Position numbers and translations under genes: made by a program
Part shown: one piece after another, positions 1 through 64,000 of the stretch
Position numbering within the stretch: the first letter of the stretch is position 1
Layout of the letters: every line of letters begins with the position of its first letter
NCBI GenBank assembly: GCA_902825985.1
Contig: CADEDC010000005.1
Coordinates: forward strand, 6,297-70,296
Length of the DNA: 64,000 bases
Direction: 5' to 3'
Source of the DNA: an uncultured Acidobacteriota bacterium
Lineage (GTDB): Bacteria > Acidobacteriota > Vicinamibacteria > Vicinamibacterales > CAVVIG01
The notes under the pieces: model-generated
The model's input: only the letters and a program-made list of their open reading frames with translations
Told to the model about the DNA's origin: nothing
The model's database searches: none

Positions 1-1
1 T

Positions 2-838
2 CCGCAGAGTTCGCGCGCGACGCAGGCGAGCCGGCCGGTCCGCGTAGCGGCACCCGAACCGGCACCCGAACCGGCACCGAGGATGACCGCCGCAGCGAAG
101 TCGGGAGCCGCCCGCACGGTGCGAGGCGGCGGGGCGCGGCCGCGCTCCGCTGCACCAGCGCCGGAAGCACCGCCGCCCGCCGCGCGGCTCGCCGCGGCCG
201 TGACGCCGCCGTCAGCCGCGGCTGTGACGCCGGCGCCGCCCGCCGTCGCGCAAGCGGGTGCGCCCTCGGTGGCGGCGCCACTGCCTGAGCAGAAGACGAC
301 GGCAGCCACCCTCACGCTCGCGTCCACCGACGAGACAGCGGACTGTCTCGACCCGTCAGCCATTGCGCGGATCCTGATTTGTGAGGCGGCACCGGCCGCT
401 TCCCAGGCGGCCGGCGGCGGCGCGGCAGAGGCAGTGCCGACATCCGGGGAAGGGCCGTCCGCCGCGCTGGCGGGCGCCGTCGGGACGACGGGGCCGTCCG
501 CCACGGTGCCGATGCCAGCAACGTCACCGGCAGCGTTGGCGACGCCGGACTCCACACACGACGCGGCGCTCGTGACGTTCGTGCAACCGCTCTACCCCGA
601 GGCAGCGCGCCGGGCCGGTATCACCGGCGGTGTCCATGTCGACATCACCATCGACGGGACCGGGCGGGTGGTTCGCGCCAGCGCCATCTCCGGCCCGATG
701 ATCTTGCGAGAAGCGGCTGAGTCCGCCCTCCGCCAATGGCGCTTCCGGCCCGCGTCGATGAACGGCACGCCGGTCGCCAGCCGCCGTCGATTCCTGCTGA
801 CGTTCTCGGCCGCTTCACCGCCGCCGGGCCGGCCATGA
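2..838 (+). CDS. TonB-family C-terminal domain protein, 5' end outside window
   Basis: Partial gene. The frame is open from base 2 with no stop, so the ATG at 83 is probably not the true start; the upstream part encodes a PEPAPEPAP-type proline/alanine linker typical of TonB proteins. The long Pro/Ala-rich middle (about 150 residues after the ATG) should span the periplasm. The last ~85 residues form a TonB C-terminal domain (PLYPEAARRAGITGGV, then a G-x-V-x-A motif and ALRQWRFRPA). Such proteins pass proton-motive energy to outer-membrane receptors or act as stand-alone TonB-like periplasmic proteins. Any N-terminal membrane anchor lies outside the window. It converges on the glycosyltransferase. 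Confidence 0.85.
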   Translation, partial: PQSSRATQASRPVRVAAPEPAPEPAPRMTAAAKSGAARTVRGGGARPRSAAPAPEAPPPAARLAAAVTPPSAAAVTPAPPAVAQAGAPSVAAPLPEQKTTAATLTLASTDETADCLDPSAIARILICEAAPAASQAAGGGAAEAVPTSGEGPSAALAGAVGTTGPSATVPMPATSPAALATPDSTHDAALVTFVQPLYPEAARRAGITGGVHVDITIDGTGRVVRASAISGPMILREAAESALRQWRFRPASMNGTPVASRRRFLLTFSAASPPPGRP

Positions 839-855
839 CCCGACGCGGCGGCCGG
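829..855. terminator. possible bidirectional terminator hairpin
   Basis: CCGGCC (829-834) pairs with GGCCGG (850-855) between the convergent TonB-domain gene and glycosyltransferase gene. The stem is short and there is no T tract, so the call rests mainly on position. Confidence 0.25.
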
Positions 856-874
856 GATGTCGCAGTCGACTGTC

Positions 875-2119
875 TCAGCGCTGTAATGGGGACGCGTTGG
901 CCGGCTCGCGCCGCGTGAATCGCAGGATGGCGTTTGCGGCCAGGGCGAGACCGCCGGCGTTGATGAACGACTGCTGCACGAGACCTGCCTGATTGCGGAA
1001 CTCAGGCTCGGTGAGCAGCCGGCGCACCAGGGTACGCAACGCCGCGGGCGTCACCGCCTGCTTCGCGAGATACAGGCCGGCGCCCAGTTCCTCGACCCGC
1101 CGCCCGACGGTGGCCTGTTCACCCATCTGCGGCACGACCACCATCGGCACCCCGAACGACAGGCTCTCGCTCACGCTGTTCATGCCGCCGTGGGTGACGA
1201 ATGCGCGCGCCTTCTGCAGGACAGCCAGCTGTGGCACTTCCGCGCACACGGTCACGTTCGCCGGCGGCTCACCGAGCGCGCCGGTGGACACGTTTCGGCC
1301 GACGGACAGGAGCAGCTGCACTGGCTCACCGGCAAAGGCGTCGAGGCACGTGCGGTAGAACGCGGTGTCGGCGTTGAACAGCGTGCCGAGCGAGACGTAG
1401 ACGAGATCGCCGGCACCCACCCGGCTCCAGTCGACGGTGGCGGTCTCGTCCCGTTGCGTCATCGGGCCGACGAACTGGAACCGGTCGTCGAACGATTCGG
1501 CGCAGGGCTGGAAGTAGCGCGAGGTGTAGACGATGTTCAGCTGCGACGAGCCCATGACCGACGCCATGACGCCCGGGCCCGCCACGCCATAGGCACCGAC
1601 GAGACGGCGACGCCGTTGCCACGCGCCGGCCATGTGACGCAACTTGTGCAGCAGGCGAGAGGCGCTGGCCGGACGGACGCCGTGCGTGAAGGCGTAGCGC
1701 ATGACGTGGCGGTTCATCGCCATCGTGCTGATCGAGGTGACGAGCGGCACGTCGAGGATGCGGGCCAGCCACGGTCCCCACGGCGCCACCGAGTCGGCGA
1801 CAATGTAGTCGGGTCGCGCGGTGCGGAAATCGTCGAGGTGCGCGTCCAGAATCCGGCCGGTGGCGGCGATCAGGAACGACGCCAGCTCGTCGGTGCGTCC
1901 TGGCAGCCCGCGCAGGTCGGCGAGTTCCGCATCCTTGTAGCGCCGGTAGCGCGCCCGCGTGGCTCTGATGGCGGCGGCGAAGGGGTCGGTGGCGTAGCAC
2001 GTCACTTCTTCGCCGCGCGCCCCGAGTTCGCGGATGAGCGCCAGCGCCGGGTTGAGGTGGCCGGTCAGAGGCAGGCTGAGAAATAGGGCTCTCGTTCGTC
2101 GCTCACTTTCCGTGTGCAC
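875..2119 (-). CDS. MGT/UGT-type glycosyltransferase (GT1 fold)
   Basis: Predicted 414-residue GT-B glycosyltransferase of the macrolide/UDP-glycosyltransferase class, moving a sugar from an NDP-sugar to a small hydrophobic acceptor. The N-terminal Rossmann half opens with ALFLSLPLTGHLNPALALIREL; the C-terminal donor half has VYVSLGTLFN, then QLAVLQKARAFVTHGGMNS and GVPMVVVPQMGEQ, the GT1 nucleotide-sugar signature region. An upstream-extended frame would overlap the GNAT gene, so the GTG at 2119, just before the Rossmann strand, is chosen; length then matches the family. No clear Shine-Dalgarno (SD) is visible. It lies 44 bases after the GNAT gene on the same strand. The acceptor cannot be deduced. 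Confidence 0.85.
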   Translation of the reverse strand: MHTESERRTRALFLSLPLTGHLNPALALIRELGARGEEVTCYATDPFAAAIRATRARYRRYKDAELADLRGLPGRTDELASFLIAATGRILDAHLDDFRTARPDYIVADSVAPWGPWLARILDVPLVTSISTMAMNRHVMRYAFTHGVRPASASRLLHKLRHMAGAWQRRRRLVGAYGVAGPGVMASVMGSSQLNIVYTSRYFQPCAESFDDRFQFVGPMTQRDETATVDWSRVGAGDLVYVSLGTLFNADTAFYRTCLDAFAGEPVQLLLSVGRNVSTGALGEPPANVTVCAEVPQLAVLQKARAFVTHGGMNSVSESLSFGVPMVVVPQMGEQATVGRRVEELGAGLYLAKQAVTPAALRTLVRRLLTEPEFRNQAGLVQQSFINAGGLALAANAILRFTRREPANASPLQR

Positions 2120-2163
2120 GTCGCACCAGCCGGGTCCGGCGGTGCCCAGCCAGTGTAGCGGAC

Positions 2164-2631
2164 TTAGAGCCGCTTCTTCAGTGTCATTGCCGGACCGAAG
2201 CGCGTCTCGGCCGTGCCCGCGGGCTCGAAGCCGCAGCGTTCGTAGAAGGCAGCGGCGTGCGGGTTGGCGATGACGTGGAGACAGCGACTGCCACGGGACC
2301 GCGCCAGCTCCGCGCACGCCTCCACCAGACGGCGGCCGATGCCGCACCCCATGGCCTCCGGCTCCACGAACAGGCCGTCGAGTTCGGTTTGAGTGTCGGC
2401 GCGCGGCAGAATTGCCGCGAAACCGAGGATTGTGCCGTGCGCTTCGGCGACCACCACCTGCCCGGCAGCGATCTGTTCATCCGGCAGGACGATGGCATCG
2501 GGGTGCGCGAGCAGCGCCGCCCGGTCGCCCTCGTTGGTCAGCGACGCCCGCCATTGCAGCGCTTCCAGCGCCGCGCGTTCATCCGGTCGTGCCAAACGGA
2601 GGGCCGGCGGGGCGATGGAGCGGTCTGCCAT
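2164..2631 (-). CDS. GNAT family N-acetyltransferase
   Basis: 155-residue acetyl-CoA-dependent N-acetyltransferase. The acetyl-CoA loop appears as MGCGIGRRLVEAC, followed by the strand LHVIANPHAAAFYERCGFEPAG, the usual GNAT motif A/B order. The substrate is unknown; these enzymes acetylate amines of antibiotics, amino acids or protein N-termini. It sits directly upstream of the glycosyltransferase in the same orientation and may be co-transcribed with it. The start is the only ATG consistent with the domain. Confidence 0.85.
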   Translation of the reverse strand: MADRSIAPPALRLARPDERAALEALQWRASLTNEGDRAALLAHPDAIVLPDEQIAAGQVVVAEAHGTILGFAAILPRADTQTELDGLFVEPEAMGCGIGRRLVEACAELARSRGSRCLHVIANPHAAAFYERCGFEPAGTAETRFGPAMTLKKRL

Positions 2632-2671
2632 GCCGAACGGTGGGGCGAATCGCCAGGGCCTGACAATCCGA

Positions 2672-3700
2672 CTAGTTGGTGACGGTGACCGTCACCTCCG
2701 CATCGCTGGTGAGCCCGCCATCGTCGGCGCGGGCCCGCAGCACGTAGGTGCCTGGCGAGTCGAACGTCACGGTCACCGCCGCGGTGCCGTCCGCCGGCAG
2801 CGTCGGCGCGATCCAGATCGGCGCCCACGGTGAGTTGGCACCGGCTCGCGTGTCCTCCCACGCGGCAATCTGTTCGGGCGAGAAGGTCGTCCGGCCCGGG
2901 CCGCGATACTGGAACCAGGCGACGTGCAGGCCGACGTTCTTGCCGACCGTATTGCGCCGTGGCGGCGCGGTCATCAGATTGGCGACCTGCGGATTCGCGA
3001 CGTTGCCGTCGGTACCCGACTCGGTGATGCGGTCGCGGCGCGAGCCTTCGTTCGAAACCGCGGCCCCCGACAGGCCGGGCAGACGGCGTTTGGGAATCCC
3101 GTCGTCCTGGACGACGGCGGTCAGCGCCAGCGGCTGCCCGACTCTCGCCGTGCGTGTCCTGTTGCCCTGGACTGCGATCGTCGGCGGCTTGTTGGCCCTG
3201 ATCTCCGGGCTGCTGGTGCCGGCACCGAGCGCACCGGTCTCCGACATCTTGGTCACGTTGTCGAGTTTGTAGTCCGTCCGGATCGTGGCGTACGCCTTCT
3301 CGGTGCGCCCTTTCGACGTGAGCGTCCAGATCAGCTCGTCCTTCTCGGTGAAGTGCTTCGGGACCGGCACGCGGAACATGAAACGGCCGCGGCGCGGCAG
3401 GAAGTTCGTCGGCTGCCCCTGATCGGCGCCGCCAAGATTGAAGCCGTTCTCGGGGCCGATCGGCACCTTGACCTCTTCCTCCCAGTTGCGGTTCATGTAG
3501 CCGAACAGGAACCACTTGTTGCCCTGGGCGTCTTCCTCCCAGCCCTCATAGGCAGGCGCGACGTTCTGGCCACTGCGATAGGAGAGCGACTGTGCCCGTA
3601 CGGCAGGCGTGCCGAGTCCCAAGGTGAGTGTGAACGCCGCCGCGAGTATCACCGCTCGTGGCCCCAGCGTGCCCATGTCGCCGATGCTGATGCCGCTCAT
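2672..3700 (-). CDS. secreted protein with C-terminal PKD-like domain, function unknown
   Basis: About 342 residues. ATG 3700 is chosen because GGGAGG lies 7 bases upstream; ATGs at 3715 and 3676 are alternatives and the frame extends further. A Sec signal peptide (AVILAAAFTLTLGLGTPAVRA) precedes the mature part. The middle (EEDAQGNKWFLFGYMNRNWEEE, then PRRGRFMFRVPVPKHF) resembles exported acidobacterial proteins of unknown role. The C-terminus (KPPTIAV to PGTYVLRARADDGGL) has the strand pattern of a PKD/Ig-like domain. I do not recognise an enzymatic function. Confidence 0.7.
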   Translation of the reverse strand: MSGISIGDMGTLGPRAVILAAAFTLTLGLGTPAVRAQSLSYRSGQNVAPAYEGWEEDAQGNKWFLFGYMNRNWEEEVKVPIGPENGFNLGGADQGQPTNFLPRRGRFMFRVPVPKHFTEKDELIWTLTSKGRTEKAYATIRTDYKLDNVTKMSETGALGAGTSSPEIRANKPPTIAVQGNRTRTARVGQPLALTAVVQDDGIPKRRLPGLSGAAVSNEGSRRDRITESGTDGNVANPQVANLMTAPPRRNTVGKNVGLHVAWFQYRGPGRTTFSPEQIAAWEDTRAGANSPWAPIWIAPTLPADGTAAVTVTFDSPGTYVLRARADDGGLTSDAEVTVTVTN

Positions 3701-3815
3701 GCCCGTGCCTCCCATCACCGCTCCACGCGGTCGCAAAGACGCGAGATTCTCGCACAGCTCCCATGGTTTCGGGGAACGGGGAGAACCGCCTGGCCGCCGA
3801 GCTGTACGGTGCGCG

Positions 3816-5150
3816 CTACCGCGCCGCCCGGTCCGACCCGAACAGCTCGAGCAACGCCGCCGTTTCGGCACGGATCGCCGCCTTGAGCGTCGGTTCGCGG
3901 TCGGGTGCCCACTCGGGTGAATGCGGCGCCGGCACCGGGACGCCGGTTCGCTTCGCTTCGGCGAGCTTCGCCGGGGCGATGGCGCCGATGTGCAGCAGCA
4001 CGGACGGCACGCCAGCCGCCCCGTACATCGCGAAGTCCTCGGACGTCATCTTCTGCGGCATCTCGATCACCGACTGCTCGCCGAGCCCGCGCTTGAGCGC
4101 GCCGGCCAGCCGCAGCGTCAGCGGCGGGTCGTTGTAGACCGGCACGCCGGCCTCCGCCGGCACGTCGACGCGGGGTTCGCGAGGTGCACCGGCCGCGATC
4201 GCCTCGCCCTTCGCGACGCGGCGGATGGCGTCCATGGTTCGGGTGCGCACGTCCGCCGTGTACGTGCGGACCGAGAGCTGCAGCCGGACCTCATCGGGGA
4301 TGACGTTGCCTGCCGTGCCGCCGTGAATCGACCCGATCGTGATGACCACCGGATCCACCGGGTTGTTCTCCCGCGAGACGACGGTCTGCAGGGCGAGGAC
4401 GATGCGCGACGCCAGCACCACGGGATCGACGGTGTTGTGCGGCATCGCCCCATGGCCGCCGCGCCCGTAGACCGTGATGGTCACGCCGTCAGACATGGAG
4501 CGGAAGAAGCCGGGATGGTAGCCGATGGTTCCCGACGGCATCGTGTCATCGTCGTGCAGTGACAGCGCGAAGTCGGGGCGCGGGAAGCGCGTGAACAGTC
4601 CATCGGCGAGCATGGCACGGGCGCCGCCGCCGCCTTCTTCCGCCGGCTGTCCGACCATGACGAGCGTGCCGCTCCAGCGCTCCTTGTGCTCGGCCATCAT
4701 GCGTGCCGTGCCGGCCCACGCGGCCATGTGCAGGTCGTGGCCGCAGGCGTGCATGACGGGGGTCGAAGAACCGTTGGCGCCGGTTACGACGACGCGGCTG
4801 GCGAACGGCAGGCCGGTCTTCTCCTCGACCGGCAGCGCGTCCAGTTCGGTTCGCAGCATCACGGTCGGCCCGGGGCCGTTCCTCAACACCGCCACGACGC
4901 CGGTCCGGCCGACCGCCGTGGTGACGTCGAAGCCGAGCGCCTTCGTCCGCGCGGCGAGCTTCGCTGCCGTCTGCGTTTCCCGGAAGGCGAGTTCGGGGTG
5001 CTGGTGCAGATCGACGTACAGCGCCTCGACATCCTGGTAGATAGCGTCCACCTCGGCCGTCGTCGGCACCGTCCAGCGTGCCGCCGACTGGCCCGCAAGC
5101 GAAGCGGAGGCGAGTGTCAAGGCGAGGCCGCAGGTGCGAAGCACGGTCAT
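3816..5150 (-). CDS. M20-family amidohydrolase, secreted
   Basis: 444-residue zinc amidohydrolase of the M20D group (hippuricase / N-acyl-amino-acid amidohydrolase-like). Zinc-site motifs are HACGHDLHM, QPAEEGGGGA with the catalytic glutamates, and the dimerisation-domain motif GRGGHGAMPH; ESEDFAMY-type spacing is seen as TSEDFAMYG near the C-terminus. An N-terminal signal peptide (LRTCGLALTLASASLAG) predicts export. The ATG overlaps the stop of the upstream haem-motif gene as ATGA, implying translational coupling. A longer frame extends to 5903 but duplicates the upstream gene's bases. Substrate unknown. Confidence 0.88.
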   Translation of the reverse strand: MTVLRTCGLALTLASASLAGQSAARWTVPTTAEVDAIYQDVEALYVDLHQHPELAFRETQTAAKLAARTKALGFDVTTAVGRTGVVAVLRNGPGPTVMLRTELDALPVEEKTGLPFASRVVVTGANGSSTPVMHACGHDLHMAAWAGTARMMAEHKERWSGTLVMVGQPAEEGGGGARAMLADGLFTRFPRPDFALSLHDDDTMPSGTIGYHPGFFRSMSDGVTITVYGRGGHGAMPHNTVDPVVLASRIVLALQTVVSRENNPVDPVVITIGSIHGGTAGNVIPDEVRLQLSVRTYTADVRTRTMDAIRRVAKGEAIAAGAPREPRVDVPAEAGVPVYNDPPLTLRLAGALKRGLGEQSVIEMPQKMTSEDFAMYGAAGVPSVLLHIGAIAPAKLAEAKRTGVPVPAPHSPEWAPDREPTLKAAIRAETAALLELFGSDRAAR

Positions 5151-6505
5151 CGCGTCACCGCGCCGAAGAACGGCGGCAGATCGGGCTTGGTGTCCTTCAG
5201 GATTTCGACGATGGCCCGCCGGTCGGCGAGCGACAGCGAACGATAGCGCGGGTCCCGAACCTCGCCCGACAGCACCTGCCACAGCCGGCGGTAGATCGGC
5301 GCCTTTGCGAGCGGCGGAAGCGCCTCGAAGGCAGGCGAGTAGATCAGGTAACTGCACGGGAATCTCATCAAACGGTTCTTCAGGTCGAGCTGGTACAGCG
5401 ATCGACCCTGCCGGTCGCGCGGTCCGCGCGCCGCCATCCATTCGCCGAATGTCGAAGCGCCGCCGACCGGCACCGGCAGCGGCGCCTCGCCGACGAACAG
5501 CATGTAGTCGACCACCTCTTCGGCGACACCGCCCAGCATGGTCGCCACACGCTCGGCCTGCGTCGTCGTCGGCGCTGCCTGATGATCCGCGAGGTGGGCC
5601 GGTCCGTCCGTGGCCGCCGCCGGTGCGGTGCCGGGCTCGACCCGGCCGCCGGGCGCCGGCGTGCGCGCCGGGTCGGCGACGCGCGCCTCCCACGCAGCAC
5701 GCGTCAGCAGGTTGACCATGTGGGTCTGGTGCGAGAAGGTCAGCAGCGCCGCCACATCGCTCGACAGCGCCGGATACCCGTCCGGGTCGAAGAGCCCGGC
5801 GACCGACGGCACACCGCCTGCCGGATGGCTCGCGAGCGCCGGCACCCGGTTGCCGAGATGCTTCAGGGCCGCGCCGCCGCCGGTGACGAACCAGCCGCCC
5901 CACCGCTCTGCCAGTGGACTCCGGTGGTCGACGGCCTCGACGTCCTCGCTGATCGGATGGCTGCTGAACATGATCAGGCCGGGCACGCCCAGCGTCTCGC
6001 CGGTCACGTGGCAGCCCAGACAGCGGAACTCGCGCTTGAAGAGCGGCCGTGCCGCCGGTTGCTGTTCCAGCGTGTAGAACGCGACGCCGGCCGTCCGGTC
6101 GTGGGCCGCGACCTCGAGCAGGCTGGCGCCGCGGACCCAGCCGAGCATGGCGCGATCGCTGAAGAACAGGGCGCGCGGATTCGTCGGGCCGACCAGTCGT
6201 CCCTGCAGGCTCAGTTGGGTGTAGACCAGCAGCTGCGAGCCGCTCGGCAGCCCGAGGGCGGCGAGCGCCGATCGCAGATAGCCGCTCCGCCCGTCGTAGG
6301 TCAGCGTCGCGGAGCCGCTCTCGAGCCGCCGATTGAGGTCTTCGACGACGTTGTCGAGCGGGGCAGTGGAGTACTGGATGGCGGGGTCATCCGCCGACCC
6401 CATGAACATGCCGCCGCGCTGCGCGGACAGCCGCAGCGGTGCCCAGGCGGCCATGCACAGCATCGCCGCGGCCATCGTCGCGCACGCCCGAAATCCGAAT
6501 CGCAT
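5147..6505 (-). CDS. exported protein with one haem c motif
   Basis: 452 residues from the ATG at 6505, chosen because a signal peptide (CATMAAAMLCMAAWAPLRLSA) follows directly. A single CLGCH haem-attachment motif lies at residues 162-166, followed by the segment DHRSPLAERWGGWFVTG that I recall from uncharacterised planctomycete/acidobacterial cytochrome-like proteins. Predicted periplasmic redox protein; no catalytic domain recognised. Translation is coupled (ATGA) to the amidohydrolase. It is divergent from the Vgb-like haem protein at 6653, with which it may share the intergenic region. Confidence 0.75.
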   Translation of the reverse strand: MRFGFRACATMAAAMLCMAAWAPLRLSAQRGGMFMGSADDPAIQYSTAPLDNVVEDLNRRLESGSATLTYDGRSGYLRSALAALGLPSGSQLLVYTQLSLQGRLVGPTNPRALFFSDRAMLGWVRGASLLEVAAHDRTAGVAFYTLEQQPAARPLFKREFRCLGCHVTGETLGVPGLIMFSSHPISEDVEAVDHRSPLAERWGGWFVTGGGAALKHLGNRVPALASHPAGGVPSVAGLFDPDGYPALSSDVAALLTFSHQTHMVNLLTRAAWEARVADPARTPAPGGRVEPGTAPAAATDGPAHLADHQAAPTTTQAERVATMLGGVAEEVVDYMLFVGEAPLPVPVGGASTFGEWMAARGPRDRQGRSLYQLDLKNRLMRFPCSYLIYSPAFEALPPLAKAPIYRRLWQVLSGEVRDPRYRSLSLADRRAIVEILKDTKPDLPPFFGAVTR

Positions 6506-6603
6506 CGTATGGAACAGCGGTCCGCAGCCGGAAGCCCTAATCCTGCGCGCCGGCCAGCCCGGCGTCAAGGGTCGCCGCAGCCGACCAGCTGGTCGCGCCG
6601 AGG

Positions 6604-6632
6604 TTGGCGGCGACCGCGGGCTGCGTTATCCT
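6604..6632 (+). promoter_or_regulatory. candidate sigma-70 promoter of the Vgb-like gene
   Basis: TTGGCG (6604-6609), 17-base spacer, TATCCT (6627-6632). Both hexamers are imperfect but spacing is optimal. The -10 overlaps the inverted repeat at 6629-6649. Confidence 0.45.
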
Positions 6633-6649
6633 CACCGCGAAGGTGAGGA
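6629..6649. promoter_or_regulatory. perfect 8-bp inverted repeat over the ribosome-binding site
   Basis: TCCTCACC (6629-6636), loop GCGAA, GGTGAGGA (6642-6649). The right arm is the SD of the gene starting at 6653, so in RNA the stem would hide the ribosome-binding site; in DNA it overlaps the candidate -10 and could be an operator. Confidence 0.5.
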
Positions 6650-6652
6650 CTC

Positions 6653-8797
6653 ATGTCGAAGACGTTCTGGACATTCGGGCTCGCTGTCGCACTCGCCGCG
6701 TCTTTCGGAATCGTCCGGGGCACCGTCGAAACGCAGACCGCTCGTGAGGCGATCGCGGTCGACAACGACGATCTGGCCGGGCGCGTCACCGGGTCCTCGG
6801 GGCCCGAGGCCGGCGTCTGGGTCATCGCCGAAACGCGCGGCCTGCCGACGCCGTTCGCGAAGATCGTCGTCACCGACGATCAGGGGCGCTATCTCGTCCC
6901 CGATCTGCCGGCGGCCACCTACGATGTGTGGGTGCGCGGCTACGGGCTGGTGGATTCACCCAAGATTCAGACGACGCCAGGCAAGAATGTCGACCTCAAG
7001 GCCGTGCCGGCCAGTTCGCCGCTCGCCGCGGCGCAGTACTATCCGGCGGCCCACTGGCTGGCGTTGATGGAGATGCCGGCGAAGCACGAGTTCCCGGGCA
7101 CCGGCGATGCCGGCAACGGCATCTCGCCCAACATGAAGAGCCAGGCCGATTGGATCCAGCGCGTGAAGTCCGGCGGCTGCACGGCCTGCCATGCGCTCGG
7201 CACCAAGGCGACCCGGGAAGTGCCGACGGCGCTCGGTCCGTTTCCGACGACGGTTGCGGCGTGGGACCGGCGCGTGCAGTCGGGGCAGGCGGGCGCCCAG
7301 ATGAGCGGCGCCCTCAATCAGTTCGGCCGCGCCCGCGTCCTCAAGATGTTCGCCGACTGGACCGATCGCGTGAAGGCGGGTGCCGTGCCGCCGGCCCCGA
7401 GCCGGCCGCAGGGGATCGAGCGGAACGTGGTCATCACGCAATGGGACTGGGCCGACCCGAAGGCCTATCTCCACGACGTCGTCTCGACCGACCGGCGGAA
7501 TCCGCGAATCAACGCGAACGGGCCGGTGTTCGGTGCGCTCGAACTGAGCGCCGACTACACGCCGGTGCTGGATCCGAAGACGCACACGGCGAGCCGCATC
7601 CCGCTGACGGTGCGCGATCCGGCCACGCCGCCGACGAGTCCGTCGATGCCGGAGTCGTCGCCGTACTGGGGCGACGAGCCGATCTGGACCAGCAAGAACA
7701 ACGTCCACAACCCGATGCTCGACCACAAGGGACGCGTGTGGCTGACCTCGGCGGTGCGGCCGGCGGCCAATCCGCCCGACTGCAAGGCCGGATCGAGTCA
7801 TCCGTCAGCCCGGCTCTATCCGGTCGAGAATGCCGGTCGCCACCTGGCGATGTACGACCCGCAGACGAAGAAGCTGACGCACATCTCGACCTGCTTCGGC
7901 ACCCATCATCTGATGTTCGCCGAGGACGCGAACCACACGTTGTGGACCAGCGGCGGCGGGCAGGTCATCGGGTGGTTGAACACCCGGATGTTCGACGAGA
8001 CGCAGGACGAGCTGAAGTCCCAGGGGTGGACCGCCCTCATCCGCGACGCGAACGGGAATGGCAAGCGTGACGCGTACGTCGAGCCCAATCAGCCGCTGGA
8101 TCCGACCAAGGACCAGCGGATCAACGGCGCCCTCTACGCGGTGGCGCCGGCGCCCGACGGGTCGATCTGGGGCACGCAACTCGGCTATCCCGGCGCCTTC
8201 ATCCGACTGTCGCCGGGGGCGAATCCGCCCGAGACCGCGATCACCGAGATCTTCCAGCCACCGACCGCGCAGGGGTTCTCGCCGCGCGGCGGCGACGTCG
8301 ATCGCAACGGTGTCTACTGGGCGGCGATGGCCAGCGGCCACATGGCGAGCTTCGACCGCCGCAAGTGCAAGGGACCGCTGAACGGTCCCAACGCGACCGG
8401 TCAGCACTGTCCGGAAGGCTGGAGTTTCTACACCGAGCCGGCGCCGCAGTTCAAGAACGTCACCGATGCCGGCAGCACCGAAGCCAGCTACTACACGTGG
8501 GTCGACCAGTTCGACACGCTGGGGCTGGGTGCGAACGTGCCGATCAACACCGGCAATGCCAGCGAGGCGCTCCTGGCGCTGAAGGATGGCAAGTTCGTCT
8601 CGCTGCGCGTGCCGTATCCGCTCGGCTTCTACACGAAGTGGATGGACGGTCGGATCGACGATCCCAACGGCGGCTGGAAGGGGCGCGGCGTATGGACGAC
8701 GGTGTCCACGCGTGCCCCGTTCCACATGGAGAGCGGCAGGGGCACGACCAGCAAGGTCATGAAGTTCCAGATCCGGCCGCAGCCGCTTGCGAAGTAG
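6653..8797 (+). CDS. exported carboxypeptidase-regulatory-like / haem c / Vgb-like beta-propeller protein
   Basis: 714 residues. Signal peptide (FWTFGLAVALAASFGIVRG), then a carboxypeptidase-regulatory-like Ig domain (LAGRVTGSSGPEAGVWV to YDVWVRGYGLVDSP), a haem-attachment motif CTACH at residues 176-180, and a long C-terminal propeller resembling virginiamycin B lyase (repeats such as HNPMLDHKGRVWLTSAV, MFAEDANHTLWTSGGG, VAPAPDGSIWGTQLG). Such fusions are common in Acidobacteriota near quinoprotein dehydrogenases; their substrate is unknown. The ATG has a strong SD GGTGAGG. It precedes the cytochrome c/PQQ dehydrogenase pair, so a joint periplasmic oxidation role is inferred. Confidence 0.8.
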   Translation: MSKTFWTFGLAVALAASFGIVRGTVETQTAREAIAVDNDDLAGRVTGSSGPEAGVWVIAETRGLPTPFAKIVVTDDQGRYLVPDLPAATYDVWVRGYGLVDSPKIQTTPGKNVDLKAVPASSPLAAAQYYPAAHWLALMEMPAKHEFPGTGDAGNGISPNMKSQADWIQRVKSGGCTACHALGTKATREVPTALGPFPTTVAAWDRRVQSGQAGAQMSGALNQFGRARVLKMFADWTDRVKAGAVPPAPSRPQGIERNVVITQWDWADPKAYLHDVVSTDRRNPRINANGPVFGALELSADYTPVLDPKTHTASRIPLTVRDPATPPTSPSMPESSPYWGDEPIWTSKNNVHNPMLDHKGRVWLTSAVRPAANPPDCKAGSSHPSARLYPVENAGRHLAMYDPQTKKLTHISTCFGTHHLMFAEDANHTLWTSGGGQVIGWLNTRMFDETQDELKSQGWTALIRDANGNGKRDAYVEPNQPLDPTKDQRINGALYAVAPAPDGSIWGTQLGYPGAFIRLSPGANPPETAITEIFQPPTAQGFSPRGGDVDRNGVYWAAMASGHMASFDRRKCKGPLNGPNATGQHCPEGWSFYTEPAPQFKNVTDAGSTEASYYTWVDQFDTLGLGANVPINTGNASEALLALKDGKFVSLRVPYPLGFYTKWMDGRIDDPNGGWKGRGVWTTVSTRAPFHMESGRGTTSKVMKFQIRPQPLAK

Positions 8798-8812
8798 CGG
8801 GTCGCGCGCGCA

Positions 8813-8833
8813 CCGGGCCGCTCAGCGGCCCGG
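8813..8833 (+). terminator. G+C-rich hairpin after Vgb-like gene
   Basis: CCGGGCCGC, loop TCA, GCGGCCCGG: a perfect 9-bp stem 15 bases after the stop. No T tract follows, so it may be a weak terminator or 3' stabiliser. Confidence 0.4.
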
Positions 8834-8987
8834 CGCCGCCGCCGCGCGCGCGTGAACGCGCCGGATCCATGAAATAGGGCTGACGACGGCCGGAAACCGG
8901 CCCAGCGGGGGCGTTCCGGAGGGCGTTCGGCGAGTTACCGATGACTGCCCTCCCACCAGCCCCTCAATGAGTGTATCCTCCATCCCG

Positions 8988-9749
8988 ATGCAGCTCACAC
9001 GCTTCCTCACTCTGGCCCTGATCCTCGTCGCGTGCAGTCCGGCGTGGCTCCGGGCCCAATCCTACGCGGCCGCCGACATCCAGTACGGCGCGAAGCTATT
9101 CGGCGAGCAGTGCACCGTGTGCCACGGCGGCAGCGGCGATGCCGTGGCCGGTGTCGATCTCCGAGCCAACCGGTTCAAGCGCTCGACGAGCGACGGCGAT
9201 CTGCGTGGCGTCATCACGGCCGGCGTCGAGGGTACCGGCATGCCGCCGTTCAAGTTCGAGGCGCCGGAACTGACCGCCATCATCGCCTACCTCCGGAACA
9301 TGCGGACGTTCGATCAGAAGAACACGCTCATCGGTGACGCCGCCCGCGGCCGCGCCCTGTTCGACGGCAAGGGCCAGTGCGCGACCTGTCATCGCGTCAA
9401 CGGCAGGGGCCCGCGCGTCGCTCCCGACCTCAGCGACATCGGCGCACTGCGCACCCCGGACGCGATCCTGCGCGCCATGGTCGATCCCGAAGCGGAGATC
9501 CGCCACGCCAACCGGTCGATCCGCGCGGTCACCCGCGACGGCAAGGTGATCACCGGCCGGCGGATGAACGAGGACACCTACACGGTGCAGCTGATCGACG
9601 AACAGGAGCGGCTCGTGTCGCTCGTCAAGTCCAACCTGCGCGAGTACGGGCTGGTGCGCCGTACCGGCATGCCGTCGTACCGCGACAAGCTGACCACCGC
9701 CGAAGTGGCGGACGTCCTCGCGTACCTGCTCTCATTGAAGGGCCTCTAG
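8988..9749 (+). CDS. dihaem c-type cytochrome with C-terminal haem-binding domain
   Basis: 253 residues from ATG 8988, chosen because the signal peptide MQLTRFLTLALILVACSPAW starts there (an in-frame ATG at 8967 is possible). Two haem c motifs: CTVCH at residues 42-46 and CATCH at 131-135, each in a class I cytochrome fold; the C-terminal part (MPSYRDKLTTAEVADVLAYLLSL) supplies a typical distal methionine region. Two bases separate its stop from the PQQ dehydrogenase start, so the two are co-transcribed and this cytochrome is the likely electron acceptor of that enzyme. Confidence 0.9.
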   Translation: MQLTRFLTLALILVACSPAWLRAQSYAAADIQYGAKLFGEQCTVCHGGSGDAVAGVDLRANRFKRSTSDGDLRGVITAGVEGTGMPPFKFEAPELTAIIAYLRNMRTFDQKNTLIGDAARGRALFDGKGQCATCHRVNGRGPRVAPDLSDIGALRTPDAILRAMVDPEAEIRHANRSIRAVTRDGKVITGRRMNEDTYTVQLIDEQERLVSLVKSNLREYGLVRRTGMPSYRDKLTTAEVADVLAYLLSLKGL

Positions 9750-9751
9750 TC

Positions 9752-11398
9752 ATGAAGACGAATCGCGCCATTCTCGCCATGCTGCTGACGGCGGCGCTGC
9801 CGCTTGCGGCGCGCGCCCAGGTGACGCCCACCCGCCTCGCCCGTGCCGCCGATGAGCCGCACAACTGGATCACCTATTCCGGCAACTACAACGGCCATCG
9901 CCATAGCCCGCTGAAACAGATCGACGCAGCGAACGTCAAGAACCTCGAGCTGAAGTGGGTGTTCCAGGCGAATTCGCTCCAGAGCTTCTCGGCGACGCCG
10001 CTGGTCGTCGACGGGATCATGTACGTCACGCAGGCGCCCAACGACGTCGTCGCCATCGACGCGGTGACCGGCAAGGTGTTCTGGCTCTATCACTACGCCG
10101 CCGAACCGGGACGGTTGTGCTGCCGCGGTCAGGTGAACCGCGGTGTCGGCATCCTCGGCGACACGCTGTTCATGGCGACAGTCGACGCCCACCTCGTCGC
10201 CATCGACGCGAAGAACGGCAAGCCGATCTGGAAGACGAAGGTCGGCGATGCATCGAATGCCTACGGCATGACACTCGCGCCGCTGGTGATCAAGGACAAG
10301 GTCATCGTCGGCGTCGCCGGAGCGGAATTCGGCATCCGCGGCTACATCGTCGCCTACGAGGCGGCGACCGGCAAGGAAGCGTGGCGCTTCTACACCATTC
10401 CCGGTCCCGGCGAGCCGGGCTTCGAAACCTGGAAGGACGGCGGCGATTCCTGGAAGCACGGCGGCGGCTCGGTGTGGACGACCGGCACGTACGATCCGGA
10501 GCTGAACCTCACCTACTGGGGCATCGGGAACCCCGGCCCCGATTTCAACGCGGCGCAGCGGCCGGGCGACAATCTCTACTCCGACAGCGTCGTCGCCCTC
10601 GATGCCGACACCGGCAAGTTGAAGTGGCACTTCCAGTTCACCCCCAACGACCCCTACGACTACGACTCGACGCAGGTGCCGGTGCTGGTTGACGGCACCT
10701 GGAAGGGGACGCCGCGCAAGCTGATGTACTTCGCGAACCGCAACGGCTTCTTCTACGTGCTCGATCGCGCGACCGGCGAATTCCTGCAGGGAAAGCCGTA
10801 CGTCAGCCTGAACTGGGCGCGCGGTCTCGACGCGAAGGGGCGGCCGCAGACGACGCCGCAGCCGGCTGGTGAGGCGACCTATCCCGGTCCGCTCGGCGCG
10901 ACCAACTGGTACTCACCCTCCTACAACCCGAACACCGGGCTGTTCTACCTGTCGGCGTGGGAGAACTACGGCCAGGTATTCGACGCCGGCGATCCGATCG
11001 AGTTTCGCGAAGGTCAGAACTTCACCGGCGGCCGACTGGCGTTGCCGCCCGGCGCTCCGGCGATGCCCGGCATGCAGCGCGGCCCGGTGAACACGTGGCA
11101 CGAGGGCAACGCGCATGGCACGGTGATGGCGATCGATCCGGTGACCGGCACGCGCAAGTGGGGCTACCCCATGCACGACGTCACGACGAGCGGCGTGCTG
11201 ACGACGGCCTCGGATCTGCTGTTCGTCGGCGGCCGCGAGGGCTACTTCCACGCGCTCGACGCCGAGAGCGGCTCGCTGCTGTGGAAGCTCAATGTCGGCG
11301 GCGAGACGGCCGCCGGTCCGATGACGTTCATGGCCGAGGGCAAACAGCTCGTCGCGGTGGCCGCCGGCCATTCGCTGTACGTCTTCGGCCTGCGCTGA
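9752..11398 (+). CDS. PQQ-dependent alcohol dehydrogenase, lanthanide-type signature
   Basis: 548-residue periplasmic quinoprotein of the methanol/ethanol dehydrogenase family with signal peptide (ILAMLLTAALPLAARA) and an eight-bladed propeller. It oxidises an alcohol, passing electrons via PQQ to cytochrome c. Visible landmarks: vicinal cysteines C123-C124, metal ligands E192 (GAEFGIRG) and N260 (GIGNPGP), catalytic base D303 and an extra aspartate D305 in PYDYDSTQ. MxaF-type calcium enzymes carry Ala at the latter position, XoxF-type lanthanide enzymes Asp, so a lanthanide cofactor is inferred. Substrate not deducible. It follows its cytochrome by 2 bases; the start is fixed by that spacing and the signal peptide. 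Confidence 0.92.
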   Translation: MKTNRAILAMLLTAALPLAARAQVTPTRLARAADEPHNWITYSGNYNGHRHSPLKQIDAANVKNLELKWVFQANSLQSFSATPLVVDGIMYVTQAPNDVVAIDAVTGKVFWLYHYAAEPGRLCCRGQVNRGVGILGDTLFMATVDAHLVAIDAKNGKPIWKTKVGDASNAYGMTLAPLVIKDKVIVGVAGAEFGIRGYIVAYEAATGKEAWRFYTIPGPGEPGFETWKDGGDSWKHGGGSVWTTGTYDPELNLTYWGIGNPGPDFNAAQRPGDNLYSDSVVALDADTGKLKWHFQFTPNDPYDYDSTQVPVLVDGTWKGTPRKLMYFANRNGFFYVLDRATGEFLQGKPYVSLNWARGLDAKGRPQTTPQPAGEATYPGPLGATNWYSPSYNPNTGLFYLSAWENYGQVFDAGDPIEFREGQNFTGGRLALPPGAPAMPGMQRGPVNTWHEGNAHGTVMAIDPVTGTRKWGYPMHDVTTSGVLTTASDLLFVGGREGYFHALDAESGSLLWKLNVGGETAAGPMTFMAEGKQLVAVAAGHSLYVFGLR

Positions 11399-11470
11399 GG
11401 CGTCCGACCCGGGGGGCGCGCGTGCGGTTGACCGAACCCGCGACGCGGCACTGACGCTGGGACAGCGGCT

Positions 11471-11664
11471 CGCGATGTACTGTCCGAATCGAGCATCGCG
11501 AGCAGCTGGGTCGATCACGAGCTCTATACCGCGTTCCACCGCGAGAGGACCGAGACGCCACGTGCTCTTTCCGATTCGCCTGGTGCCATACGACGGTCTG
11601 CGGCAGTGGCAGGCGTGCGACGCCGACACCGGGCGCGACCTGGCGCGCGAGATCCGGAGAGCAG
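11471..11664 (+). pseudogene. frameshifted remnant of a TIR-domain gene
   Basis: Two adjoining frames give the C-terminal half of a bacterial TIR domain. From 11477 the first frame reads VLSESSIASSWVDHE and continues to TETP; from 11562, one base out of register, the second reads VLFPIRLVPYDGLRQW then CDADTGRDLAREIR. The SESSxxSSWVxxE helix, the LFPIRL strand and the xDADTGxDxAxEIR segment are the order I know from intact prokaryotic TIR proteins. The N-terminal half, including the glutamate-bearing active site region, and the final helix are absent. The remnant ends where the SD of the cupin gene begins. No function is expected. Confidence 0.7.
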
Positions 11665-11672
11665 GAGACATG

Positions 11673-12338
11673 ATGCCGCAGTCATTGAGCGGGAGGCCCA
11701 CCGTATGCCGGGCCCGGATCGCCGCCCTGGCGACCGCCGCCGTCCTGCTCGCCAGCCGGGTGTCGGCGCAGGCAGCCCCCGGCATCGTTCCCCGACTGGA
11801 TACGCCGCAGGCGCGGGTGTTCGTCGCCACCCTGCAGCCGCACACGCCGTCGCGGGCGGTGAACGGCCATGCCACCCACCGTGTTCTCGTCTATCTCGAC
11901 GAGGGGGTGATGACGCGGCAGGAGGGCGGTGGGGAGAAACAGACGATCACGTTCCGACGCGGTGATGTACGGTGGCGTCCGGCGAGCGGCGCCTACGTCG
12001 CCGAGAACACCGGCGATCGTCCGATTCGCATCCTCGAGATCGATCTGAAAGGCCCGTCCGCTGGCACCATCGTCTTTCCACCTCTCGACCCGCCCGTCGT
12101 CGACAAGGCGCACTACTCGGTGATGCTGGAGAACGAGTTCGTCCGCGTGCTGCGGGTCCACTATGGGCCCCGGGAAGACGGCGCCCTGCACGAGCACCGC
12201 TTGAATCGGGTGGTCGTCTATCTGAACGACCAGCCCAACGCGAAAGCCGATGACGTCCGGATGTCGGGCCCGGCGACACACACCGAGAGGAACGCCAGCG
12301 ACCGGGAGGCCGATCGCATCGCCGTCGAGATCAAGTGA
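11673..12338 (+). CDS. exported two-cupin protein
   Basis: 221 residues. The second ATG of an ATG-ATG pair (11673) is chosen because AGGAG lies 5 bases upstream. Signal peptide (ARIAALATAAVLLASRVSA), then two cupin-like beta-barrels: first about residues 45-130 (ATHRVLVYLDEGVMTRQ to RPIRILEIDL), second about 150-220 (NEFVRVLRVHYGPREDGALHEHRLNR, fewer strands). The HEH-type residues in the second copy could bind metal; the first copy has only one obvious histidine. No known enzymatic role. It follows the PQQ dehydrogenase after 274 bases holding the TIR remnant. Confidence 0.75.
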   Translation: MPQSLSGRPTVCRARIAALATAAVLLASRVSAQAAPGIVPRLDTPQARVFVATLQPHTPSRAVNGHATHRVLVYLDEGVMTRQEGGGEKQTITFRRGDVRWRPASGAYVAENTGDRPIRILEIDLKGPSAGTIVFPPLDPPVVDKAHYSVMLENEFVRVLRVHYGPREDGALHEHRLNRVVVYLNDQPNAKADDVRMSGPATHTERNASDREADRIAVEIK

Positions 12339-12424
12339 CCGGCCCGTGACCCCGCCCCTCTGACGGCGATCGCGGGTGCCGGCGACCGGGTCCGCGCCTG
12401 GTGTGTCAGAATCCGGTCGATCGC

Positions 12425-13348
12425 ATGATGCCGAGCCAGACGGCGGTTCACGTGCACGGGCTTCGCAAGGCGTACGGCCGGACCGTGGCCGTGGACGACG
12501 TGTCGTTCGACGTCCAGTCGGCCGAGATCTTCGGTCTCATCGGACCGAATGGCGCCGGCAAGACGACCACCATGGAGTGCGTCGAGGGGCTGCGGGCGGC
12601 CGACGGCGGCACCATCTCCGTTCTCGGACTCGATCCGGCCCGGGAGGGCTCCCTGCTGCAACAGCGGATCGGCGTGCAACTGCAGGAGGCGCAGCTGCAG
12701 AAGCGGATTACCGTGGGTGAAGCGGTGGGCTTCTGGGCCTCCCTGCACCGCCACCCCGTCGACGGCCATCGTCTGCTGGAACAGCTCGGCCTCGGCGACA
12801 AGCGGAACGCCTGGTTCATGACCTTGTCCGGCGGCCAGAAGCAACGGCTCTTCATCGCCCTTGCGCTCATCAACGATCCGGAGCTCGTGTTCCTCGATGA
12901 ATTGACGACCGGGCTCGACCCGCAGGCGCGGCTGGCGATCTGGGGGTTGATCCGCGGCATCCGCGAGCGCGGCAAGACCGTGTTCCTGACGACCCATCTC
13001 ATGGAGGAAGCCGAACGCCTGTGCGATCGCGTGGCGATCATCGACCATGGCCGTCTCGTCGACGTCGGTTCGCCGTCGGCACTGGTGAGCCGGCATTGTC
13101 CCGAGCGCACCGTCGTCGTCACGGCAGCCGACCCTGGTGCGGCCGATCGATTTCGGACCTTGCCGCGCGTGACCGCGGTAGTCGGCGACGGCCCGCAGCT
13201 GTCGATTCGCGGCCTCGGCGATGACTTCGTGACCGACGTGGTGCGCTGTCTTGCCGCCCACCAGATCCACGTCACCGACTTCCGCACGGTGTCACCGACG
13301 CTCGAGGACGTGTTCCTCAAGCTCACCGGCCACGGCATCCGGAACTGA
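12425..13348 (+). CDS. ABC-2-type exporter ATPase (CcmA/drug-efflux type)
   Basis: About 307 residues. Walker A GPNGAGKTT, Q-loop QLQEAQLQ, signature LSGGQKQR, Walker B LVFLDE, followed by LTTGLD where most homologues have PTTGLD, and H-loop LTTHLM. The C-terminal ~80 residues match the accessory domain of multidrug/antibiotic exporters. It energises the membrane partner encoded 12 bases downstream. Start chosen at ATG 12425; ATG 12428 and an upstream frame to 12401 are alternatives, none with a clear SD. Exported substrate unknown. Confidence 0.9.
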   Translation: MMPSQTAVHVHGLRKAYGRTVAVDDVSFDVQSAEIFGLIGPNGAGKTTTMECVEGLRAADGGTISVLGLDPAREGSLLQQRIGVQLQEAQLQKRITVGEAVGFWASLHRHPVDGHRLLEQLGLGDKRNAWFMTLSGGQKQRLFIALALINDPELVFLDELTTGLDPQARLAIWGLIRGIRERGKTVFLTTHLMEEAERLCDRVAIIDHGRLVDVGSPSALVSRHCPERTVVVTAADPGAADRFRTLPRVTAVVGDGPQLSIRGLGDDFVTDVVRCLAAHQIHVTDFRTVSPTLEDVFLKLTGHGIRN

Positions 13349-13360
13349 GGGACTGCGAAC

Positions 13361-14110
13361 GTGTTGCGAGGGTTGTGGCGGCTGACCTGGCTCGAGATCA
13401 AGATCTTCGTGCGCGAGCCGCTCGGCCTGGTTACGACCGTCGGCGTGCCGGTGCTCACGTTCCTGGTCGTCGGCCGGGCGGTAGCCGGCCAGATGCAGCG
13501 GGCGGGCAGCCGTCTGCCGGCCGCCGTGTCGGTCGATCTGCCGGTGCTGGGGGCCGTTCTCATCGCACTGAGCGGCGTGCTGTCCCTGGTGGCGATCATC
13601 GCCATCTACCGCGAAGGCGGCATCCTCAAGCGGTTGCGGGCGACGCCGCTGCGTCCGCAGACCATCCTGATCGCGCACGTCCTGGTCAAGCTGGCGATCA
13701 CCGCCACGACGCTGGGTCTGATGATTCTGGCGGGACGACGCGTCTACCCCGTCGGTCCGGCGGTGCCGCTGGCATCCTTCGCCGCCGCGGTCCTCTTCAG
13801 CACGGTCGTCATCCTGTCACTCGGATTTCTCATCGCCAGCGTCGTCCCGACGGCGCGCTTCGCGCAGCCGGCCGGGGCGGTGGTGCTGTATCCGATGCTC
13901 GGCCTTTCGGGACTGTTCCTGCCGCTCGATGCCCTGCCGCCGCTGCTGCACGGGCTGGCGCGGCTGCTGCCCCTGACCTACGTCGTGTCGCTCCTGCGCG
14001 GGATCTGGCGCGGCGACGGCTGGCCCGCCCACGGCGGCGACGTTGCCGTGCTGGTGGTCATGTGCGTGCTCTGCACGGCGGCGTCTGCCCGGGTCTTCCG
14101 CTGGGAGTAG
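13361..14110 (+). CDS. ABC-2-type transporter permease
   Basis: 249-residue inner-membrane protein with about six hydrophobic segments (LVTTVGVPVLTFLVVG, VLIALSGVLSLVAIIAIY, then three in the C-terminal half) and the ABC-2 landmark EGGILKRLRATPL before the third segment. Starts with GTG 12 bases after the ATPase stop. Forms the channel of the exporter; the pair resembles DrrA/DrrB or NatA/NatB systems. Confidence 0.9.
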   Translation: MLRGLWRLTWLEIKIFVREPLGLVTTVGVPVLTFLVVGRAVAGQMQRAGSRLPAAVSVDLPVLGAVLIALSGVLSLVAIIAIYREGGILKRLRATPLRPQTILIAHVLVKLAITATTLGLMILAGRRVYPVGPAVPLASFAAAVLFSTVVILSLGFLIASVVPTARFAQPAGAVVLYPMLGLSGLFLPLDALPPLLHGLARLLPLTYVVSLLRGIWRGDGWPAHGGDVAVLVVMCVLCTAASARVFRWE

Positions 14111-14173
14111 GACGGACCGTGGCCCGTCGGCGGCGGCGCGGCGGCGGCCGGGGGGCCGGGGACGCACGAACCA

Positions 14174-14201
14174 CTGACCCGGAGTGCGAGCTTGGTATAG
14201 A
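14174..14201 (+). promoter_or_regulatory. candidate sigma-70 promoter of dienelactone hydrolase gene
   Basis: CTGACC (14174-14179), 16-base spacer, TATAGA (14196-14201), 58 bases before the ATG. Confidence 0.4.
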
Positions 14202-14259
14202 GTGTCGCCTACGGGCGCGAAGCGGCCCCGCGAACCGGTGATGACAAGGAGTCTGCTGT

Positions 14260-15123
14260 ATGTGCGATCAGGACCATTTTGAAGACGATCGGTTGGAGTT
14301 CGAAGGACGCGGCCAGGTGACCCGGCGCCAGTTCGGCGCGGTGGTGGCGGCCGGTGTGGCGATGATGCTGCCGGCCGTCGTGAACGCCGTGGCAGTGACC
14401 GAGGCGGAGGTCACAATCAAGACGCCGGATGGCACGTGCGACGCGTACTTCGTCCATCCGGCGACCGGGACGGCGCCGGCGGTGCTGCTGTGGCCCGATA
14501 TCTTCGGATTGCGTCCGGCGAAGCGTGCCATGGGCAAGCGGCTGGCCGAGTCCGGCTACTCGGTGCTGGTCGTCAATCCGTTCTACCGCGAGATGAAGGC
14601 ACCGACGGCGGAAAAGGGGGCGGCGACGCCGATTCCGTCGCTCGTGCCGATGATGCAGAAGCTGAACGAGCAGACGCACATGACCGACGCGAAGGCGTTC
14701 ATCGCGTGGCTCGACCAGCAGCCGTCGGTGGCGAAGAACCGCAAGATCGGCACGCAGGGCTATTGCATGGGCGGTCCCATCGCTTTCCGCACGGCGGCGG
14801 CGGTGCCGGAGCGGGTCGGCGCGGTGGCGTCGTTCCACGGCGGTGGCCTCGTGATCAACGCGCCGAACAGCCCGCACCTGCAGGCGTCGAAGACGAAGGC
14901 GTCGTTCCTCGTCGAGATTGCCGACAACGACGACAAGCGGGCACCGACCGACAAGGACGTACTGAAGCAGACGTTCGCCGACGCCAAACTGCCGGCGCAG
15001 ATCGAGGTGTTCACCGGTTCAGCCCACGGCTGGTGCCCGCCCGACTCGCAGGTCTACAACGAGCCAGCCGCCGAACAGGCGTGGAAGAACCTGCTGGCGC
15101 TGTACGGCAAGGCGCTCGCGTAG
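14260..15123 (+). CDS. Tat-exported dienelactone hydrolase family protein
   Basis: 287 residues. Twin-arginine leader (QVTRRQFGAVVAAGVAMML) indicates folded export. The alpha/beta-hydrolase core carries the DLH-type catalytic cysteine C169 in GYCMGG, an aspartate in ADNDDKRAP near residue 222 and a histidine in SAHGW near 256. DLH enzymes hydrolyse cyclic lactone esters; the true substrate of this exported member is unknown. SD AAGGAG about 9 bases before the ATG. Monocistronic by position, followed by a hairpin. Confidence 0.88.
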   Translation: MCDQDHFEDDRLEFEGRGQVTRRQFGAVVAAGVAMMLPAVVNAVAVTEAEVTIKTPDGTCDAYFVHPATGTAPAVLLWPDIFGLRPAKRAMGKRLAESGYSVLVVNPFYREMKAPTAEKGAATPIPSLVPMMQKLNEQTHMTDAKAFIAWLDQQPSVAKNRKIGTQGYCMGGPIAFRTAAAVPERVGAVASFHGGGLVINAPNSPHLQASKTKASFLVEIADNDDKRAPTDKDVLKQTFADAKLPAQIEVFTGSAHGWCPPDSQVYNEPAAEQAWKNLLALYGKALA

Positions 15124-15134
15124 ACCATCGGACG

Positions 15135-15166
15135 CGGCCCGGGGCGCCACACGGTCACCCGGGCCG
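15135..15166 (+). terminator. hairpin after dienelactone hydrolase gene
   Basis: CGGCCCGGG (15135-15143) and CCCGGGCCG (15158-15166) form a perfect 9-bp stem 12 bases after the stop, followed by TTGCTC. Probable terminator without a full T tract. Confidence 0.5.
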
Positions 15167-15221
15167 TTGCTCGACCGCGAGACTCTGTCGGGGCCCTCTC
15201 TGCCGCCGCCCCGCCAGGCCT

Positions 15222-15638
15222 CTAGGCCTTGGCCGGCAGCGCCCGCTCGCGCAGGATCATCCAGTTGATCCCGAACCGGTCGCGCACCTGGCCGAACCGG
15301 GACGCGAAGAAGGTCTCCGCCAGCGGCATCAGCACCTTCCCGCTGTCCGCGAGTGCCGCGAACAGCCGCTCCGCCTCGTCATCGCTGTCGACGTTCAACG
15401 TCAGATAGGCGCTGCGCATCGGCTCGGCCGACGGGATGTCGGCGCCAGAGAGCGTCGTACCAGCGATCGACAGGCGGGCATGCAGCACGGCGTTCTTCCA
15501 GTCCGGTGGCACGCGACTTTGATCCGGCGCGTCGGCGTGGGTCATCATCATCTGGACCGATGCGCCAAGGTGCTGCTCGTAGAACCGGAACGCTTCGGCA
15601 CAGTTTCCGGCGAAGTTGACGTAGGTATGCATCCTCAC
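15222..15638 (-). CDS. VOC/PhnB-like protein
   Basis: 138-residue vicinal-oxygen-chelate fold protein of the PhnB/DUF1428-like group: HTYVNFAGNCAEAFRFYEQHLG at the start, WMILRE at the end. These proteins are dimeric and may bind metal or be glyoxalase/bleomycin-resistance relatives; no function is certain. GTG 15638 is preferred (AAGGAG nine bases upstream; gives MRMHTYVNF, like homologues), with ATG 15632 as alternative. Confidence 0.8.
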   Translation of the reverse strand: MRMHTYVNFAGNCAEAFRFYEQHLGASVQMMMTHADAPDQSRVPPDWKNAVLHARLSIAGTTLSGADIPSAEPMRSAYLTLNVDSDDEAERLFAALADSGKVLMPLAETFFASRFGQVRDRFGINWMILRERALPAKA

Positions 15639-15667
15639 GGTGCGGATCTCCTTGACGGCGAGTTGTG

Positions 15668-16516
15668 TCAGTGTCTGGTCGATCCGGGCCGGCCCGAATC
15701 GACGTCGCGTCCGTAGACCCACACCTGGTAGCCGTCACGCAGCGTGCGCAGCAGCGTGTTGAGCATCCACATCGGCACCGGGGACCGTCCAGCCTCACAC
15801 GCCCGGCCGGGAATCGAATGTCGCCGGCGACACCGATAGCCGGCGGCTTCGATGATGATGTGCGGATGCACCGTACGCTCGCCGAAGGTTGCGCCCATCG
15901 CCGCGAGACGCGTGCGCAGCGGGCGGCCGAAGGTGCGGGCGAAGAACGGCGACATCAGATCGCAGACGAGCGTCGCCCGCGGCAGCGCCTCCGCCAGAGC
16001 CCCGCTCAGCCGCCGGAGGGCGTCGTCCGACAAGTACATGCTGACCCCCTCCAGGACGACCACCGCCTCATCGTCGCCGGCCAACGCGGCGATGTAGTCG
16101 TCCGGCGCCGCCGTCTCGAACGAGACGGGGATACGCGTGAGCGGATTCCGGGCCTGGTGCGCCGGCAGGCGCTGTTCCTTGAACGCGAGGAGCGGCGGGT
16201 CGTCCAGTTCGGTCCACCGTCCACCGACCAGGCGGAACGGCCGGGTGTCGAAGCCGGCACCCAGCACGATGATCCGCCGGTCGGGGTTCGACGCCAGACG
16301 CTCCCGCAGTTCATCGTCGATGAGACGGTGGCGGGCGACATTGCTGTCCGCCGGTGCACCCAGGCTCAGCAGCGGCGCCAGGTCACGTCGGACGGCGTCG
16401 TCCACGAACCGACCCGCGAAGGTGTCGCCGCAGAGCGGATGTGTCGACGCGGCGTCATCGGCCCTGATGACGCAGCAGTAGAACGCCGTGCGGGCGATCG
16501 GCTGGCTGATGTCCAT
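15668..16516 (-). CDS. leucine-carboxyl-methyltransferase-like SAM methyltransferase
   Basis: 282 residues from ATG 16516 (DISQPIARTAFYCCVIRADDA, the usual N-terminus of this family). The SAM-binding motif is IIVLGAGFDTRPFR, followed by the acidic strand motif WTELDDPPLLAFKEQR and VVVLEGVSMYLS, as in TIGR00027/LCMT (PPM1) methyltransferases. Bacterial members methylate small molecules or unknown carboxylates. It sits between the VOC gene and the EamA transporter on the same strand. Confidence 0.85.
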   Translation of the reverse strand: MDISQPIARTAFYCCVIRADDAASTHPLCGDTFAGRFVDDAVRRDLAPLLSLGAPADSNVARHRLIDDELRERLASNPDRRIIVLGAGFDTRPFRLVGGRWTELDDPPLLAFKEQRLPAHQARNPLTRIPVSFETAAPDDYIAALAGDDEAVVVLEGVSMYLSDDALRRLSGALAEALPRATLVCDLMSPFFARTFGRPLRTRLAAMGATFGERTVHPHIIIEAAGYRCRRRHSIPGRACEAGRSPVPMWMLNTLLRTLRDGYQVWVYGRDVDSGRPGSTRH

Positions 16517-16577
16517 GTGGCGCCTGATGCTATACGGCAGCCGGTGGGCCGGCAAGCCTGCCGCAATCCAGTGAAAG

Positions 16578-17444
16578 TCACCGGCGCGCCGGCCGCAGGG
16601 CCACACCGACGCCCGCCAGCACGGTCGCGATGCCGGCTACCGCCATCGGCGTCACCGTCTCGTCCAGGAACAGGCGTCCCAGCGCCAGCGCGACGATCGG
16701 AATGATCAGTGTGCTGAGACTCACGATGGTCGCGTCCATCTGCCTGATCAGGATGTAGTAGGCCCAGAACGCGATCACCGAGCCGAAAACCGCCAGATAG
16801 ACGATCGCGAGCACGTTGTCGCGGCTCCAGGCGACGTCGGACCAGTTCTCGATGGCGGCGCTCATGACGAGCAGGCAGATGGCTCCGATCCCCATGCCGA
16901 AGAAGTTGAGGACGAAGGTGTCGCTGTGGCGCCCGTACTTCTTCATCGTCACCAGGTTGATCGCGGCAAAGGCGCTCGCCGCCAGGGCCGCCAGCATGCC
17001 GAGTGCCGCAGCGCCGCCGATCTGCTCCGCCGGGCCGAAGAGCAGGGCCGTGCCGACGACGCCGATCAGGATGCCGACGACCTTCCGGCCGCTCAGCATC
17101 TCGGTCCGCGTCCAGTAGGCGCTGAGCAGTGACGTCACCAGCGGCATCGTCGAGAAGAGGATCGCGGTGAGGCCGCTCGATATGCGCGTCTCGGCCCAGT
17201 ACACGGCGGCGTAGTCGAGCCAGAAGACCAGCAGTCCGAGCGACAGGATGCAGATCCGGTCGTCGCGTGTCAGCCGAATCGGTGTGCGCCGGCCGACCAG
17301 CACGGCACCGATGATCAGCGTCGACAGCAGGAAACGCAGACCGGCACCGAGAAAGGGCGGCACGCCGATGAGGCCGATCTTGATCGCCACCCACGTGGAG
17401 CCCCAGATCAGACAGATGAGGGCGAAGAGGAAGGCTGCCATCAT
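16578..17444 (-). CDS. EamA/DMT-family transporter
   Basis: 288 residues with ten predicted membrane segments arranged as two five-helix EamA repeats; typical motifs LIWGSTWVAIKIGL and FWAYYILIRQ. Members export amino acids or other metabolites. The first of two ATGs (17444) overlaps the prepilin-peptidase-like stop as ATGA, so translation is coupled. The reading frame stays open far upstream, but that part overlaps the peptidase gene. Confidence 0.88.
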   Translation of the reverse strand: MMAAFLFALICLIWGSTWVAIKIGLIGVPPFLGAGLRFLLSTLIIGAVLVGRRTPIRLTRDDRICILSLGLLVFWLDYAAVYWAETRISSGLTAILFSTMPLVTSLLSAYWTRTEMLSGRKVVGILIGVVGTALLFGPAEQIGGAAALGMLAALAASAFAAINLVTMKKYGRHSDTFVLNFFGMGIGAICLLVMSAAIENWSDVAWSRDNVLAIVYLAVFGSVIAFWAYYILIRQMDATIVSLSTLIIPIVALALGRLFLDETVTPMAVAGIATVLAGVGVALRPARR

Positions 17445-18199
17445 GCCGGGTGTCCAACGGCCCAGCGCAGCAGCGCTCCGTCGGCAAAAGCCGCCACCAT
17501 GGTTGCGGCCGCCAGGCAGGCGCCGAATGTGACGCTGACGCGCGGCGACGCCAGCCTGGCGCCGGCGAGCGTCGCGGCGACGAGCGGCGTCAGTGCCAGC
17601 GCCACCAGCAATCCCTGCCAGCCGAGGAACGCGCCGACCATCGCCAGCAACGTCGCGTTGCCGGTGGAGGGGGTGGCCTGACGCCGCAGCCGTGCCGCGA
17701 CGAACGCGATGACGAGCAAGCTGCCGGCGAGCGTCGCGCCGAGCAGCGACGCGCTCCAGCCGGGGTGGGCGAACATGCTGAAGATCACGCCGGCGCCGAT
17801 GCCGACCTGCGCAATTGGCGCGGGCAGGGTCCGGTGGCGCAGCGAGATCATGAAGAGCACGACCATGGAAGAAACGAGGACGACGCGCGAGTAGAGGAGC
17901 CAGCCGAAGCCATACTGAAGCGTAAGGCCGACGTAGAGCAGGCCGGTGATCAGCTCGACGATCGGGTATTGCCACGAGATGGACGTCCGGCAGCTCCGGC
18001 AGCGGGCGCGCAGCGCCAGAAAACTCACGACCGGGATGTTCTCCCACCAGGCCAGGAGGTGGCCGCAGCGCGGGCACCCAGAGGCCGGACGCGCGACCGA
18101 CTGGCCGACCGGCAGCCGCAGGATGCAGACGTTGAGGAAGCTGCCGATGAGCAGCCCCAGGGCCGCCATCTGGTATGGGAGGGCTTCGTCCGGCGTCAC
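17441..18199 (-). CDS. prepilin peptidase (A24) homologue lacking both catalytic aspartates
   Basis: 252 residues, polytopic. The N-terminal zinc/methyltransferase domain is intact (IGSFLNVCILRLP; CPRC at 42-45 and CRSC at 67-70). The peptidase domain is clearly homologous but has SLRHRTLPAP where active enzymes have DLRHxxLPD (S119 for the first Asp) and STGNATLLAMVGAFLGW where GxGDxKLLAMVGAFLGW is normal (N181 for the second Asp, T183 for Lys). A24 proteolysis therefore appears lost; N-methylation or a scaffold role could remain. No pilin genes lie nearby. Its stop overlaps the EamA start. Confidence 0.85.
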   Translation of the reverse strand: MTPDEALPYQMAALGLLIGSFLNVCILRLPVGQSVARPASGCPRCGHLLAWWENIPVVSFLALRARCRSCRTSISWQYPIVELITGLLYVGLTLQYGFGWLLYSRVVLVSSMVVLFMISLRHRTLPAPIAQVGIGAGVIFSMFAHPGWSASLLGATLAGSLLVIAFVAARLRRQATPSTGNATLLAMVGAFLGWQGLLVALALTPLVAATLAGARLASPRVSVTFGACLAAATMVAAFADGALLRWAVGHPA

Positions 18200-18350
18200 G
18201 GTCGCGCGCTCATCTGACCCCGGCGAAGCGAGCCGCCGTCCACAGTATCGCCAGCCAGCCGCGTGAACACGTCATTGATAGTAGCCGACGTCCGGCTGCC
18301 CCGAATCGGTGGAACCCGGTGGGTCTGACGCGCCGCGCCGACGCGATCGC

Positions 18351-18381
18351 GGCGGCCTCCGGTGTCCCGTCGGCGGCCGCC
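18351..18381 (-). terminator. possible terminator after uspA-like gene
   Basis: GGCGGCC and GGCCGCC form a 7-bp stem with a 17-base loop immediately after the stop of the minus-strand universal stress gene. No T tract. Confidence 0.25.
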
Positions 18382-18803
18382 TATTGCGCGCGCAGCAGCA
18401 GGACCGGGATCTTGACGATGTGGCGGACGCGGTCGACCGTGGTGCCGTTGACCACGTCGGCGAGGAAGCGATGGCCGTGCGTGGACATGGCGATGAGGTC
18501 CGAGTGATCGGCCTGAGAGACGCGGATCAGCTCGGTCGCCGGATCGCCCTTCGCGAGCTCGGTCCGAACACTGAACCCTTCACCCTGCAGGGTCGTCTGC
18601 AGCGCCGCGAGATACTCGCGGTCGGCCCGCATCTCTTCCGATTCCCGCAGTTTCAGTTCGTCGAAGTGGCGCGCCGCCCAGCCGTCGGCCACGTGCACGA
18701 GCAGCAGCTCGGCGCCGGTCAGGCGCGCGAGCTCGCGGATATGGGTCAGGATCGCCCGATCCGCATCGGAGTTCTCGATGGCCACCAGGATCTTCTTGTA
18801 CAT
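18381..18803 (-). CDS. universal stress protein A family
   Basis: 140-residue UspA domain: KKILVAIENSDADRAIL, LLLVHVADG, and the nucleotide-binding end STHGHRFLADVVNGTTVDRV then IPVLLL (a G-x2-G-x9-G-[ST]-like arrangement). Cytoplasmic stress protein, possibly ATP-binding. Starts 17 bases after the Nramp stop on the same strand, so it is co-transcribed with the metal transporter. Confidence 0.9.
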   Translation of the reverse strand: MYKKILVAIENSDADRAILTHIRELARLTGAELLLVHVADGWAARHFDELKLRESEEMRADREYLAALQTTLQGEGFSVRTELAKGDPATELIRVSQADHSDLIAMSTHGHRFLADVVNGTTVDRVRHIVKIPVLLLRAQ

Positions 18804-18820
18804 CGGCCGGGAACGCGATT

Positions 18821-20179
18821 TTACGACAGAAGATCGGCGATCGTCTGGTAGAGCAGCCACGCGTTCAACGCGGCGATCACCCCGGCCACCGTCCACGCGA
18901 GCACCTTCACCCATGGCGGGTTGGCGAACTCGCCCATTTTCGCCTTTTCGCCAGTGAATTTCACGAGCGGGAACACCGCGAACGGCAGCTGCAGGCTCAA
19001 GATGACCTGGCTGAGGATGAGCAGCGGGCCGGTGCCGCGTTCGCCGTACAGGACGATGACAATGATGGCCGGGATGATCGCGATGAGCCGCGTGATGAGG
19101 CGGCGCAGCCACGGGCGCAGCCGCAGGCTGATGAATCCTTCCATGACGATCTGGCCGGCCAGGGTGCCGGTCAACGTCGCGTTCTGGCCCGAGAAGAGCA
19201 GCGCCAGCGCGAACACCGTGCTCGCCACGGTGGTGCCGAGCAGTGGTGACAGCATCCTGTAGGCGTCGGAGATGTCGGCGATGCTCTCGTATTCGGTGCC
19301 GTGGAATGTGGCGGCGGCGACGACGAGAATCGCGCCGTTGATGAACAGCGCCGACATCAGCGCCACCGACGAGTCGATGGTGGCGAAGCGGATCGCCTCC
19401 CGCTTGCTCTCCACGTCGTCCCGGTACTTGCGCGTCTGGACGATCGAAGAATGGAGATAGAGGTTGTGGGGCATGACGGTGGCGCCCAGGATGCCAATCG
19501 CGATGTAGAGCATGTCCTGGTTGCGCAGGATGTCGAAGCTCGGCACGGCGCCGGCGAGGATTCCGGCAGCATCCGGCTTCGACAGGTAGATCTCGACGGC
19601 GAACGACACGGCGATGAGGAAGATCAGCGTGATGACGAGCGCCTCGACGTAGCGGAAGCCGCGGTGCTGCAGATACAGCACGATGAGTACGTCGAGGGCC
19701 GTCAGGCAGACCCCCCAGATGAGCGGCAGGCCGAACAGCAGGTTCAGCGCGATAGCAGCGCCGAGCACCTCCGCGAGGTCGCAGGCGGCGATCGCGATCT
19801 CGCAGAGCAGCCACAGGGCGAAGGTCGTCGTCGGCGAGTAGTGGTCCCGGCAGGCCTGGGCGAGGTCGCGGCCGCTGGCAATGCCGAGCCGGGCCGCGAG
19901 TGCCTGAAGCAGGATGGCCATCAGGTTGGAGATGACGATGACGCTCAGCAGGGCGTAGCCGAAGCGGGCGCCGCCGGCGATGTCGGTGGCCCAGTTGCCC
20001 GGGTCCATGTAACCGACCGCGACCAGGTAGCCTGGGCCCGCGAATGCGAGCAGCTTGCGCCAGAATCCGGCGCCATGCGGGACGGCCACGGAGCCGTGGA
20101 CCTCGGGAAGCGACACCTCGCTTGCCGCACGCCTCCAGCCGTTAGTAGGTTGCGTGCCGTTGGTCGTGGTCGCCGGCAT
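18821..20179 (-). CDS. mntH: Nramp-family divalent metal transporter
   Basis: 452 residues, about eleven membrane segments. The TM1 motif DPGN is at residues 59-62 and the TM6 motif MPHN with following LYLHSS is near residue 240; both contribute the Mn2+/Fe2+ site of NRAMP proteins. It imports manganese or iron with protons across the inner membrane. The N-terminal ~35 residues are a hydrophilic extension. A palindrome sits in the leader (20182-20197). Confidence 0.9.
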   Translation of the reverse strand: MPATTTNGTQPTNGWRRAASEVSLPEVHGSVAVPHGAGFWRKLLAFAGPGYLVAVGYMDPGNWATDIAGGARFGYALLSVIVISNLMAILLQALAARLGIASGRDLAQACRDHYSPTTTFALWLLCEIAIAACDLAEVLGAAIALNLLFGLPLIWGVCLTALDVLIVLYLQHRGFRYVEALVITLIFLIAVSFAVEIYLSKPDAAGILAGAVPSFDILRNQDMLYIAIGILGATVMPHNLYLHSSIVQTRKYRDDVESKREAIRFATIDSSVALMSALFINGAILVVAAATFHGTEYESIADISDAYRMLSPLLGTTVASTVFALALLFSGQNATLTGTLAGQIVMEGFISLRLRPWLRRLITRLIAIIPAIIVIVLYGERGTGPLLILSQVILSLQLPFAVFPLVKFTGEKAKMGEFANPPWVKVLAWTVAGVIAALNAWLLYQTIADLLS

Positions 20180-20181
20180 GA

Positions 20182-20197
20182 TTTTGAAAGCTCAAAA
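20182..20197. promoter_or_regulatory. palindrome next to the mntH start
   Basis: TTTTGA-AAGC-TCAAAA, an A+T-rich inverted repeat ending 3 bases upstream of the mntH ATG in otherwise G+C-rich DNA. Position suggests an operator or RNA element for a metal-responsive regulator; the sequence is not a Fur or MntR consensus I know. A weak -10 (TACACT, 20209-20214, minus strand) lies upstream. Confidence 0.45.
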
Positions 20198-20287
20198 AAG
20201 GTAATTCGAGTGTAGCACGCTTCTCGAGCTACCCGACGACGGGCGCCGGCCATGGGCTACCCGGATCGGGCAGTTACTACCCGTGCA

Positions 20288-20303
20288 GGCCAGTTGGTTA
20301 GAG
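20288..20303. promoter_or_regulatory. palindrome A (candidate enhancer), GGCCAG-N4-TTAGAG
   Basis: Imperfect copy of the GGCCAR-N4-TTRGCC element found at 23463, 27963 and 28062. It lies about 45-60 bases upstream of the -24/-12 element at 20346. Confidence 0.4.
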
Positions 20304-20345
20304 GACTTTCTCAGGCTTTTTGAAGTCGCGCCTGCCCCGTCGGCG

Positions 20346-20360
20346 TGGCACGGAGGGTGC
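20346..20360 (+). promoter_or_regulatory. sigma-54 (-24/-12) promoter of first HTH gene
   Basis: TGGCAC-GGAGG-GTGC with correct GG-N10-GC spacing, the sigma-54 pattern (consensus TGGCAC-N5-TTGC). Expected transcription start near 20372, just before the GTG at 20374. Confidence 0.65.
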
Positions 20361-20373
20361 CGGCCACAGGGGC

Positions 20374-20937
20374 GTGGCTTACGTATCCCAGCCGTTCCGT
20401 ACGTTACTGATCCAGGACGCCGCCAGATTGATGGGCGTTTCGCGCCGCACGGTGTACTACCGGCTTCGTGAGGGCCGGCTCCAGTCGGTCAAGACGCGCG
20501 GCGGTTCGCGCCGGATCGTGGTGCCGTCCATCGAGTGGTTGCGCCGCCAGGGCCTGCGGAAGAATGCGGCGCTTCGACGGCGAGAGAAGGCCGGCGGCGT
20601 CGACTCCCGATCAGAGACCAAAACGCAACCGCTTCAGATACAGCCCCTTGCGCGAGATTCCGAGGGTTCGGGCGGTGTCGTCGAGCCTTCCGCTGCTGGT
20701 CTTCAGCGCGGCGGCGATCATGTCGCGCTCCATCCGGGCGAGCGCGGCGTTCAGCGTTTCGTGGCGGAGGCCGCGTCCATCCCGCGCGACATCCGCCTGA
20801 CCGTGCCGTCCGCGCCGGATATCGGGCGACAGCGCGTCGGCCGTGATGCGGGTGTCGTTGTCGGCCAGGGCGACGACCCGCCGCAGTTCGTTGCTCAGCT
20901 CGCGGACGTTACCGGGCCAATGGTAGAGCCCCAGTAG
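20374..20937 (+). CDS. small MerR/excisionase-type HTH protein, with antisense C-terminal extension
   Basis: The first ~55 residues are a winged-helix excisionase-type DNA-binding domain (IQDAARLMGVSRRTVYYRL, then EGRLQSVKTRGGSRRIVV), closely matching the paralogue at 27561. The frame then has no stop until 20937, so 327 bases run antisense through the end of the sigma-54 regulator and give ~110 Pro/Gly/Arg-rich residues of no recognisable fold. Either the original stop was lost or the product really carries this tail. Start uncertain: GTG 20374 is nearly leaderless relative to the sigma-54 promoter. Predicted DNA-binding regulator. Confidence 0.55.
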   Translation: MAYVSQPFRTLLIQDAARLMGVSRRTVYYRLREGRLQSVKTRGGSRRIVVPSIEWLRRQGLRKNAALRRREKAGGVDSRSETKTQPLQIQPLARDSEGSGGVVEPSAAGLQRGGDHVALHPGERGVQRFVAEAASIPRDIRLTVPSAPDIGRQRVGRDAGVVVGQGDDPPQFVAQLADVTGPMVEPQ

Positions 20938-23337
20938 TTCGAGCGCCTCGTCATCGAGCTGGATTTGCCCCTTCTCGTATTCTGTGGCGGCCTTCTGGAC
21001 GAAATGACGGGCCAGGAACGGGATTTCGTCGCGCCGCTCGCGAAGCGGCGGGATGCTCAACGGCACGACGCGCAGCCGGTAGAAGAGGTCGGCGCGGAAT
21101 CGGCCCTCCTGCACCAGCCGCTCGAGATTCGCGTTCGTCGCGGCAATGATCCGGGTGGCCACCTGCACGGGTTCGGCTTCACCCAGGGGGTTGATCTCGC
21201 CTGATTCCAGGAACCGCAGCAGCTTCGGCTGCAGGTCGAGCGTCAACTCGCCGACCTCGTCGAGAAACAGCGTGCCGTCCTTGGCGATGCGAACGACGCC
21301 GGGGTGGTCACGCTCGGCGCCGGTGAACGCGCCGCGGCGGTAGCCGAAGAGGTGGCTCTCGAGCAGGTCGCGTGGAACCGCGGTGCAGTTGAAGGGGACG
21401 AACGGGCGTCCCGGGCGATTCGAGTAGCGGTGCAGCGCGCGCGCGACGATTTCCTTGCCAGTGCCGCTCTCACCCGTGATGAGGACGCTCGCCGAGGTCG
21501 GCGCGACTTTTCTCACCAGTCGCATCACCTCGCGCATCGCGCCTTGAATCACGGCGTCATCGTCGGCATCCTGCAGTTCTTCGACCGGCCAGAGTCCGAG
21601 GCGTTCTTCGCGCTCGGCGCGCGCCGCATCGAGATCGCGGACGACCTCGAGCAGGGAGGACACCGCGTTGACAGTGGCAATTCCGTCGACGTTGCGCATC
21701 GGTTCGTAGGTGAGCTCGATGCTGCGGTTGCGTGACGTGCCGATGCAGATGGTCCGGCTCTGTAGCGGAGCAGTGCCGTCGTCCGGAACGGGAATGGCGT
21801 GGGCCGCGAGATGTTCGACGCGACCGTCGTCGTGACGAGCCGCAGCCGAGACGCGGGCGATGCATCCGGTGGCCGCCAGCACTTCGACGAGGTCTGTCGC
21901 GAGGAGTTCCGGCCGGCCGACGTGAAGCAGCAACGCGAGGACGTCCTGCACGGCGCGAGCGGCGTGTGACGCCTGCGCCGGGTCGGGCGGTGACAGCCGC
22001 TGGGCGATTGGCAGGGACACTCCGAGCGACGCAGACGCGCGTTGCAGCTGCATCTGTCCCGGGCGATGCCGCAGGCCATCGTATACGCGGGCTGCTCGGC
22101 CGAAGTGAGCGATACCGGAGGCTTCGCGCGATCCGGCGACTGCCGATCCGAGGACGCGTTCGTAGTGGGCCAGCAGTTCAACCGGCAGCGTCGCGACGGA
22201 GGTCCGCAGGCTGTCGACGAGCGTGATCAGTTCACTGTATCGACCCTGCAGGCACAGAATCTCTGCGCGGGTCAGATCGCACAGGTTGCGCAGCAGTCGA
22301 TCTCCTGAACGCTCGGCGAGTTCGTAGGCCAGAGCAGTTTGCCTGAGGGCGTCTTCGTACCGACCCTCGTGCTGCATCACAACGGCGCGCGTTAACTGAG
22401 CGTGGCGGTGTGTGTAGAGCGTTAAGTCCGATTCTGACCGCATGGCGGCATCAACCGAGTCGAGACACTGGTTGGCTGCTTCGATATGCCCCTCGAAGAG
22501 GTTCAACCTAGCGGTACTCTCAGCGAGCCCCTTGCAGTACTCGCCGTCCGTTTGCAGCTCATCAGCCGCACGTCGGTAAAAGTCGCGCGCCTTTTCCCAG
22601 GAGCCTTCAAGTACGAAAAGGTTTCCGAGATTCCCAAGGCATGCACGTTTTACCGCGGCCGCACCGCTCAACTCTGACGCGGCAGACGCAGCAATGGCAT
22701 GCTTCATACCTGTCTCGAAGTCTCCCTCGATCAGAGCGAGGCCAACGAGCGTGTTCTCAGCCAATGCCGTAAGCCAGACATTTGGGGTGTAGTTCAAAAG
22801 CTTGAGGCCCAGCACTGTATGCCGCCGTGCGGTCTGCCGGGCCCCGTGCTTGGCTGCGACCTCGCCCACGAAGACATGAAGTGCCGCTGATGTGAGGGGG
22901 TCGCCCAGTTTGACTACCTCAAGCCTGCACTGTGAGATCCAGGGCGCAGAGGCTTGAGCGGATAGCTTTCCACACTGGGCAACGAGCAGTCTTAGTTGGA
23001 CCCAGCACACGCGTCTGGCGTCATTAGCTTGACGGGCAAGCTCCAGTGCTTTAACAAAAAGCTCAATGCCTCTGTCGAACCGGCCCTCATCTAACTCGAT
23101 TCGTCCAAGAGCTGCCCGGCAGTCCGCTTGATAGGCCGGGGCGAGCAACCTTGAGCGCAGCGCCCGTTCAGCCAAATGGCGGGCCCTGCCATAGTCTCCC
23201 AATCGTTCCAGTAGTTCGATCCGAAGGATGTCCGCCCGTTGTCGTTCCGCAGTCGTGACTGTGGCGCCGTTGAGGGCGCGAAGCGCTTCTGCAAAGCGTC
23301 CTTCGTTGGCTAGGACAAGCGTGTCTTGTAGTCGCAT
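20611..23337 (-). CDS. sigma-54-dependent enhancer-binding protein with TPR sensor
   Basis: 908-residue transcription activator. N-terminal ~430 residues are helical TPR-like repeats (ANEGRFAEALRALNGA; LGDYGRARHLAERAL; ELDEGRFDRGIELFVKAL), then a GAF-like linker domain (~470-590). The AAA+ core has Walker A GESGTGKE near residue 622, the sigma-54 contact loop GAFTGA near 671, Walker B GTLFLDEVGEL and arginine finger region FRADLFYRLRVVPLSIPPLRER. A Fis-type HTH ends the protein (DDTARTLGISRKGLYLKRL). It should remodel sigma-54 polymerase at -24/-12 promoters, two of which flank this cluster. The TPR half is visibly lower in G+C than the rest. Confidence 0.92.
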   Translation of the reverse strand: MRLQDTLVLANEGRFAEALRALNGATVTTAERQRADILRIELLERLGDYGRARHLAERALRSRLLAPAYQADCRAALGRIELDEGRFDRGIELFVKALELARQANDARRVCWVQLRLLVAQCGKLSAQASAPWISQCRLEVVKLGDPLTSAALHVFVGEVAAKHGARQTARRHTVLGLKLLNYTPNVWLTALAENTLVGLALIEGDFETGMKHAIAASAASELSGAAAVKRACLGNLGNLFVLEGSWEKARDFYRRAADELQTDGEYCKGLAESTARLNLFEGHIEAANQCLDSVDAAMRSESDLTLYTHRHAQLTRAVVMQHEGRYEDALRQTALAYELAERSGDRLLRNLCDLTRAEILCLQGRYSELITLVDSLRTSVATLPVELLAHYERVLGSAVAGSREASGIAHFGRAARVYDGLRHRPGQMQLQRASASLGVSLPIAQRLSPPDPAQASHAARAVQDVLALLLHVGRPELLATDLVEVLAATGCIARVSAAARHDDGRVEHLAAHAIPVPDDGTAPLQSRTICIGTSRNRSIELTYEPMRNVDGIATVNAVSSLLEVVRDLDAARAEREERLGLWPVEELQDADDDAVIQGAMREVMRLVRKVAPTSASVLITGESGTGKEIVARALHRYSNRPGRPFVPFNCTAVPRDLLESHLFGYRRGAFTGAERDHPGVVRIAKDGTLFLDEVGELTLDLQPKLLRFLESGEINPLGEAEPVQVATRIIAATNANLERLVQEGRFRADLFYRLRVVPLSIPPLRERRDEIPFLARHFVQKAATEYEKGQIQLDDEALELLGLYHWPGNVRELSNELRRVVALADNDTRITADALSPDIRRGRHGQADVARDGRGLRHETLNAALARMERDMIAAALKTSSGRLDDTARTLGISRKGLYLKRLRFGL

Positions 23338-23462
23338 CTACGTCGGCCTCAATGTGCGAGGCATTGTCATCCAACGAGGCCAAGACGGGAGCGGTCGAAA
23401 TTGCCTTGCTTGCGCTTTTTGTGCAGAAACCGGCGGCGGGAACCGATGCGACTGGCCTAATC

Positions 23463-23478
23463 GGCTAAGAAGCTGGCC
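23463..23478. promoter_or_regulatory. palindrome B upstream of the sigma-54 regulator gene
   Basis: On the minus strand GGCCAG-CTTC-TTAGCC, an imperfect member of the GGCCAR-N4-TTRGCC family, 126 bases upstream of the regulator's ATG. Compatible with autoregulation. No -24/-12 element was found between it and the gene. Confidence 0.45.
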
Positions 23479-23515
23479 ATTTTTCTTCCCACGAACGGTT
23501 TTCTGAGCGCTTAGG

Positions 23516-25489
23516 TCAGTGGATGCTGGGACCGAAACGTCCAGAGGTCGGTCGGTTGCCGAGCCTCGGGCGGTCGGCAGGCGCGCCATCCTTGGCAACG
23601 GCGGGCCGAAGGCTCATCCCGATGTAGCGGGCGGCCATCTCGATGATGCGGCGATGGTCTTCTGTGAAACCGTCCGAGCTGGATGAGTAGACGGTGAACA
23701 CGCCGACAAGTTGCTCCTGGACCAGCAGCGGCGTGCTGAGACAGGTGCGCAGCCGCGGGTTGATGCTCTTGGCGACTTCGCCGAGGTCGAGCACCGCGTC
23801 AGAGTTCATCATCGTCTGACGGTTGGCAGCAACCCAACCACTGAGACGCTGGCCAGGGGCGATGCGCATGTCGCGCACGAGCAGCGCACCTTCGCCAACC
23901 GAGTAGGTGGCGACGATCTCGTCGGTCGTGTCGTCATACGTGAAATAAACCGCGAGAACGAATGGTATCAGGCGACGAATTTTCGAGGAGATCGCGTCGA
24001 CACTCTGCGAAAAATTCGGCTGCTCGTTCAGGATGGTCGTCAGCTCGAACACGGTTCGCATCTCGTCCGAGCCGGCAGCGATGTTCTCGAAGCCGGCGGT
24101 CTGCTGCTCGGACTCTCGAGGCTGCGCCGCTGCCGTCGTAATGTCCTTCAGCATCGACTCCGTCGGCGCCGGGTCGTGGGCTGCCGGTGCTATCTCGGTG
24201 TGCACCCGAATGAACGTATCCACGATGAGCGGGTCGTACATCGTCCCGCGGCGTTCGAGCAGAATGGCGATCGCGTCGTCGTCGGACAGCTTTGGGCGAT
24301 ACGGTCGGTCTGACGTGAGGGCATCGAAGCAGTCGACTACCGACAGGATGCGTGCCCCAATCGGGATGTCGGTGCCCTTGAGACCGGCGGGATAGCCGGT
24401 GCCGTCCCAGTTCTCGTGATGGTGACGGACGATTGGCACGACCGGATACGGGAATTCGATCGCCGAGAGTATGTCCGCGCCGACCGACGCGTGGACCTTC
24501 ATCTTCTCGAATTCGGCGCCGGTGAGCTTGCCCGGCTTGTTCAGGATGTATTCGGGCACGGCCAGCTTGCCCATGTCGTGCAGCAGCGCCGCCGCCTCGA
24601 TGGCGCGAATCAGCTTCTCTTCCGAAACTCCGACGCGCCGCGCCAACCCGACCGCGTAACTCTGAACCCGGCGGATGTGACCGTGCGTGATCTGGTCCTT
24701 CGCGTCGATCGCCATGGCCAGGGTCTCGATGGTCGAGAGGTAGAGGCGGTTGAGCTCCGTCAGGTGTTTGTTCGTGTCATCGACGCGCCCCATGGCGGTG
24801 CGGAACGTGAGGTACATGACGACGAGCAACGGCACCATGATGGCAAGCGCGCTGAAGTCGAGCTCCCGCGTGTAGGTGACAATCAGCGCGGCGACCGACG
24901 CACCGCTGAAATACGTCACCGACAGCCAGGTGAAGTTCTGCCACCACACCTGCACCGCCGACTTGCCGGTTTCCAGGGCCACCACGAACGCCACCAGCCC
25001 GCTGTTCAGAAGGAAGTAGAGCGTTGTGAACAGGAATAGCGGCAGGAACAGCGCCGGCAGCGGCGTCGCCGCCTGGGCGTACGGAGCGATACCCGACGTC
25101 AGAAAGAACGCCTGTCCGGAAAGCCAGATGGAGACCGACGGCGCGGCGAGGTTGAAAAGGACGCGGTGTGCGGGGCGCCCCTGCGGTTTCATCCAGAAAA
25201 GGATGACCAGACACTCGAGCAGGACGGTGATGGCGCCGGCTGCCGGTCCGAACAGCAGCACCGAAGCGAATACGAACGTCTCGGAGACGGAGATGTGTGC
25301 GTTGACCGCCGGCACCTTGACCGTGAAGGAACCGGTCAGCAACGTGAGCCCAGCCAGGATCAGCCACTGGGTGCCAATCGGACTGACATACAAGGTGTTG
25401 AGCGAGTACAACACCGTCGCGGCGCCGAGCAGCACCACAACGCTGACATAGGCTCTGACCTTGGGCGCTAGCTTGAAGAATTCGTCCAT
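23516..25489 (-). CDS. membrane HD-GYP phosphodiesterase with GAF domain
   Basis: 657 residues from ATG 25489 (a TTG at 25531 would add 14). The first ~230 residues contain seven to eight hydrophobic segments forming a MASE-like membrane sensor. An HD-GYP domain follows (TNKHLTELNR linker; HGHIRRVQSYAVGLARRVG; LLHDMGKLAVPEYILNKPG; HHHENWDGTGYPAGLKG; DCFDALTSDRPYR), expected to hydrolyse cyclic-di-GMP. The C-terminal ~180 residues are a GAF domain (LSGWVAANRQTMMNSDA; LVGVFTVYS). It lies between the S8 protease and the sigma-54 regulator on the same strand, linking second-messenger control with the cluster. Confidence 0.9.
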   Translation of the reverse strand: MDEFFKLAPKVRAYVSVVVLLGAATVLYSLNTLYVSPIGTQWLILAGLTLLTGSFTVKVPAVNAHISVSETFVFASVLLFGPAAGAITVLLECLVILFWMKPQGRPAHRVLFNLAAPSVSIWLSGQAFFLTSGIAPYAQAATPLPALFLPLFLFTTLYFLLNSGLVAFVVALETGKSAVQVWWQNFTWLSVTYFSGASVAALIVTYTRELDFSALAIMVPLLVVMYLTFRTAMGRVDDTNKHLTELNRLYLSTIETLAMAIDAKDQITHGHIRRVQSYAVGLARRVGVSEEKLIRAIEAAALLHDMGKLAVPEYILNKPGKLTGAEFEKMKVHASVGADILSAIEFPYPVVPIVRHHHENWDGTGYPAGLKGTDIPIGARILSVVDCFDALTSDRPYRPKLSDDDAIAILLERRGTMYDPLIVDTFIRVHTEIAPAAHDPAPTESMLKDITTAAAQPRESEQQTAGFENIAAGSDEMRTVFELTTILNEQPNFSQSVDAISSKIRRLIPFVLAVYFTYDDTTDEIVATYSVGEGALLVRDMRIAPGQRLSGWVAANRQTMMNSDAVLDLGEVAKSINPRLRTCLSTPLLVQEQLVGVFTVYSSSSDGFTEDHRRIIEMAARYIGMSLRPAVAKDGAPADRPRLGNRPTSGRFGPSIH

Positions 25490-25539
25490 CGGGGCCGAAA
25501 CCAGTCTAACTGGCAAGTTCCGGCCCTTCAATTATCGGG

Positions 25540-25609
25540 CTATTCGCCCCAAACGATTAGTGTCTTCATCGTCTTAGCTCCATCTGAAATCAGTGTGGTA
25601 TCGAAGGCA
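25540..25609 (-). pseudogene. out-of-frame tail of the S8 protease repeat region
   Basis: After the TAG ending the protease (25610-25612), the next frame continues GDSAFDTTLISDGAKTMK and closes with LIVWGE then TAG at 25540. LIVWGE matches the TIVWG unit, so the original protein probably ended here and a small indel in the TTTGGGGAT stretch brought an earlier stop into frame. Confidence 0.5.
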
Positions 25610-27538
25610 CTATCCCCAAATGATGGTGTCGTTGGCGTCGCCGCTACCCCAAACGATTGTGTCGTCGCCATCGGAGCCCCAAACGATGGTGTCGTCGTCC
25701 GACGCCGACCCCCAAACGATGGTGTCATCTCCGTTACTACCCCAAACGATTGTGTCCTCCGACTGACTGCCCCATACGATGGTGTCGCCGGCGGCGTTCA
25801 GTCCCCAGACGATCGTGTCCGCACTGGCGGAACCCCAAACGATCGTGTCGAGGTCGCTTGAACCCCACACAATCGTGTCACTTTCGTTTGAACCCCAAAC
25901 GATGGTGTCATCGAGGCTTGTGCCCCAAACGACCTTGTCCAGGTGATCAGAACTGCCCCAGACGATGGTGTCCGAAGTCGAACTCCCCCAAACGATTGTG
26001 CTGCCCCAGACAATCGTGTCATCGCTGCTAGAGCCCCAGACGATGGTGTCCGAGTTGGAGCCCCAGACAATCGTGGAGCCCAGGATCTGGCCTGATTTCG
26101 CATTCGACTGACCGGCGCCCAGCGCGGCGGTGACTCGGCGCGTTCCCACGGTAGTGAGCCCACTCGCCAGAATCGTTTCACCTGCGATCGTCGTTGGCAC
26201 GCCCGCCGCCCGCGGGCGCGATACCAGGTTCACCGCCGCCAGAGCGTTCAGGCTGCCGGCCCCTGACGCCACCAGACCCGCGTCCGCCATGTACGACGCG
26301 CTGATCTGCAGGGCGGCCCGGATGTCCACCGGCTTGAGGCCGGGGCGACGGTCGAGCATCAGCGCGACCGCGCCGCTCACCACGCCGGCCGACATGCTGC
26401 TGCCGGACAGCTGGATGTAGCCGTCGGCTCCGCTGCCGGTCACGTGCCGCTCGGGCGTCAGCGCGGCGAGCGTCGAACCGTCGGCTTCAGCGGCGACGAT
26501 GTTGCGGCCTGGGGCCACCAGGTCCGGCTTGACCAGCTGGTCGTACATCGTCGGACCCTTGGAGCTGAACTTGGCAATCCGGTCGTCCGAGCGGACCGCG
26601 GTGCCTCGCGTGTCCAGCGCGCCCACGGCGATGACCGCCGGATGATTGGCCGGCGACGTGATGCCGCCAAAAATCGATTTGCCGTCCGCCGTCTGGCCGA
26701 AGTTGCCTGCCGCCGCGACCACCGTGATGCCCGCCTTGACGGCCCGCGCCGCCGCCTGGCCGAGCGGGTCGTCCCTATAGCTCTGAAGTACCGGCGCACC
26801 GAGCGAGAGGTTGATGACGCTGATGTCGAAACGGCGCTGGTTCTCAATCGCCCAGTCAATGGCGTCGATGACGCTGCTCATCCGGCCGACACCGTTGTCG
26901 TCGAGCACGCGCAGGCTGACGATGCGGGCGCCGGCGGCCACGCCACGGTAGTCGGCGGTATCGACCGTCCGGCCGGCCGCGCCGGCGATGAGCGACGCGA
27001 TGTGGGTCCCGTGCCCGTAGCCGTCGGCCCCGTCGCCGCCCGTGAAGTCGACGCTGGCGAGCACGCGATTGCGCAAAGCGTGGTGCCGCCAGTCGACGCC
27101 CGAGTCGATGACGGCGACGACCACGCCGTGGCCGTTCAGCGGCCGGGCGAAGACGCCAGCGCCGTCCCAGACCTGGTCGGCGCCAATGGTTTCCCTCGTC
27201 ACCTCGGCGCTAGCCCGCACGACGACGTCACCCGACAAGTGGTCGACGCTGATGTCGTCGCGCAGCGCCGACAACTGGCCGGCGTTGATGTCGAGCACAG
27301 CGCCATTCTTCAGGTAGCGCTTCACGCGGACCGCGTGTTGGCGCACCAGGCCATCCACGTCGACGCGCGAGCCGTCGACGATGACGTCGATATGCTGGTC
27401 GCCGGCGGACAGCCGAGCCGACAGGTCGCCGCTCAGCCTCGCGTGCCGCTGTGCGCTGACCGGCGTCGCCGCTGCCAGGAGGCCGACTGAGAGCAGAGAA
27501 CTCAGAACCGCGCGGCGCATGAACGACGTGGTTGTCAT
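25610..27538 (-). CDS. secreted S8 subtilisin-like protease with DTIVWG repeat tail
   Basis: 642 residues from ATG 27538 (GGAG six bases upstream); a longer open frame to 27853 is not used because it overlaps the HTH gene. Signal peptide ends ATPVSA at residues 24-29. The S8 catalytic triad is D145 (AVIDSG), H176 (GYGHGTH) and S381 (SGSSMSAG), with oxyanion N279 (AAAGN). Residues ~489-642 are 16 tandem (D)TIVWGS units of 8-12 residues. Repeats of the VVWG/IVWG type occur on S8 proteins of Acidobacteriota, role unknown; surface anchoring, assembly or self-recognition are possible. It follows the HTH gene by 22 bases behind a sigma-54 promoter. Confidence 0.92.
   Translation of the reverse strand: MTTTSFMRRAVLSSLLSVGLLAAATPVSAQRHARLSGDLSARLSAGDQHIDVIVDGSRVDVDGLVRQHAVRVKRYLKNGAVLDINAGQLSALRDDISVDHLSGDVVVRASAEVTRETIGADQVWDGAGVFARPLNGHGVVVAVIDSGVDWRHHALRNRVLASVDFTGGDGADGYGHGTHIASLIAGAAGRTVDTADYRGVAAGARIVSLRVLDDNGVGRMSSVIDAIDWAIENQRRFDISVINLSLGAPVLQSYRDDPLGQAAARAVKAGITVVAAAGNFGQTADGKSIFGGITSPANHPAVIAVGALDTRGTAVRSDDRIAKFSSKGPTMYDQLVKPDLVAPGRNIVAAEADGSTLAALTPERHVTGSGADGYIQLSGSSMSAGVVSGAVALMLDRRPGLKPVDIRAALQISASYMADAGLVASGAGSLNALAAVNLVSRPRAAGVPTTIAGETILASGLTTVGTRRVTAALGAGQSNAKSGQILGSTIVWGSNSDTIVWGSSSDDTIVWGSTIVWGSSTSDTIVWGSSDHLDKVVWGTSLDDTIVWGSNESDTIVWGSSDLDTIVWGSASADTIVWGLNAAGDTIVWGSQSEDTIVWGSNGDDTIVWGSASDDDTIVWGSDGDDTIVWGSGDANDTIIWG
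25613..26076 (-). repeat. tandem repeat encoding 16 (D)TIVWG units
   Basis: On the plus strand CCCCA(A/G)AC(G/A)AT(N)GTGTC recurs every 24-36 bases, in frame with the protease. Variation falls in the spacer residues (SNS, SSSD, SSDHLD, LNAAG, SGDAN), while IVWG is nearly invariant; one unit is KVVWG and the last in-frame is TIIWG. Confidence 0.9.
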
Positions 27539-27560
27539 GGTGTGCTCCGAATCCTGTGAT

Positions 27561-27821
27561 CTAGGCGTTGGAAGAACCGCGCTGGTGCAGGCTGACGACT
27601 GCCGGTCGCCAGGCGGCGAGGGCGCCTGGTTGCTGCATCGACCCGAGCAGGACCCGCTGCGATCCACCAGGGGTGCGGATGGTCTGCAGGCGTCCATCGC
27701 GAATCCGGTTGTAGATGGTCCGCCGCGAGACACCGAGCAACATCGCGGCGTCATCCAGCGACACGCTGCGACCGATACGAGGCTCAGTTGTGACCGGCGA
27801 CTGCGATTGGGTGCCCGACAT
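27561..27821 (-). CDS. small excisionase-type HTH DNA-binding protein
   Basis: 86 residues. ATG 27821 is chosen because GGAGGA lies 6 bases upstream; an in-frame start at 27899 would place the sigma-54 promoter inside the gene. A single winged-helix domain fills most of the protein (SLDDAAMLLGVSRRTIYNRI, then DGRLQTIRTPGGSQRVLLGSM). It is a clear paralogue of the HTH at 20374 (shared GVSRRT, YxRxRxGRLQ and GGSxR). First gene of the operon with the protease, starting ~18 bases after the predicted sigma-54 transcription start. Confidence 0.8.
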   Translation of the reverse strand: MSGTQSQSPVTTEPRIGRSVSLDDAAMLLGVSRRTIYNRIRDGRLQTIRTPGGSQRVLLGSMQQPGALAAWRPAVVSLHQRGSSNA

Positions 27822-27849
27822 TCGGTTCCTCCGATGCCCATCCATAAGC

Positions 27850-27864
27850 GCACGGTCGGTGCCA
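27850..27864 (-). promoter_or_regulatory. sigma-54 (-24/-12) promoter of HTH-protease operon
   Basis: On the minus strand TGGCAC-CGACC-GTGC, with GG-N10-GC spacing exact. Transcription start expected near 27839, leaving a short leader with the GGAGGA SD before ATG 27821. Same -12 variant (GTGC) as the element at 20346. Confidence 0.75.
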
Positions 27865-27962
27865 GCCAGAGCGGGCTGCGAATATCTGGTGTAACTCATT
27901 GGATTCAGGTATGTTGCTGCTGCTGTAACAACCGAAAGTCTGCCTGGGGCAGGAAGTCATGA

Positions 27963-27978
27963 GGCCAAGAAGTTGGCC
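27963..27978. promoter_or_regulatory. palindrome C (candidate enhancer), GGCCAA-GAAG-TTGGCC
   Basis: Perfect 6+6 inverted repeat with a 4-base spacer, about 100 bases upstream of the sigma-54 promoter at 27850-27864, a normal distance for an enhancer bound by a Fis-type activator. Confidence 0.6.
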
Positions 27979-28061
27979 AGTCTCCGATCGTGAAGTCAAC
28001 GGCTGGGGTACATTTGCACAGGAAATGGCCCAGTCTAGGGAATTTGCACGGGTTCTTGAGT

Positions 28062-28077
28062 GGCCAATTTTTTGGCC
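28062..28077. promoter_or_regulatory. palindrome D, GGCCAA-TTTT-TTGGCC
   Basis: Second perfect copy of the element, ~200 bases upstream of the HTH-protease promoter and 26 bases upstream of the divergent ABC substrate-binding gene; it may serve either side. Confidence 0.6.
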
Positions 28078-28102
28078 TGCCGGCTAGTTTTTGGTCTGAC
28101 AG

Positions 28103-29848
28103 ATGCGTCGTCCACTGTCATATCTGGTTGTCGTGCTGGCCGCCCTCTCCCTGGGGGCAGGGTGCCGGCCGGCTGATCGTCCGCCCGCGGAGCGCTCCAG
28201 CGCCGAATCGGCGAGCGGCGCCGGGACCCCGTCCCGCGGCGGGCAGATCGTCATCGCTGTCCGCACCGAGCCGCAGACGTTCAACCGCTTCACCCGTCGT
28301 GACGCGGCGACCGACCTCATTTCCACCCTGATCAACGCCAAACTCACCCGTATCAACCGGCTCACCCAGGACGTCGAACCGTGGCTCGCCGAACGCTGGA
28401 CCCGCGCCGAGGACGGCCGCCACTACACGCTCACGCTGCGCGACGGCGTCCGGTTCTCCGACGGCCATCCGTTCACCGCCGACGATGTCTTGTTCAGTCT
28501 CGAGGCCCTGTACGACGCGCGGTCCGACAACGTCCTCGCGGAAGCGATGAAGATTGGCGGGAAACCGCTGAAGGCCACGGCCCCGGACGTGCGGACCGTC
28601 GTCCTCGAGTTCCCGGAACCCTTTGCCCCAGGCCTTCGGCTGCTCGACAACCTGCCGATCATTCCGAAGCACAAGCTCGAACCGGCGCTGCGCGCCGGCA
28701 CCTTCGCGGCGGCGTGGGGGGTGGGGACGCCGGTGGCGGAGATCGCCGGCCTCGGACCGTTTGTCCTGGCCGCCTACGTCCCTGGGCAGCGCACCGAGCT
28801 CGTACGCAACCGTCACTACTTCCGTACCGACGAACGCGGCACAGCGTTGCCTTACCTCGACCGCATCGTGGTCGAGATCGTGCCGGACCAGAATGGCGAA
28901 CTGCTCCGCCTCGAAGCAGGTGAGCTCGACCTGACGTTCTCGGAGATCCGGCCCGACGACTACGCACCGCTCAGACGTGCCGCTGACGCCGGCCGGGTCC
29001 GGCTGTACGACCTTGGCGTCGGACTCGATGCCGACAGCTTCTGGATCAACTTGAAGCCGGGGGCGTTTGCCGGTGATCCGCGCTCCGCGTGGCTGCAACG
29101 CGACGAGCTGCGCCGCGCCATCTCGCTGGCCGTGAACCGGCAGCAGTTCGCCGATACCGTCTACCTCGGGGCTGCGGTTCCGGTGTTCGGCCCGATTACA
29201 CCGGCCAATCGGAAGTGGTGGTCGCCCGCGGTGCCGCAGACGCCGCACGACCCGGCGCAGGCGCGACAGCTGCTGGCGTCGCTTGGCCTGACGGATCGAA
29301 ATGGCGACGGCACGCTTGAAGACGCGCGCGGCACCGCCGTCCGCTTCACGCTGATGACCCAGAAGGGGCGCACGTTGATGGAACGTGCCGCCGCCGTCAT
29401 CCGCGATGAGCTCGCGAAGATCGGCGTGATTGTCGACGTGGTCCTGCTCGAGGGCGCCGACCTGATCCAGCGCTTCGTCTCGGGTCGCGGCTACGACGCG
29501 GTCTATTTCAGCGTGCTGACGACCGATACGGATCCGGCGGTGAGTCAGGACTACTGGCTCAGCCGCGGTTCGGGTCACGTCTGGAACCTGCAGCAGCCGA
29601 CCCCGGCGACCCAGTGGGAGCGTCAGATCGACCTGCTCATGGACGAGCAGATGCACACCGCCGACGAGGCGCGCCGCCAGGCGCTGTTCGAGGAGGTCCA
29701 GCGCATCTTCAGCGAGCACCTGCCGGTCGTGCACTTCGCCGCGCCGCGCGTGTACGTCGTTGCGTCCTCGCACGTCACGCACATCACGCCGGCGATCTCC
29801 CGCCCCCAGGTGCTCTGGGCACCGGATATCATCGCCGTCAGGCCGTAA
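28103..29848 (+). CDS. peptide/nickel-type ABC substrate-binding lipoprotein
   Basis: 581 residues, SBP_bac_5 family. Lipoprotein signal LAALSLGAGC, linker, then the family hallmarks: LTRINRLTQDVEPWLAERW, YTLTLRDGVRFSDGHPFTADDV and NRQQFADTVYLG. It binds oligopeptides (or related ligands) in the periplasm for the permeases encoded next. GTG of the first permease follows its TAA after one base. It is first in a five-gene operon. Confidence 0.92.
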   Translation: MRRPLSYLVVVLAALSLGAGCRPADRPPAERSSAESASGAGTPSRGGQIVIAVRTEPQTFNRFTRRDAATDLISTLINAKLTRINRLTQDVEPWLAERWTRAEDGRHYTLTLRDGVRFSDGHPFTADDVLFSLEALYDARSDNVLAEAMKIGGKPLKATAPDVRTVVLEFPEPFAPGLRLLDNLPIIPKHKLEPALRAGTFAAAWGVGTPVAEIAGLGPFVLAAYVPGQRTELVRNRHYFRTDERGTALPYLDRIVVEIVPDQNGELLRLEAGELDLTFSEIRPDDYAPLRRAADAGRVRLYDLGVGLDADSFWINLKPGAFAGDPRSAWLQRDELRRAISLAVNRQQFADTVYLGAAVPVFGPITPANRKWWSPAVPQTPHDPAQARQLLASLGLTDRNGDGTLEDARGTAVRFTLMTQKGRTLMERAAAVIRDELAKIGVIVDVVLLEGADLIQRFVSGRGYDAVYFSVLTTDTDPAVSQDYWLSRGSGHVWNLQQPTPATQWERQIDLLMDEQMHTADEARRQALFEEVQRIFSEHLPVVHFAAPRVYVVASSHVTHITPAISRPQVLWAPDIIAVRP

Positions 29849-29849
29849 C

Positions 29850-30797
29850 GTGCTGTCGTACCTCCTGCGGCGGTGTGCCACCGCCATCCTGCTCGTCTTC
29901 GTCGTGGCCTCTCTGTCCCTGGTGCTGGCACGCCTGGCGCCTGGCGACTACGCCACGGCCTCGCTGGGCGTCGGCGCCCGACCGGAGGCGGTCGCCGCAG
30001 CTCGCGCACGCTACGGACTCGATCGGCCGGTGGCCTCGCAGTATCGCGAATGGATCGGACGCGCCCTTCGCTTCGACTTCGGCCGTTCGTTTGCCTATGA
30101 CCGGCCGGTGCGTGAGCTGATTGCCGAACGGGCCGGGAACACGGCGCTGCTGGCGCTGGTGGCACTGGTGCTGGCCAGCGGCCTCGGCCTGCCGCTGGGG
30201 GTCATCACCGGCGCCCGGCGCGGCGGCGCCCTCTCCGCCACGATCCGGACGGCTTCGGTGGCGCTGCTGTCGATGCCGCCGCTGCTCACGTCGCTGCTGC
30301 TGGTGTTCATCGCCGCGCGCACCGGCTGGCTGCCGATTGGCGGGATGCGGTCGCTGGGGCCGGCGGGCGGCGGAGTCCTGGACCTCGCCGTGCACATGGT
30401 CGTGCCGGTGCTGGCGATTGCGCTGCCCATGGCCGCCTTCCTCGAGCGGCTCCAGTCACAGGCGATGGCCGACGTCGTGACGCAGCCGTTCGTTGTCGCG
30501 GCGCTGGCGCGCGGCGTCCCGCGCGCCCGGGCGATCTGGCGCCACGCGTTCGCGGTCGCGCTCAAACCGGTGGCAGCGATGTACGGCGTGATTGTCGGCA
30601 CCGTGCTGAGCGGCTCGTTCGCGGTCGAGATCGTCACCGCCTGGCCGGGACTGGGCCGCCTCATGCTCGACGCGCTGCGCGCCCGGGACGTCTACCTCGT
30701 GGCCGGCTGTGCCGCGACCGGTGCAGTGATGCTGGCCGTCGGCACGCTGGCCGCCGACGTGGCGTCCGCAACCCTGGATCCGAGAGTGCGGGAATGA
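29850..30797 (+). CDS. ABC transporter permease, DppB type
   Basis: 315 residues from GTG 29850, one base after the preceding stop. Six membrane segments; N-terminal LRRCATAILLVFVVASLSLVLARLAPGD and the EAA-loop-like segment VAALARGVPRARAIWRHAF that contacts an ATPase. Forms the inner-membrane channel with the DppC-type partner, whose start overlaps this stop by ATGA. No ATPase gene is present in the operon. Confidence 0.92.
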   Translation: MLSYLLRRCATAILLVFVVASLSLVLARLAPGDYATASLGVGARPEAVAAARARYGLDRPVASQYREWIGRALRFDFGRSFAYDRPVRELIAERAGNTALLALVALVLASGLGLPLGVITGARRGGALSATIRTASVALLSMPPLLTSLLLVFIAARTGWLPIGGMRSLGPAGGGVLDLAVHMVVPVLAIALPMAAFLERLQSQAMADVVTQPFVVAALARGVPRARAIWRHAFAVALKPVAAMYGVIVGTVLSGSFAVEIVTAWPGLGRLMLDALRARDVYLVAGCAATGAVMLAVGTLAADVASATLDPRVRE

Positions 30798-31804
30798 CCA
30801 CGGCGGGGGATGCGCGCGTTCGCCGGTCGTCCGCCTCGCGGTTCCCGCTCGCCGTGCTGAGCGTGATTCTCCTGCTCGTCGCGCTCGCGCCGGTCATGGC
30901 GCCAAACCCGCCGACGCAGACGTTCCCGACGCTGCTGAACGCGCCGCCGACGACGATCTACCTGCGCGATGGCTCGGGGGCGTGGCGTCCACCCTTCATC
31001 TACCCGTGGAAGCGGCTCAGTCAGCTCGAGCAGACCTACGAGGAGGACCGCGACCGGCCGATCGGATTGCGCTGGGCGGCCGGCGGCCATGTGCTGCAGT
31101 CGGCCGATCCGGATGTGGCGCCGTTGCTGCTGCTGGGCACCGATGGGTTCGGCCGTGACGTGTTCAGCCGCACGCTCGTCGGTGGTCGGTTGTCGCTCGG
31201 TATCGCGGTCCTCGCGTCGCTCGGCGCCCTGTTCATCGGCATCCTCGCCGGCGGCGTCGCCGGATACCGCGGCGGGCTGATCGACGACGTCATCATGCGC
31301 GCCGCGGACATGGTCCTCGTCCTGCCCACCATCTACGTCGTCATGGTGCTGCGGGCCGCGCTGCCCCTGGTGATGTCGTCGACCCAAATCTTCGCACTCC
31401 TCACCCTGCTGTTCGCGATCGTCGGTGCGCCGATCGTCGCGCGCACGGTCCGTGACGTCGTGCGGACCGAGCGCGCCCTCGACTATGCGTCGGCGGCCGC
31501 CTCGCTTGGTGCGACGCCCACCCGCGTGCTGTTCTGCCACCTGCTGCCTGCGGCCACCGGCATCGTCCTCATCGAGATGATGACGTTGGTTCCCGGTTTC
31601 GTCGTGGCTGAAGCGACGCTGTCGTATGTCGGTTTCGGATTCCCCGAGAGCGTGCCGACATGGGGCACGATGCTGCACGAGGCGTCGAACGTGCGCGCCC
31701 TGGCCGATTTCCCGTGGCTCTTCGCGCCGGCCCTGGCCATCTTCCTGGTCGTGCTCGGCGTCAACGGCGCCGTCCGCACGCAGCATCGCGGCCTGCTGAC
31801 CTGA
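30794..31804 (+). CDS. ABC transporter permease, DppC type
   Basis: 336 residues. N-terminal transmembrane helix, a periplasmic insertion of ~100 residues (YPWKRLSQLEQTYEEDRDRP) longer than in DppC of Escherichia coli, GTDGFGRDVFSRTLVGGRLSL typical of the family, and the coupling motif ASAAASLGATPTRVLFCHLLP. Overlaps the upstream permease by 4 bases. Confidence 0.92.
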   Translation: MTTAGDARVRRSSASRFPLAVLSVILLLVALAPVMAPNPPTQTFPTLLNAPPTTIYLRDGSGAWRPPFIYPWKRLSQLEQTYEEDRDRPIGLRWAAGGHVLQSADPDVAPLLLLGTDGFGRDVFSRTLVGGRLSLGIAVLASLGALFIGILAGGVAGYRGGLIDDVIMRAADMVLVLPTIYVVMVLRAALPLVMSSTQIFALLTLLFAIVGAPIVARTVRDVVRTERALDYASAAASLGATPTRVLFCHLLPAATGIVLIEMMTLVPGFVVAEATLSYVGFGFPESVPTWGTMLHEASNVRALADFPWLFAPALAIFLVVLGVNGAVRTQHRGLLT

Positions 31805-31813
31805 GCGATTAGA

Positions 31814-32710
31814 ATGGACGGAGTGTCACTCTTAGCCGGCGTCTATGCACCTGTTCCCACTCCCTTCACGACCCGGGACACATTCGACACGGAGCGGTTC
31901 GACGCCGCGCTGGCACGCTGGGTGGCCTCGCCGCTCGCCGGTTTCGTGGTGCTCGGCTCGAATGGCGAAGCGCCCTACCTCGACGAGGACGAAAGCGATC
32001 GCGTGATCGCCGCGGCGCGTGCGGCGATTCCCGCCGGCCGCCCGCTCATTGTCGGGACGGGCCGCGAGTCGACGCGCGCAACGATTGCTGCGACGAAGCG
32101 CGCGGCGGCGTTGGGCGCCGACGTGGCGATCGTCCGGACGCCGGGCTTCTTCAAGCTGCAGATGTCGACGGCGGCCTTCGTGCAGCACTACACTGCGGTC
32201 GCCGACGCGTCGCCGGTGCCCGTGCTGCTCTACAACTTCACTGCCGTGACCGGCGTGAACCTCGCAGCCGAGGCGGTGGCGGCGCTGGCGACGCACCCCA
32301 ACGTGGCGGGCATCAAGGAGTCGGGCGGCGACACGGCGCAGATCGCCGATTTCGTCGCCGCCGGCGGTCCGGCGTTCACGGTGCTGGCCGGCTCGGCGAC
32401 CTCGTTCTACGCCGCGCTGTGCGTCGGCGCGCGCGGCGGCATCCTGGCGCTGTCGTGCGTGCTGCCCGAGGCGTGCGTGCAACTGTTCGATCTGGTCCAG
32501 CGCGGCGCGCACGACGACGCGCGCGTGCTGCAGCGTCGGCTGGTTCCGCTCTCCCGGCTGCTCGGGAACCGCTTCGGCGTCCCTGGACTCAAAGCGGCGC
32601 TGCGGCTCGTCGGCTGCGACGTCGGCGAGCCGCGTCCGCCGCTGCGTCCCCTCGATGCGGACGGCCGTGCGGCGATCGAGGCCGCCCTGCACGCCATCCA
32701 GGCGCCGTGA
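31814..32710 (+). CDS. DapA-superfamily aldolase, 4-hydroxy-2-oxoglutarate aldolase-like
   Basis: 298-residue TIM-barrel class I aldolase. Schiff-base lysine K168 in GIKESGGD and tyrosine Y140 in LLYNF match the superfamily. Compared from memory with human HOGA1, it shares GFVVxGSNGExP, TGxxL, HPNxxGxKxSGGD, FxVLAGSA and RFGxPGLK, closer than to DapA. HOGA1 splits 4-hydroxy-2-oxoglutarate to pyruvate and glyoxylate. The next gene is an alanine-glyoxylate-aminotransferase homologue, supporting that reaction; other 2-keto-acid aldol chemistry remains possible. Nine bases after the permease stop, same operon. Confidence 0.85.
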   Translation: MDGVSLLAGVYAPVPTPFTTRDTFDTERFDAALARWVASPLAGFVVLGSNGEAPYLDEDESDRVIAAARAAIPAGRPLIVGTGRESTRATIAATKRAAALGADVAIVRTPGFFKLQMSTAAFVQHYTAVADASPVPVLLYNFTAVTGVNLAAEAVAALATHPNVAGIKESGGDTAQIADFVAAGGPAFTVLAGSATSFYAALCVGARGGILALSCVLPEACVQLFDLVQRGAHDDARVLQRRLVPLSRLLGNRFGVPGLKAALRLVGCDVGEPRPPLRPLDADGRAAIEAALHAIQAP

Positions 32711-32729
32711 TCCTTCACGTGGAGATACC

Positions 32730-33845
32730 ATGAGCCTGCTGCCCGATCACGACCGGTTACTGCTCGGCCCCGGACCGAGCCTGACGGCGCCGCGGGTGAT
32801 GCGCGCGCTGGCCGCGCCGACGGTGAGCCATCTCGACCCCATCATGCTGGCGTTGCTGGACGACGTCCGAGCGCGCCTGGCGAGGGTGTTCCGCGCCCCA
32901 CACGGGTCGTTCGCGTTTGCCGTCTCCGGGACGGGCACGGCCGGGATGGAGACGGTCGTCGCGAACCTCGTCACCGACGGCACCAAGGTGCTGGTCGTGG
33001 TCAGCGGCTACTTCGGTGATCGGCTCGCGCAGATGTGCGGGCGCTACGGTGCCGCCGTCACGCGGCTGGACGTCGAGTGGGGCCGTGCCTGCGATCCCGA
33101 GGCGCTGCGCCGGGCGCTCGCCGCCGCCGGCGCCGACATCGTCGCGATCGTACACGCCGAGACCTCGACCGGCGTGCTGAACCCGGTGAAGGAACTCGCG
33201 GCGATCGCCCGCGAGCACGGCGCGCTGGTGATTGTGGATGCCGTCACGTCGTTGGCTGGGCATCCGCTCGAGATCGACGCCTGGGGCATCGACGCCGCCT
33301 ACAGCTGCACGCAAAAGTGTCTCGGTGCCCCGGCAGGCCTGGCGCCGGTGGTGTTCACGCCTCGGGCACTCGAACGCCGCGTGCCATGCCGAAGCTTCTA
33401 TTTCGATCTGCAGCTGCTCGAGAACTACTGGATTCGGCGAGCCTACCATCACACGATGTCATCGACGCTCGTCTACGCCATCGACGAAGCGCTGGCGATG
33501 GTGGAGGAGGAAGGGCTCGACGCGCGGTGGGCGCGGCACGAACGGAACCACCTGGCGTTCGTGGCGGGACTTGCGGCGATCGGGCTTTCGGTCCTCCCAC
33601 GAGCGGGCGAGCGGCTGTGGACGCTGAACGCCGTGCGCGTGCCCGACGGCGTCAGCGAGGCGGACGTCCGCACGCTGCTGCTCGCCGAGTTCGGCATCGA
33701 GATTGGTGCCGGACTCGGTCCCCTGGCCGGGAAGATCTGGCGTGTCGGGCTGATGGGATCCAGCTCAGCGCCACGGCTCATCACGGTGTTGCTCGGTGCG
33801 CTCGAGCAGGCGCTGGCCAAGCAGGGGTGGCGCGCGCACGGGTGA
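32730..33845 (+). CDS. class V aminotransferase, alanine-glyoxylate/serine-glyoxylate type
   Basis: 371-residue PLP enzyme. ATG 32730 with GGAG five bases upstream. Family landmarks: LLLGPGPS at the N-terminus, AETSTGVLNP, VDAVTSLAG, PLP-lysine K196 in CTQKCLGAP, YHHTMSS, and GLGPLAGKIWRVGLMG. Members transaminate glyoxylate with alanine or serine to glycine. Paired with the HOGA1-like aldolase it would remove the glyoxylate formed, as in hydroxyproline breakdown. Last gene of the operon. Confidence 0.9.
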   Translation: MSLLPDHDRLLLGPGPSLTAPRVMRALAAPTVSHLDPIMLALLDDVRARLARVFRAPHGSFAFAVSGTGTAGMETVVANLVTDGTKVLVVVSGYFGDRLAQMCGRYGAAVTRLDVEWGRACDPEALRRALAAAGADIVAIVHAETSTGVLNPVKELAAIAREHGALVIVDAVTSLAGHPLEIDAWGIDAAYSCTQKCLGAPAGLAPVVFTPRALERRVPCRSFYFDLQLLENYWIRRAYHHTMSSTLVYAIDEALAMVEEEGLDARWARHERNHLAFVAGLAAIGLSVLPRAGERLWTLNAVRVPDGVSEADVRTLLLAEFGIEIGAGLGPLAGKIWRVGLMGSSSAPRLITVLLGALEQALAKQGWRAHG

Positions 33846-33978
33846 CGTGCATGCTCGCCGCACGGCGGCGCCGAGAAAGTGTGCAGCGGTCGCGGGATCC
33901 GATGGCGCGGCGGCCGGTCGGTGCCGATAGTCAGTTCATCACGAATCGGATCGCGTTCGTGCGGTTGAGGTAGAGCAG

Positions 33979-34743
33979 GTGGCGCAGGTCGCAGTCAAAC
34001 GTTCTGCACGGCCGACCCCGCGGGCGGGGCGTCCGGGGGTGCTCCGCTGGGTTGGCGGCGCCGTCGCCATCGGCTTCGCCGGCGCATGCTACGCCTATCT
34101 GACATTGCCTGACGTCCGCCCTTTGGCGACGGCAAACCCCGCCCACACCGCCTTCATGGAGTTGCGTGAGGACGAGGCGCACGACGCCGGCAAACCGGCC
34201 CGCAAGACCCACCGCTGGGTCAGCTACCGCCAGATTTCCCCCCACCTGAAGCGAGCGGTACTCGTGGCGGAAGACGCGGCGTTCTGGCAACACGAAGGCG
34301 TCGACTTCGTCGAGCTGCAGAAGTCGATCGAAACCGACTGGGCCCGCGGTCAACTCGTGCGCGGCGCGAGTACGATCACCCAGCAGCTCGCGAAGAACCT
34401 CTACCTCTCGCCGACTCGCAATCCGGTGCGCAAGCTGCGCGAGTTGATCATCGCGCGCCGGCTCGAGGCGGAACTGACGAAGTCGCGGATCTTCGAAATC
34501 TACCTGAACGTCATCGAATGGGGTGACGGCATCTACGGCATCGAGGCGGCATCGCGCGAGTACTTCCGGACGCCGGCGTCGGCGCTCGGACCCGAGGAGT
34601 CGGCGTTGCTCGCAGCCGCCATCGTGAATCCACGGTTGCTCAATCCCGCACGTCCGACGGCCCGGCTGAAACGTCGTCAGCAACTCATCCTTCGTCGCAT
34701 GGGAGCGGTGGCACCTCCAGGTGAGGCGGCTGGCGAGCTGTAA
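33979..34743 (+). CDS. mtgA: monofunctional peptidoglycan glycosyltransferase
   Basis: 254 residues, GTG start. One N-terminal membrane helix (RWVGGAVAIGFAGACYAYLTL), then a GT51 domain: EDAAFWQHEGVD with the catalytic glutamate, RGASTITQQLAKNLYLSPTR, KSRIFEIYLNVIEWGDGIYGIEAA. It polymerises lipid II into glycan strands at the periplasmic face; no transpeptidase domain, hence the MtgA type. Length fits the family. Confidence 0.93.
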   Translation: MAQVAVKRSARPTPRAGRPGVLRWVGGAVAIGFAGACYAYLTLPDVRPLATANPAHTAFMELREDEAHDAGKPARKTHRWVSYRQISPHLKRAVLVAEDAAFWQHEGVDFVELQKSIETDWARGQLVRGASTITQQLAKNLYLSPTRNPVRKLRELIIARRLEAELTKSRIFEIYLNVIEWGDGIYGIEAASREYFRTPASALGPEESALLAAAIVNPRLLNPARPTARLKRRQQLILRRMGAVAPPGEAAGEL

Positions 34744-34769
34744 TGGGAGGCGCATCCGTCTGCTCCAGC

Positions 34770-34799
34770 TTGACACCTGGAAACGCTCGCCGATATAGT
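34770..34799 (+). promoter_or_regulatory. strong sigma-70 promoter before metallopeptidase gene
   Basis: TTGACA (34770-34775), 18-base spacer, TATAGT (34794-34799): near-consensus, unusual in this G+C-rich window. Start of transcription expected near 34806. Confidence 0.75.
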
Positions 34800-34873
34800 C
34801 ACGGCGCTCCCACACACACAGGTTGCCCGCGGGTTGACGTGCGCAGAACGCGCAGTCGCGTCCGCGCGAACGC

Positions 34874-35707
34874 ATGATCAACTACACCGAGCGTCTGGCG
34901 CTTCTCATGGAGGACGTCGTGTCGAGGGTGCCCACGCTGGGCTTCATCGACGTCCGCGACGTGCTGGTGTTCGCGAGACCGGGCCGTTCCAGAGCCGAGG
35001 GCGCGTACGCGACCTGTCACTGCCTGTCGTTGCCGCCCAGCGAGCCCGGCTATTACTTCTGGCGCGATCACGAGACCGGCCGGATTACCCGGCGATCGGA
35101 ATGGTTCGTCACCAGATCTCCGCACGTGAGCGTCGGTGGCCGTCAGATTCAGTACCTGGTCTCGTTCTCACTGCCGCGCTACTGCGATCAGTCGCTCAAG
35201 CGTTCACGCAAGGAACGCTTCTACCATCCGACCGAAGAGCCCTGGATGGCAAAACTCGACACCGTCATCCACGAGCTGTATCACATCTCGCCCGACTTGA
35301 AGGGTATCCGCCGCATCGAGCGCGGCGACGGCACCTATGTCGCGAATTGTCACGGCCACCAGTTCTTCAATGAGGTGGCCGACATGGTGCAAACCTATCT
35401 CAGCACCCGCCCGGACCCGGGCGTGTACGACTTCCTGCGCTACGACTTCGATCAGCTGGAGGCGAAATTCGGCGGCGTGATCGGCACGTCGTTCCGCACG
35501 TTCCCGTCGTTCCCGCAACGCTTCATCGAGGCGCTGGCCGTCCAGCCGCCGTCGCCCGCCGACCCCGAACTCGTCGGCGTCGACGTCGAACCGGTGCGTC
35601 CGCCCCGCGGGCCGCAGCGCTACACCGAGGACGACCTGCACGTCCGACACTTCACGCGTGCCACGTCGCGGCGCCTCGTGCGCAAGGGCGCGTTTCGCGC
35701 CGCGTGA
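34874..35707 (+). CDS. putative HExxH zinc metallopeptidase
   Basis: 277 residues, no signal peptide, so cytoplasmic. The zinc motif HELYH sits in KLDTVIHELYHISPDLKG, and a downstream CHGHQFFNEV supplies a possible third ligand, the arrangement of predicted phage-type/uncharacterised metallopeptidases. A Cys pair (ATCHCLSL) lies near residue 48. The N-terminus (LGFIDVRDVLVFARPGRSRAEGAYATCH) and the basic C-terminal tail (RRLVRKGAF) are family-like, but substrate and role are unknown. Driven by its own strong promoter, with a ~70-base leader. Confidence 0.75.
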   Translation: MINYTERLALLMEDVVSRVPTLGFIDVRDVLVFARPGRSRAEGAYATCHCLSLPPSEPGYYFWRDHETGRITRRSEWFVTRSPHVSVGGRQIQYLVSFSLPRYCDQSLKRSRKERFYHPTEEPWMAKLDTVIHELYHISPDLKGIRRIERGDGTYVANCHGHQFFNEVADMVQTYLSTRPDPGVYDFLRYDFDQLEAKFGGVIGTSFRTFPSFPQRFIEALAVQPPSPADPELVGVDVEPVRPPRGPQRYTEDDLHVRHFTRATSRRLVRKGAFRAA

Positions 35708-35732
35708 CGCCGTCGACCGGCGGCACGGCTGC

Positions 35733-36350
35733 TCAGCGCGCCTGACGCCCTGCCTCGCTGAACGCCACGCGTCGCGCCCCGACGTACCGCTTCTTCCAGT
35801 ACACGCTGCTGCGACGCTCCACACGCACGACGCCGCGCGTACTCGGCGCGTGGACGAACCGGTCGTCGTCGAGCGCGATGCCGACGTGAGACGCGCCGCG
35901 GGCCACGGTCGAGAAGAAGACGAGGTCGCCGGCGGTGACAGCGTCCGCGTCGATTCGCGCCCCGGCCCCGAACTGCTCGCGTGATTCACGCGGCAGGTCG
36001 ATGCCGTGCTGCGCGAAAACCCACCGGGTGAACCCGCTGCAGTCGAACCCTGCCGGCGTCGATCCGCCGTTCAGGTACGGCGAACCGATGAGCGTCAACG
36101 CGGTCTGCAGCAGTGGAACATCGGAGCCAGCCGGCGGCAGGCGCTCCGGGCTGCCCGGTGGGACGTCCGCGGCCCGGTCGGGGCCTGGCACCGGTGCTGC
36201 CGGCGGCGCAGACGGGGGCGGCGCCTCGCTTCTGGTCGGTACCGGGAACGGACGGGGCACCCCGGTTGACGCACAGCCGGTCGCCAGCGCGGCCAGCGTC
36301 AGGAGCGTGGCCCAGTCGCCACTGTCAGGATATCGCCGAGATTGCCGCAC
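35733..36350 (-). CDS. NlpC/P60 lipoprotein, peptidoglycan endopeptidase
   Basis: 205 residues. Lipobox LAALATGC, proline-rich linker, then an NlpC/P60 domain: catalytic Cys in FDCSGFTRWVF, His in SHVGIALDDDRFVHAPS. Predicted to cleave D-gamma-glutamyl-meso-diaminopimelate links in cell-wall stem peptides from the inner face of the outer membrane. Convergent with the metallopeptidase and divergent from the HNH gene. Confidence 0.9.
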   Translation of the reverse strand: MRQSRRYPDSGDWATLLTLAALATGCASTGVPRPFPVPTRSEAPPPSAPPAAPVPGPDRAADVPPGSPERLPPAGSDVPLLQTALTLIGSPYLNGGSTPAGFDCSGFTRWVFAQHGIDLPRESREQFGAGARIDADAVTAGDLVFFSTVARGASHVGIALDDDRFVHAPSTRGVVRVERRSSVYWKKRYVGARRVAFSEAGRQAR

Positions 36351-36449
36351 AGGTCCTTCTCAGTGTATCGGTCGTTCGTCCACCGTGGATCGATTGACTC
36401 CAACAGCGTAACCGTAATCATCGGCGTCGTTTACCGAGGCGTCACTGCC

Positions 36450-36479
36450 TTGACACCTCGGCCGGGGCTCGGGCACACT
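36450..36479 (+). promoter_or_regulatory. candidate promoter of HNH gene
   Basis: TTGACA (36450-36455), 18-base spacer, CACACT (36474-36479). Perfect -35, weak -10. A further TTGACT at 36394-36399 lies upstream. Confidence 0.4.
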
Positions 36480-36520
36480 CAGAGTCTCACGGCGTTCGGA
36501 GGGTGTGAACTAGGTCTCCG

Positions 36521-37054
36521 ATGGAACAGACGCTTCTTCTCAACGCGTCGTACGAGCCGCTCAAGATTGTCCACTGGCAGAAGGCGGTCACGCTTTGGTG
36601 CCAGGGCAAGGTTGAGGTGATCTCGGTGTACGACCGTGAGATCCGGGCCGTGTCGGTCAGCTTCAAGCTGCCGTCCGTCATCCGCCTCCTCCGCTACATC
36701 AAGATCAAGCGTCGCTTCGATTACGTGCCGTTCTCGCGTGCCAACATCTATGCGCGCGACGATCACCGCTGCCAGTATTGTGGCGACGGCTTCCCGACCA
36801 GCGAACTGACGTTCGATCATGTTGTGCCGGTCGCCCAGGGCGGCCGTAAGGATTGGGAGAACATCGTCACCTGTTGTGTGACCTGCAATCGGCGGAAGGG
36901 GGGCCGCACGCCGACCGAAGCCGGCATGCACCTCCTCAAGGCCCCGAAACGTCCAGAGTCGGCGCCCGCCATCAGGATCACCATCGGATTGCGGAACGCT
37001 CCTGAGAGCTGGCGGGACTACTTGTACTGGAACGCTGAGCTCGACGACACCTAG
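36521..37054 (+). CDS. HNH endonuclease family protein
   Basis: 177 residues of the widely conserved group beginning LLLNASYEPLKIVHWQKAVTLW. The HNH core is CQYCGDGFPTSELTFDHVVP, then GGRKDWENIVTCC and TCNRRKGGRTP, with two CxxC pairs for structural zinc and HNH catalytic residues. Chromosomal members of this group are not mobile elements; their nuclease role is undefined. A hairpin follows the stop. Confidence 0.9.
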   Translation: MEQTLLLNASYEPLKIVHWQKAVTLWCQGKVEVISVYDREIRAVSVSFKLPSVIRLLRYIKIKRRFDYVPFSRANIYARDDHRCQYCGDGFPTSELTFDHVVPVAQGGRKDWENIVTCCVTCNRRKGGRTPTEAGMHLLKAPKRPESAPAIRITIGLRNAPESWRDYLYWNAELDDT

Positions 37055-37057
37055 AGC

Positions 37058-37083
37058 GGCACGCGGCGCCGAGCGCCCGTGCC
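37058..37083 (+). terminator. terminator-like hairpin after HNH gene
   Basis: GGCACG-c-GGCGC, loop CGA, GCGCC-CGTGCC: an 11-bp stem with one bulge beginning 4 bases after the stop. No T tract. Confidence 0.5.
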
Positions 37084-37143
37084 CGCCTCTGGTTCCCCTC
37101 GTCCTTCCACCGATTACGATTCGTCCGACAGGTCACCGCCGTC

Positions 37144-38139
37144 ATGTCTCAAGCCAGCGTCACCGCGATTCATCCCGTCCGCGCCATCGAAGGCGGCCGG
37201 ATCACGATCCATGGCACCGATCTGATGACGGCGACGGGTGCCCTGCCCGAGGTACAGGTGGCCGGCCGTCCGACCCGCGTCGTGTTCGCGTCGTCCGGCG
37301 CGGTGAGTGCGCTGATTCCGCCCGGGATCACCGCGGGGGGCGCCGTCCCGGTCCGGTTGTCGAGCGTCGCCGGCGCGACGGCATTCGTCCAGGTGGCGGC
37401 GCCGCTGGCGACCGGATTGCATCAGGTGGACAGCCCGGCCGCCGACGCTGAAGGCAACCTGTACTTCACGTTCAGCGGCACCCGTGGACAGCAGGTGCCG
37501 GTGTCCATCTTTCGCGTGCGGCTCGACGGCACGCGCGAGACCTTCGCCACCGGCATCGTCAATCCCACGTCGATGGCGGTGGATCCCGACGGCCTGCTCT
37601 ATGTGTCGAGCCGTTTCGAGAGCACCGTCTACCGGCTGGATCGCGAAGGGAACGTGAAAGTGTTCGCGACCGACCTCGGAGTCGCATGCGGCCTGGCGTT
37701 CTCCGCCGACGGCACGCTCTTCGTCGGCGATCGCTCCGGCACCATCTTCAAGGTCGACCGCGACGGTCGGCCGTCGGCTTTCGCGACCATTCCCGCCAGC
37801 GTCGCGGCCTTCCACCTGGCGTTCGGTCCCGGGCAGGTGCTCTACGTCACGGCGCCAACCCTGAGCACCTACGATTCGCTCTTCCGCGTCGATCCGGACG
37901 GACACGTGACCACCCTGCCATATCGTTTCGGGCGTCCGCAGGGGCTGACCGTGGATGCGTCGGGCGCGCTCTACGTCATCGAGGCGCTGGCCGGCGTCAG
38001 CGGACTGTATCGCGTGGCCGACGATGCGGCGCCTGAGCTCTACCTGTCCGGGCCGAACCTCGTGGGGGTGACCTTTGCCAGCGACGGCGCGCTGGTAGTC
38101 TGTTCGAACGAAACGGCGTACCGTCTCGAGCGGGCGTAG
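37144..38139 (+). CDS. IPT/TIG plus NHL/SMP-30-type beta-propeller protein
   Basis: 331 residues. The first ~85 resemble an IPT/TIG Ig domain (IHPVRAIEGGRITIHGTDL; PPGITAGGAVPVRL), the rest a six-bladed NHL/SMP-30-like propeller with repeats such as SPAADAEGNLYFTFSG, SMAVDPDGLLYVSS, LAFSADGTLFVGD and GLTVDASGALYVIEA. No signal peptide is visible, unusual for TIG/NHL proteins. Possibly a ligand-binding or lactonase-like protein; no catalytic residues recognised. Confidence 0.8.
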   Translation: MSQASVTAIHPVRAIEGGRITIHGTDLMTATGALPEVQVAGRPTRVVFASSGAVSALIPPGITAGGAVPVRLSSVAGATAFVQVAAPLATGLHQVDSPAADAEGNLYFTFSGTRGQQVPVSIFRVRLDGTRETFATGIVNPTSMAVDPDGLLYVSSRFESTVYRLDREGNVKVFATDLGVACGLAFSADGTLFVGDRSGTIFKVDRDGRPSAFATIPASVAAFHLAFGPGQVLYVTAPTLSTYDSLFRVDPDGHVTTLPYRFGRPQGLTVDASGALYVIEALAGVSGLYRVADDAAPELYLSGPNLVGVTFASDGALVVCSNETAYRLERA

Positions 38140-38234
38140 TCGCGAACCCGATCGTCAGGCGCGTCACGGCGGGTGCCTGTCACACAGGGCTCGAAGGGTC
38201 GGTCATCAGGCCTCAAGTACAATGCCCGGCATCC

Positions 38235-39728
38235 ATGTCGCAGCTGCTGCGCCGCAAGCCGATCGCCGCGCTCGTACCCGGATCAGACTCGGAAGCGCTG
38301 CGGCGTGTGATGGGACCGGGCGATCTGATCATGCTCGCGATCGGCGCGGTGATCGGCGCCGGCATCTTTTCGTCGATTGGCACGGCCGCGGCGGGTGAGA
38401 CGCTGCCAACCGGCGAGGTCGTCCGCTACGGTGCCGGCCCGGCGCTGATCCTGTCGTTCCTCCTGCTCGGCGTCGTCTGCGGTCTCGCGGCACTCTGTTA
38501 CGCCGAACTCGCATCGATGATTCCCCAGGCCGGGAGCGCCTATGCCTACGCCTACGCGACGCTCGGCGAACTCGTGGCCTGGATCATCGGCTGGGACCTG
38601 ATACTCGAGTACGCCGTCGGGAACATCGCGGTCGCCATCGCCTGGAGCGGCTACTTCAACTCGCTGCTGTCGGGGTTCGGCGTCCAGTTCCCCGAGTTTC
38701 TGACCCACGGTTATCGAACTGCGCTGCTCTCGTCGGATCCGGCCGTGCACGCGCTGCTGCAGACGGCGCCGCGGGTCGCCGGCATTCCGATTCTGCTGAA
38801 CGTGCCGGCCTTCGTCATTGTCATGCTCATCACGTGGCTCCTCTACATCGGGGTCAAGGAGAGCGTGCGCGCCAACAACATCATGGTGGCCGTGAAGCTG
38901 CTGGTGCTGTTCGTGTTCATCGCCGTCGGCGCCGGCCATGTCAATCCCGACAACTACGTACCGTTCGCGCCGAACGGCTGGCGCGGCATCCACCAGGGCG
39001 CGGCGATCGTGTTCTTCGCCTATATCGGATTCGACGCGATCTCGACCGCCGCCGAGGAAACCCGGGACCCGCAGCGCAACATGCCGATCGGCATTCTCGG
39101 GGGGCTCGCGATCTGCACGGTCATCTACGTGATCATCGGTGCCGTCGCGAGCGGTCTGGTGCCGTATCAGCAACTCAAGGCCGCCGATCCGCTGGCCCAG
39201 GCGCTGCAGCTGGCCGGCCTGCAGACCGCGGGCCTGTTCGTCGCAGCCGGGGCCGTGGTGTCACTGACCGCCGTGCTGCTGGTGTTCCAGTACGGACAGC
39301 CACGCATCTTCTTTGCGATGGCGCGCGATGGTCTGCTGCCCCGATGGGCGTCCAAAATCCATCCGCGGTATCGCACGCCGCACATCACAACCGTCGTCAG
39401 CGGGATCGCGGTGGCCGTCGGGTCGCTGGTGATGGACGAGAACGAGATCTACGACCTGACCAACATCGGCACGCTGTCGGCTTTCGCCATCGTCTGCATC
39501 GGCGTGTTGGTCCTGCGGCGCACGGATCCGGACCGGCCGCGGCCGTTCCGCGTCCCGGCGCTGCCTCTCGTTGCGGTCGCCGGTGCCCTGGCCTGCGTCT
39601 ACACGATGTCGGGCCTGCCGGCCCAGGCGTGGGAGCGGTTCGGCATCTGGCTCGCGATCGGATTGCTGCTCTACTTCGTCTACGGCTATCGGCATAGCCG
39701 GCTGCGGGGCCGGCCCGCGGCAGAGTAG
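38235..39728 (+). CDS. APC-family cationic amino acid permease
   Basis: 497 residues, twelve or more membrane segments. The TM1 motif GAVIGAGIFSSIGTAA and the family segment FFAYIGFDAISTAAEETRDPQRNMPIGI mark the cationic-amino-acid (CAT-like) branch of the APC superfamily. Imports amino acids with protons. Single gene, convergent with the S1 protein gene. Confidence 0.92.
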   Translation: MSQLLRRKPIAALVPGSDSEALRRVMGPGDLIMLAIGAVIGAGIFSSIGTAAAGETLPTGEVVRYGAGPALILSFLLLGVVCGLAALCYAELASMIPQAGSAYAYAYATLGELVAWIIGWDLILEYAVGNIAVAIAWSGYFNSLLSGFGVQFPEFLTHGYRTALLSSDPAVHALLQTAPRVAGIPILLNVPAFVIVMLITWLLYIGVKESVRANNIMVAVKLLVLFVFIAVGAGHVNPDNYVPFAPNGWRGIHQGAAIVFFAYIGFDAISTAAEETRDPQRNMPIGILGGLAICTVIYVIIGAVASGLVPYQQLKAADPLAQALQLAGLQTAGLFVAAGAVVSLTAVLLVFQYGQPRIFFAMARDGLLPRWASKIHPRYRTPHITTVVSGIAVAVGSLVMDENEIYDLTNIGTLSAFAIVCIGVLVLRRTDPDRPRPFRVPALPLVAVAGALACVYTMSGLPAQAWERFGIWLAIGLLLYFVYGYRHSRLRGRPAAE

Positions 39729-39737
39729 TCGCGCCCA

Positions 39738-39755
39738 CCCGGCTCCGCCGCCGGG
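39738..39755. terminator. hairpin between convergent permease and S1-protein genes
   Basis: CCCGGC, loop TCCGCC, GCCGGG, flanked by further pairing bases, in the 42-base gap between two stops. Likely bidirectional terminator without T tract. Confidence 0.4.
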
Positions 39756-39770
39756 CGCTCCGATGACCGG

Positions 39771-41210
39771 CTATTTGCCGCGCGGCCCGAGCGCCCCGCG
39801 CAGCTTGTCGGCCAACGATCCGAAGCCATCGCCAGGCGCCGCGTCGGATCGCGCCGCGTACTCGCGCAATTCCTCCTGGTCCTGGGCCGCGAGCACGGCT
39901 TTGCGACTGACCCGAATCCTCCTCCCGGCAGGGTCGGCCTCGAGTACGATCACCTCGACGTCAGATCCGATCGGCAACGCCCTCGGGACGTCTTCTTCCC
40001 TCGCCAGGCCGGTTTCGCTGAGCGGCATGACGCCGGTCTTGCCGGGTCCGAGGAAGATGAACACACCGAAATGCTCGTGGCGATCGACCTTGCCGGTCAC
40101 CCGCATGCCAGGGGCGATCGACAGGCTCGCGGCCGACTGTCCGGTCTCACGCGCCGAGCCTTCCGGCACGAGCGCAACGCCGAGACGCTTCTTGTCGACA
40201 TCGAGGCTCAGGACCTCGACGTCGGTATCCATGCCGACGGAAACCTGCTTCTTCCAGCCGTCCTGCCGGCCGGTGGGTGGGAACGTCGATGCGTGCGCCA
40301 GCGCTTCGACGCCTGGTTCGAGCTCGATGAAGGCGCCGAAGTCGGCGAGACGGGTGACGCGGCCCCTGTACACCTGACCGACCGCGTAGTTCACCGGCAC
40401 CTTCGACCACGGGTCATCCAGCAACTGCTTCAGACCGAGTGCAATCTTGTCCGTCGCGTCGTCGATGCGGAGGACCTTGACCGCAATCTCCTGTCCAGGC
40501 GTGACGACGGAGGACGGATCGCTGACGCGCGACCAGCCCATCTCGGAGACGTGCAGCAGCCCCTGGATGCCGCCGCCGAGATCGACGAACGCACCGAAGT
40601 CCCGAACCGAGGCGACGCGTCCCTTGACGACGGCGCCGGCGACGATCGACTTCCGGACCTCGGCGGCACTCGCCCGTTGCTCGTCTTCGAGCAATGCCCG
40701 CCGCGAGATCACGAGGTTCCGCCCATCGTCCTTGTACTCGATGATCCGGAACCTGTAGGTCTTGCCGACGTGCTGCTCGGGATCAGCCGTGCGTGTGATG
40801 TCGATCTGGGAGAACGGGCAGAAGGCGCGCTGCCGGCCGACCCGGACCTCGTAGCCGCCCTTCACCGTCTGCTCGATTCTGCCTTCGACCGGCAGGCCCG
40901 ACTCGTGGGCGCTGGTGAGCTGCCGGTCGGTGGCCGACCCGCGCGCCAGGCGACGGGACAGCGTCAGGCCCCCAGACGTTGACGTGACGACCGCCGTGAT
41001 GCGATCGCCAACCGCGACCTCGAGGACGCCATCGGGATCCTTCAGTTCGGCGACGTCGACAACCGCCTCACCCTTGCCGCCGATGTCGACGAACGCGACG
41101 GCGGCTCCGATGGCGACGATGCGCCCCTCGACCGATTGCCCTCGCTCGACCGGCCGGGCCTGCGCCGAGGCCTCGAACATTGCTGCGAAATCGTCTTCAG
41201 CCTCGCTCAC
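39771..41210 (-). CDS. multi-S1-domain RNA-binding protein, ribosomal protein S1-like
   Basis: About 479 residues with five S1-type OB domains (for example VEGRIVAIGAAVAFVDIGGKG, VKGRVASVRDFGAFVDLGGG, YRGRVTRLADFGAFIELEPG, VTGKVDRHEHFGVFIFLGPG). GTG 41210 is preferred because AGGAG is 7 bases upstream, giving MSEAEDDFAAMFEAS; the ATG at 41228 has no SD. It probably binds mRNA for translation initiation, either as the main S1 or as a paralogue; it is not beside cmk as rpsA often is. Confidence 0.85.
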   Translation of the reverse strand: MSEAEDDFAAMFEASAQARPVERGQSVEGRIVAIGAAVAFVDIGGKGEAVVDVAELKDPDGVLEVAVGDRITAVVTSTSGGLTLSRRLARGSATDRQLTSAHESGLPVEGRIEQTVKGGYEVRVGRQRAFCPFSQIDITRTADPEQHVGKTYRFRIIEYKDDGRNLVISRRALLEDEQRASAAEVRKSIVAGAVVKGRVASVRDFGAFVDLGGGIQGLLHVSEMGWSRVSDPSSVVTPGQEIAVKVLRIDDATDKIALGLKQLLDDPWSKVPVNYAVGQVYRGRVTRLADFGAFIELEPGVEALAHASTFPPTGRQDGWKKQVSVGMDTDVEVLSLDVDKKRLGVALVPEGSARETGQSAASLSIAPGMRVTGKVDRHEHFGVFIFLGPGKTGVMPLSETGLAREEDVPRALPIGSDVEVIVLEADPAGRRIRVSRKAVLAAQDQEELREYAARSDAAPGDGFGSLADKLRGALGPRGK

Positions 41211-41349
41211 GTGCGCGCTCCTACTCATGTCCGGCCGGAAGGCGGCCAGGGGGGTGACCGCTGATTATACGAGGCGCGTCGCCGGCCGTGTGAACGGTCG
41301 CACGGCTGCCGCCTCCGTCGACAGTCACGTCGGCCGGGTCCGCGGGTTG

Positions 41350-41472
41350 ATGACGACCGGCCGCAGGACGGAGGCGCGGGCCCTGTTGCCGCCGCTGATC
41401 GCTGCCATCGACGAGGGGCACGATACCCCTGACATCCACGACGCGCAGGCCCTGATGGTGCAATCGCGATGA
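41350..41472 (+). pseudogene. possible C-terminal remnant of a cyclase/ATPase-TPR protein
   Basis: This ~40-codon segment reads GRRTEARALLPPLIAAIDEG then HDTPDIHDAQALM. It resembles the common C-terminal end of adenylate-cyclase/predicted-ATPase TPR proteins (WFTEGFDTPDLKEAKALL-like), but nothing of the remaining protein is present. It occupies the 320-base gap 41211-41529, in which I see no other feature. Confidence 0.35.
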
Positions 41473-41529
41473 CCGGCCATCGACCGCGAAACGGCGCCCG
41501 AAGTGAAGAGACTCTGTTATCGTTGCGGC

Positions 41530-42822
41530 ATGCAGGACGTCCCACATGCACCGCACCCGGCTCGCGACGCGAGGCCGACGCGTCGTCGCATCCTCCAGGC
41601 GCTCGCCATCGCGGCGGCGCCGCTCGCGACCGGCGCGCGCGGGCTGGCCGGACAGGCGCCGGTCGGGACGGTGCCACTCGGTCCGCTGAATCCAGCGGTG
41701 CTGCCGGCCGGCATCCGCTCGCGCCTGCTCGAGAACATCAATGGCATCCGGATGCACATCCTGGAGGCTGGATTCGAGACGCCCGGCCGGCAGGCGCTGC
41801 TGCTGCTGCACGGTTTTCCGGAACTCGCGTACAGCTGGCGCAAGGTGATGGGGCCGCTGGCGGCAGCGGGATTTCACGTGTTCGCCCCCGACGTTCGCGG
41901 CTACGGGCGGTCCGGTGGCGCCGGCGTCCAGTACACCGACGATCTGCGGCCGTTCGGCACGGTCAACCGGATCCGCGACATGCTGGCGCTGGTCTCGGCA
42001 CTCGGCTATCGCTCGGTGGCCGCCGTCATCGGACACGATCAGGGGTCGCCGCTCGCCGGCTGGTGTGCCTGCGCACGGCCGGACGTGTTCCGCTCGGTCG
42101 TGATGATGAGTGCGCCGTTCGGCGGCACGCCGGTCCTGCCGTTCAACACGGCGAACGCGTCCACATCGCCGGCGCCCGCCGGCAATCCGAACGCGATCTA
42201 CGACGAGCTGGCGAGGCTGACGCCGCCGCGCAAGCACTATCAGCGTTACTATCAGACTGCGGCCGCCAACGAGAACATGTGGCACGCCGCCCAGGGGCTG
42301 CACGCGTTTCTGCGCGCCTACTACCACATGAAGAGCGGGGACTGGACCCAGAACCAGCCGCATCCGCTCGCCGCCCGCAGCGCCTCTGAATGGGCCAGGC
42401 TGCCGCGCTATTACGTCATGGACCTCGACAAGGGAATGGCCGAGCAGGTCGCGCCGGAGATGCCATCTGCGGCGGCGATTGCCGCGTGCAAGTGGCTGCC
42501 TGATGCCGAGCTACGCGTCTACAGTGAGGAGTACGGCCGCACGGGCTTCCAGGGCGGCCTCAACGGCTACCGCGGCAGTCCCGGCGATGGCGACCTGCAG
42601 CTGTTCGCCGGCCGGACGATCGACGTGCCGTCGATGTTCATCGGTGGCAAGAGCGACTGGGGTGTGTATCAGAACCCCGGCGCACTCGAACGGCTCGAGA
42701 AGAACCACACGACGAAGTACCAGGGCACGCGCCTGGTGGACGGTGCCGGTCACTGGGTGCAGCAGGAACAGGCGGAGGTGGTCAGCCGCCACCTGCTCGA
42801 CTTCCTGCGTCGTCCGGTGTGA
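41530..42822 (+). CDS. Tat-exported epoxide hydrolase-like alpha/beta hydrolase
   Basis: 430 residues from ATG 41530 (GTG 41503 possible). Tat leader PTRRRILQALAIAAAPLATG. The hydrolase core has the oxyanion motif LLLLHGFPELAYSWRKVM, nucleophile Asp in VIGHDQGSPLAG, an acid in GGKSDWGVYQ and His in GAGHWVQQEQ, matching epoxide hydrolases/haloalkane dehalogenases. HGxP favours epoxide hydrolase. Substrate unknown. No SD seen. Confidence 0.85.
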   Translation: MQDVPHAPHPARDARPTRRRILQALAIAAAPLATGARGLAGQAPVGTVPLGPLNPAVLPAGIRSRLLENINGIRMHILEAGFETPGRQALLLLHGFPELAYSWRKVMGPLAAAGFHVFAPDVRGYGRSGGAGVQYTDDLRPFGTVNRIRDMLALVSALGYRSVAAVIGHDQGSPLAGWCACARPDVFRSVVMMSAPFGGTPVLPFNTANASTSPAPAGNPNAIYDELARLTPPRKHYQRYYQTAAANENMWHAAQGLHAFLRAYYHMKSGDWTQNQPHPLAARSASEWARLPRYYVMDLDKGMAEQVAPEMPSAAAIAACKWLPDAELRVYSEEYGRTGFQGGLNGYRGSPGDGDLQLFAGRTIDVPSMFIGGKSDWGVYQNPGALERLEKNHTTKYQGTRLVDGAGHWVQQEQAEVVSRHLLDFLRRPV

Positions 42823-42968
42823 TGCGGCCGGATCCAATTTGACGTGGCAGAGCTCCCGTGCGCCGCGTTTCGCTGGCGAGTCCTCTGCCGTGGGCCTCTG
42901 TCGACGCTGATAAGATGTCAGATTCGGCCGGAGGGAACGGCCTGAGCTGGACCGTCAAGCGCACCACC

Positions 42969-45875
<2,907 letters not shown>

Positions 45876-46084
45876 GCTGTTGTGGTAAGATTGCCACATT
45901 CTCGACGCGTAACGCTGTGGCAGAGCGGCCACAAACCGACACTACGGGAAAGTGAGCGCGGCGTGCTTCACACACCTAAGTGGTTGGAAGTAATTGGACT
46001 TACGGGTCCAACCGGTGATCAGCACAACCGGGCATCGAGTTTGCTGAGCTTACTTTCGCACGTCCCCACTCGCCCGAGAGGCTA

Positions 46085-46996
46085 ATGGACGCACAGCGAA
46101 CGCTTCGTCGCCAAATCTCGTGTGTCGGAATAGGACTTCATTCCGGCAACAAGGTCAATCTTTCACTCAAGCCGGCCCCGGCCAATTTCGGGATTCGCTT
46201 TCGTCGAACCGATCTCGGTGACCACGAGGTGCCGGCCACGGTGCAGCATCTCGCCGGCATCCAGCTCGCCACGGGCCTGGCCCGCAACGAGGTGTCGGTC
46301 GAGACGGTCGAGCATCTCCTGGCCGCGTTGGTCAGCATGAACGTCGACAACGTTCTGGTCGAGCTGAACTCGCCGGAAGTGCCAATCATGGACGGCAGCG
46401 CCGCGCCGTTCATCTACCTCATCCAGGAAGCGGGCCTGAAGCAGTTGCAGGCGCCCCGCAAGTACCTGAAAATCGTCCGTCCGGTGGCCATTTCAAAGGG
46501 GGACAAGCGGATTTCCCTCTACCCCTCGGATCACTTCAAGGTCACCTACAGCATCAGCTACGACCATCCGCTCCTGCGTCATCAGTCGCGGACGCTCCGC
46601 ATCACGGAAGAGTCGTTCATCGAGGAAATCGCGCCGGCGCGCACCTTCACCTTCCTGAAGGACGTCGAGATGCTGCGGCAGAACGGTCTGGCGCTCGGTG
46701 GTTCGCTCGAGAATGCGATCGTCCTCGGTGAGACCGGCGTCCTCAACAACGCCCTCCGGTTCGAGGATGAGTTCGTTCGCCACAAAATCCTGGATGCGGT
46801 GGGCGATCTCGCCCTGGTCGGCTACCCGGTCATCGGGCATCTGGTGGCGCATCGCGCCGGACACGCGCTGCACACCGAGTTCGCCGCCAAGATTCTCGAG
46901 GAAGCGCACTGCTGGCGCCTGGTTGAAGGGGCCGACGCGGCGGTGGCGTCGGTCGGCGTACCTGTCAAGGCCTCGGCGCCGCACCTCGCGAACTGA
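46085..46996 (+). CDS. lpxC: UDP-3-O-acyl-N-acetylglucosamine deacetylase
   Basis: 303 residues. Zinc enzyme committing lipid A synthesis. The zinc histidines lie in VETVEHLLAAL and HKILDAVGDLALVGYPVIGH, with the conserved MDGSAAPF. SD GAGAGG before ATG 46085. The 209-base upstream gap holds a possible leader hairpin (TTGGAC-TTACGG-GTCCAA around 45992-46010). Its presence shows a lipopolysaccharide-bearing outer membrane. Confidence 0.96.
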   Translation: MDAQRTLRRQISCVGIGLHSGNKVNLSLKPAPANFGIRFRRTDLGDHEVPATVQHLAGIQLATGLARNEVSVETVEHLLAALVSMNVDNVLVELNSPEVPIMDGSAAPFIYLIQEAGLKQLQAPRKYLKIVRPVAISKGDKRISLYPSDHFKVTYSISYDHPLLRHQSRTLRITEESFIEEIAPARTFTFLKDVEMLRQNGLALGGSLENAIVLGETGVLNNALRFEDEFVRHKILDAVGDLALVGYPVIGHLVAHRAGHALHTEFAAKILEEAHCWRLVEGADAAVASVGVPVKASAPHLAN

Positions 46997-47013
46997 CCCC
47001 GCGCGACCTGCCC

Positions 47014-47037
47014 GGGGCGCGGCCTGCGGGTCGCCCC
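47014..47037. terminator. hairpin between convergent lpxC and radical SAM genes
   Basis: GGGGCG and CGCCCC with a 12-base loop, 17 bases after the lpxC stop. Confidence 0.35.
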
Positions 47038-47073
47038 CTGGACGGTTGCCCTATCCGGCCGGTCCCGACCGCG

Positions 47074-48435
47074 CTATCTCACCCAGAGCGGCTTCACCGT
47101 GGTTGGCGAACCGCAGCGTTCGAACCAGTCCACCCCCTCGTAGACGAGGTCGAATTTCAGCGCGTAACGGCCTGGCGCGTCCACGGCCGGGAGCTGGACC
47201 GGCAGGTCGACGGCGGAGCCGCCGGCCAGCGCGGTCTGAAATTCGCCGCGCGCGAAGTCACGATTGATGAGCGTCCCGTCGGCGCGGCACAACTGCGCCC
47301 CGAGGCGGACGAGTCGGCGCCCGTAGCTGGCCTGCGCCGGAAACGGCCGCGTCGACAGATTCGTGACCCTGGTCCTGACGCTGAACGGCTGCCCGCTCCT
47401 GGCCACGATCGGAAGGCCGGGCAGCCAGGTGCGCACGTCGATCTGCGCCAGCGGCGTGGCGCCGGGGATCGCGTTGCCGAGGTTGTTGTGGTCCCACACT
47501 TCCGGCTGAATCGCCTCGAGCTCCGGTCTGCCGGGGAGGAAGCGCCGCGAGAAGGCGTCCTCCGGATGGTCGGTCAACTCCCAGCAGAGGCGATCGACGC
47601 CGATGTCGGCAGCCAGTCGGCGCGCCTGGTTCATTTCGTCGTCGCTGTCGTTCCAGTTGAACAGGATGTAGCGCCAGTTCAGGAACGGCACGTCGACACC
47701 CGACGTCCGCTTCTCGTCTGCCATCGCCCGCAGGTTGCCGATGGCGACGTCGAACTTACCGCGCTGGCGATAGCGTTCGTAGCTCGCCTGCGACGCACCG
47801 TCGATGGAAAAGGTCACCTCGTCGATGCCCGAGTGCACGAGCTGCCGTGCCTTTGCGTCGGTCAGCGCCAGGCCGTTCGTGCTCGTGTACAGGTAGATGT
47901 GCGGGAAGTGCACCTTGATGTACTCGCACATCTCGACGGCGCGCTTGTGCAGGAACGCCTCACCATAGTTGAAGAAGTCGATGCGCCCGAGCGACGGCCC
48001 GACCTCGTCGAGCACCCGGCGGAACAGCTCGAAGTCGAGCATCCCGGCCTGCCGTGTGCGGGTGATGCCGGTCTCGGGTGCGCAGCACGCCTGCTGGCAG
48101 GAGATGTTGCAGGCCGCCGTGCACTCGATGAACATCCGGTGCGGCAGCGGCCCGGCGTCCACCGCCCGCTGCACCGGCTCTTGATCCCGCTTCAGCGGCA
48201 GCTTGAGCGGGCAGTCGCCGCAGAAACTCGAGCCGCCGCCGTTCAGGGCGGCGCGCAACGTCGTGAGCGGCTCGCCGGCCCACACCTCACGGATTGACGA
48301 GAGGCGCGCATCGCCGAGGACGCGCTTGCCGTACGGATCGGCGCAGCCGCAGACCAGGCGGCCGTCGCACAGCATCACCAGGATGTCCCACGGCCAGGTG
48401 CATTGAAAACGGGTGGCGAGAAAGTTCAGCGACAC
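47074..48435 (-). CDS. radical SAM protein with N-terminal SPASM-like and C-terminal beta-sandwich domains
   Basis: 453 residues, GTG start adjoining the previous stop. Residues ~1-80 resemble a SPASM cluster domain (CTWPWDILVMLCDGRLVCGC; REVWAGEPL; SFCGDCPL), which is normally C-terminal. The radical SAM core follows (~100-320) with cysteines in ECTAACNISCQQACC, spacing CX3CX3C rather than the usual CX3CX2C, and DFFNYGEAFLHK, TSTNGL, VTFSIDG. The last ~110 residues form the beta-sandwich (VRTRVTNLSTRPFPAQ to GVDWFERCG) found on glycan-biosynthesis proteins. A sugar- or peptide-modifying role is plausible. Final gene of the ECF sigma operon. Confidence 0.8.
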   Translation of the reverse strand: MSLNFLATRFQCTWPWDILVMLCDGRLVCGCADPYGKRVLGDARLSSIREVWAGEPLTTLRAALNGGGSSFCGDCPLKLPLKRDQEPVQRAVDAGPLPHRMFIECTAACNISCQQACCAPETGITRTRQAGMLDFELFRRVLDEVGPSLGRIDFFNYGEAFLHKRAVEMCEYIKVHFPHIYLYTSTNGLALTDAKARQLVHSGIDEVTFSIDGASQASYERYRQRGKFDVAIGNLRAMADEKRTSGVDVPFLNWRYILFNWNDSDDEMNQARRLAADIGVDRLCWELTDHPEDAFSRRFLPGRPELEAIQPEVWDHNNLGNAIPGATPLAQIDVRTWLPGLPIVARSGQPFSVRTRVTNLSTRPFPAQASYGRRLVRLGAQLCRADGTLINRDFARGEFQTALAGGSAVDLPVQLPAVDAPGRYALKFDLVYEGVDWFERCGSPTTVKPLWVR

Positions 48436-48702
48436 TTACTTCCGTTCGAGCTTCCTGACGTACGCCTCGAGTTTGTCGTTCTCGTACTTCACCGTGTTGA
48501 GGAACAGGCTCTCGACCAGATAGGTCCGCCGTTCGGCGTCGTCCATCTGATCGATCAGGTGATGGATCTCACGCACCATGTCTTCGAACGAGCGGTCGAG
48601 GGCCCGCCTGACGGTGACCTCCTGGTAGAGCGACTCCATCACGGCGAGCAGGTCGCCGTCCAACACGATCTCGACGCCGGTCGTCGTCTTGATGGTTCGC
48701 AT
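48436..48702 (-). CDS. small conserved-looking protein, function unknown
   Basis: 88 residues, largely helical and acidic (EIVLDGDLLAVMESLYQEV; FEDMVREIHHLIDQMDDAERRTYLVESLFL). No recognised domain. Two bases after the STAS stop and immediately before the radical SAM start, so the three genes are translationally close and presumably one operon. It could be a partner of either neighbour. Confidence 0.6.
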   Translation of the reverse strand: MRTIKTTTGVEIVLDGDLLAVMESLYQEVTVRRALDRSFEDMVREIHHLIDQMDDAERRTYLVESLFLNTVKYENDKLEAYVRKLERK

Positions 48703-48704
48703 GA

Positions 48705-49046
48705 CTACGCCCCGAAACTCTGGAGCGCCGTCGGCTCGTCGCCATGCAACTCGATGAAGTTCTGCGCGCCGGTCATGGTCAGCATCGTCTGCACCCGCTT
48801 CTGGACCCCCGACAGCTTCAGTTGACCGCCGGCGGCGTGCACCTGGCGGTAGAGATCCATGAAGCAGCCGATGGTGGCGCTGTCCACGTAGGTGACCGGC
48901 GTCAGGTCGATGAGGATGTTGCGCCGGCCCTTGCCAATCAGTTCGGTGACCACGGTGGCGAAGTCCGCGAGCAGCGGATACATCAGCCGCGATTCCCCGA
49001 CCCGTACGATGCCGACCGAACCCTGTTCGTCCGTCGTGACCTGCAT
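48705..49046 (-). CDS. STAS-domain anti-sigma-factor antagonist
   Basis: 113-residue STAS protein. The phosphorylatable serine is in PVTYVDSATIGCF. Such proteins, when dephosphorylated, bind anti-sigma kinases and release a sigma factor. It directly follows the ECF-type sigma gene (one base apart), though ECF factors are seldom controlled this way; no kinase gene is in the window. Confidence 0.85.
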   Translation of the reverse strand: MQVTTDEQGSVGIVRVGESRLMYPLLADFATVVTELIGKGRRNILIDLTPVTYVDSATIGCFMDLYRQVHAAGGQLKLSGVQKRVQTMLTMTGAQNFIELHGDEPTALQSFGA

Positions 49047-49047
49047 A

Positions 49048-49671
49048 TCACTTCGCTCCGGTATGCGGATCGTCGATGGCCGACGAGACCGCCTGTTCCT
49101 GGGCTTCACGCAGACGCGTGATCTGCCGCCCGAGTTCCGTACGCCCGCGGTTGATGCGTGACTTGACCGTGCCTTCCGGCAGATCGAGCCGGGTGGCGAT
49201 GTCCTGGTACGACAGCTCCTGCAGGTCGCGCATGACAACGGCCTCCCGCAGGGCGGGCTGCAGCGTCGCCAGCGCGTCGCGGAGCAGCGCGACCCGATCG
49301 CGATGCTCCAGCGCCGCGATCGGCCCGGCGTCCGGCGATACCGGCGCCAGGGTGTCGGTGTCGACGGCGCGATCCACCGACTCGCGCTCCTTGCGGACGC
49401 TGCGGTAGTGGTCGATGCACAGATTGCGGCTCACGCTGATGAGCCATGTCTGGAAATTGGCGCGGCGGTCGAACGTCGCCAGCGACTTGAACACCTTGAG
49501 GAAGATGTCCTGCGTGAGGTCTTCCGCTTCGTCGTGGCGGCCGACGAACTTGTAGGCGACGTTGAACACCTTGCGCCAGTGCAGCTGAACGATCCGATCC
49601 CATGCCGCCTGGTCGCCCTGCAGGCAGTGCTGGATCAGTATCTCGACGGAATCGGGCGAATCGACAGGCAT
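49048..49671 (-). CDS. ECF-type RNA polymerase sigma factor
   Basis: 207 residues. Region 2: FNVAYKFVGRHDEAEDLTQDIFLKVFKSL then WLISVSRNLCIDHYRS; region 4: LREAVVMRDLQELSYQDIATRLDLPEGTVKSRINRGRTEL. The pattern is that of RpoE-like ECF factors, with a ~30-residue linker. Heads the minus-strand operon sigma-STAS-small protein-radical SAM and is divergent from lysA. Confidence 0.92.
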   Translation of the reverse strand: MPVDSPDSVEILIQHCLQGDQAAWDRIVQLHWRKVFNVAYKFVGRHDEAEDLTQDIFLKVFKSLATFDRRANFQTWLISVSRNLCIDHYRSVRKERESVDRAVDTDTLAPVSPDAGPIAALEHRDRVALLRDALATLQPALREAVVMRDLQELSYQDIATRLDLPEGTVKSRINRGRTELGRQITRLREAQEQAVSSAIDDPHTGAK

Positions 49672-49731
49672 GAGTGGGGTGACGCTGCGGACCGTACGGA
49701 TGATAGCAGGTGATATAGTCGAGAGTCACCC

Positions 49732-50979
49732 ATGACACGCTCCGGTTTCGTCCTCTCCCGAGCAGAGCTCGTCTGCGACGATATACCGCTGTCAGCCATT
49801 GCCGCGGCGGTCGGTACACCCCTGTACGTGTACAGCGGTGCCACCATCCGAGCCCGCTACCGCGCCCTCGACGAGGCGTTCGATGGCTACCCGCACCGCC
49901 TGCACTACGCGCTCAAGGCCAATTCGACCTTCGCCGTCGTCCAGTTGCTGCGACAGCTCGGGAGCGCCGTCGACGCCAACTCCATCTGGGAGGTCGAGGT
50001 CGCCCGGCAGGCCGGCTTCGGCGCCGCCGACGTGGTATTCACCGGCGTCGGCAAGTCGCTGCACGAACTGGCGCAGGCCGTGCCGCTCGGACTGCGGGCG
50101 ATCAACGTCGAATCGCCGGGAGAACTCGAACGGATCGAGACGCTGGCGGCGCGATTCGGCCTGGTCGCCCGGGTCGCCATCCGCGTGAACCCCGACATCG
50201 ATGCCGGCAGCCACCCGCACATCTCCACCGGCCTGCGCATCAACAAGTTCGGCGTGCCCAAGGACATCGCCCGCGACCTGATGACGTCGATCGGCAGCCG
50301 ACCGCATCTGAAGCTGGTCGCCATCCACGTCCACGTCGGCTCGCAGATCACCAGTCTGGCGCCGCTGCGCAGTGCCGCGGCGTTCCTGGCGCAGCTCGCG
50401 ACCGAACTCGACGCCCGCGGCCTGCGGCTCGAGTACCTCGACCTCGGTGGCGGCCTCGGCATCTCCTACGACGGCGCCGACGTCCTGTCGGCGCGCGACT
50501 ACGTGGCGGCGCTGGTCGACGAGGTGCGGTCGACCGGCCTGCCGATCGTCATCGAGCCGGGACGCTCGGTCATCGGTCCGGCCGGTGTGCTGGTCGGCAC
50601 GGTCATCGACATCAAGCGCCGCGCCGAGGACAGCGACTTCGCCGTGCTCGATGCCGGCATGACCGAGCTGATGCGGCCGGCGCTGTACGGCGCCTACCAT
50701 CGCATCGAGCCGGTGAAAGCCGCCGCCGGCGGGACGCGCCACTACGAGCTGGTCGGCCCGGTGTGCGAGAGCACCGACGTGGTCGGCCGCGACCGCATGC
50801 TGCCGACCCTGAGCGTCGGCGACCTCGTCGCCATTCATGACGCCGGCGCCTATGGGGCGGCGATGGCGTCCAACTACAACCGGCGACCGCTGCCTGCCGA
50901 GGTCCTCGTCGACAACGGGCAGTGGCGCCTCATCCGGCGACGGCAGACGGTGGACGATCTGCTCGCCCTCGAACGCTGA
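49732..50979 (+). CDS. lysA: diaminopimelate decarboxylase
   Basis: 415-residue PLP enzyme converting meso-diaminopimelate to lysine. PLP-lysine K62 in YALKAN, HVHVGSQI, GGGLGI, EPGRS and active-site Cys in GPVCESTD are visible. A TATAGT -10 (49714-49719) precedes the ATG. Followed by tmk. Confidence 0.96.
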   Translation: MTRSGFVLSRAELVCDDIPLSAIAAAVGTPLYVYSGATIRARYRALDEAFDGYPHRLHYALKANSTFAVVQLLRQLGSAVDANSIWEVEVARQAGFGAADVVFTGVGKSLHELAQAVPLGLRAINVESPGELERIETLAARFGLVARVAIRVNPDIDAGSHPHISTGLRINKFGVPKDIARDLMTSIGSRPHLKLVAIHVHVGSQITSLAPLRSAAAFLAQLATELDARGLRLEYLDLGGGLGISYDGADVLSARDYVAALVDEVRSTGLPIVIEPGRSVIGPAGVLVGTVIDIKRRAEDSDFAVLDAGMTELMRPALYGAYHRIEPVKAAAGGTRHYELVGPVCESTDVVGRDRMLPTLSVGDLVAIHDAGAYGAAMASNYNRRPLPAEVLVDNGQWRLIRRRQTVDDLLALER

Positions 50980-51018
50980 GGCGGTGGCCGTGACCTCCGC
51001 CAGGCCGATGGAGCTGTG

Positions 51019-51612
51019 ATGGCCGGACTCCTCATCGCCTTCGAAGGACTCGATCAGAGCGGCAAGCAGACGCAGGCCGAGCGTCTCCGCGACCGTCTCG
51101 ACGCCGCCGGACGCCGTTCGCGGCTGGTCGCCTTCCCGGCCTACGAGACGGCGATCGGCGACGAAATCGCCCGCGCGCTGCGCGGCGAGCGCGACTACGG
51201 TCCCGACGTCATGCAGCTGCTCTACGTCGCCAACCGCTACGAACGGAAGCCGGATCTGCAGCGGTGGCTCGCAGCCGGCGACATCCTCGTCAGCGACCGC
51301 TATCTCGCGTCGAGCATCGCCTACGGCAAGGCGTTCGGACTCGACGCCAGGTGGCTGCTCGACATGCAGGCGCATCTGCCGCAGCCGGATCTGACGGTGC
51401 TGCTCGACATCGCCCCCGAGACGGCCGTGCAGCGCAAGCGCGTCGACCGCGACCGCTACGAACGCGACCTCGCCCTGCAGGCCCGTGTCCGCGCCGCCTA
51501 TCAGCAGCTGGCGACCGATCCGTCGTGGGTCCGCATCGACGGCGAGCAGTCGAAGGACGCGATCGCCGAGGTGGTCTTCACGACCGTGACTTCACGGCTC
51601 GCGCTGCCGTAA
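51019..51612 (+). CDS. tmk: thymidylate kinase
   Basis: 197 residues. P-loop FEGLDQSGKQTQ, DRYLASSIAYGKA and the LID region RKRVDRDRYERD. Phosphorylates dTMP. ATG 51019 chosen (GGAG five bases upstream; GTG at 51016 adjoins). Its 3' end overlaps the convergent comF-like gene by 35 bases. Confidence 0.92.
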   Translation: MAGLLIAFEGLDQSGKQTQAERLRDRLDAAGRRSRLVAFPAYETAIGDEIARALRGERDYGPDVMQLLYVANRYERKPDLQRWLAAGDILVSDRYLASSIAYGKAFGLDARWLLDMQAHLPQPDLTVLLDIAPETAVQRKRVDRDRYERDLALQARVRAAYQQLATDPSWVRIDGEQSKDAIAEVVFTTVTSRLALP

Positions 51613-52477
51613 TCGCGCGAACCTCGGACGCCCCGGCGTCGAGCAGCGCGCCGGCGCAGGCGTCGAGCGTCGCGCCGGTGGTGCTCACGTCGTCCACCAG
51701 CACGAGAATGGTCCCGCGCCACGTCGTCATCCGTTTCGACGCCGCGAACGCACCGCACACGTTCGCATGCCGAGCCGCCGCCGGCAGCTCGGCCTGCGGC
51801 GCGGTGGCGCGGACACGGCGCAGGACATCGGCGACTGGCATCCCGAGATGGCGCGCGAGATCGGCCGCCTGGTTGAACCCGCGGGCCCGGTGACGGGCCG
51901 GGTGCAAGGGGACCGGCACCACCGCGTCGGCACCGACGAGCAGCTCGCCGGCGTGCTGCCGCATCAAGGCCGACAGGCGGCGTGCCAGCGAACGGCGGTC
52001 GTCGTACTTCAACGCGTGAATGGCGACGCGCAGCGTGCCGTCGTAGACGCCGGCAGCGCGACTGTGCGTGAGGTGGCGCAGACCGGCGGCGCACACACGG
52101 CACGGCTCAGCCGCGCCGGTGCCGGCGAGCGCCGGCAACGGGTCACCGCAGCGGTCGCAGACCACCGGTGGCAGCGGCACGACGGCCCGCCAGCACGGTT
52201 CACAGATCGGTCCGGCAAGCGGTGTGTCGAGCGGACGGCCGCAGGCCAGGCAGGTGGGCGCGAGCAGGACGGCGAGCAGGGCATCGGCGGCGTCGCGCAG
52301 CGCGCGCCCGAGGACGGCGAGGTCGCTGCCGGCACCCGTCGCCAGGCCATGGACCGTCGTCCGACTCAGCTCTCGACGGCCTCGGCGTTCCCCCACAGCC
52401 GTTCCAGGCCGTAGAACAGCCGCGTCTCGGGCGCGAAGACGTGCACGACGAAATCGAAGTAGTCGAGCAGGATCCAT
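51578..52477 (-). CDS. ComF-family phosphoribosyltransferase-like protein, start uncertain
   Basis: Zinc-ribbon part CLACGRPLD, CEPCW, CDRCGDP, CRVC, then the PRTase domain with the PRPP-loop LVLVDDVSTTGATLDAC. ComF proteins aid uptake of transforming DNA; dprA at 56699 is another competence gene in the window. The only in-frame ATG is 52477, which would overlap rsfS by 112 bases; a shorter protein using a CTG near 52300 would start just before the zinc domain as in homologues. Confidence 0.8.
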   Translation of the reverse strand: MDPARLLRFRRARLRARDAAVLRPGTAVGERRGRRELSRTTVHGLATGAGSDLAVLGRALRDAADALLAVLLAPTCLACGRPLDTPLAGPICEPCWRAVVPLPPVVCDRCGDPLPALAGTGAAEPCRVCAAGLRHLTHSRAAGVYDGTLRVAIHALKYDDRRSLARRLSALMRQHAGELLVGADAVVPVPLHPARHRARGFNQAADLARHLGMPVADVLRRVRATAPQAELPAAARHANVCGAFAASKRMTTWRGTILVLVDDVSTTGATLDACAGALLDAGASEVRAITAARAVKSRS

Positions 52478-52734
52478 TCGGATCGGTCGTAGCCCTCGAT
52501 GTGCGCCGGCTTCGCGCCTTCGAGCCGCAACGCCTCGGTGATTCCGTCGGCAATCGCGCGGATCTGCCGTGCGTTCGTCCCCGAGCAGATGACGAAGAAG
52601 TCGGTGAAGCCGCCCGCCTTCCGCAGATCGAGCACCGAGATGTGCTCGGCTTTCTTGTCTTCAGCCGCCGCGATGGCGAGCTTCACCTGTTTCGGGAGTC
52701 GGATCGTCTTGCGACGCGGCTCAGCTTTGGCCAT
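52366..52734 (-). CDS. rsfS: ribosomal silencing factor
   Basis: 122 residues, Iojap/RsfS family: KKAEHISVLDLRKAGGFTDFFVICSGTNARQI and GYDRSEWILLDYFDFVVHVF. Binds L14 and blocks subunit joining in poor nutrients. ATG 52734 overlaps the nadD end by 14 bases. Confidence 0.94.
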   Translation of the reverse strand: MAKAEPRRKTIRLPKQVKLAIAAAEDKKAEHISVLDLRKAGGFTDFFVICSGTNARQIRAIADGITEALRLEGAKPAHIEGYDRSEWILLDYFDFVVHVFAPETRLFYGLERLWGNAEAVES

Positions 52735-53437
52735 GCAACCTGCCTGCCGCCGGATCGGGCGGCGAATCGCTTCGGCGTCTGCCGGGAATGTTCGGAGAAT
52801 AGAGGCCGTGCTGGGTGATGTGCTGTTCGACGCGCGGCGCAACCATTCCGGCGAGCGGCAAGTTCTGCTCCCGCCGTTCACGAATCGTCGTCGACGAGAC
52901 GTCGGCCGTCGGCTCGTCGATGAGAATGATCAGCGGATCCATTTCCTGCATCGGTTCGACCGGCGGATGCGCCATCCGCGTCGACAGGGCCGGCAGCCGA
53001 TAGCGCAGTGCGCCGGCCGGATGGCCCGGCCGCGACACCACGGCAAAATGGGTCCAGTCGAGAATCTTGGGGTAGTCGCGCCACGTCGCGATGTCCATGA
53101 AGGCGTCGGCGCCGATGATGAAGAACAGCTCTGACGGCGGATAGCCCCGGTCGTGGAACTCCTTCAGCGTGTGCGCCGTGTACGATGGACCGCCGTTCCG
53201 CAACTCGAGGTCGGCGGCACGCCAGTTCGGATGATCGGCCACCGCCATCGCCGTCATCGCAAAGCGATGGAACGCCGACGCGAACGTTTGTCGCCGGTGT
53301 GGCGGCACGTTCGACGGGATGACGTAGACGCGGGTCAGGTTGAGTGTCCGCTCCGCCGCGCGGCCGGCGTCGAGGTGGCCGCAGTGAATCGGGTCGAAGG
53401 TGCCGCCGAGGATGCCGATGCGTCGTGGCTGGGTCAT
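52721..53437 (-). CDS. nadD: nicotinate-nucleotide adenylyltransferase
   Basis: 238 residues. Nucleotidyl-transferase motifs [15 protein letters not shown] and SSTTIRER. Makes NaAD in NAD synthesis. ATG overlaps the obgE stop (ATGA). The C-terminal ~25 residues are extra and overlap rsfS. Confidence 0.95.
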
Positions 53438-54513
53438 GCGTGGTCAGGCGCGCCTGCGCTGGTCGTGATCACCAGTGTACGCGCGGCCGCGTCGGCGTGG
53501 CGCTCCGCAGCCAGCACGCGCCACACGCCCTCGAGCAGTTCGGGCAGTCCCGCCCCGCTGGCGGCCGAGATACGAAAGAACGGCAGCCCCAGCGCCTCGG
53601 CACGGGCGGCGAGCGCCCGCACGTCGGTGTCGTCGCTGACCGCGTCCATTTTGTTGGCGGCGACCAGCTGCGGCTTGGCGGCGAGCGCCGGCTGGTACTG
53701 ACGCAGTTCGTCGCGCAGCGTCTCGAGATCGGCGACCGGGTTGCGGCCGCTCTCGCCCGACACGTCAACGAGGTGCAGCAGCACCTTGGTGCGCTCGAGG
53801 TGGCGCAGGAACTGATGGCCGAGCCCCAGGCCTCGGTGCGCGCCTTCGATCAGGCCGGGGATGTCGGCCACGACGAAGCTGCGGTCATCGCTCAAGCCGA
53901 CGACGCCGAGATTCGGTGTCAGCGTCGTGAACGGGTAGTCGGCAATCTTGGGCCGGGCGGCTGAAATGCGTGAGATCAACGTCGACTTGCCGGCATTCGG
54001 AAAGCCCACCAGGCCGACGTCGGCCAACAGCTTCAGCTCGAGCCGCAGCACCTTGTCCTCGCCGTCTTCGCCCGGCTGGACCTTGCGAGGCGCCCGGTTG
54101 GTGGACGTCGCGAAGTGCGCGTTGCCGAGGCCGCCGCGTCCGCCCCTGGCGACGAGGACGCGCTGACCCTCCTCGGAGAGGTCGGCGAGCAACCGGTACG
54201 GCTCGGTCGGGTCGTCGGTCCGCTCGTAGACGAGCGTGCCGATCGGCACGGACAGCACCATGTGCTCGCCGCTCTTCCCGGTCTTGTTCGACCCCTGGCC
54301 GTGATGGCCGCGCTCGGCATCGAACTCGGGATGGAAGCGGAAGTTGATGAGCGTGCTGGTGTGCGGACTGGCGACAACGTACACGGACCCGCCATGGCCG
54401 CCGTCGCCGCCACTCGGGCCGCCACGCGGTACCTTCATCTCACGGCGGAAGGCGAGGCATCCGCGACCGCCATGACCTGCTGTGACGTGGATGTCGACTT
54501 GGTCGACGAACAT
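53434..54513 (-). CDS. obgE: Obg GTPase
   Basis: 359 residues from ATG 54513. Glycine-rich Obg fold ([21 protein letters not shown]), then a G domain with [18 protein letters not shown] and NKMD. Acts in 50S assembly and stress control. In operon after rpmA, with a hairpin between. Confidence 0.96.
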
Positions 54514-54528
54514 ATGGGATTGCAAGGC

Positions 54529-54560
54529 CGGGTGAGCCGCGTTGTCGCGTCGCTCACCCG
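54529..54560 (-). promoter_or_regulatory. 9-bp inverted repeat between rpmA and obgE
   Basis: CGGGTGAGC and GCTCACCCG with a 14-base loop, ending 15 bases before the obgE ATG and 13 bases after the rpmA stop. Could be an attenuator separating ribosomal-protein from obgE expression. Confidence 0.5.
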
Positions 54561-54573
54561 CAACTTCGCAGGA

Positions 54574-54831
54574 TTACTCGAGAGGCAGGATGCTGATGAC
54601 GCGGCCGCGCGCGCCGTGGTCCTCGAAACGAACCTTGCCATCGACTTTCGCGAAGATGGTGTCGTCCTTCCCGAGGCCCGCGTTCAGTCCCGGCCGGAAG
54701 CGCCGGCCGCGCTGCCGGACGATGATTGAGCCGCCGGTGACGACGTTGCCGTCGTGTGCCTTGACGCCCAGGCGCTGCGACTGCGAGTCGCGACCGTTCC
54801 TGGAACTGCCCTGTCCTTTTTTGTGTGCCAT
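54574..54831 (-). CDS. rpmA: 50S ribosomal protein L27
   Basis: 85 residues; [21 protein letters not shown] at the N-terminus, [10 protein letters not shown]. No cleavable N-terminal extension of the Firmicutes type. Confidence 0.98.
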
Positions 54832-54840
54832 GACTGAAGC

Positions 54841-55155
54841 CTAGAGAACGATTTCCTTGATCTTGACCCGCGTGAAGGTGGCACGGTGCCCCTTGGTCCG
54901 GCGCATGCCCTTGCGGCGCTTCTTCTTGAACACGCGGATCTTCGGCCCGCGAGCCTCGCCTTCGACCACCGCGATGACCCGGGCGTTGGCGACATACGGC
55001 GCCCCGGCGACCACGTCGCCGCCGTCACGTTCGACGAGCAGCACCTGATCGAGCGTGAGCTCGGCGCCGCGTTCGGCCAGCGTGCCGTCGATGGTGGCAA
55101 ATCCGCCGGGGGTCATTTTGTGCTGACGTCCGCCGGCCTGAACAATCGCGTACAT
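54841..55155 (-). CDS. rplU: 50S ribosomal protein L21
   Basis: 104 residues from ATG 55155 (MYAIVQAGGRQHK), SD AGGTG; the C-terminal KKKRRKGMRRTKGHR is typical. First gene of rplU-rpmA-obgE-nadD-rsfS-comF. Confidence 0.98.
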   Translation of the reverse strand: MYAIVQAGGRQHKMTPGGFATIDGTLAERGAELTLDQVLLVERDGGDVVAGAPYVANARVIAVVEGEARGPKIRVFKKKRRKGMRRTKGHRATFTRVKIKEIVL

Positions 55156-55179
55156 AGTTGACACCTGTGCAAAGGGGAT

Positions 55180-55208
55180 AGTTTATCCCTCTTCGTGCCG
55201 TCTGTAAA
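55180..55208 (-). promoter_or_regulatory. sigma-70 promoter of the rplU operon
   Basis: On the minus strand TTTACA (55208-55203), 17-base spacer, TAAACT (55185-55180). An inverted repeat GGGATA-AAC-TATCCC (55175-55189) overlaps the -10. Confidence 0.7.
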
Positions 55209-55243
55209 CCGCCGGGGTGAAAATGCAGGTTCGCGCGGCCGGC

Positions 55244-56083
55244 CTAGAGCAGCAGTACCCGCGTGCCCCGGACCTTCTGACTGCTCAGCGCCGACAGGAA
55301 ATTGGGCACCAGCCGGTCCATGAGCTCGAAGTACGACGACAGGGCCGGCGTGTTCTGCTGAGCGTTGTAGAGCACCTCTTCGCGGTAGCTCTCCGAGTGC
55401 ATCGTCGCGCCGGTCCGGCCGTCGATGAAGACGAACTTGGGCCGCAGGATGAACCCCTTGCGTTCCAGGAACGTGCGCACCGGGACCACGCGACGGCGGC
55501 CGAATGAATCGTACTGCTCGACATCGCGCGACACGAAGCCGGAACGCGTGTGCGGCGTGAACAGCACCGTCCCGGTCACGATGAGCGGACTCTGGTATTC
55601 CTCGCCGATACGCTTCCAATAGGCGGTGTTGGCGAACAGGCGCTCGTACGGCTCGAGATCCTTCTCTTCGCGAATCCGGTCCGGCAGCGCCATCGGGCCA
55701 TCAACGGCTGGCGTCGCCCCGGGACCCGCGGCGGCGACGCCGGAGTCGGCCGCGGCGGCCTTCTGTTGATCGAGCGCAATGGTCACCAGCGGCATCACGT
55801 CGGCGTCGATGACACGGAGGGAGGATTTCGACCGCAGCTGGCTGCGGAGCAGCCGGACGGTTTCCTGGTTGGCGTCGACGTCCTCGGAACCGCCGGCGAC
55901 AAAACCGGCGATGAGCACACGCTGAAAGGCCGACACGTCCAGCTTCGGCTGGATCGGCGTCTCGATCGGGATCTCGTAATAGGTGGTCCCGCAGGCGACC
56001 GCCACGAGGGCGAAGCAGGTCGTCAGCCCGGCCAGGGCCAGCCTAAGGCTGCTCTTTGTCTGTGTCGGCTCCGGCGCGGTCAT
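55244..56083 (-). CDS. lipoprotein of unknown function
   Basis: 279 residues from ATG 56083. Lipobox-like LTTCFALVAVACG, then YYEIPIETPIQPKLDVSAFQRVLIAGFVAG, a segment resembling proteins that build outer-membrane-associated assemblies, and a C-terminal part (ETVRLLRSQLRSKSSLRVID; SPLIVTGTVLFTP) of the CsgG/TolB-N-like kind. No enzymatic motif. Overlaps the TPR gene by 41 bases, so coupled. Confidence 0.75.
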   Translation of the reverse strand: MTAPEPTQTKSSLRLALAGLTTCFALVAVACGTTYYEIPIETPIQPKLDVSAFQRVLIAGFVAGGSEDVDANQETVRLLRSQLRSKSSLRVIDADVMPLVTIALDQQKAAAADSGVAAAGPGATPAVDGPMALPDRIREEKDLEPYERLFANTAYWKRIGEEYQSPLIVTGTVLFTPHTRSGFVSRDVEQYDSFGRRRVVPVRTFLERKGFILRPKFVFIDGRTGATMHSESYREEVLYNAQQNTPALSSYFELMDRLVPNFLSALSSQKVRGTRVLLL

Positions 56084-56408
56084 TGATTTCCTTGAAGAGG
56101 TCGTAATTCTGTCGGATCTGGATATTCTGCGGCTCGAGGGCGATGGCTTTCTCGTAGGCCTGCCGCGCCTTGCCCAATTGCCCTTCGTGCTCGTAAGCGA
56201 CGGCGAGATTGTTGAAGGCTTGTGCGTACGTCGGGTCGAGTTCGACAGCGCGCTCCCAGCGATAGATCGCCTCTCGCCACAAACCGCGCAGCGCCACGTC
56301 GACGCCGAACTCCGCTTCCGCTTTCGCCGAACTCCGCGAATCCGCATGCGCGACCGCCACGGGCGCGCCGAGCAGAAGCGTCAGGCAGAGAGCGCGGCGA
56401 AGGGACAT
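56043..56408 (-). CDS. exported TPR protein
   Basis: 121 residues from ATG 56408, chosen because the signal peptide (RRALCLTLLLGAPVAVAHA) follows. Two to three TPR units (WREAIYRWERAVELDPTYAQ; AFNNLAVAYEHEGQLGKARQ; AYEKAIALEPQNIQIRQNYD). A periplasmic protein-interaction module, likely partner of the lipoprotein encoded next. Confidence 0.8.
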   Translation of the reverse strand: MSLRRALCLTLLLGAPVAVAHADSRSSAKAEAEFGVDVALRGLWREAIYRWERAVELDPTYAQAFNNLAVAYEHEGQLGKARQAYEKAIALEPQNIQIRQNYDLFKEINDRAGADTDKEQP

Positions 56409-56611
56409 CAGCAGAACCCGTCTCACTATAGCGACCGCCAGTCGGCCACTGCAAGCGATTTGCGGCCGCAACTCATTGTCTGAGCAAGCCATGTACCACC
56501 AGCGCATGGCTGTAAATGCGGCTCCGCCAGCCGACCGACGTGCGACCGCTTACGTTCCCCTGTCCGGTATTCGCCACAGCGCAGCCGACTCGCGTCCGTC
56601 GGTCGGTGGCG

Positions 56612-56617
56612 TATAAT
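56612..56617 (+). promoter_or_regulatory. -10 box upstream of dprA
   Basis: Perfect TATAAT 82 bases before the dprA start, in the 290-base gap 56409-56698; no convincing -35 (CTCGCG at 17-base spacing). Rest of the gap shows no feature. Confidence 0.4.
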
Positions 56618-56698
56618 TCGAAGCGGAGGTCGAGCCCCGCACCACGCGGCGGCGTCGGCCTTTTTCTGTCTGGGCCACGGCGCTGGAATGGAGCGGCC

Positions 56699-57766
56699 GT
56701 GCCTTCTCTGCTGGACCTCGTCACCTTATCTCTGACGCCCTTCTCGTGGCGCCGGTCCCTCGGCGACCGCTTGCGCGCCGGCACCGACGCCCGTGTCCTG
56801 CTCGACGAACTCGCCGCCGCGACGGCAACTCCCGCTGACGCGCTCAACCGGCTGGCTGGTCAGGCCCGTGCAACGCTGGACCGGGCCGCCCGAACCGGAA
56901 TCGACATCGTCGGTTGGCACGACGCCGACTACCCGGCGGCGCTCGCTGCGATTCACGACCCGCCGCCCGTCCTCTGGCTGCGTGGTGACCGCGCCTGCCT
57001 CTTGAGACAGGCCGTGGCGCTCGTTGGATCCCGCGCCGGCAGCGCTTCGGCGCTGGTGATTGCGGAGCAACTGGCGGCCGACCTCGCCGGCCGGGGCGTC
57101 ATCGTCGTCAGTGGATTGGCTCGGGGCGTCGACTCAGCGGCCCACCGGGGGGCGCTGGCCGGGGGTGGGGGGACGCTGGCGGTGCTTGGCTCCGGCGCCG
57201 ACGTGGTCTACCCGCCCGAACACCGACCGATGGCCGACGCCATCGCCGCCGCGCCAGTCAGCGCCATCGTCAGTGAGTTGCCGCCAGGTACGAGGCCGCT
57301 CCGCTGGTTCTTTCCGCTGCGCAACCGGATCATCAGCGGGCTCAGCCAAGCCGTCGTCGTGATCGAAGCGGGCGAGAAGAGCGGTTCGTTGATCACGGCC
57401 CGGTGCGCGCTCGAGCAGGGCCGCGACGTGCTGGCGGTTCCGGGCAGCGTGCTGGGCGGTCGGAACCGGGGTGGTCATGCTCTTTTGCGCGACGGCGCAA
57501 AGATCGTCGAATCGGCGGACGATATCCTGGAGGAACTCCAGCTGGTGCCCGACCGTTCCGACGCCGGTCGGGCCAGGGCCCAGCTCCCGGATGATCCGTT
57601 GCTCGCCTCGCTGCCGGTCGGAGAGCCCTTCGATCTGGACTATATTGTGGCTCAATACGGATTAGCACCGATAAGCGTACTGCCCAGGCTGCTGGCACTC
57701 GAGCTCCGCGGAATCATCCGCCGGGCCGGCGGTGGTCGATTCATCAGACTTGACCGTTCGTGCTAG
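56699..57766 (+). CDS. dprA: DNA processing protein DprA (Smf)
   Basis: 355 residues from GTG 56699 (GGAG six bases upstream). N-terminal SAM-like region, Rossmann DprA core (ALVGSRAGSASA; IVVSGLARGVDSAAHRGAL; GSGADVVYPPEHRP; FFPLRNRIISGLS; EKSGSLITARCALEQGRDVLAVPG), C-terminal winged helix. Loads RecA on incoming ssDNA in transformation. Confidence 0.95.
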   Translation: MPSLLDLVTLSLTPFSWRRSLGDRLRAGTDARVLLDELAAATATPADALNRLAGQARATLDRAARTGIDIVGWHDADYPAALAAIHDPPPVLWLRGDRACLLRQAVALVGSRAGSASALVIAEQLAADLAGRGVIVVSGLARGVDSAAHRGALAGGGGTLAVLGSGADVVYPPEHRPMADAIAAAPVSAIVSELPPGTRPLRWFFPLRNRIISGLSQAVVVIEAGEKSGSLITARCALEQGRDVLAVPGSVLGGRNRGGHALLRDGAKIVESADDILEELQLVPDRSDAGRARAQLPDDPLLASLPVGEPFDLDYIVAQYGLAPISVLPRLLALELRGIIRRAGGGRFIRLDRSC

Positions 57767-57797
57767 GGTCTAGGGAACTGAGGTCAGAAGCAGATCG

Positions 57798-60251
<2,454 letters not shown>

Positions 60252-60464
60252 GGTGGGCTGGGTGGCCGGTCCTCCCCTGAGTTCCTGGCCTCTGGCGCCG
60301 CGGCCGCGACGCCGGCGTGCGGACGTGACGTGAACGGCTCGGTGCAGGCGCGCCGCCGCCACGCCGGGCCTGCACGGCGTCACCGGCTCCCTGCATGCGG
60401 CACGGGGCCCGTTCAGGCGACAACCCGGAACCCGAATCCACAACCTCAATCACCAACAGTCACC

Positions 60465-61910
60465 GTGCCTCCGCCCTGTTCCGTCACGATCGTCGGTGCT
60501 GGCCTCGCGGGCAGTGAAGCCGCCTGGCAGATTGCCTCGCTCGGCATTCCGGTCAGGTTGCTCGAGATGCGACCGGTCCGTGCGACCGCCGTGCACAAGA
60601 CCGCCGATTGCGCCGAGCTGGTCTGCAGCAACTCGTTTCGCGGCGACAAACTCGACAACGCGGTCGGCCTCCTCAAGGAGGAGATGCGACGCCTCGGCTC
60701 GCTGATCCTGAAGACGGCGGAGGCCTGCCGGGTGCCGGCTGGCGCGGCGCTGGCGGTCGATCGCGACCGATTCTCGCAGGCCGTGACCGCGGCCTTGCAG
60801 GCGCACCCGCTCATCACCCTCGTTCGCGACGAGGTGACGACGATTCCCGAGTCGCATGACCGTGCACCGGTGATCCTCGCCACCGGACCGCTCACCTCCG
60901 ATGCGCTGGCCGCCGACCTGCTGCGACTGGTCGGCGGCGAGCATCTCTACTTCTACGACGCGATCAGCCCGATCGTCCTCGCCGACTCGATCGATCGTTC
61001 GAAGGCTTTCCGGGCATCGCGCTGGGACCGCAGTCTTCGCGGCGCCGGGGCGGGCACCGGGACACCCGGCCCCTCCGGCAACGCCGCGGCGCCGTCCGGA
61101 CCGGCCTGTGGCGCCGACGATGGTCAGGGCGACTATCTGAACTGCCCCATGACGCGCGACCAGTACGAGCGGTTCTACGACGCATTGACCCATGCCGAGT
61201 CGGCGACCGTGCACGATTTCGACCGGGAGAAGTTCTTCGAAGGATGCCTGCCGATCGAGGTCATGGCGCACCGCGGCGTCGACACGCTGCGTTTCGGCCC
61301 GATGAAGCCGGTTGGACTCGTCGACCCGGCGACCGGTCGCGAACCCTACGCGGCGGTACAGCTGCGCCAGGACAATCTCGCGGCCGATCACTTCAGCCTC
61401 GTCGGGTTTCAGACGCAGCTGAAATGGGGTGAGCAGGCGCGGGTGCTGAGGATGATTCCAGGCCTCGAACAGGCGGAGTTCGTCCGCTACGGCATGGTGC
61501 ACCGCAACACCTACGTGAACGGGCCGAGGGTGCTCGCCGATACGTGGCAGGTTCGCGTCCGGCCGTCGCTGTTCCTCGCCGGGCAGATGTCTGGCGTCGA
61601 AGGCTACGTCGAGTCGGCGGCGTCCGGGCTCCTCGCCGGGCTGCATGCTGCGGCGCTGGCGGTCGGTGATCCGGTGCTATCGCCGCCGCGGACGACGGCG
61701 ATTGGCGCGCTCGCCTTTTACGTGTCGCACGCCGATCCGACCCGCTACGATCCGACGAACATCACGTTCGGGATCATGCCGCCGCTCGACCGCCCGCGCG
61801 GCGGCAAGGCGCAGCGGAAGCTTGCCTTGTCGGCGCGGGCGCTGGCCGATCTCGAGCAGTGGCTGGCGGGCCGCCGCCGCACCACGGCGCCGTCGGCGTC
61901 GCACCCATGA
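60465..61910 (+). CDS. trmFO: tRNA (uracil-54-C5)-methyltransferase, folate/FAD-dependent
   Basis: 481 residues from GTG 60465. FAD-binding VTIVGAGLAGSEAAWQIA, CSNSFRGDKLDNAVGLLKEEM with the conserved Cys, INCPM-type LNCPMTRDQY, and QFGGMxxR-like QVRVRPSLFLAGQMSGVEGYVESAA. A ~30-residue Gly/Ala/Pro-rich insertion (around residues 185-220) separates FRASRWD from DYLNCPM, where homologues have a short link. Followed by xerC with ATGA overlap. Confidence 0.94.
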   Translation: MPPPCSVTIVGAGLAGSEAAWQIASLGIPVRLLEMRPVRATAVHKTADCAELVCSNSFRGDKLDNAVGLLKEEMRRLGSLILKTAEACRVPAGAALAVDRDRFSQAVTAALQAHPLITLVRDEVTTIPESHDRAPVILATGPLTSDALAADLLRLVGGEHLYFYDAISPIVLADSIDRSKAFRASRWDRSLRGAGAGTGTPGPSGNAAAPSGPACGADDGQGDYLNCPMTRDQYERFYDALTHAESATVHDFDREKFFEGCLPIEVMAHRGVDTLRFGPMKPVGLVDPATGREPYAAVQLRQDNLAADHFSLVGFQTQLKWGEQARVLRMIPGLEQAEFVRYGMVHRNTYVNGPRVLADTWQVRVRPSLFLAGQMSGVEGYVESAASGLLAGLHAAALAVGDPVLSPPRTTAIGALAFYVSHADPTRYDPTNITFGIMPPLDRPRGGKAQRKLALSARALADLEQWLAGRRRTTAPSASHP

Positions 61911-62887
61911 CGGGCCATCTCAAGGACTTCCTTCGCTATCTCCGCCTGAACCGCAACGTGTCGCCGCACACGGTGCGGGCCTACGACAGCGATCTCACGC
62001 AGTTCATCGACCATGTCGCGATTGCCGCGGGGCGGCGGCGGGTCGACCTGCTGCCGGCCGCGCTCGATCGCGCCGCCATCCGCGGCTATCTGGCAGAGCT
62101 TCATGCGCAGGGACAGTCGCGGGCGACGGCGGCGCGCAAGCTCGCCGCCGTCCGGACGTTCCTCCGCTACCTGCGCCGCGAGTCGCTGATCGACGACGAT
62201 CCCGGGGCGATTGTCGCCACGCCGAAGCGGGAGGTGCGAATGCCCGCCCATCTCAGCGAGGAGGAAATGCTCCATCTGCTGGCGGCGCCGTCCACCGACG
62301 ATGCCCTCGGTCGTCGCGATCGGACGATCCTCGAGCTGTTCTACGCGTCGGGACTGCGGCTCAGCGAACTCGCCGGACTCGGACTCGAGGACGTCAATCT
62401 GACGGGACGCATGGTCCGCGTCCTCGGCAAGGGCGGCCGGCAGCGTCTGGTGCCCTTCAATCGCAGTACCGAAGCGGCCCTGCGGGCGTGGTTGGGCGAC
62501 CGCGAGCGCTTGACGCGGCAGGTGGTGCGGCTTCCCGGCGCCACGCGCGGCGCGCGCCGCGAGTCGGAACCGCTGTTCGTCAACTATCGGGGGACGCGGC
62601 TGAGCAGCCGGAGCATCGATCGACTCGTGCGCCGCTACGTCGACCTCTGTGCCGAGCGGACCGGGATCAGCCCGCACGCGCTGCGCCATTCCTTCGCCAC
62701 GCATCTGTTGCAGCGGGGCGCCGACCTGCGCGCCATCCAGGAACTGCTCGGCCATGCGCGTCTGAGCACGACGCAACGCTACACCCACGTCAATGCCGCG
62801 CAGCTGCTCGATGTCTATCAGAAGGCGCATCCGCGCGCCAGCCGATCGGGGCGGGCGAAGGGGCCGGGGGCGGACGAGGGGGGGTAG
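61907..62887 (+). CDS. xerC: tyrosine recombinase XerC
   Basis: 326 residues from ATG 61907, overlapping the trmFO stop. N-terminal SAM-like core-binding domain (LKDFLRYLRLNRNVSPHTV) and catalytic R-K-H-R-H-Y set: R in ASGLRLSEL, K in GKGGRQR, HALRHSFATHLL, LLGHARLSTTQRYTHV. Resolves chromosome dimers. Basic/Gly-rich C-terminal tail of ~20 residues is extra. Confidence 0.93.
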   Translation: MTGHLKDFLRYLRLNRNVSPHTVRAYDSDLTQFIDHVAIAAGRRRVDLLPAALDRAAIRGYLAELHAQGQSRATAARKLAAVRTFLRYLRRESLIDDDPGAIVATPKREVRMPAHLSEEEMLHLLAAPSTDDALGRRDRTILELFYASGLRLSELAGLGLEDVNLTGRMVRVLGKGGRQRLVPFNRSTEAALRAWLGDRERLTRQVVRLPGATRGARRESEPLFVNYRGTRLSSRSIDRLVRRYVDLCAERTGISPHALRHSFATHLLQRGADLRAIQELLGHARLSTTQRYTHVNAAQLLDVYQKAHPRASRSGRAKGPGADEGG

Positions 62888-62980
62888 CCCCGGGCAGTGC
62901 AGACACCCGCGTCCGCAGGCCCGGCGCGCCGGGGGACACCTCGGTCGCCTGCCCGCCGCCGCCCGGTCGGTTCCAGGGGA

Positions 62981-64000
<1,020 letters not shown>

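Follow-up and report, generated by a model that had tools for sequence, protein, structure and literature searches.

A PilD-like protein of an uncultured Acidobacteriota bacterium pairs a degenerate peptidase domain with a constrained methylase domain

Is a prepilin peptidase homologue that has lost both catalytic aspartates still a maintained protein, and if so, for which of its two domains? The question is raised by a PilD-like gene in the window, a 64,000-nucleotide stretch of the genome of an uncultured Acidobacteriota bacterium. The open reading frame at 17441-18199 and its altered residues are as the first-pass annotation described: the first A24 aspartate motif reads SLRHRTLPAP (S119), and the second reads STGNATLLAMVGAFLGW (N181, T183), in which GxGD is changed to STGN. 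That annotation gave the first motif as DLRHxxLPD, which is correct with respect to S119; the family motif is DLxHxxLPN, and the residue after LP is altered from Asn, not Asp, to Ala. The window protein is thus without both catalytic aspartates, the first glycine and the lysine of GxGDxK. At both aspartate sites, its sister gene from genome G010 and the genome's own intact copy have a GAC codon, and aspartate occupies the two columns in 57 of the 57 Acidobacteriota-type copies of the curated alignment. Of the 232 fetched loci that gave a match, every complete copy apart from the window gene itself (present under five ids) keeps both motifs, and the one other exception is a copy truncated at a contig end. 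Cleavage of prepilin leaders by the window protein is expected to be absent.

The gene is a single sequence from one draft genome (5.8 Mb, 98% complete, 174 contigs, 3.7% contamination), and the contig that holds the window measures 125 kb. Best matches in named records assign the genome to the Acidobacteriota, probably to the Vicinamibacterales. Its frame is open, with zero internal stops over 252 codons, and both PilD Pfam domains exceed their cut-offs. The A24_N_bact domain, with the four zinc-site cysteines, covers residues 14-95 with an E-value of 2.3e-34 and 117.7 bits, compared to 113.1 bits for the G010 sister and 123.7 bits for the genome's own intact copy on contig C46. The homologous Peptidase_A24 domain, which lacks the two aspartates of DLxHxxLPN and GxGD, is recognized barely, with an E-value of 5.1e-6 and 27.3 bits (cut-off 26.5), compared to 81.3 bits for the sister and 77.6 bits for the intact copy. 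The AlphaFold model derived from the alignment is confident over the whole length, with a mean pLDDT of 92. Foldseek of this model against the PDB gave no significant matches, and phmmer of the protein against the PDB gave none. The features are listed in Table 1.

Table 1. Positions in the window of the pilD-like gene, its domains and key residues, and the adjoining genes
Feature	Coordinates	Strand	Basis or remark
PilD-like pseudo-prepilin peptidase	17441..18199	(-)	252 aa, GTG start, full-length ORF
TM1 and cytoplasmic methylase/zinc domain (A24_N_bact), residues 1-95	17915..18199	(-)	Pfam, conserved columns, rates
CPRC, first zinc-site cysteine pair, residues 42-45	18065..18076	(-)	invariant in 109 relatives
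CRSC, second zinc-site cysteine pair, residues 67-70, preceded by A65-R66	17990..18001	(-)	sequence
Degenerate peptidase domain, residues 96-252	17444..17914	(-)	low Peptidase_A24 score, long branch
S119 codon TCG, first catalytic aspartate site	17843..17845	(-)	alignment
N181 codon AAC, second catalytic aspartate site	17657..17659	(-)	alignment
T183 codon ACG, conserved Lys site of GxGDxK	17651..17653	(-)	alignment
EamA-family transporter	16578..17444	(-)	start overlaps pilD-like stop via ATGA
LCM-type SAM-dependent methyltransferase (leucine carboxyl methyltransferase family)	15668..16606	(-)	longest ORF overlaps EamA end

The two halves of the protein have evolved at very different rates. 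The split was placed where the Pfam methylase domain ends, at residue 95, and this boundary was not tuned. In the N-terminal part, the branch of the window protein (0.137) is no longer than that of the sister (0.139), and Tajima relative-rate tests against six outgroups show no significant difference (p 0.23-1). In the C-terminal part, the branch lengths are 2.3-2.9 versus 0.13, about 20 times faster, and the same tests find a strong difference (p 8e-5 to 2e-9). The earlier statement that the rest of the protein is well preserved therefore holds for the N-terminal 95 residues (76% identity to the sister) but not for residues 96-252 (41%), with strong divergence setting in downstream of about residue 130. 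Among columns with a family conservation of 90% or more, the window protein keeps 28 of 29 in the N part and 28 of 47 in the C part (Fisher p 3e-4), where structural residues such as GAFLGW persist. When intact copies are compared in 1540 pairs, conservation is on average higher in the C part (0.60 vs 0.54), an order that is inverted in the window gene.

The codon-level data agree in direction. Against the sister, NG86 dN/dS is 0.165/0.714 in the N part and 0.52/0.89 in the C part, and the change at codon positions 1/2/3 is 0.15/0.15/0.40 and 0.42/0.32/0.51, respectively. A neutral simulation under a rough model gives about 0.5-0.6 change at positions 1 and 2; the observed change lies below this expectation, so that the C part is not wholly free. 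As the simulation overshoots even the N part for absolute dN/dS, only the comparison of one half with the other was used. Synonymous sites between the window gene and its sister are saturated, the N part included, which indicates that the N domain has been retained over a long time; the saturation also leaves zero power for dating the two halves by synonymous divergence, and this approach was dropped. Altogether, the peptidase domain is largely released from constraint, whereas the methylase/zinc domain is still constrained, to the same degree as in functional enzymes.

As previously annotated, the CPRC/CRSC zinc site is preserved, with its four cysteines at residues 42-45 and 67-70, and all 22 N-domain columns that are at least 98% conserved are retained, every zinc cysteine among them. 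The basic residue ahead of the third cysteine is kept (R66). The glycine position before that cysteine, which by position we take to be Gly95 of P. aeruginosa PilD, is Gly in most PilD proteins, Ala65 in the window protein and Arg in its sister. In a study of P. aeruginosa PilD, the glycine adjoining the third cysteine is reported to have a part in methylation (PMC3584216, citing Pepe and Lory 1998). The effect of Ala65 is uncertain because 8 of 62 copies that are canonical in other respects also have alanine there; it lowers the standing of a methylase reading, without removing it. The arginine is found in the only PilD of G010 (L086 / L133 7770-8543), whose pilins may be unmethylated, to judge from this residue.

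The search for a second, intact pilD that had been recommended was successful. The genome has four A24 proteins: a full-length PilD on C46, two short ones of TadV size (on C47 and C3) and the window copy. The intact pilD shares with pilS, pilR and an N_methyl pilin a locus conserved among relatives, and eight pilin-type N-termini (PF07963) are found elsewhere in the genome. Each of the 26 remaining family genomes has one full-length copy, except G013, which has two matches, both intact and located at or near contig ends; the genome of the same genus carries the standard copy only. It had also been asked whether Ser and Asn are conserved in orthologues. Neither is, and a search of 27 family, 162 order and 193 class genomes gave no orthologue of the altered copy. 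A decaying single copy had been named as the refuting case; the relatives do have aspartate, but frameshifts are absent and the gene is an extra copy.

In the tree, the window protein is sister to the sole PilD of G010, from another genus of the family (99/95), with a whole-protein end branch of 1.22 versus 0.13. As its sister is the G010 copy and not the one on C46, it is not a duplicate of the resident gene, and a recent duplication was rejected; transfer between genera, or an old duplication followed by losses, would each fit the tree. Within the same order, second prepilin peptidases in G078 (L203, C32), G081 (L204/L205, C180 and C64) and G095 (L213, C77) are the mirror image of the window copy: they retain both aspartates and have lost or degraded the methylase domain, with the G095 copy keeping the cysteines and losing the invariant Asn and Pro. 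From these reverse paralogues, the modules of PilD seem to split among paralogues in either direction in this order.

The pilD-like gene overlaps the EamA gene by 4 bp (ATGA, 17441-17444), and the two are probably co-transcribed. On the same strand, 15222-17444 holds EamA, an LCM-family SAM methyltransferase and a glyoxalase/PhnB-like gene, separated by overlaps or short gaps; the LCM-type gene is probably an operon member, although its link to the pseudo-peptidase is only putative, and the four genes possibly form one operon. The coupling to EamA noted earlier is thus real as an overlap, but it is not conserved: the nearest EamA orthologue (G020, 77%) has no pilD next to it, and neither do the Nramp/UspA loci of G025, G010, G020 and G013, so that a conserved pseudo-pilD/EamA pair was rejected. 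Given that relatives carry the flanking Nramp and UspA genes with no pilD copy next to them, the pair is most likely an accessory insertion. A remnant of a donor pil operon was likewise rejected, as similarity is absent upstream and downstream, and no pilin gene was found adjoining the pilD-like gene. Upstream of the Nramp gene, 20611-23337 encodes a TPR-containing sigma-54 activator with a C-terminal Fis HTH, the orthologue of which in G025:C8 is 60% identical.

Several explanations without a maintained function have to be weighed. That the altered residues stem from sequencing, assembly or binning is barely credible: the genome is a draft in 174 contigs with 3.7% contamination, but dozens of in-frame differences are spread across 157 codons without the frame ever being lost, and the 125-kb contig has stretches 70-79% DNA-identical to the same-genus genome, showing that it belongs here. 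Sequencing error was rejected on the domain-specific rates together with this contig identity, and a compensated frameshift in the C part on its absence from the DNA alignment. A decaying pseudogene, namely an extra pilD no longer under selection and in the course of being lost, is very improbable. It would account for the lost catalytic residues and the strongly accelerated C-terminal part, and the gene appears dispensable, being next to an intact copy and absent from the same-genus genome. However, the 252 codons hold zero stops and frameshifts, whereas only 10-19% of the neutral simulations of the C part remain stop-free and over 80% acquire stops (rough model); change at position 2 of the C part (0.32) is well under the neutral expectation of about 0.6, and the lack of any acceleration in the N part is incompatible with decay of the whole gene, which was rejected on the domain-specific rates. 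The gene thus shows neither stops nor frameshifts nor a gene-wide loss of constraint, in agreement with the earlier argument against simple decay, which here rests on the unaccelerated N domain and the open frame.

A chimera or partial gene conversion, in which a 5' part of G010-like pilD was joined to a 3' part from an older degenerate A24 copy, perhaps with no function left in the entire gene, is improbable, although the C-terminal part leaves it some room. There, the grouping with the sister lacks support (82/38), the segments 136-175 and 211-252 lie no nearer to the sister than to others, and residues diagnostic of the sister number 6 of 21, compared to 17 of 27 in the N part. Nevertheless, the sister is still the nearest sequence for residues 96-135 and takes fourth place among 56 for residues 176-210, the best tree of the C part pairs the window protein with the sister while union with the genome's own copy is marginally rejected (p-AU 0.041), and at the DNA level the alignment stays co-linear through residue 95, where no junction is seen. 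Synonymous divergence is saturated in the N part as well, so that this part was not replaced recently. Beyond residue 135 the signal is small, and that segment may come from another copy. Rather unlikely, but less so, is a non-enzymatic regulator or decoy. Such a protein would use its conserved N-domain and its membrane core to bind prepilins, or else the C46 PilD, SAM or zinc, and would modulate processing, as iRhoms do for their clients, without methylating anything itself. A dead protease whose fold (in the model) and cytoplasmic domain are preserved, and which has lost the glycine ahead of the third cysteine, would suit this role, and the iRhom pseudoproteases are a precedent in another family of intramembrane proteases (PMC6451368); by contrast, the complete retention of the 22 most conserved N-domain columns is more than binding obviously requires.

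The reading we favour, with somewhat less than even confidence, is an extra pilD that has lost prepilin-peptidase activity and is retained for its N-terminal cytoplasmic domain. In its broad form, namely that the protein is maintained with its peptidase dead and its N-domain working, the claim is probable; that the domain acts as a methylase on pilins is a tentative proposal. The earlier suggestion of a methyltransferase-only or regulatory pseudo-peptidase is partly supported: the second, intact pilD and the undiminished constraint on the methylase domain speak for a maintained function centred on the N-domain, and the alanine at the methylation glycine and the lack of Ser and Asn in orthologues speak against it. 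According to the study of P. aeruginosa PilD, the zinc bound by the four-cysteine domain is required for N-methylation and dispensable for cleavage, for which the two aspartates are required (PMC3584216), and the two activities are therefore separable. A constrained first module beside a released second one is the appearance expected of a methylase-only enzyme, and a regulator using the N-domain for binding would look similar.

We propose that the extra pilD would have been acquired from, or be common to, a relative of another genus in the family (the G010 lineage). The protein would be produced and reside in the inner membrane, where the peptidase domain may serve as a mere anchor and the four cysteines would bind zinc, and it might N-methylate pilins or pseudopilins in a SAM-dependent manner once the C46 PilD has cleaved them. 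The C46 PilD carries an intact methylase domain of its own, and such an extra function is not obviously needed for that reason. A natural split, in which a methylase-only pseudo-peptidase acts in N-methylation on pilins, or on other substrates, that a separate PilD has cleaved, in an Acidobacteriota lineage whose relatives carry the reverse, peptidase-only paralogues, is conceivable yet doubtful. If true, the conserved methylase half with its dead peptidase half would make it possible to examine methylation separately from cleavage, and would suggest that selection can act on methylation by itself; a natural methylation-only enzyme may help to reveal the purpose of pilin methylation. The open-licence literature searched describes no Asp-less prepilin peptidase, which leaves its absence unproven, and mention of a methylase without a peptidase was not found in excerpts on pilin-processing enzymes.

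Compared to PilD/GspO-type enzymes (A24, IPR010627 and IPR000045; e.g. P. aeruginosa PilD), the window protein has the same two-domain full length, the zinc-site CxxC...CxxC, IGSFLNVCIxRLP, YPxVE, MVGAFLGW and the predicted helices. It differs in that both aspartates are replaced, GxGDxK is destroyed and the peptidase domain is largely unconstrained, and its gene is an extra copy outside the pil locus. The short peptidases of the TadV/CpaA/FppA type and the N-domain-less copies of G078 and G081 resemble it in missing one A24 module; however, they keep the peptidase and are without the methylase, of which the window copy is the reverse. The inactive rhomboids (iRhoms) likewise lack the catalytic residues and preserve the fold. 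They are an unrelated family, and any client binding by the window protein would be putative.

Follow-up and report, generated by a model that had tools for sequence, protein, structure and literature searches.

The window, a stretch of 64,000 nucleotides from an uncultured acidobacterium, carries on its minus strand a gene for an S8 subtilase with a tryptophan-repeat tail. A gene for a protein with several transmembrane segments (multi-TM) and a regulator gene lie downstream of it. The features are:

25613–27538, minus strand: coding sequence of the S8 subtilase with Trp-repeat tail (642 residues; stop codon at 25610–25612)
27452–27538, minus strand: signal-peptide-like N-terminus, residues 1–29, ending VSA/Q (read by eye, together with a modelled helix 5–22)
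27203–27451, minus strand: propeptide-like alpha/beta region, about residues 30–112 (pLDDT mostly above 90)
26276–27133, minus strand: S8 catalytic domain, residues 136–421 (Peptidase_S8 match)
25613–26071, minus strand: array of 16 [IV][IV]WG units, residues 490–642, the last being IIWG followed by the stop (regular expression and codon comparison)
23516–25531, minus strand: partner gene, MASE9-like membrane domain with HD-GYP (HD_5) and GAF domains, 671 residues (alternative ATG start at 25489)
24700–25489, minus strand: MASE9-like multi-TM domain of the partner, the region that served as query
20611–23337, minus strand: regulator with TPR, sigma-54 activator and Fis-type HTH parts, next downstream of the partner gene
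27561–27899, minus strand: small, excisionase-like HTH ORF that immediately precedes the protease gene

The catalytic part of the window protein is an ordinary subtilase. Peptidase_S8 (PF00082) matches residues 136–421 with an E-value of 1.1e-47, and the best relative in the PDB is 3afg (E 7.2e-43). The triad residues and the oxyanion asparagine (D145, H176, N279 and S381) are invariant across 31 aligned relatives. The protein thus has the PF00082 domain, the Asp/His/Ser triad and the oxyanion Asn by which an S8 subtilase is recognised. It resembles 3afg, the nearest solved S8 subtilase, in catalytic domain, triad and propeptide-like region, whereas the Trp-repeat tail sets it apart. It is not a member of the NCBIfam families mycosin (139.1 bits, cut-off 278.75) or QhpE (65.9 against 165 bits), and it also scores under the cut-offs of PatA-PatG (41.9 against 421.05 bits) and IteS (54.7 against 900 bits). 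The model Tk-SP_N-pro matches the relative L265 with an E-value of 6.1e-4, which is under that model's own cut-off. Judged from its sequence, the window subtilase is probably exported and active.

A sequence-only reading of this DNA had described 16 tandem units on an S8 protease. A regular expression indeed returned exactly 16 [IV][IV]WG cores at residues 490–642 (14 IVWG, one VVWG and one IIWG). The steps from core to core are 9, 10, 6, 10, 11, 10, 10, 10, 10, 11, 10, 10, 11, 10 and 11 residues. The stretch between a WG and the next core is variable, as that reading had stated, but the range it gave (2–6 residues) was slightly too narrow, the measured one being 2–7. The net charge of the tail is –25. 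At the four core positions of the window array pS is 0.62 and pN only 0.027, whereas pN amounts to 0.59 and 0.65 at the two positions after WG. The core peptide is under strong purifying selection and the spacers drift, just as had been proposed. Since silent codon differences are accompanied by nearly no amino-acid change in the cores, selection acts on the peptide, and recent amplification of the DNA does not account for the pattern. Searched at the DNA level, a pattern of three or more cores occurred 28 times in the window's genome and 0 times when reversed. The silent differences among codons and the lack of matches in the reversed controls together exclude recent DNA amplification or chance as the origin of the array.

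The same division between core and spacer was observed between related genomes. Summed over three pairs, 138 of 145 core residues are identical, against 179 of 232 spacer residues. The comparison of repeat number suggested earlier gave variable counts: 13 versus 7 units in the paralogue pair L058/L078 of the window's own genus, and 15 versus 13 and 17 versus 15 in pairs from two other genera.

Arrays of this kind had been expected on other acidobacterial S8 proteins, and relatives do carry them. The three-core pattern matched 28 of 396 genomes in a sample of the phylum, the reversed control none of the 396. In family f1, which includes the window's genome, six of the seven sampled genomes were positive. 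A scan of named genomes returned at least 118 matching loci, and all 118 listed were examined. Three or more cores stand in frame in 81 of these listed matches, and 50 of the 81 also include an S8 ORF. These 50 S8-bearing loci are labelled Acidobacteria or a subgroup, with the exception of L207 (Acidimicrobiia). In-frame matches from other phyla among those listed are without S8, and the ones inspected resemble repetitive DNA or fragments. All convincing Trp-repeat arrays among those examined are acidobacterial. Another locus labelled Acidimicrobiia, L202 (VFZL01000008.1), is probably mislabelled, as it seems to repeat a contig (G237:C8) from the genus to which the window belongs.

For the analysis of gene neighbourhoods we used 89 deduplicated array rows, from which eleven non-acidobacterial or repetitive rows had been dropped and in which a few genes with a broken ORF are counted twice (L077, L125). 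The genes at the fetched loci are raw ORFs. An S8 protease is present in 78 of the 89 rows. The remaining 11 comprise a standalone ORF (L060) and arrays that apparently lie at contig ends, beside masked bases or in broken ORFs. Nearly every array with an intact ORF is the C-terminus of an S8 protease. The standalone array in L060 (11886–12371; L004, 1273–1758), from the window's own genome, is a small ORF with a signal-peptide-like start and six NIVWGT units but no protease. We regard it as a probable remnant or derivative, because L076, L086 and L087 bear full S8 and GNAT genes at the same ruvB-queA neighbourhood.

Spacing differs from protein to protein and ranges from 6 to 20 or more residues outside the window: L044 has 18 strict RIIWGD hexads, L046 has units of 14 residues, and others are mixed. 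The three-core pattern requires cores at least 8 residues apart, or in every second hexad, and hence undercounts strict hexads. It missed L003, which belongs to the window's own genome. When five Trp codons at intervals of 18 nt were taken as the pattern, 24 of 42 IVWG-negative genomes matched, several of these matches being repetitive DNA with equal control counts. In G059, G263, G319 and G327 we found S8 proteins that carry between 7 and 32 [AVY]LW[SA]D hexads in register; further variants are YLWSDA in G054 and TLVWDN in G309. Relatives' arrays include RIIWGD (18 units also in L080), GALWSD (up to 32 in register, the number in L257), GIAWSD and TLVWDN. The consensus from 233 hexads of the [AVY]LW[SA]D kind and 551 of the IVWG kind is x-phi-phi-W-[GSA]-[DNST], the last position being nearly always D in the 233. 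At the level of sequence, a Trp hexad x-phi-phi-W-[GSAD]-[DNST] takes several forms, IVWG being one of them. The tail in the window protein and its relatives is covered by no Pfam or NCBIfam model that scores above its cut-off. Sub-threshold matches on the tails, such as those to LED_rpt and MSCRAMM models, are, in our reading, matches to low complexity.

The partner gene is separated from the protease by a 79-nt gap in which no terminator-like site was found. Its product matches HD_5 (E 2.5e-41), by which it belongs to the HD-GYP proteins, and GAF_2 (E 1e-11). The membrane part resembles MASE9 (PF20972), against which it scores 20.0 bits, below the cut-off of 24.3; other partners exceed it, such as L064 (26.4 bits) and L265 (31.7 bits). 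A MASE9 match at E up to 0.01 was obtained for 24 of 31 partner proteins. The output domains of these 31 vary (HD_5 in 15, GAF in 12, GGDEF in 2, HisKA in 2). Most of the others consist of MASE9 alone; many partners are standalone proteins without an output domain. The Terriglobia-type partner is usually standalone with about 240 residues, and the partner in the window's clade is fused to HD-GYP and GAF.

The position of the partner gene was followed with a MASE9-like profile built from ten neighbours, all of its seeds coming from array loci. In 28 of the 89 rows the gene directly downstream, on the same strand, is MASE9-like (the domain starts 15–239 nt away, median gap 44.5 nt). A MASE9-like gene lies divergently upstream in 4 more rows, and directly upstream on the same strand in 0 of 89. 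A GNAT gene is next in 21 rows (median gap 6 nt), neither gene in 32, and 8 rows have less than 400 nt of sequence. L059, L092 and L117 have both genes downstream. Since a GNAT gene or neither is found next to so many arrays, the array does not require an adjacent MASE9 gene. The 16 acidobacterial array loci of L177–L214 absent from the profile served as a hold-out, although two of them (L185 and L202) duplicate contigs already in the set. Seven have a MASE9-like gene directly downstream, 4 a GNAT gene, 1 a divergent MASE9-like gene and 4 none. When 67 S8 domains were placed on a tree, the window protease fell in a clade of 9 (starred), all followed by MASE9. Neighbour labels cluster on this tree (MASE9 8 changes versus 18.1 when shuffled; GNAT 8 versus 13.7), a clustering that near-copies alone could cause.

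We also looked at 20 MASE9 loci from genomes free of IVWG arrays, to see whether a plain S8 gene adjoins them. An S8 gene lies directly upstream in 4 of these, the other 16 having none immediately next to the MASE9 gene, and all 4 S8 proteins bear Trp hexads with other cores (ILIWGD, GIGWSD, GIAWSD and TLVWDN). Leaving out the window's genome, MASE9-like proteins occur in all 27 genomes with arrays, compared with 25 of the 42 without (Fisher 8e-5, uncorrected for kinship). Adding hexad matches in a hand tally, for which only some of the matches were checked and in which G130 is positive on a few ALWGK units only, raises the array genomes from 27 to 38. Of these 37 have a MASE9-like protein, as do 15 of the 31 remaining genomes; G309 carries an array but lacks a MASE9-like match. 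The window's genome encodes six MASE9-like proteins, four of them far from its S8 matches. The MASE9-like neighbour recurs throughout the phylum, and taken as a whole the pair of subtilase and MASE9-like genes is well supported as a module. A sortase or rhomboid role for the MASE9-like protein looks unlikely from the alignment, because no Cys or His is conserved at the 75% level in 42 MASE9-like domains; one Ser is. The MASE9-like profile gave no match in the PDB.

The TPR/sigma-54 activator gene probably belongs to the same signalling locus, its sigma-54 activator family being present in 12 fetched array neighbourhoods, the window among them. In L080, L084 and L125, too, a homologue of the excisionase-like HTH ORF immediately precedes the protease gene. 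Two homologous small HTH ORFs flank the window locus, at 20320–20937 on the plus strand and 27561–27899 on the minus strand (mutual E 5.9e-13). Upstream of the protease and divergent from it, positions 28103–31804 (plus strand) contain genes for an SBP_bac_5 binding protein and two permease-like proteins; several other array loci have similar genes nearby. No tailoring enzymes were noticed among the conserved neighbour families listed for array loci.

An AlphaFold2 model of the window protein from an alignment of 31 relatives has pLDDT values mostly above 90 in the catalytic part and below 50 for residues 444–642 (mostly 25–35 as block means), and the tail contains almost no regular structure. 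A Terriglobia-type relative, modelled from a 28-sequence alignment that matches nearly column by column, reaches pLDDT values of 23–49 in its tail. Both alignments are shallow, and monomer models cannot reveal an intermolecular zipper. A beta-solenoid, one of the two forms suggested for the tail in the sequence-only reading, is so far unsupported by these models.

We tentatively prefer a reading in which a multivalent Trp-motif tail, acting jointly with the MASE9-like protein, docks the protease at the envelope or assembles it there. Each unit would offer a short hydrophobic stretch ending in Trp and then a turn (x-phi-phi-W-[GSAD]-[DNST]), lineages varying the core letters and the spacer length after each unit. 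Many weak Trp contacts would hold the exported protease at the cell envelope; here we infer that the tail, and not the protease domain alone, touches the partner or the envelope. The protease would form a functional pair with the MASE9-like membrane protein of the next gene downstream; in the window, this partner may relay a signal to a c-di-GMP (HD-GYP) output. Free unit number and spacing and a disordered tail model are as expected of a multivalent motif tail. An analogy is offered by the WG/GW-repeat Argonaute-binding proteins (GW182), which have a disordered region with many WG/GW repeats that are read by Trp pockets (PMC12477606). They show that binding to several pockets at once is a way in which disordered Trp-glycine arrays can work. 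GW182-type proteins are eukaryotic and intracellular, and we claim no homology.

Self-assembly of the tail, the idea of the sequence-only reading, is a serious rival that we judge somewhat less likely. Each hexad would form a four-residue strand and a two-residue turn, and a beta-solenoid or a cross-beta zipper between molecules would anchor or cluster the protease outside the cell. The strict six-residue register with up to 32 units fits this, as do the turn formers after Trp (G/S/A, then D/N/S/T). Measured from the last Trp, most Trp residues of 28 Terriglobia-type tails sit at multiples of 6; the regular tails make little use of offsets 12 and 30, a hint of an 18-residue superperiod. The ten tails first used for the register analysis were, however, picked for regularity, and the unpicked set is less clean. 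In Terriglobia arrays, hexads with and without Trp follow one another in a fixed order; this conserved order is the best argument for a defined tail structure and is left unexplained by a linear-motif reading. Against such a structure speak the nearly structureless models of both tails, the spacing (6–11 residues in the window, 6 to 20 or more in others), which breaks a fixed coil length, and the lack of any Pfam repeat or hexapeptide family above its cut-off.

It is unlikely, in our estimate, that the Trp-hexad tail or its cut peptides are the ligand of the adjacent MASE9-like receptor in a phylum-wide extracellular signalling system of Acidobacteriota, onto which lineages would have grafted HD-GYP, GGDEF or histidine kinase outputs. 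A self-processed multicopy peptide, cut after Trp by the subtilase or a neighbour protease and sensed upon release by the MASE9-like membrane protein, is likewise unlikely, though a serious rival. Many near-identical units with an invariant core and free spacers would suit it, and so would a protease gene adjoining that of a multi-TM, sensor-like protein, the SBP_bac_5 transport genes beside the window gene (family in 7 fetched neighbourhoods, the window included) and the similarity of 2 of 31 partners to an ECF riboflavin S-component (E no higher than 0.01, with 6.4e-4 as the best value). A core common to the whole phylum leaves little specificity, though; standalone MASE9-like partners lack an output domain, and the GNAT lineage mostly lacks an adjacent sensor. 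That the tail is a C-terminal prosequence, which aids folding, export or latency and is removed at maturation, seems improbable: its constant C-terminal place on S8 proteins with a signal-peptide-like start and the acidic, low-complexity window tail agree with this, but selection on the Trp core, up to 32 units and a conserved neighbour gene would be left unexplained. RTX repeats, the calcium beta-roll, have the consensus nonapeptide GGxGxDxUx. Derivation of an RTX-like calcium-binding roll from DDTIVWGS repeats is highly improbable. The window tail shares with RTX repeats Asp-rich turns, a tandem layout and weak similarity to RTX-type chains (PDB E 0.056–0.11), and tblastn found likewise weak similarity to plasmid proteins, one annotated as calcium-binding (E 6e-4). 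It differs in glycine pattern (GG is absent) and in period, and the Asp-rich turn pair is missing from most relatives' hexads. RTX membership is ruled out by the step of 10–11 instead of 9 together with the lack of any RTX family match at E 1 or below.

No description of the array family or of the gene pair was found in Pfam, NCBIfam or the papers searched. The literature searched likewise yielded no description of a tie between a MASE9-like and an S8 gene and no paper on MASE9-like sensors. The Trp-tailed subtilase and the membrane sensor often encoded next to it suggest a so far undescribed module that combines protease and sensor at the envelope of the cell. The Trp hexad is a repeat module without a model in the family libraries searched. 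It is found on several proteases within one genome, and the sampled genomes of the phylum are mostly those of uncultured bacteria from soil and water. The MASE9-like sensors gain a candidate protein partner.

Three minor observations concern the array proteins. An [AV]WG motif just ahead of the hydrophobic core of the signal peptide was seen in 6 of 29 array ORFs (L058, L063, L065, L073, L078 and L119), against 0 of 165 other signal-peptide-like ORFs from the same loci, and also in Terriglobia relatives. At L079 734–1408 the array is preceded in frame by a recombinase-like segment (read by eye), which may be an insertion or an assembly fault. In GNAT-type arrays (for example L058, L073 and L088) one spacer often contains a conserved Cys pair such as CGGADC, which perhaps forms a disulfide loop.
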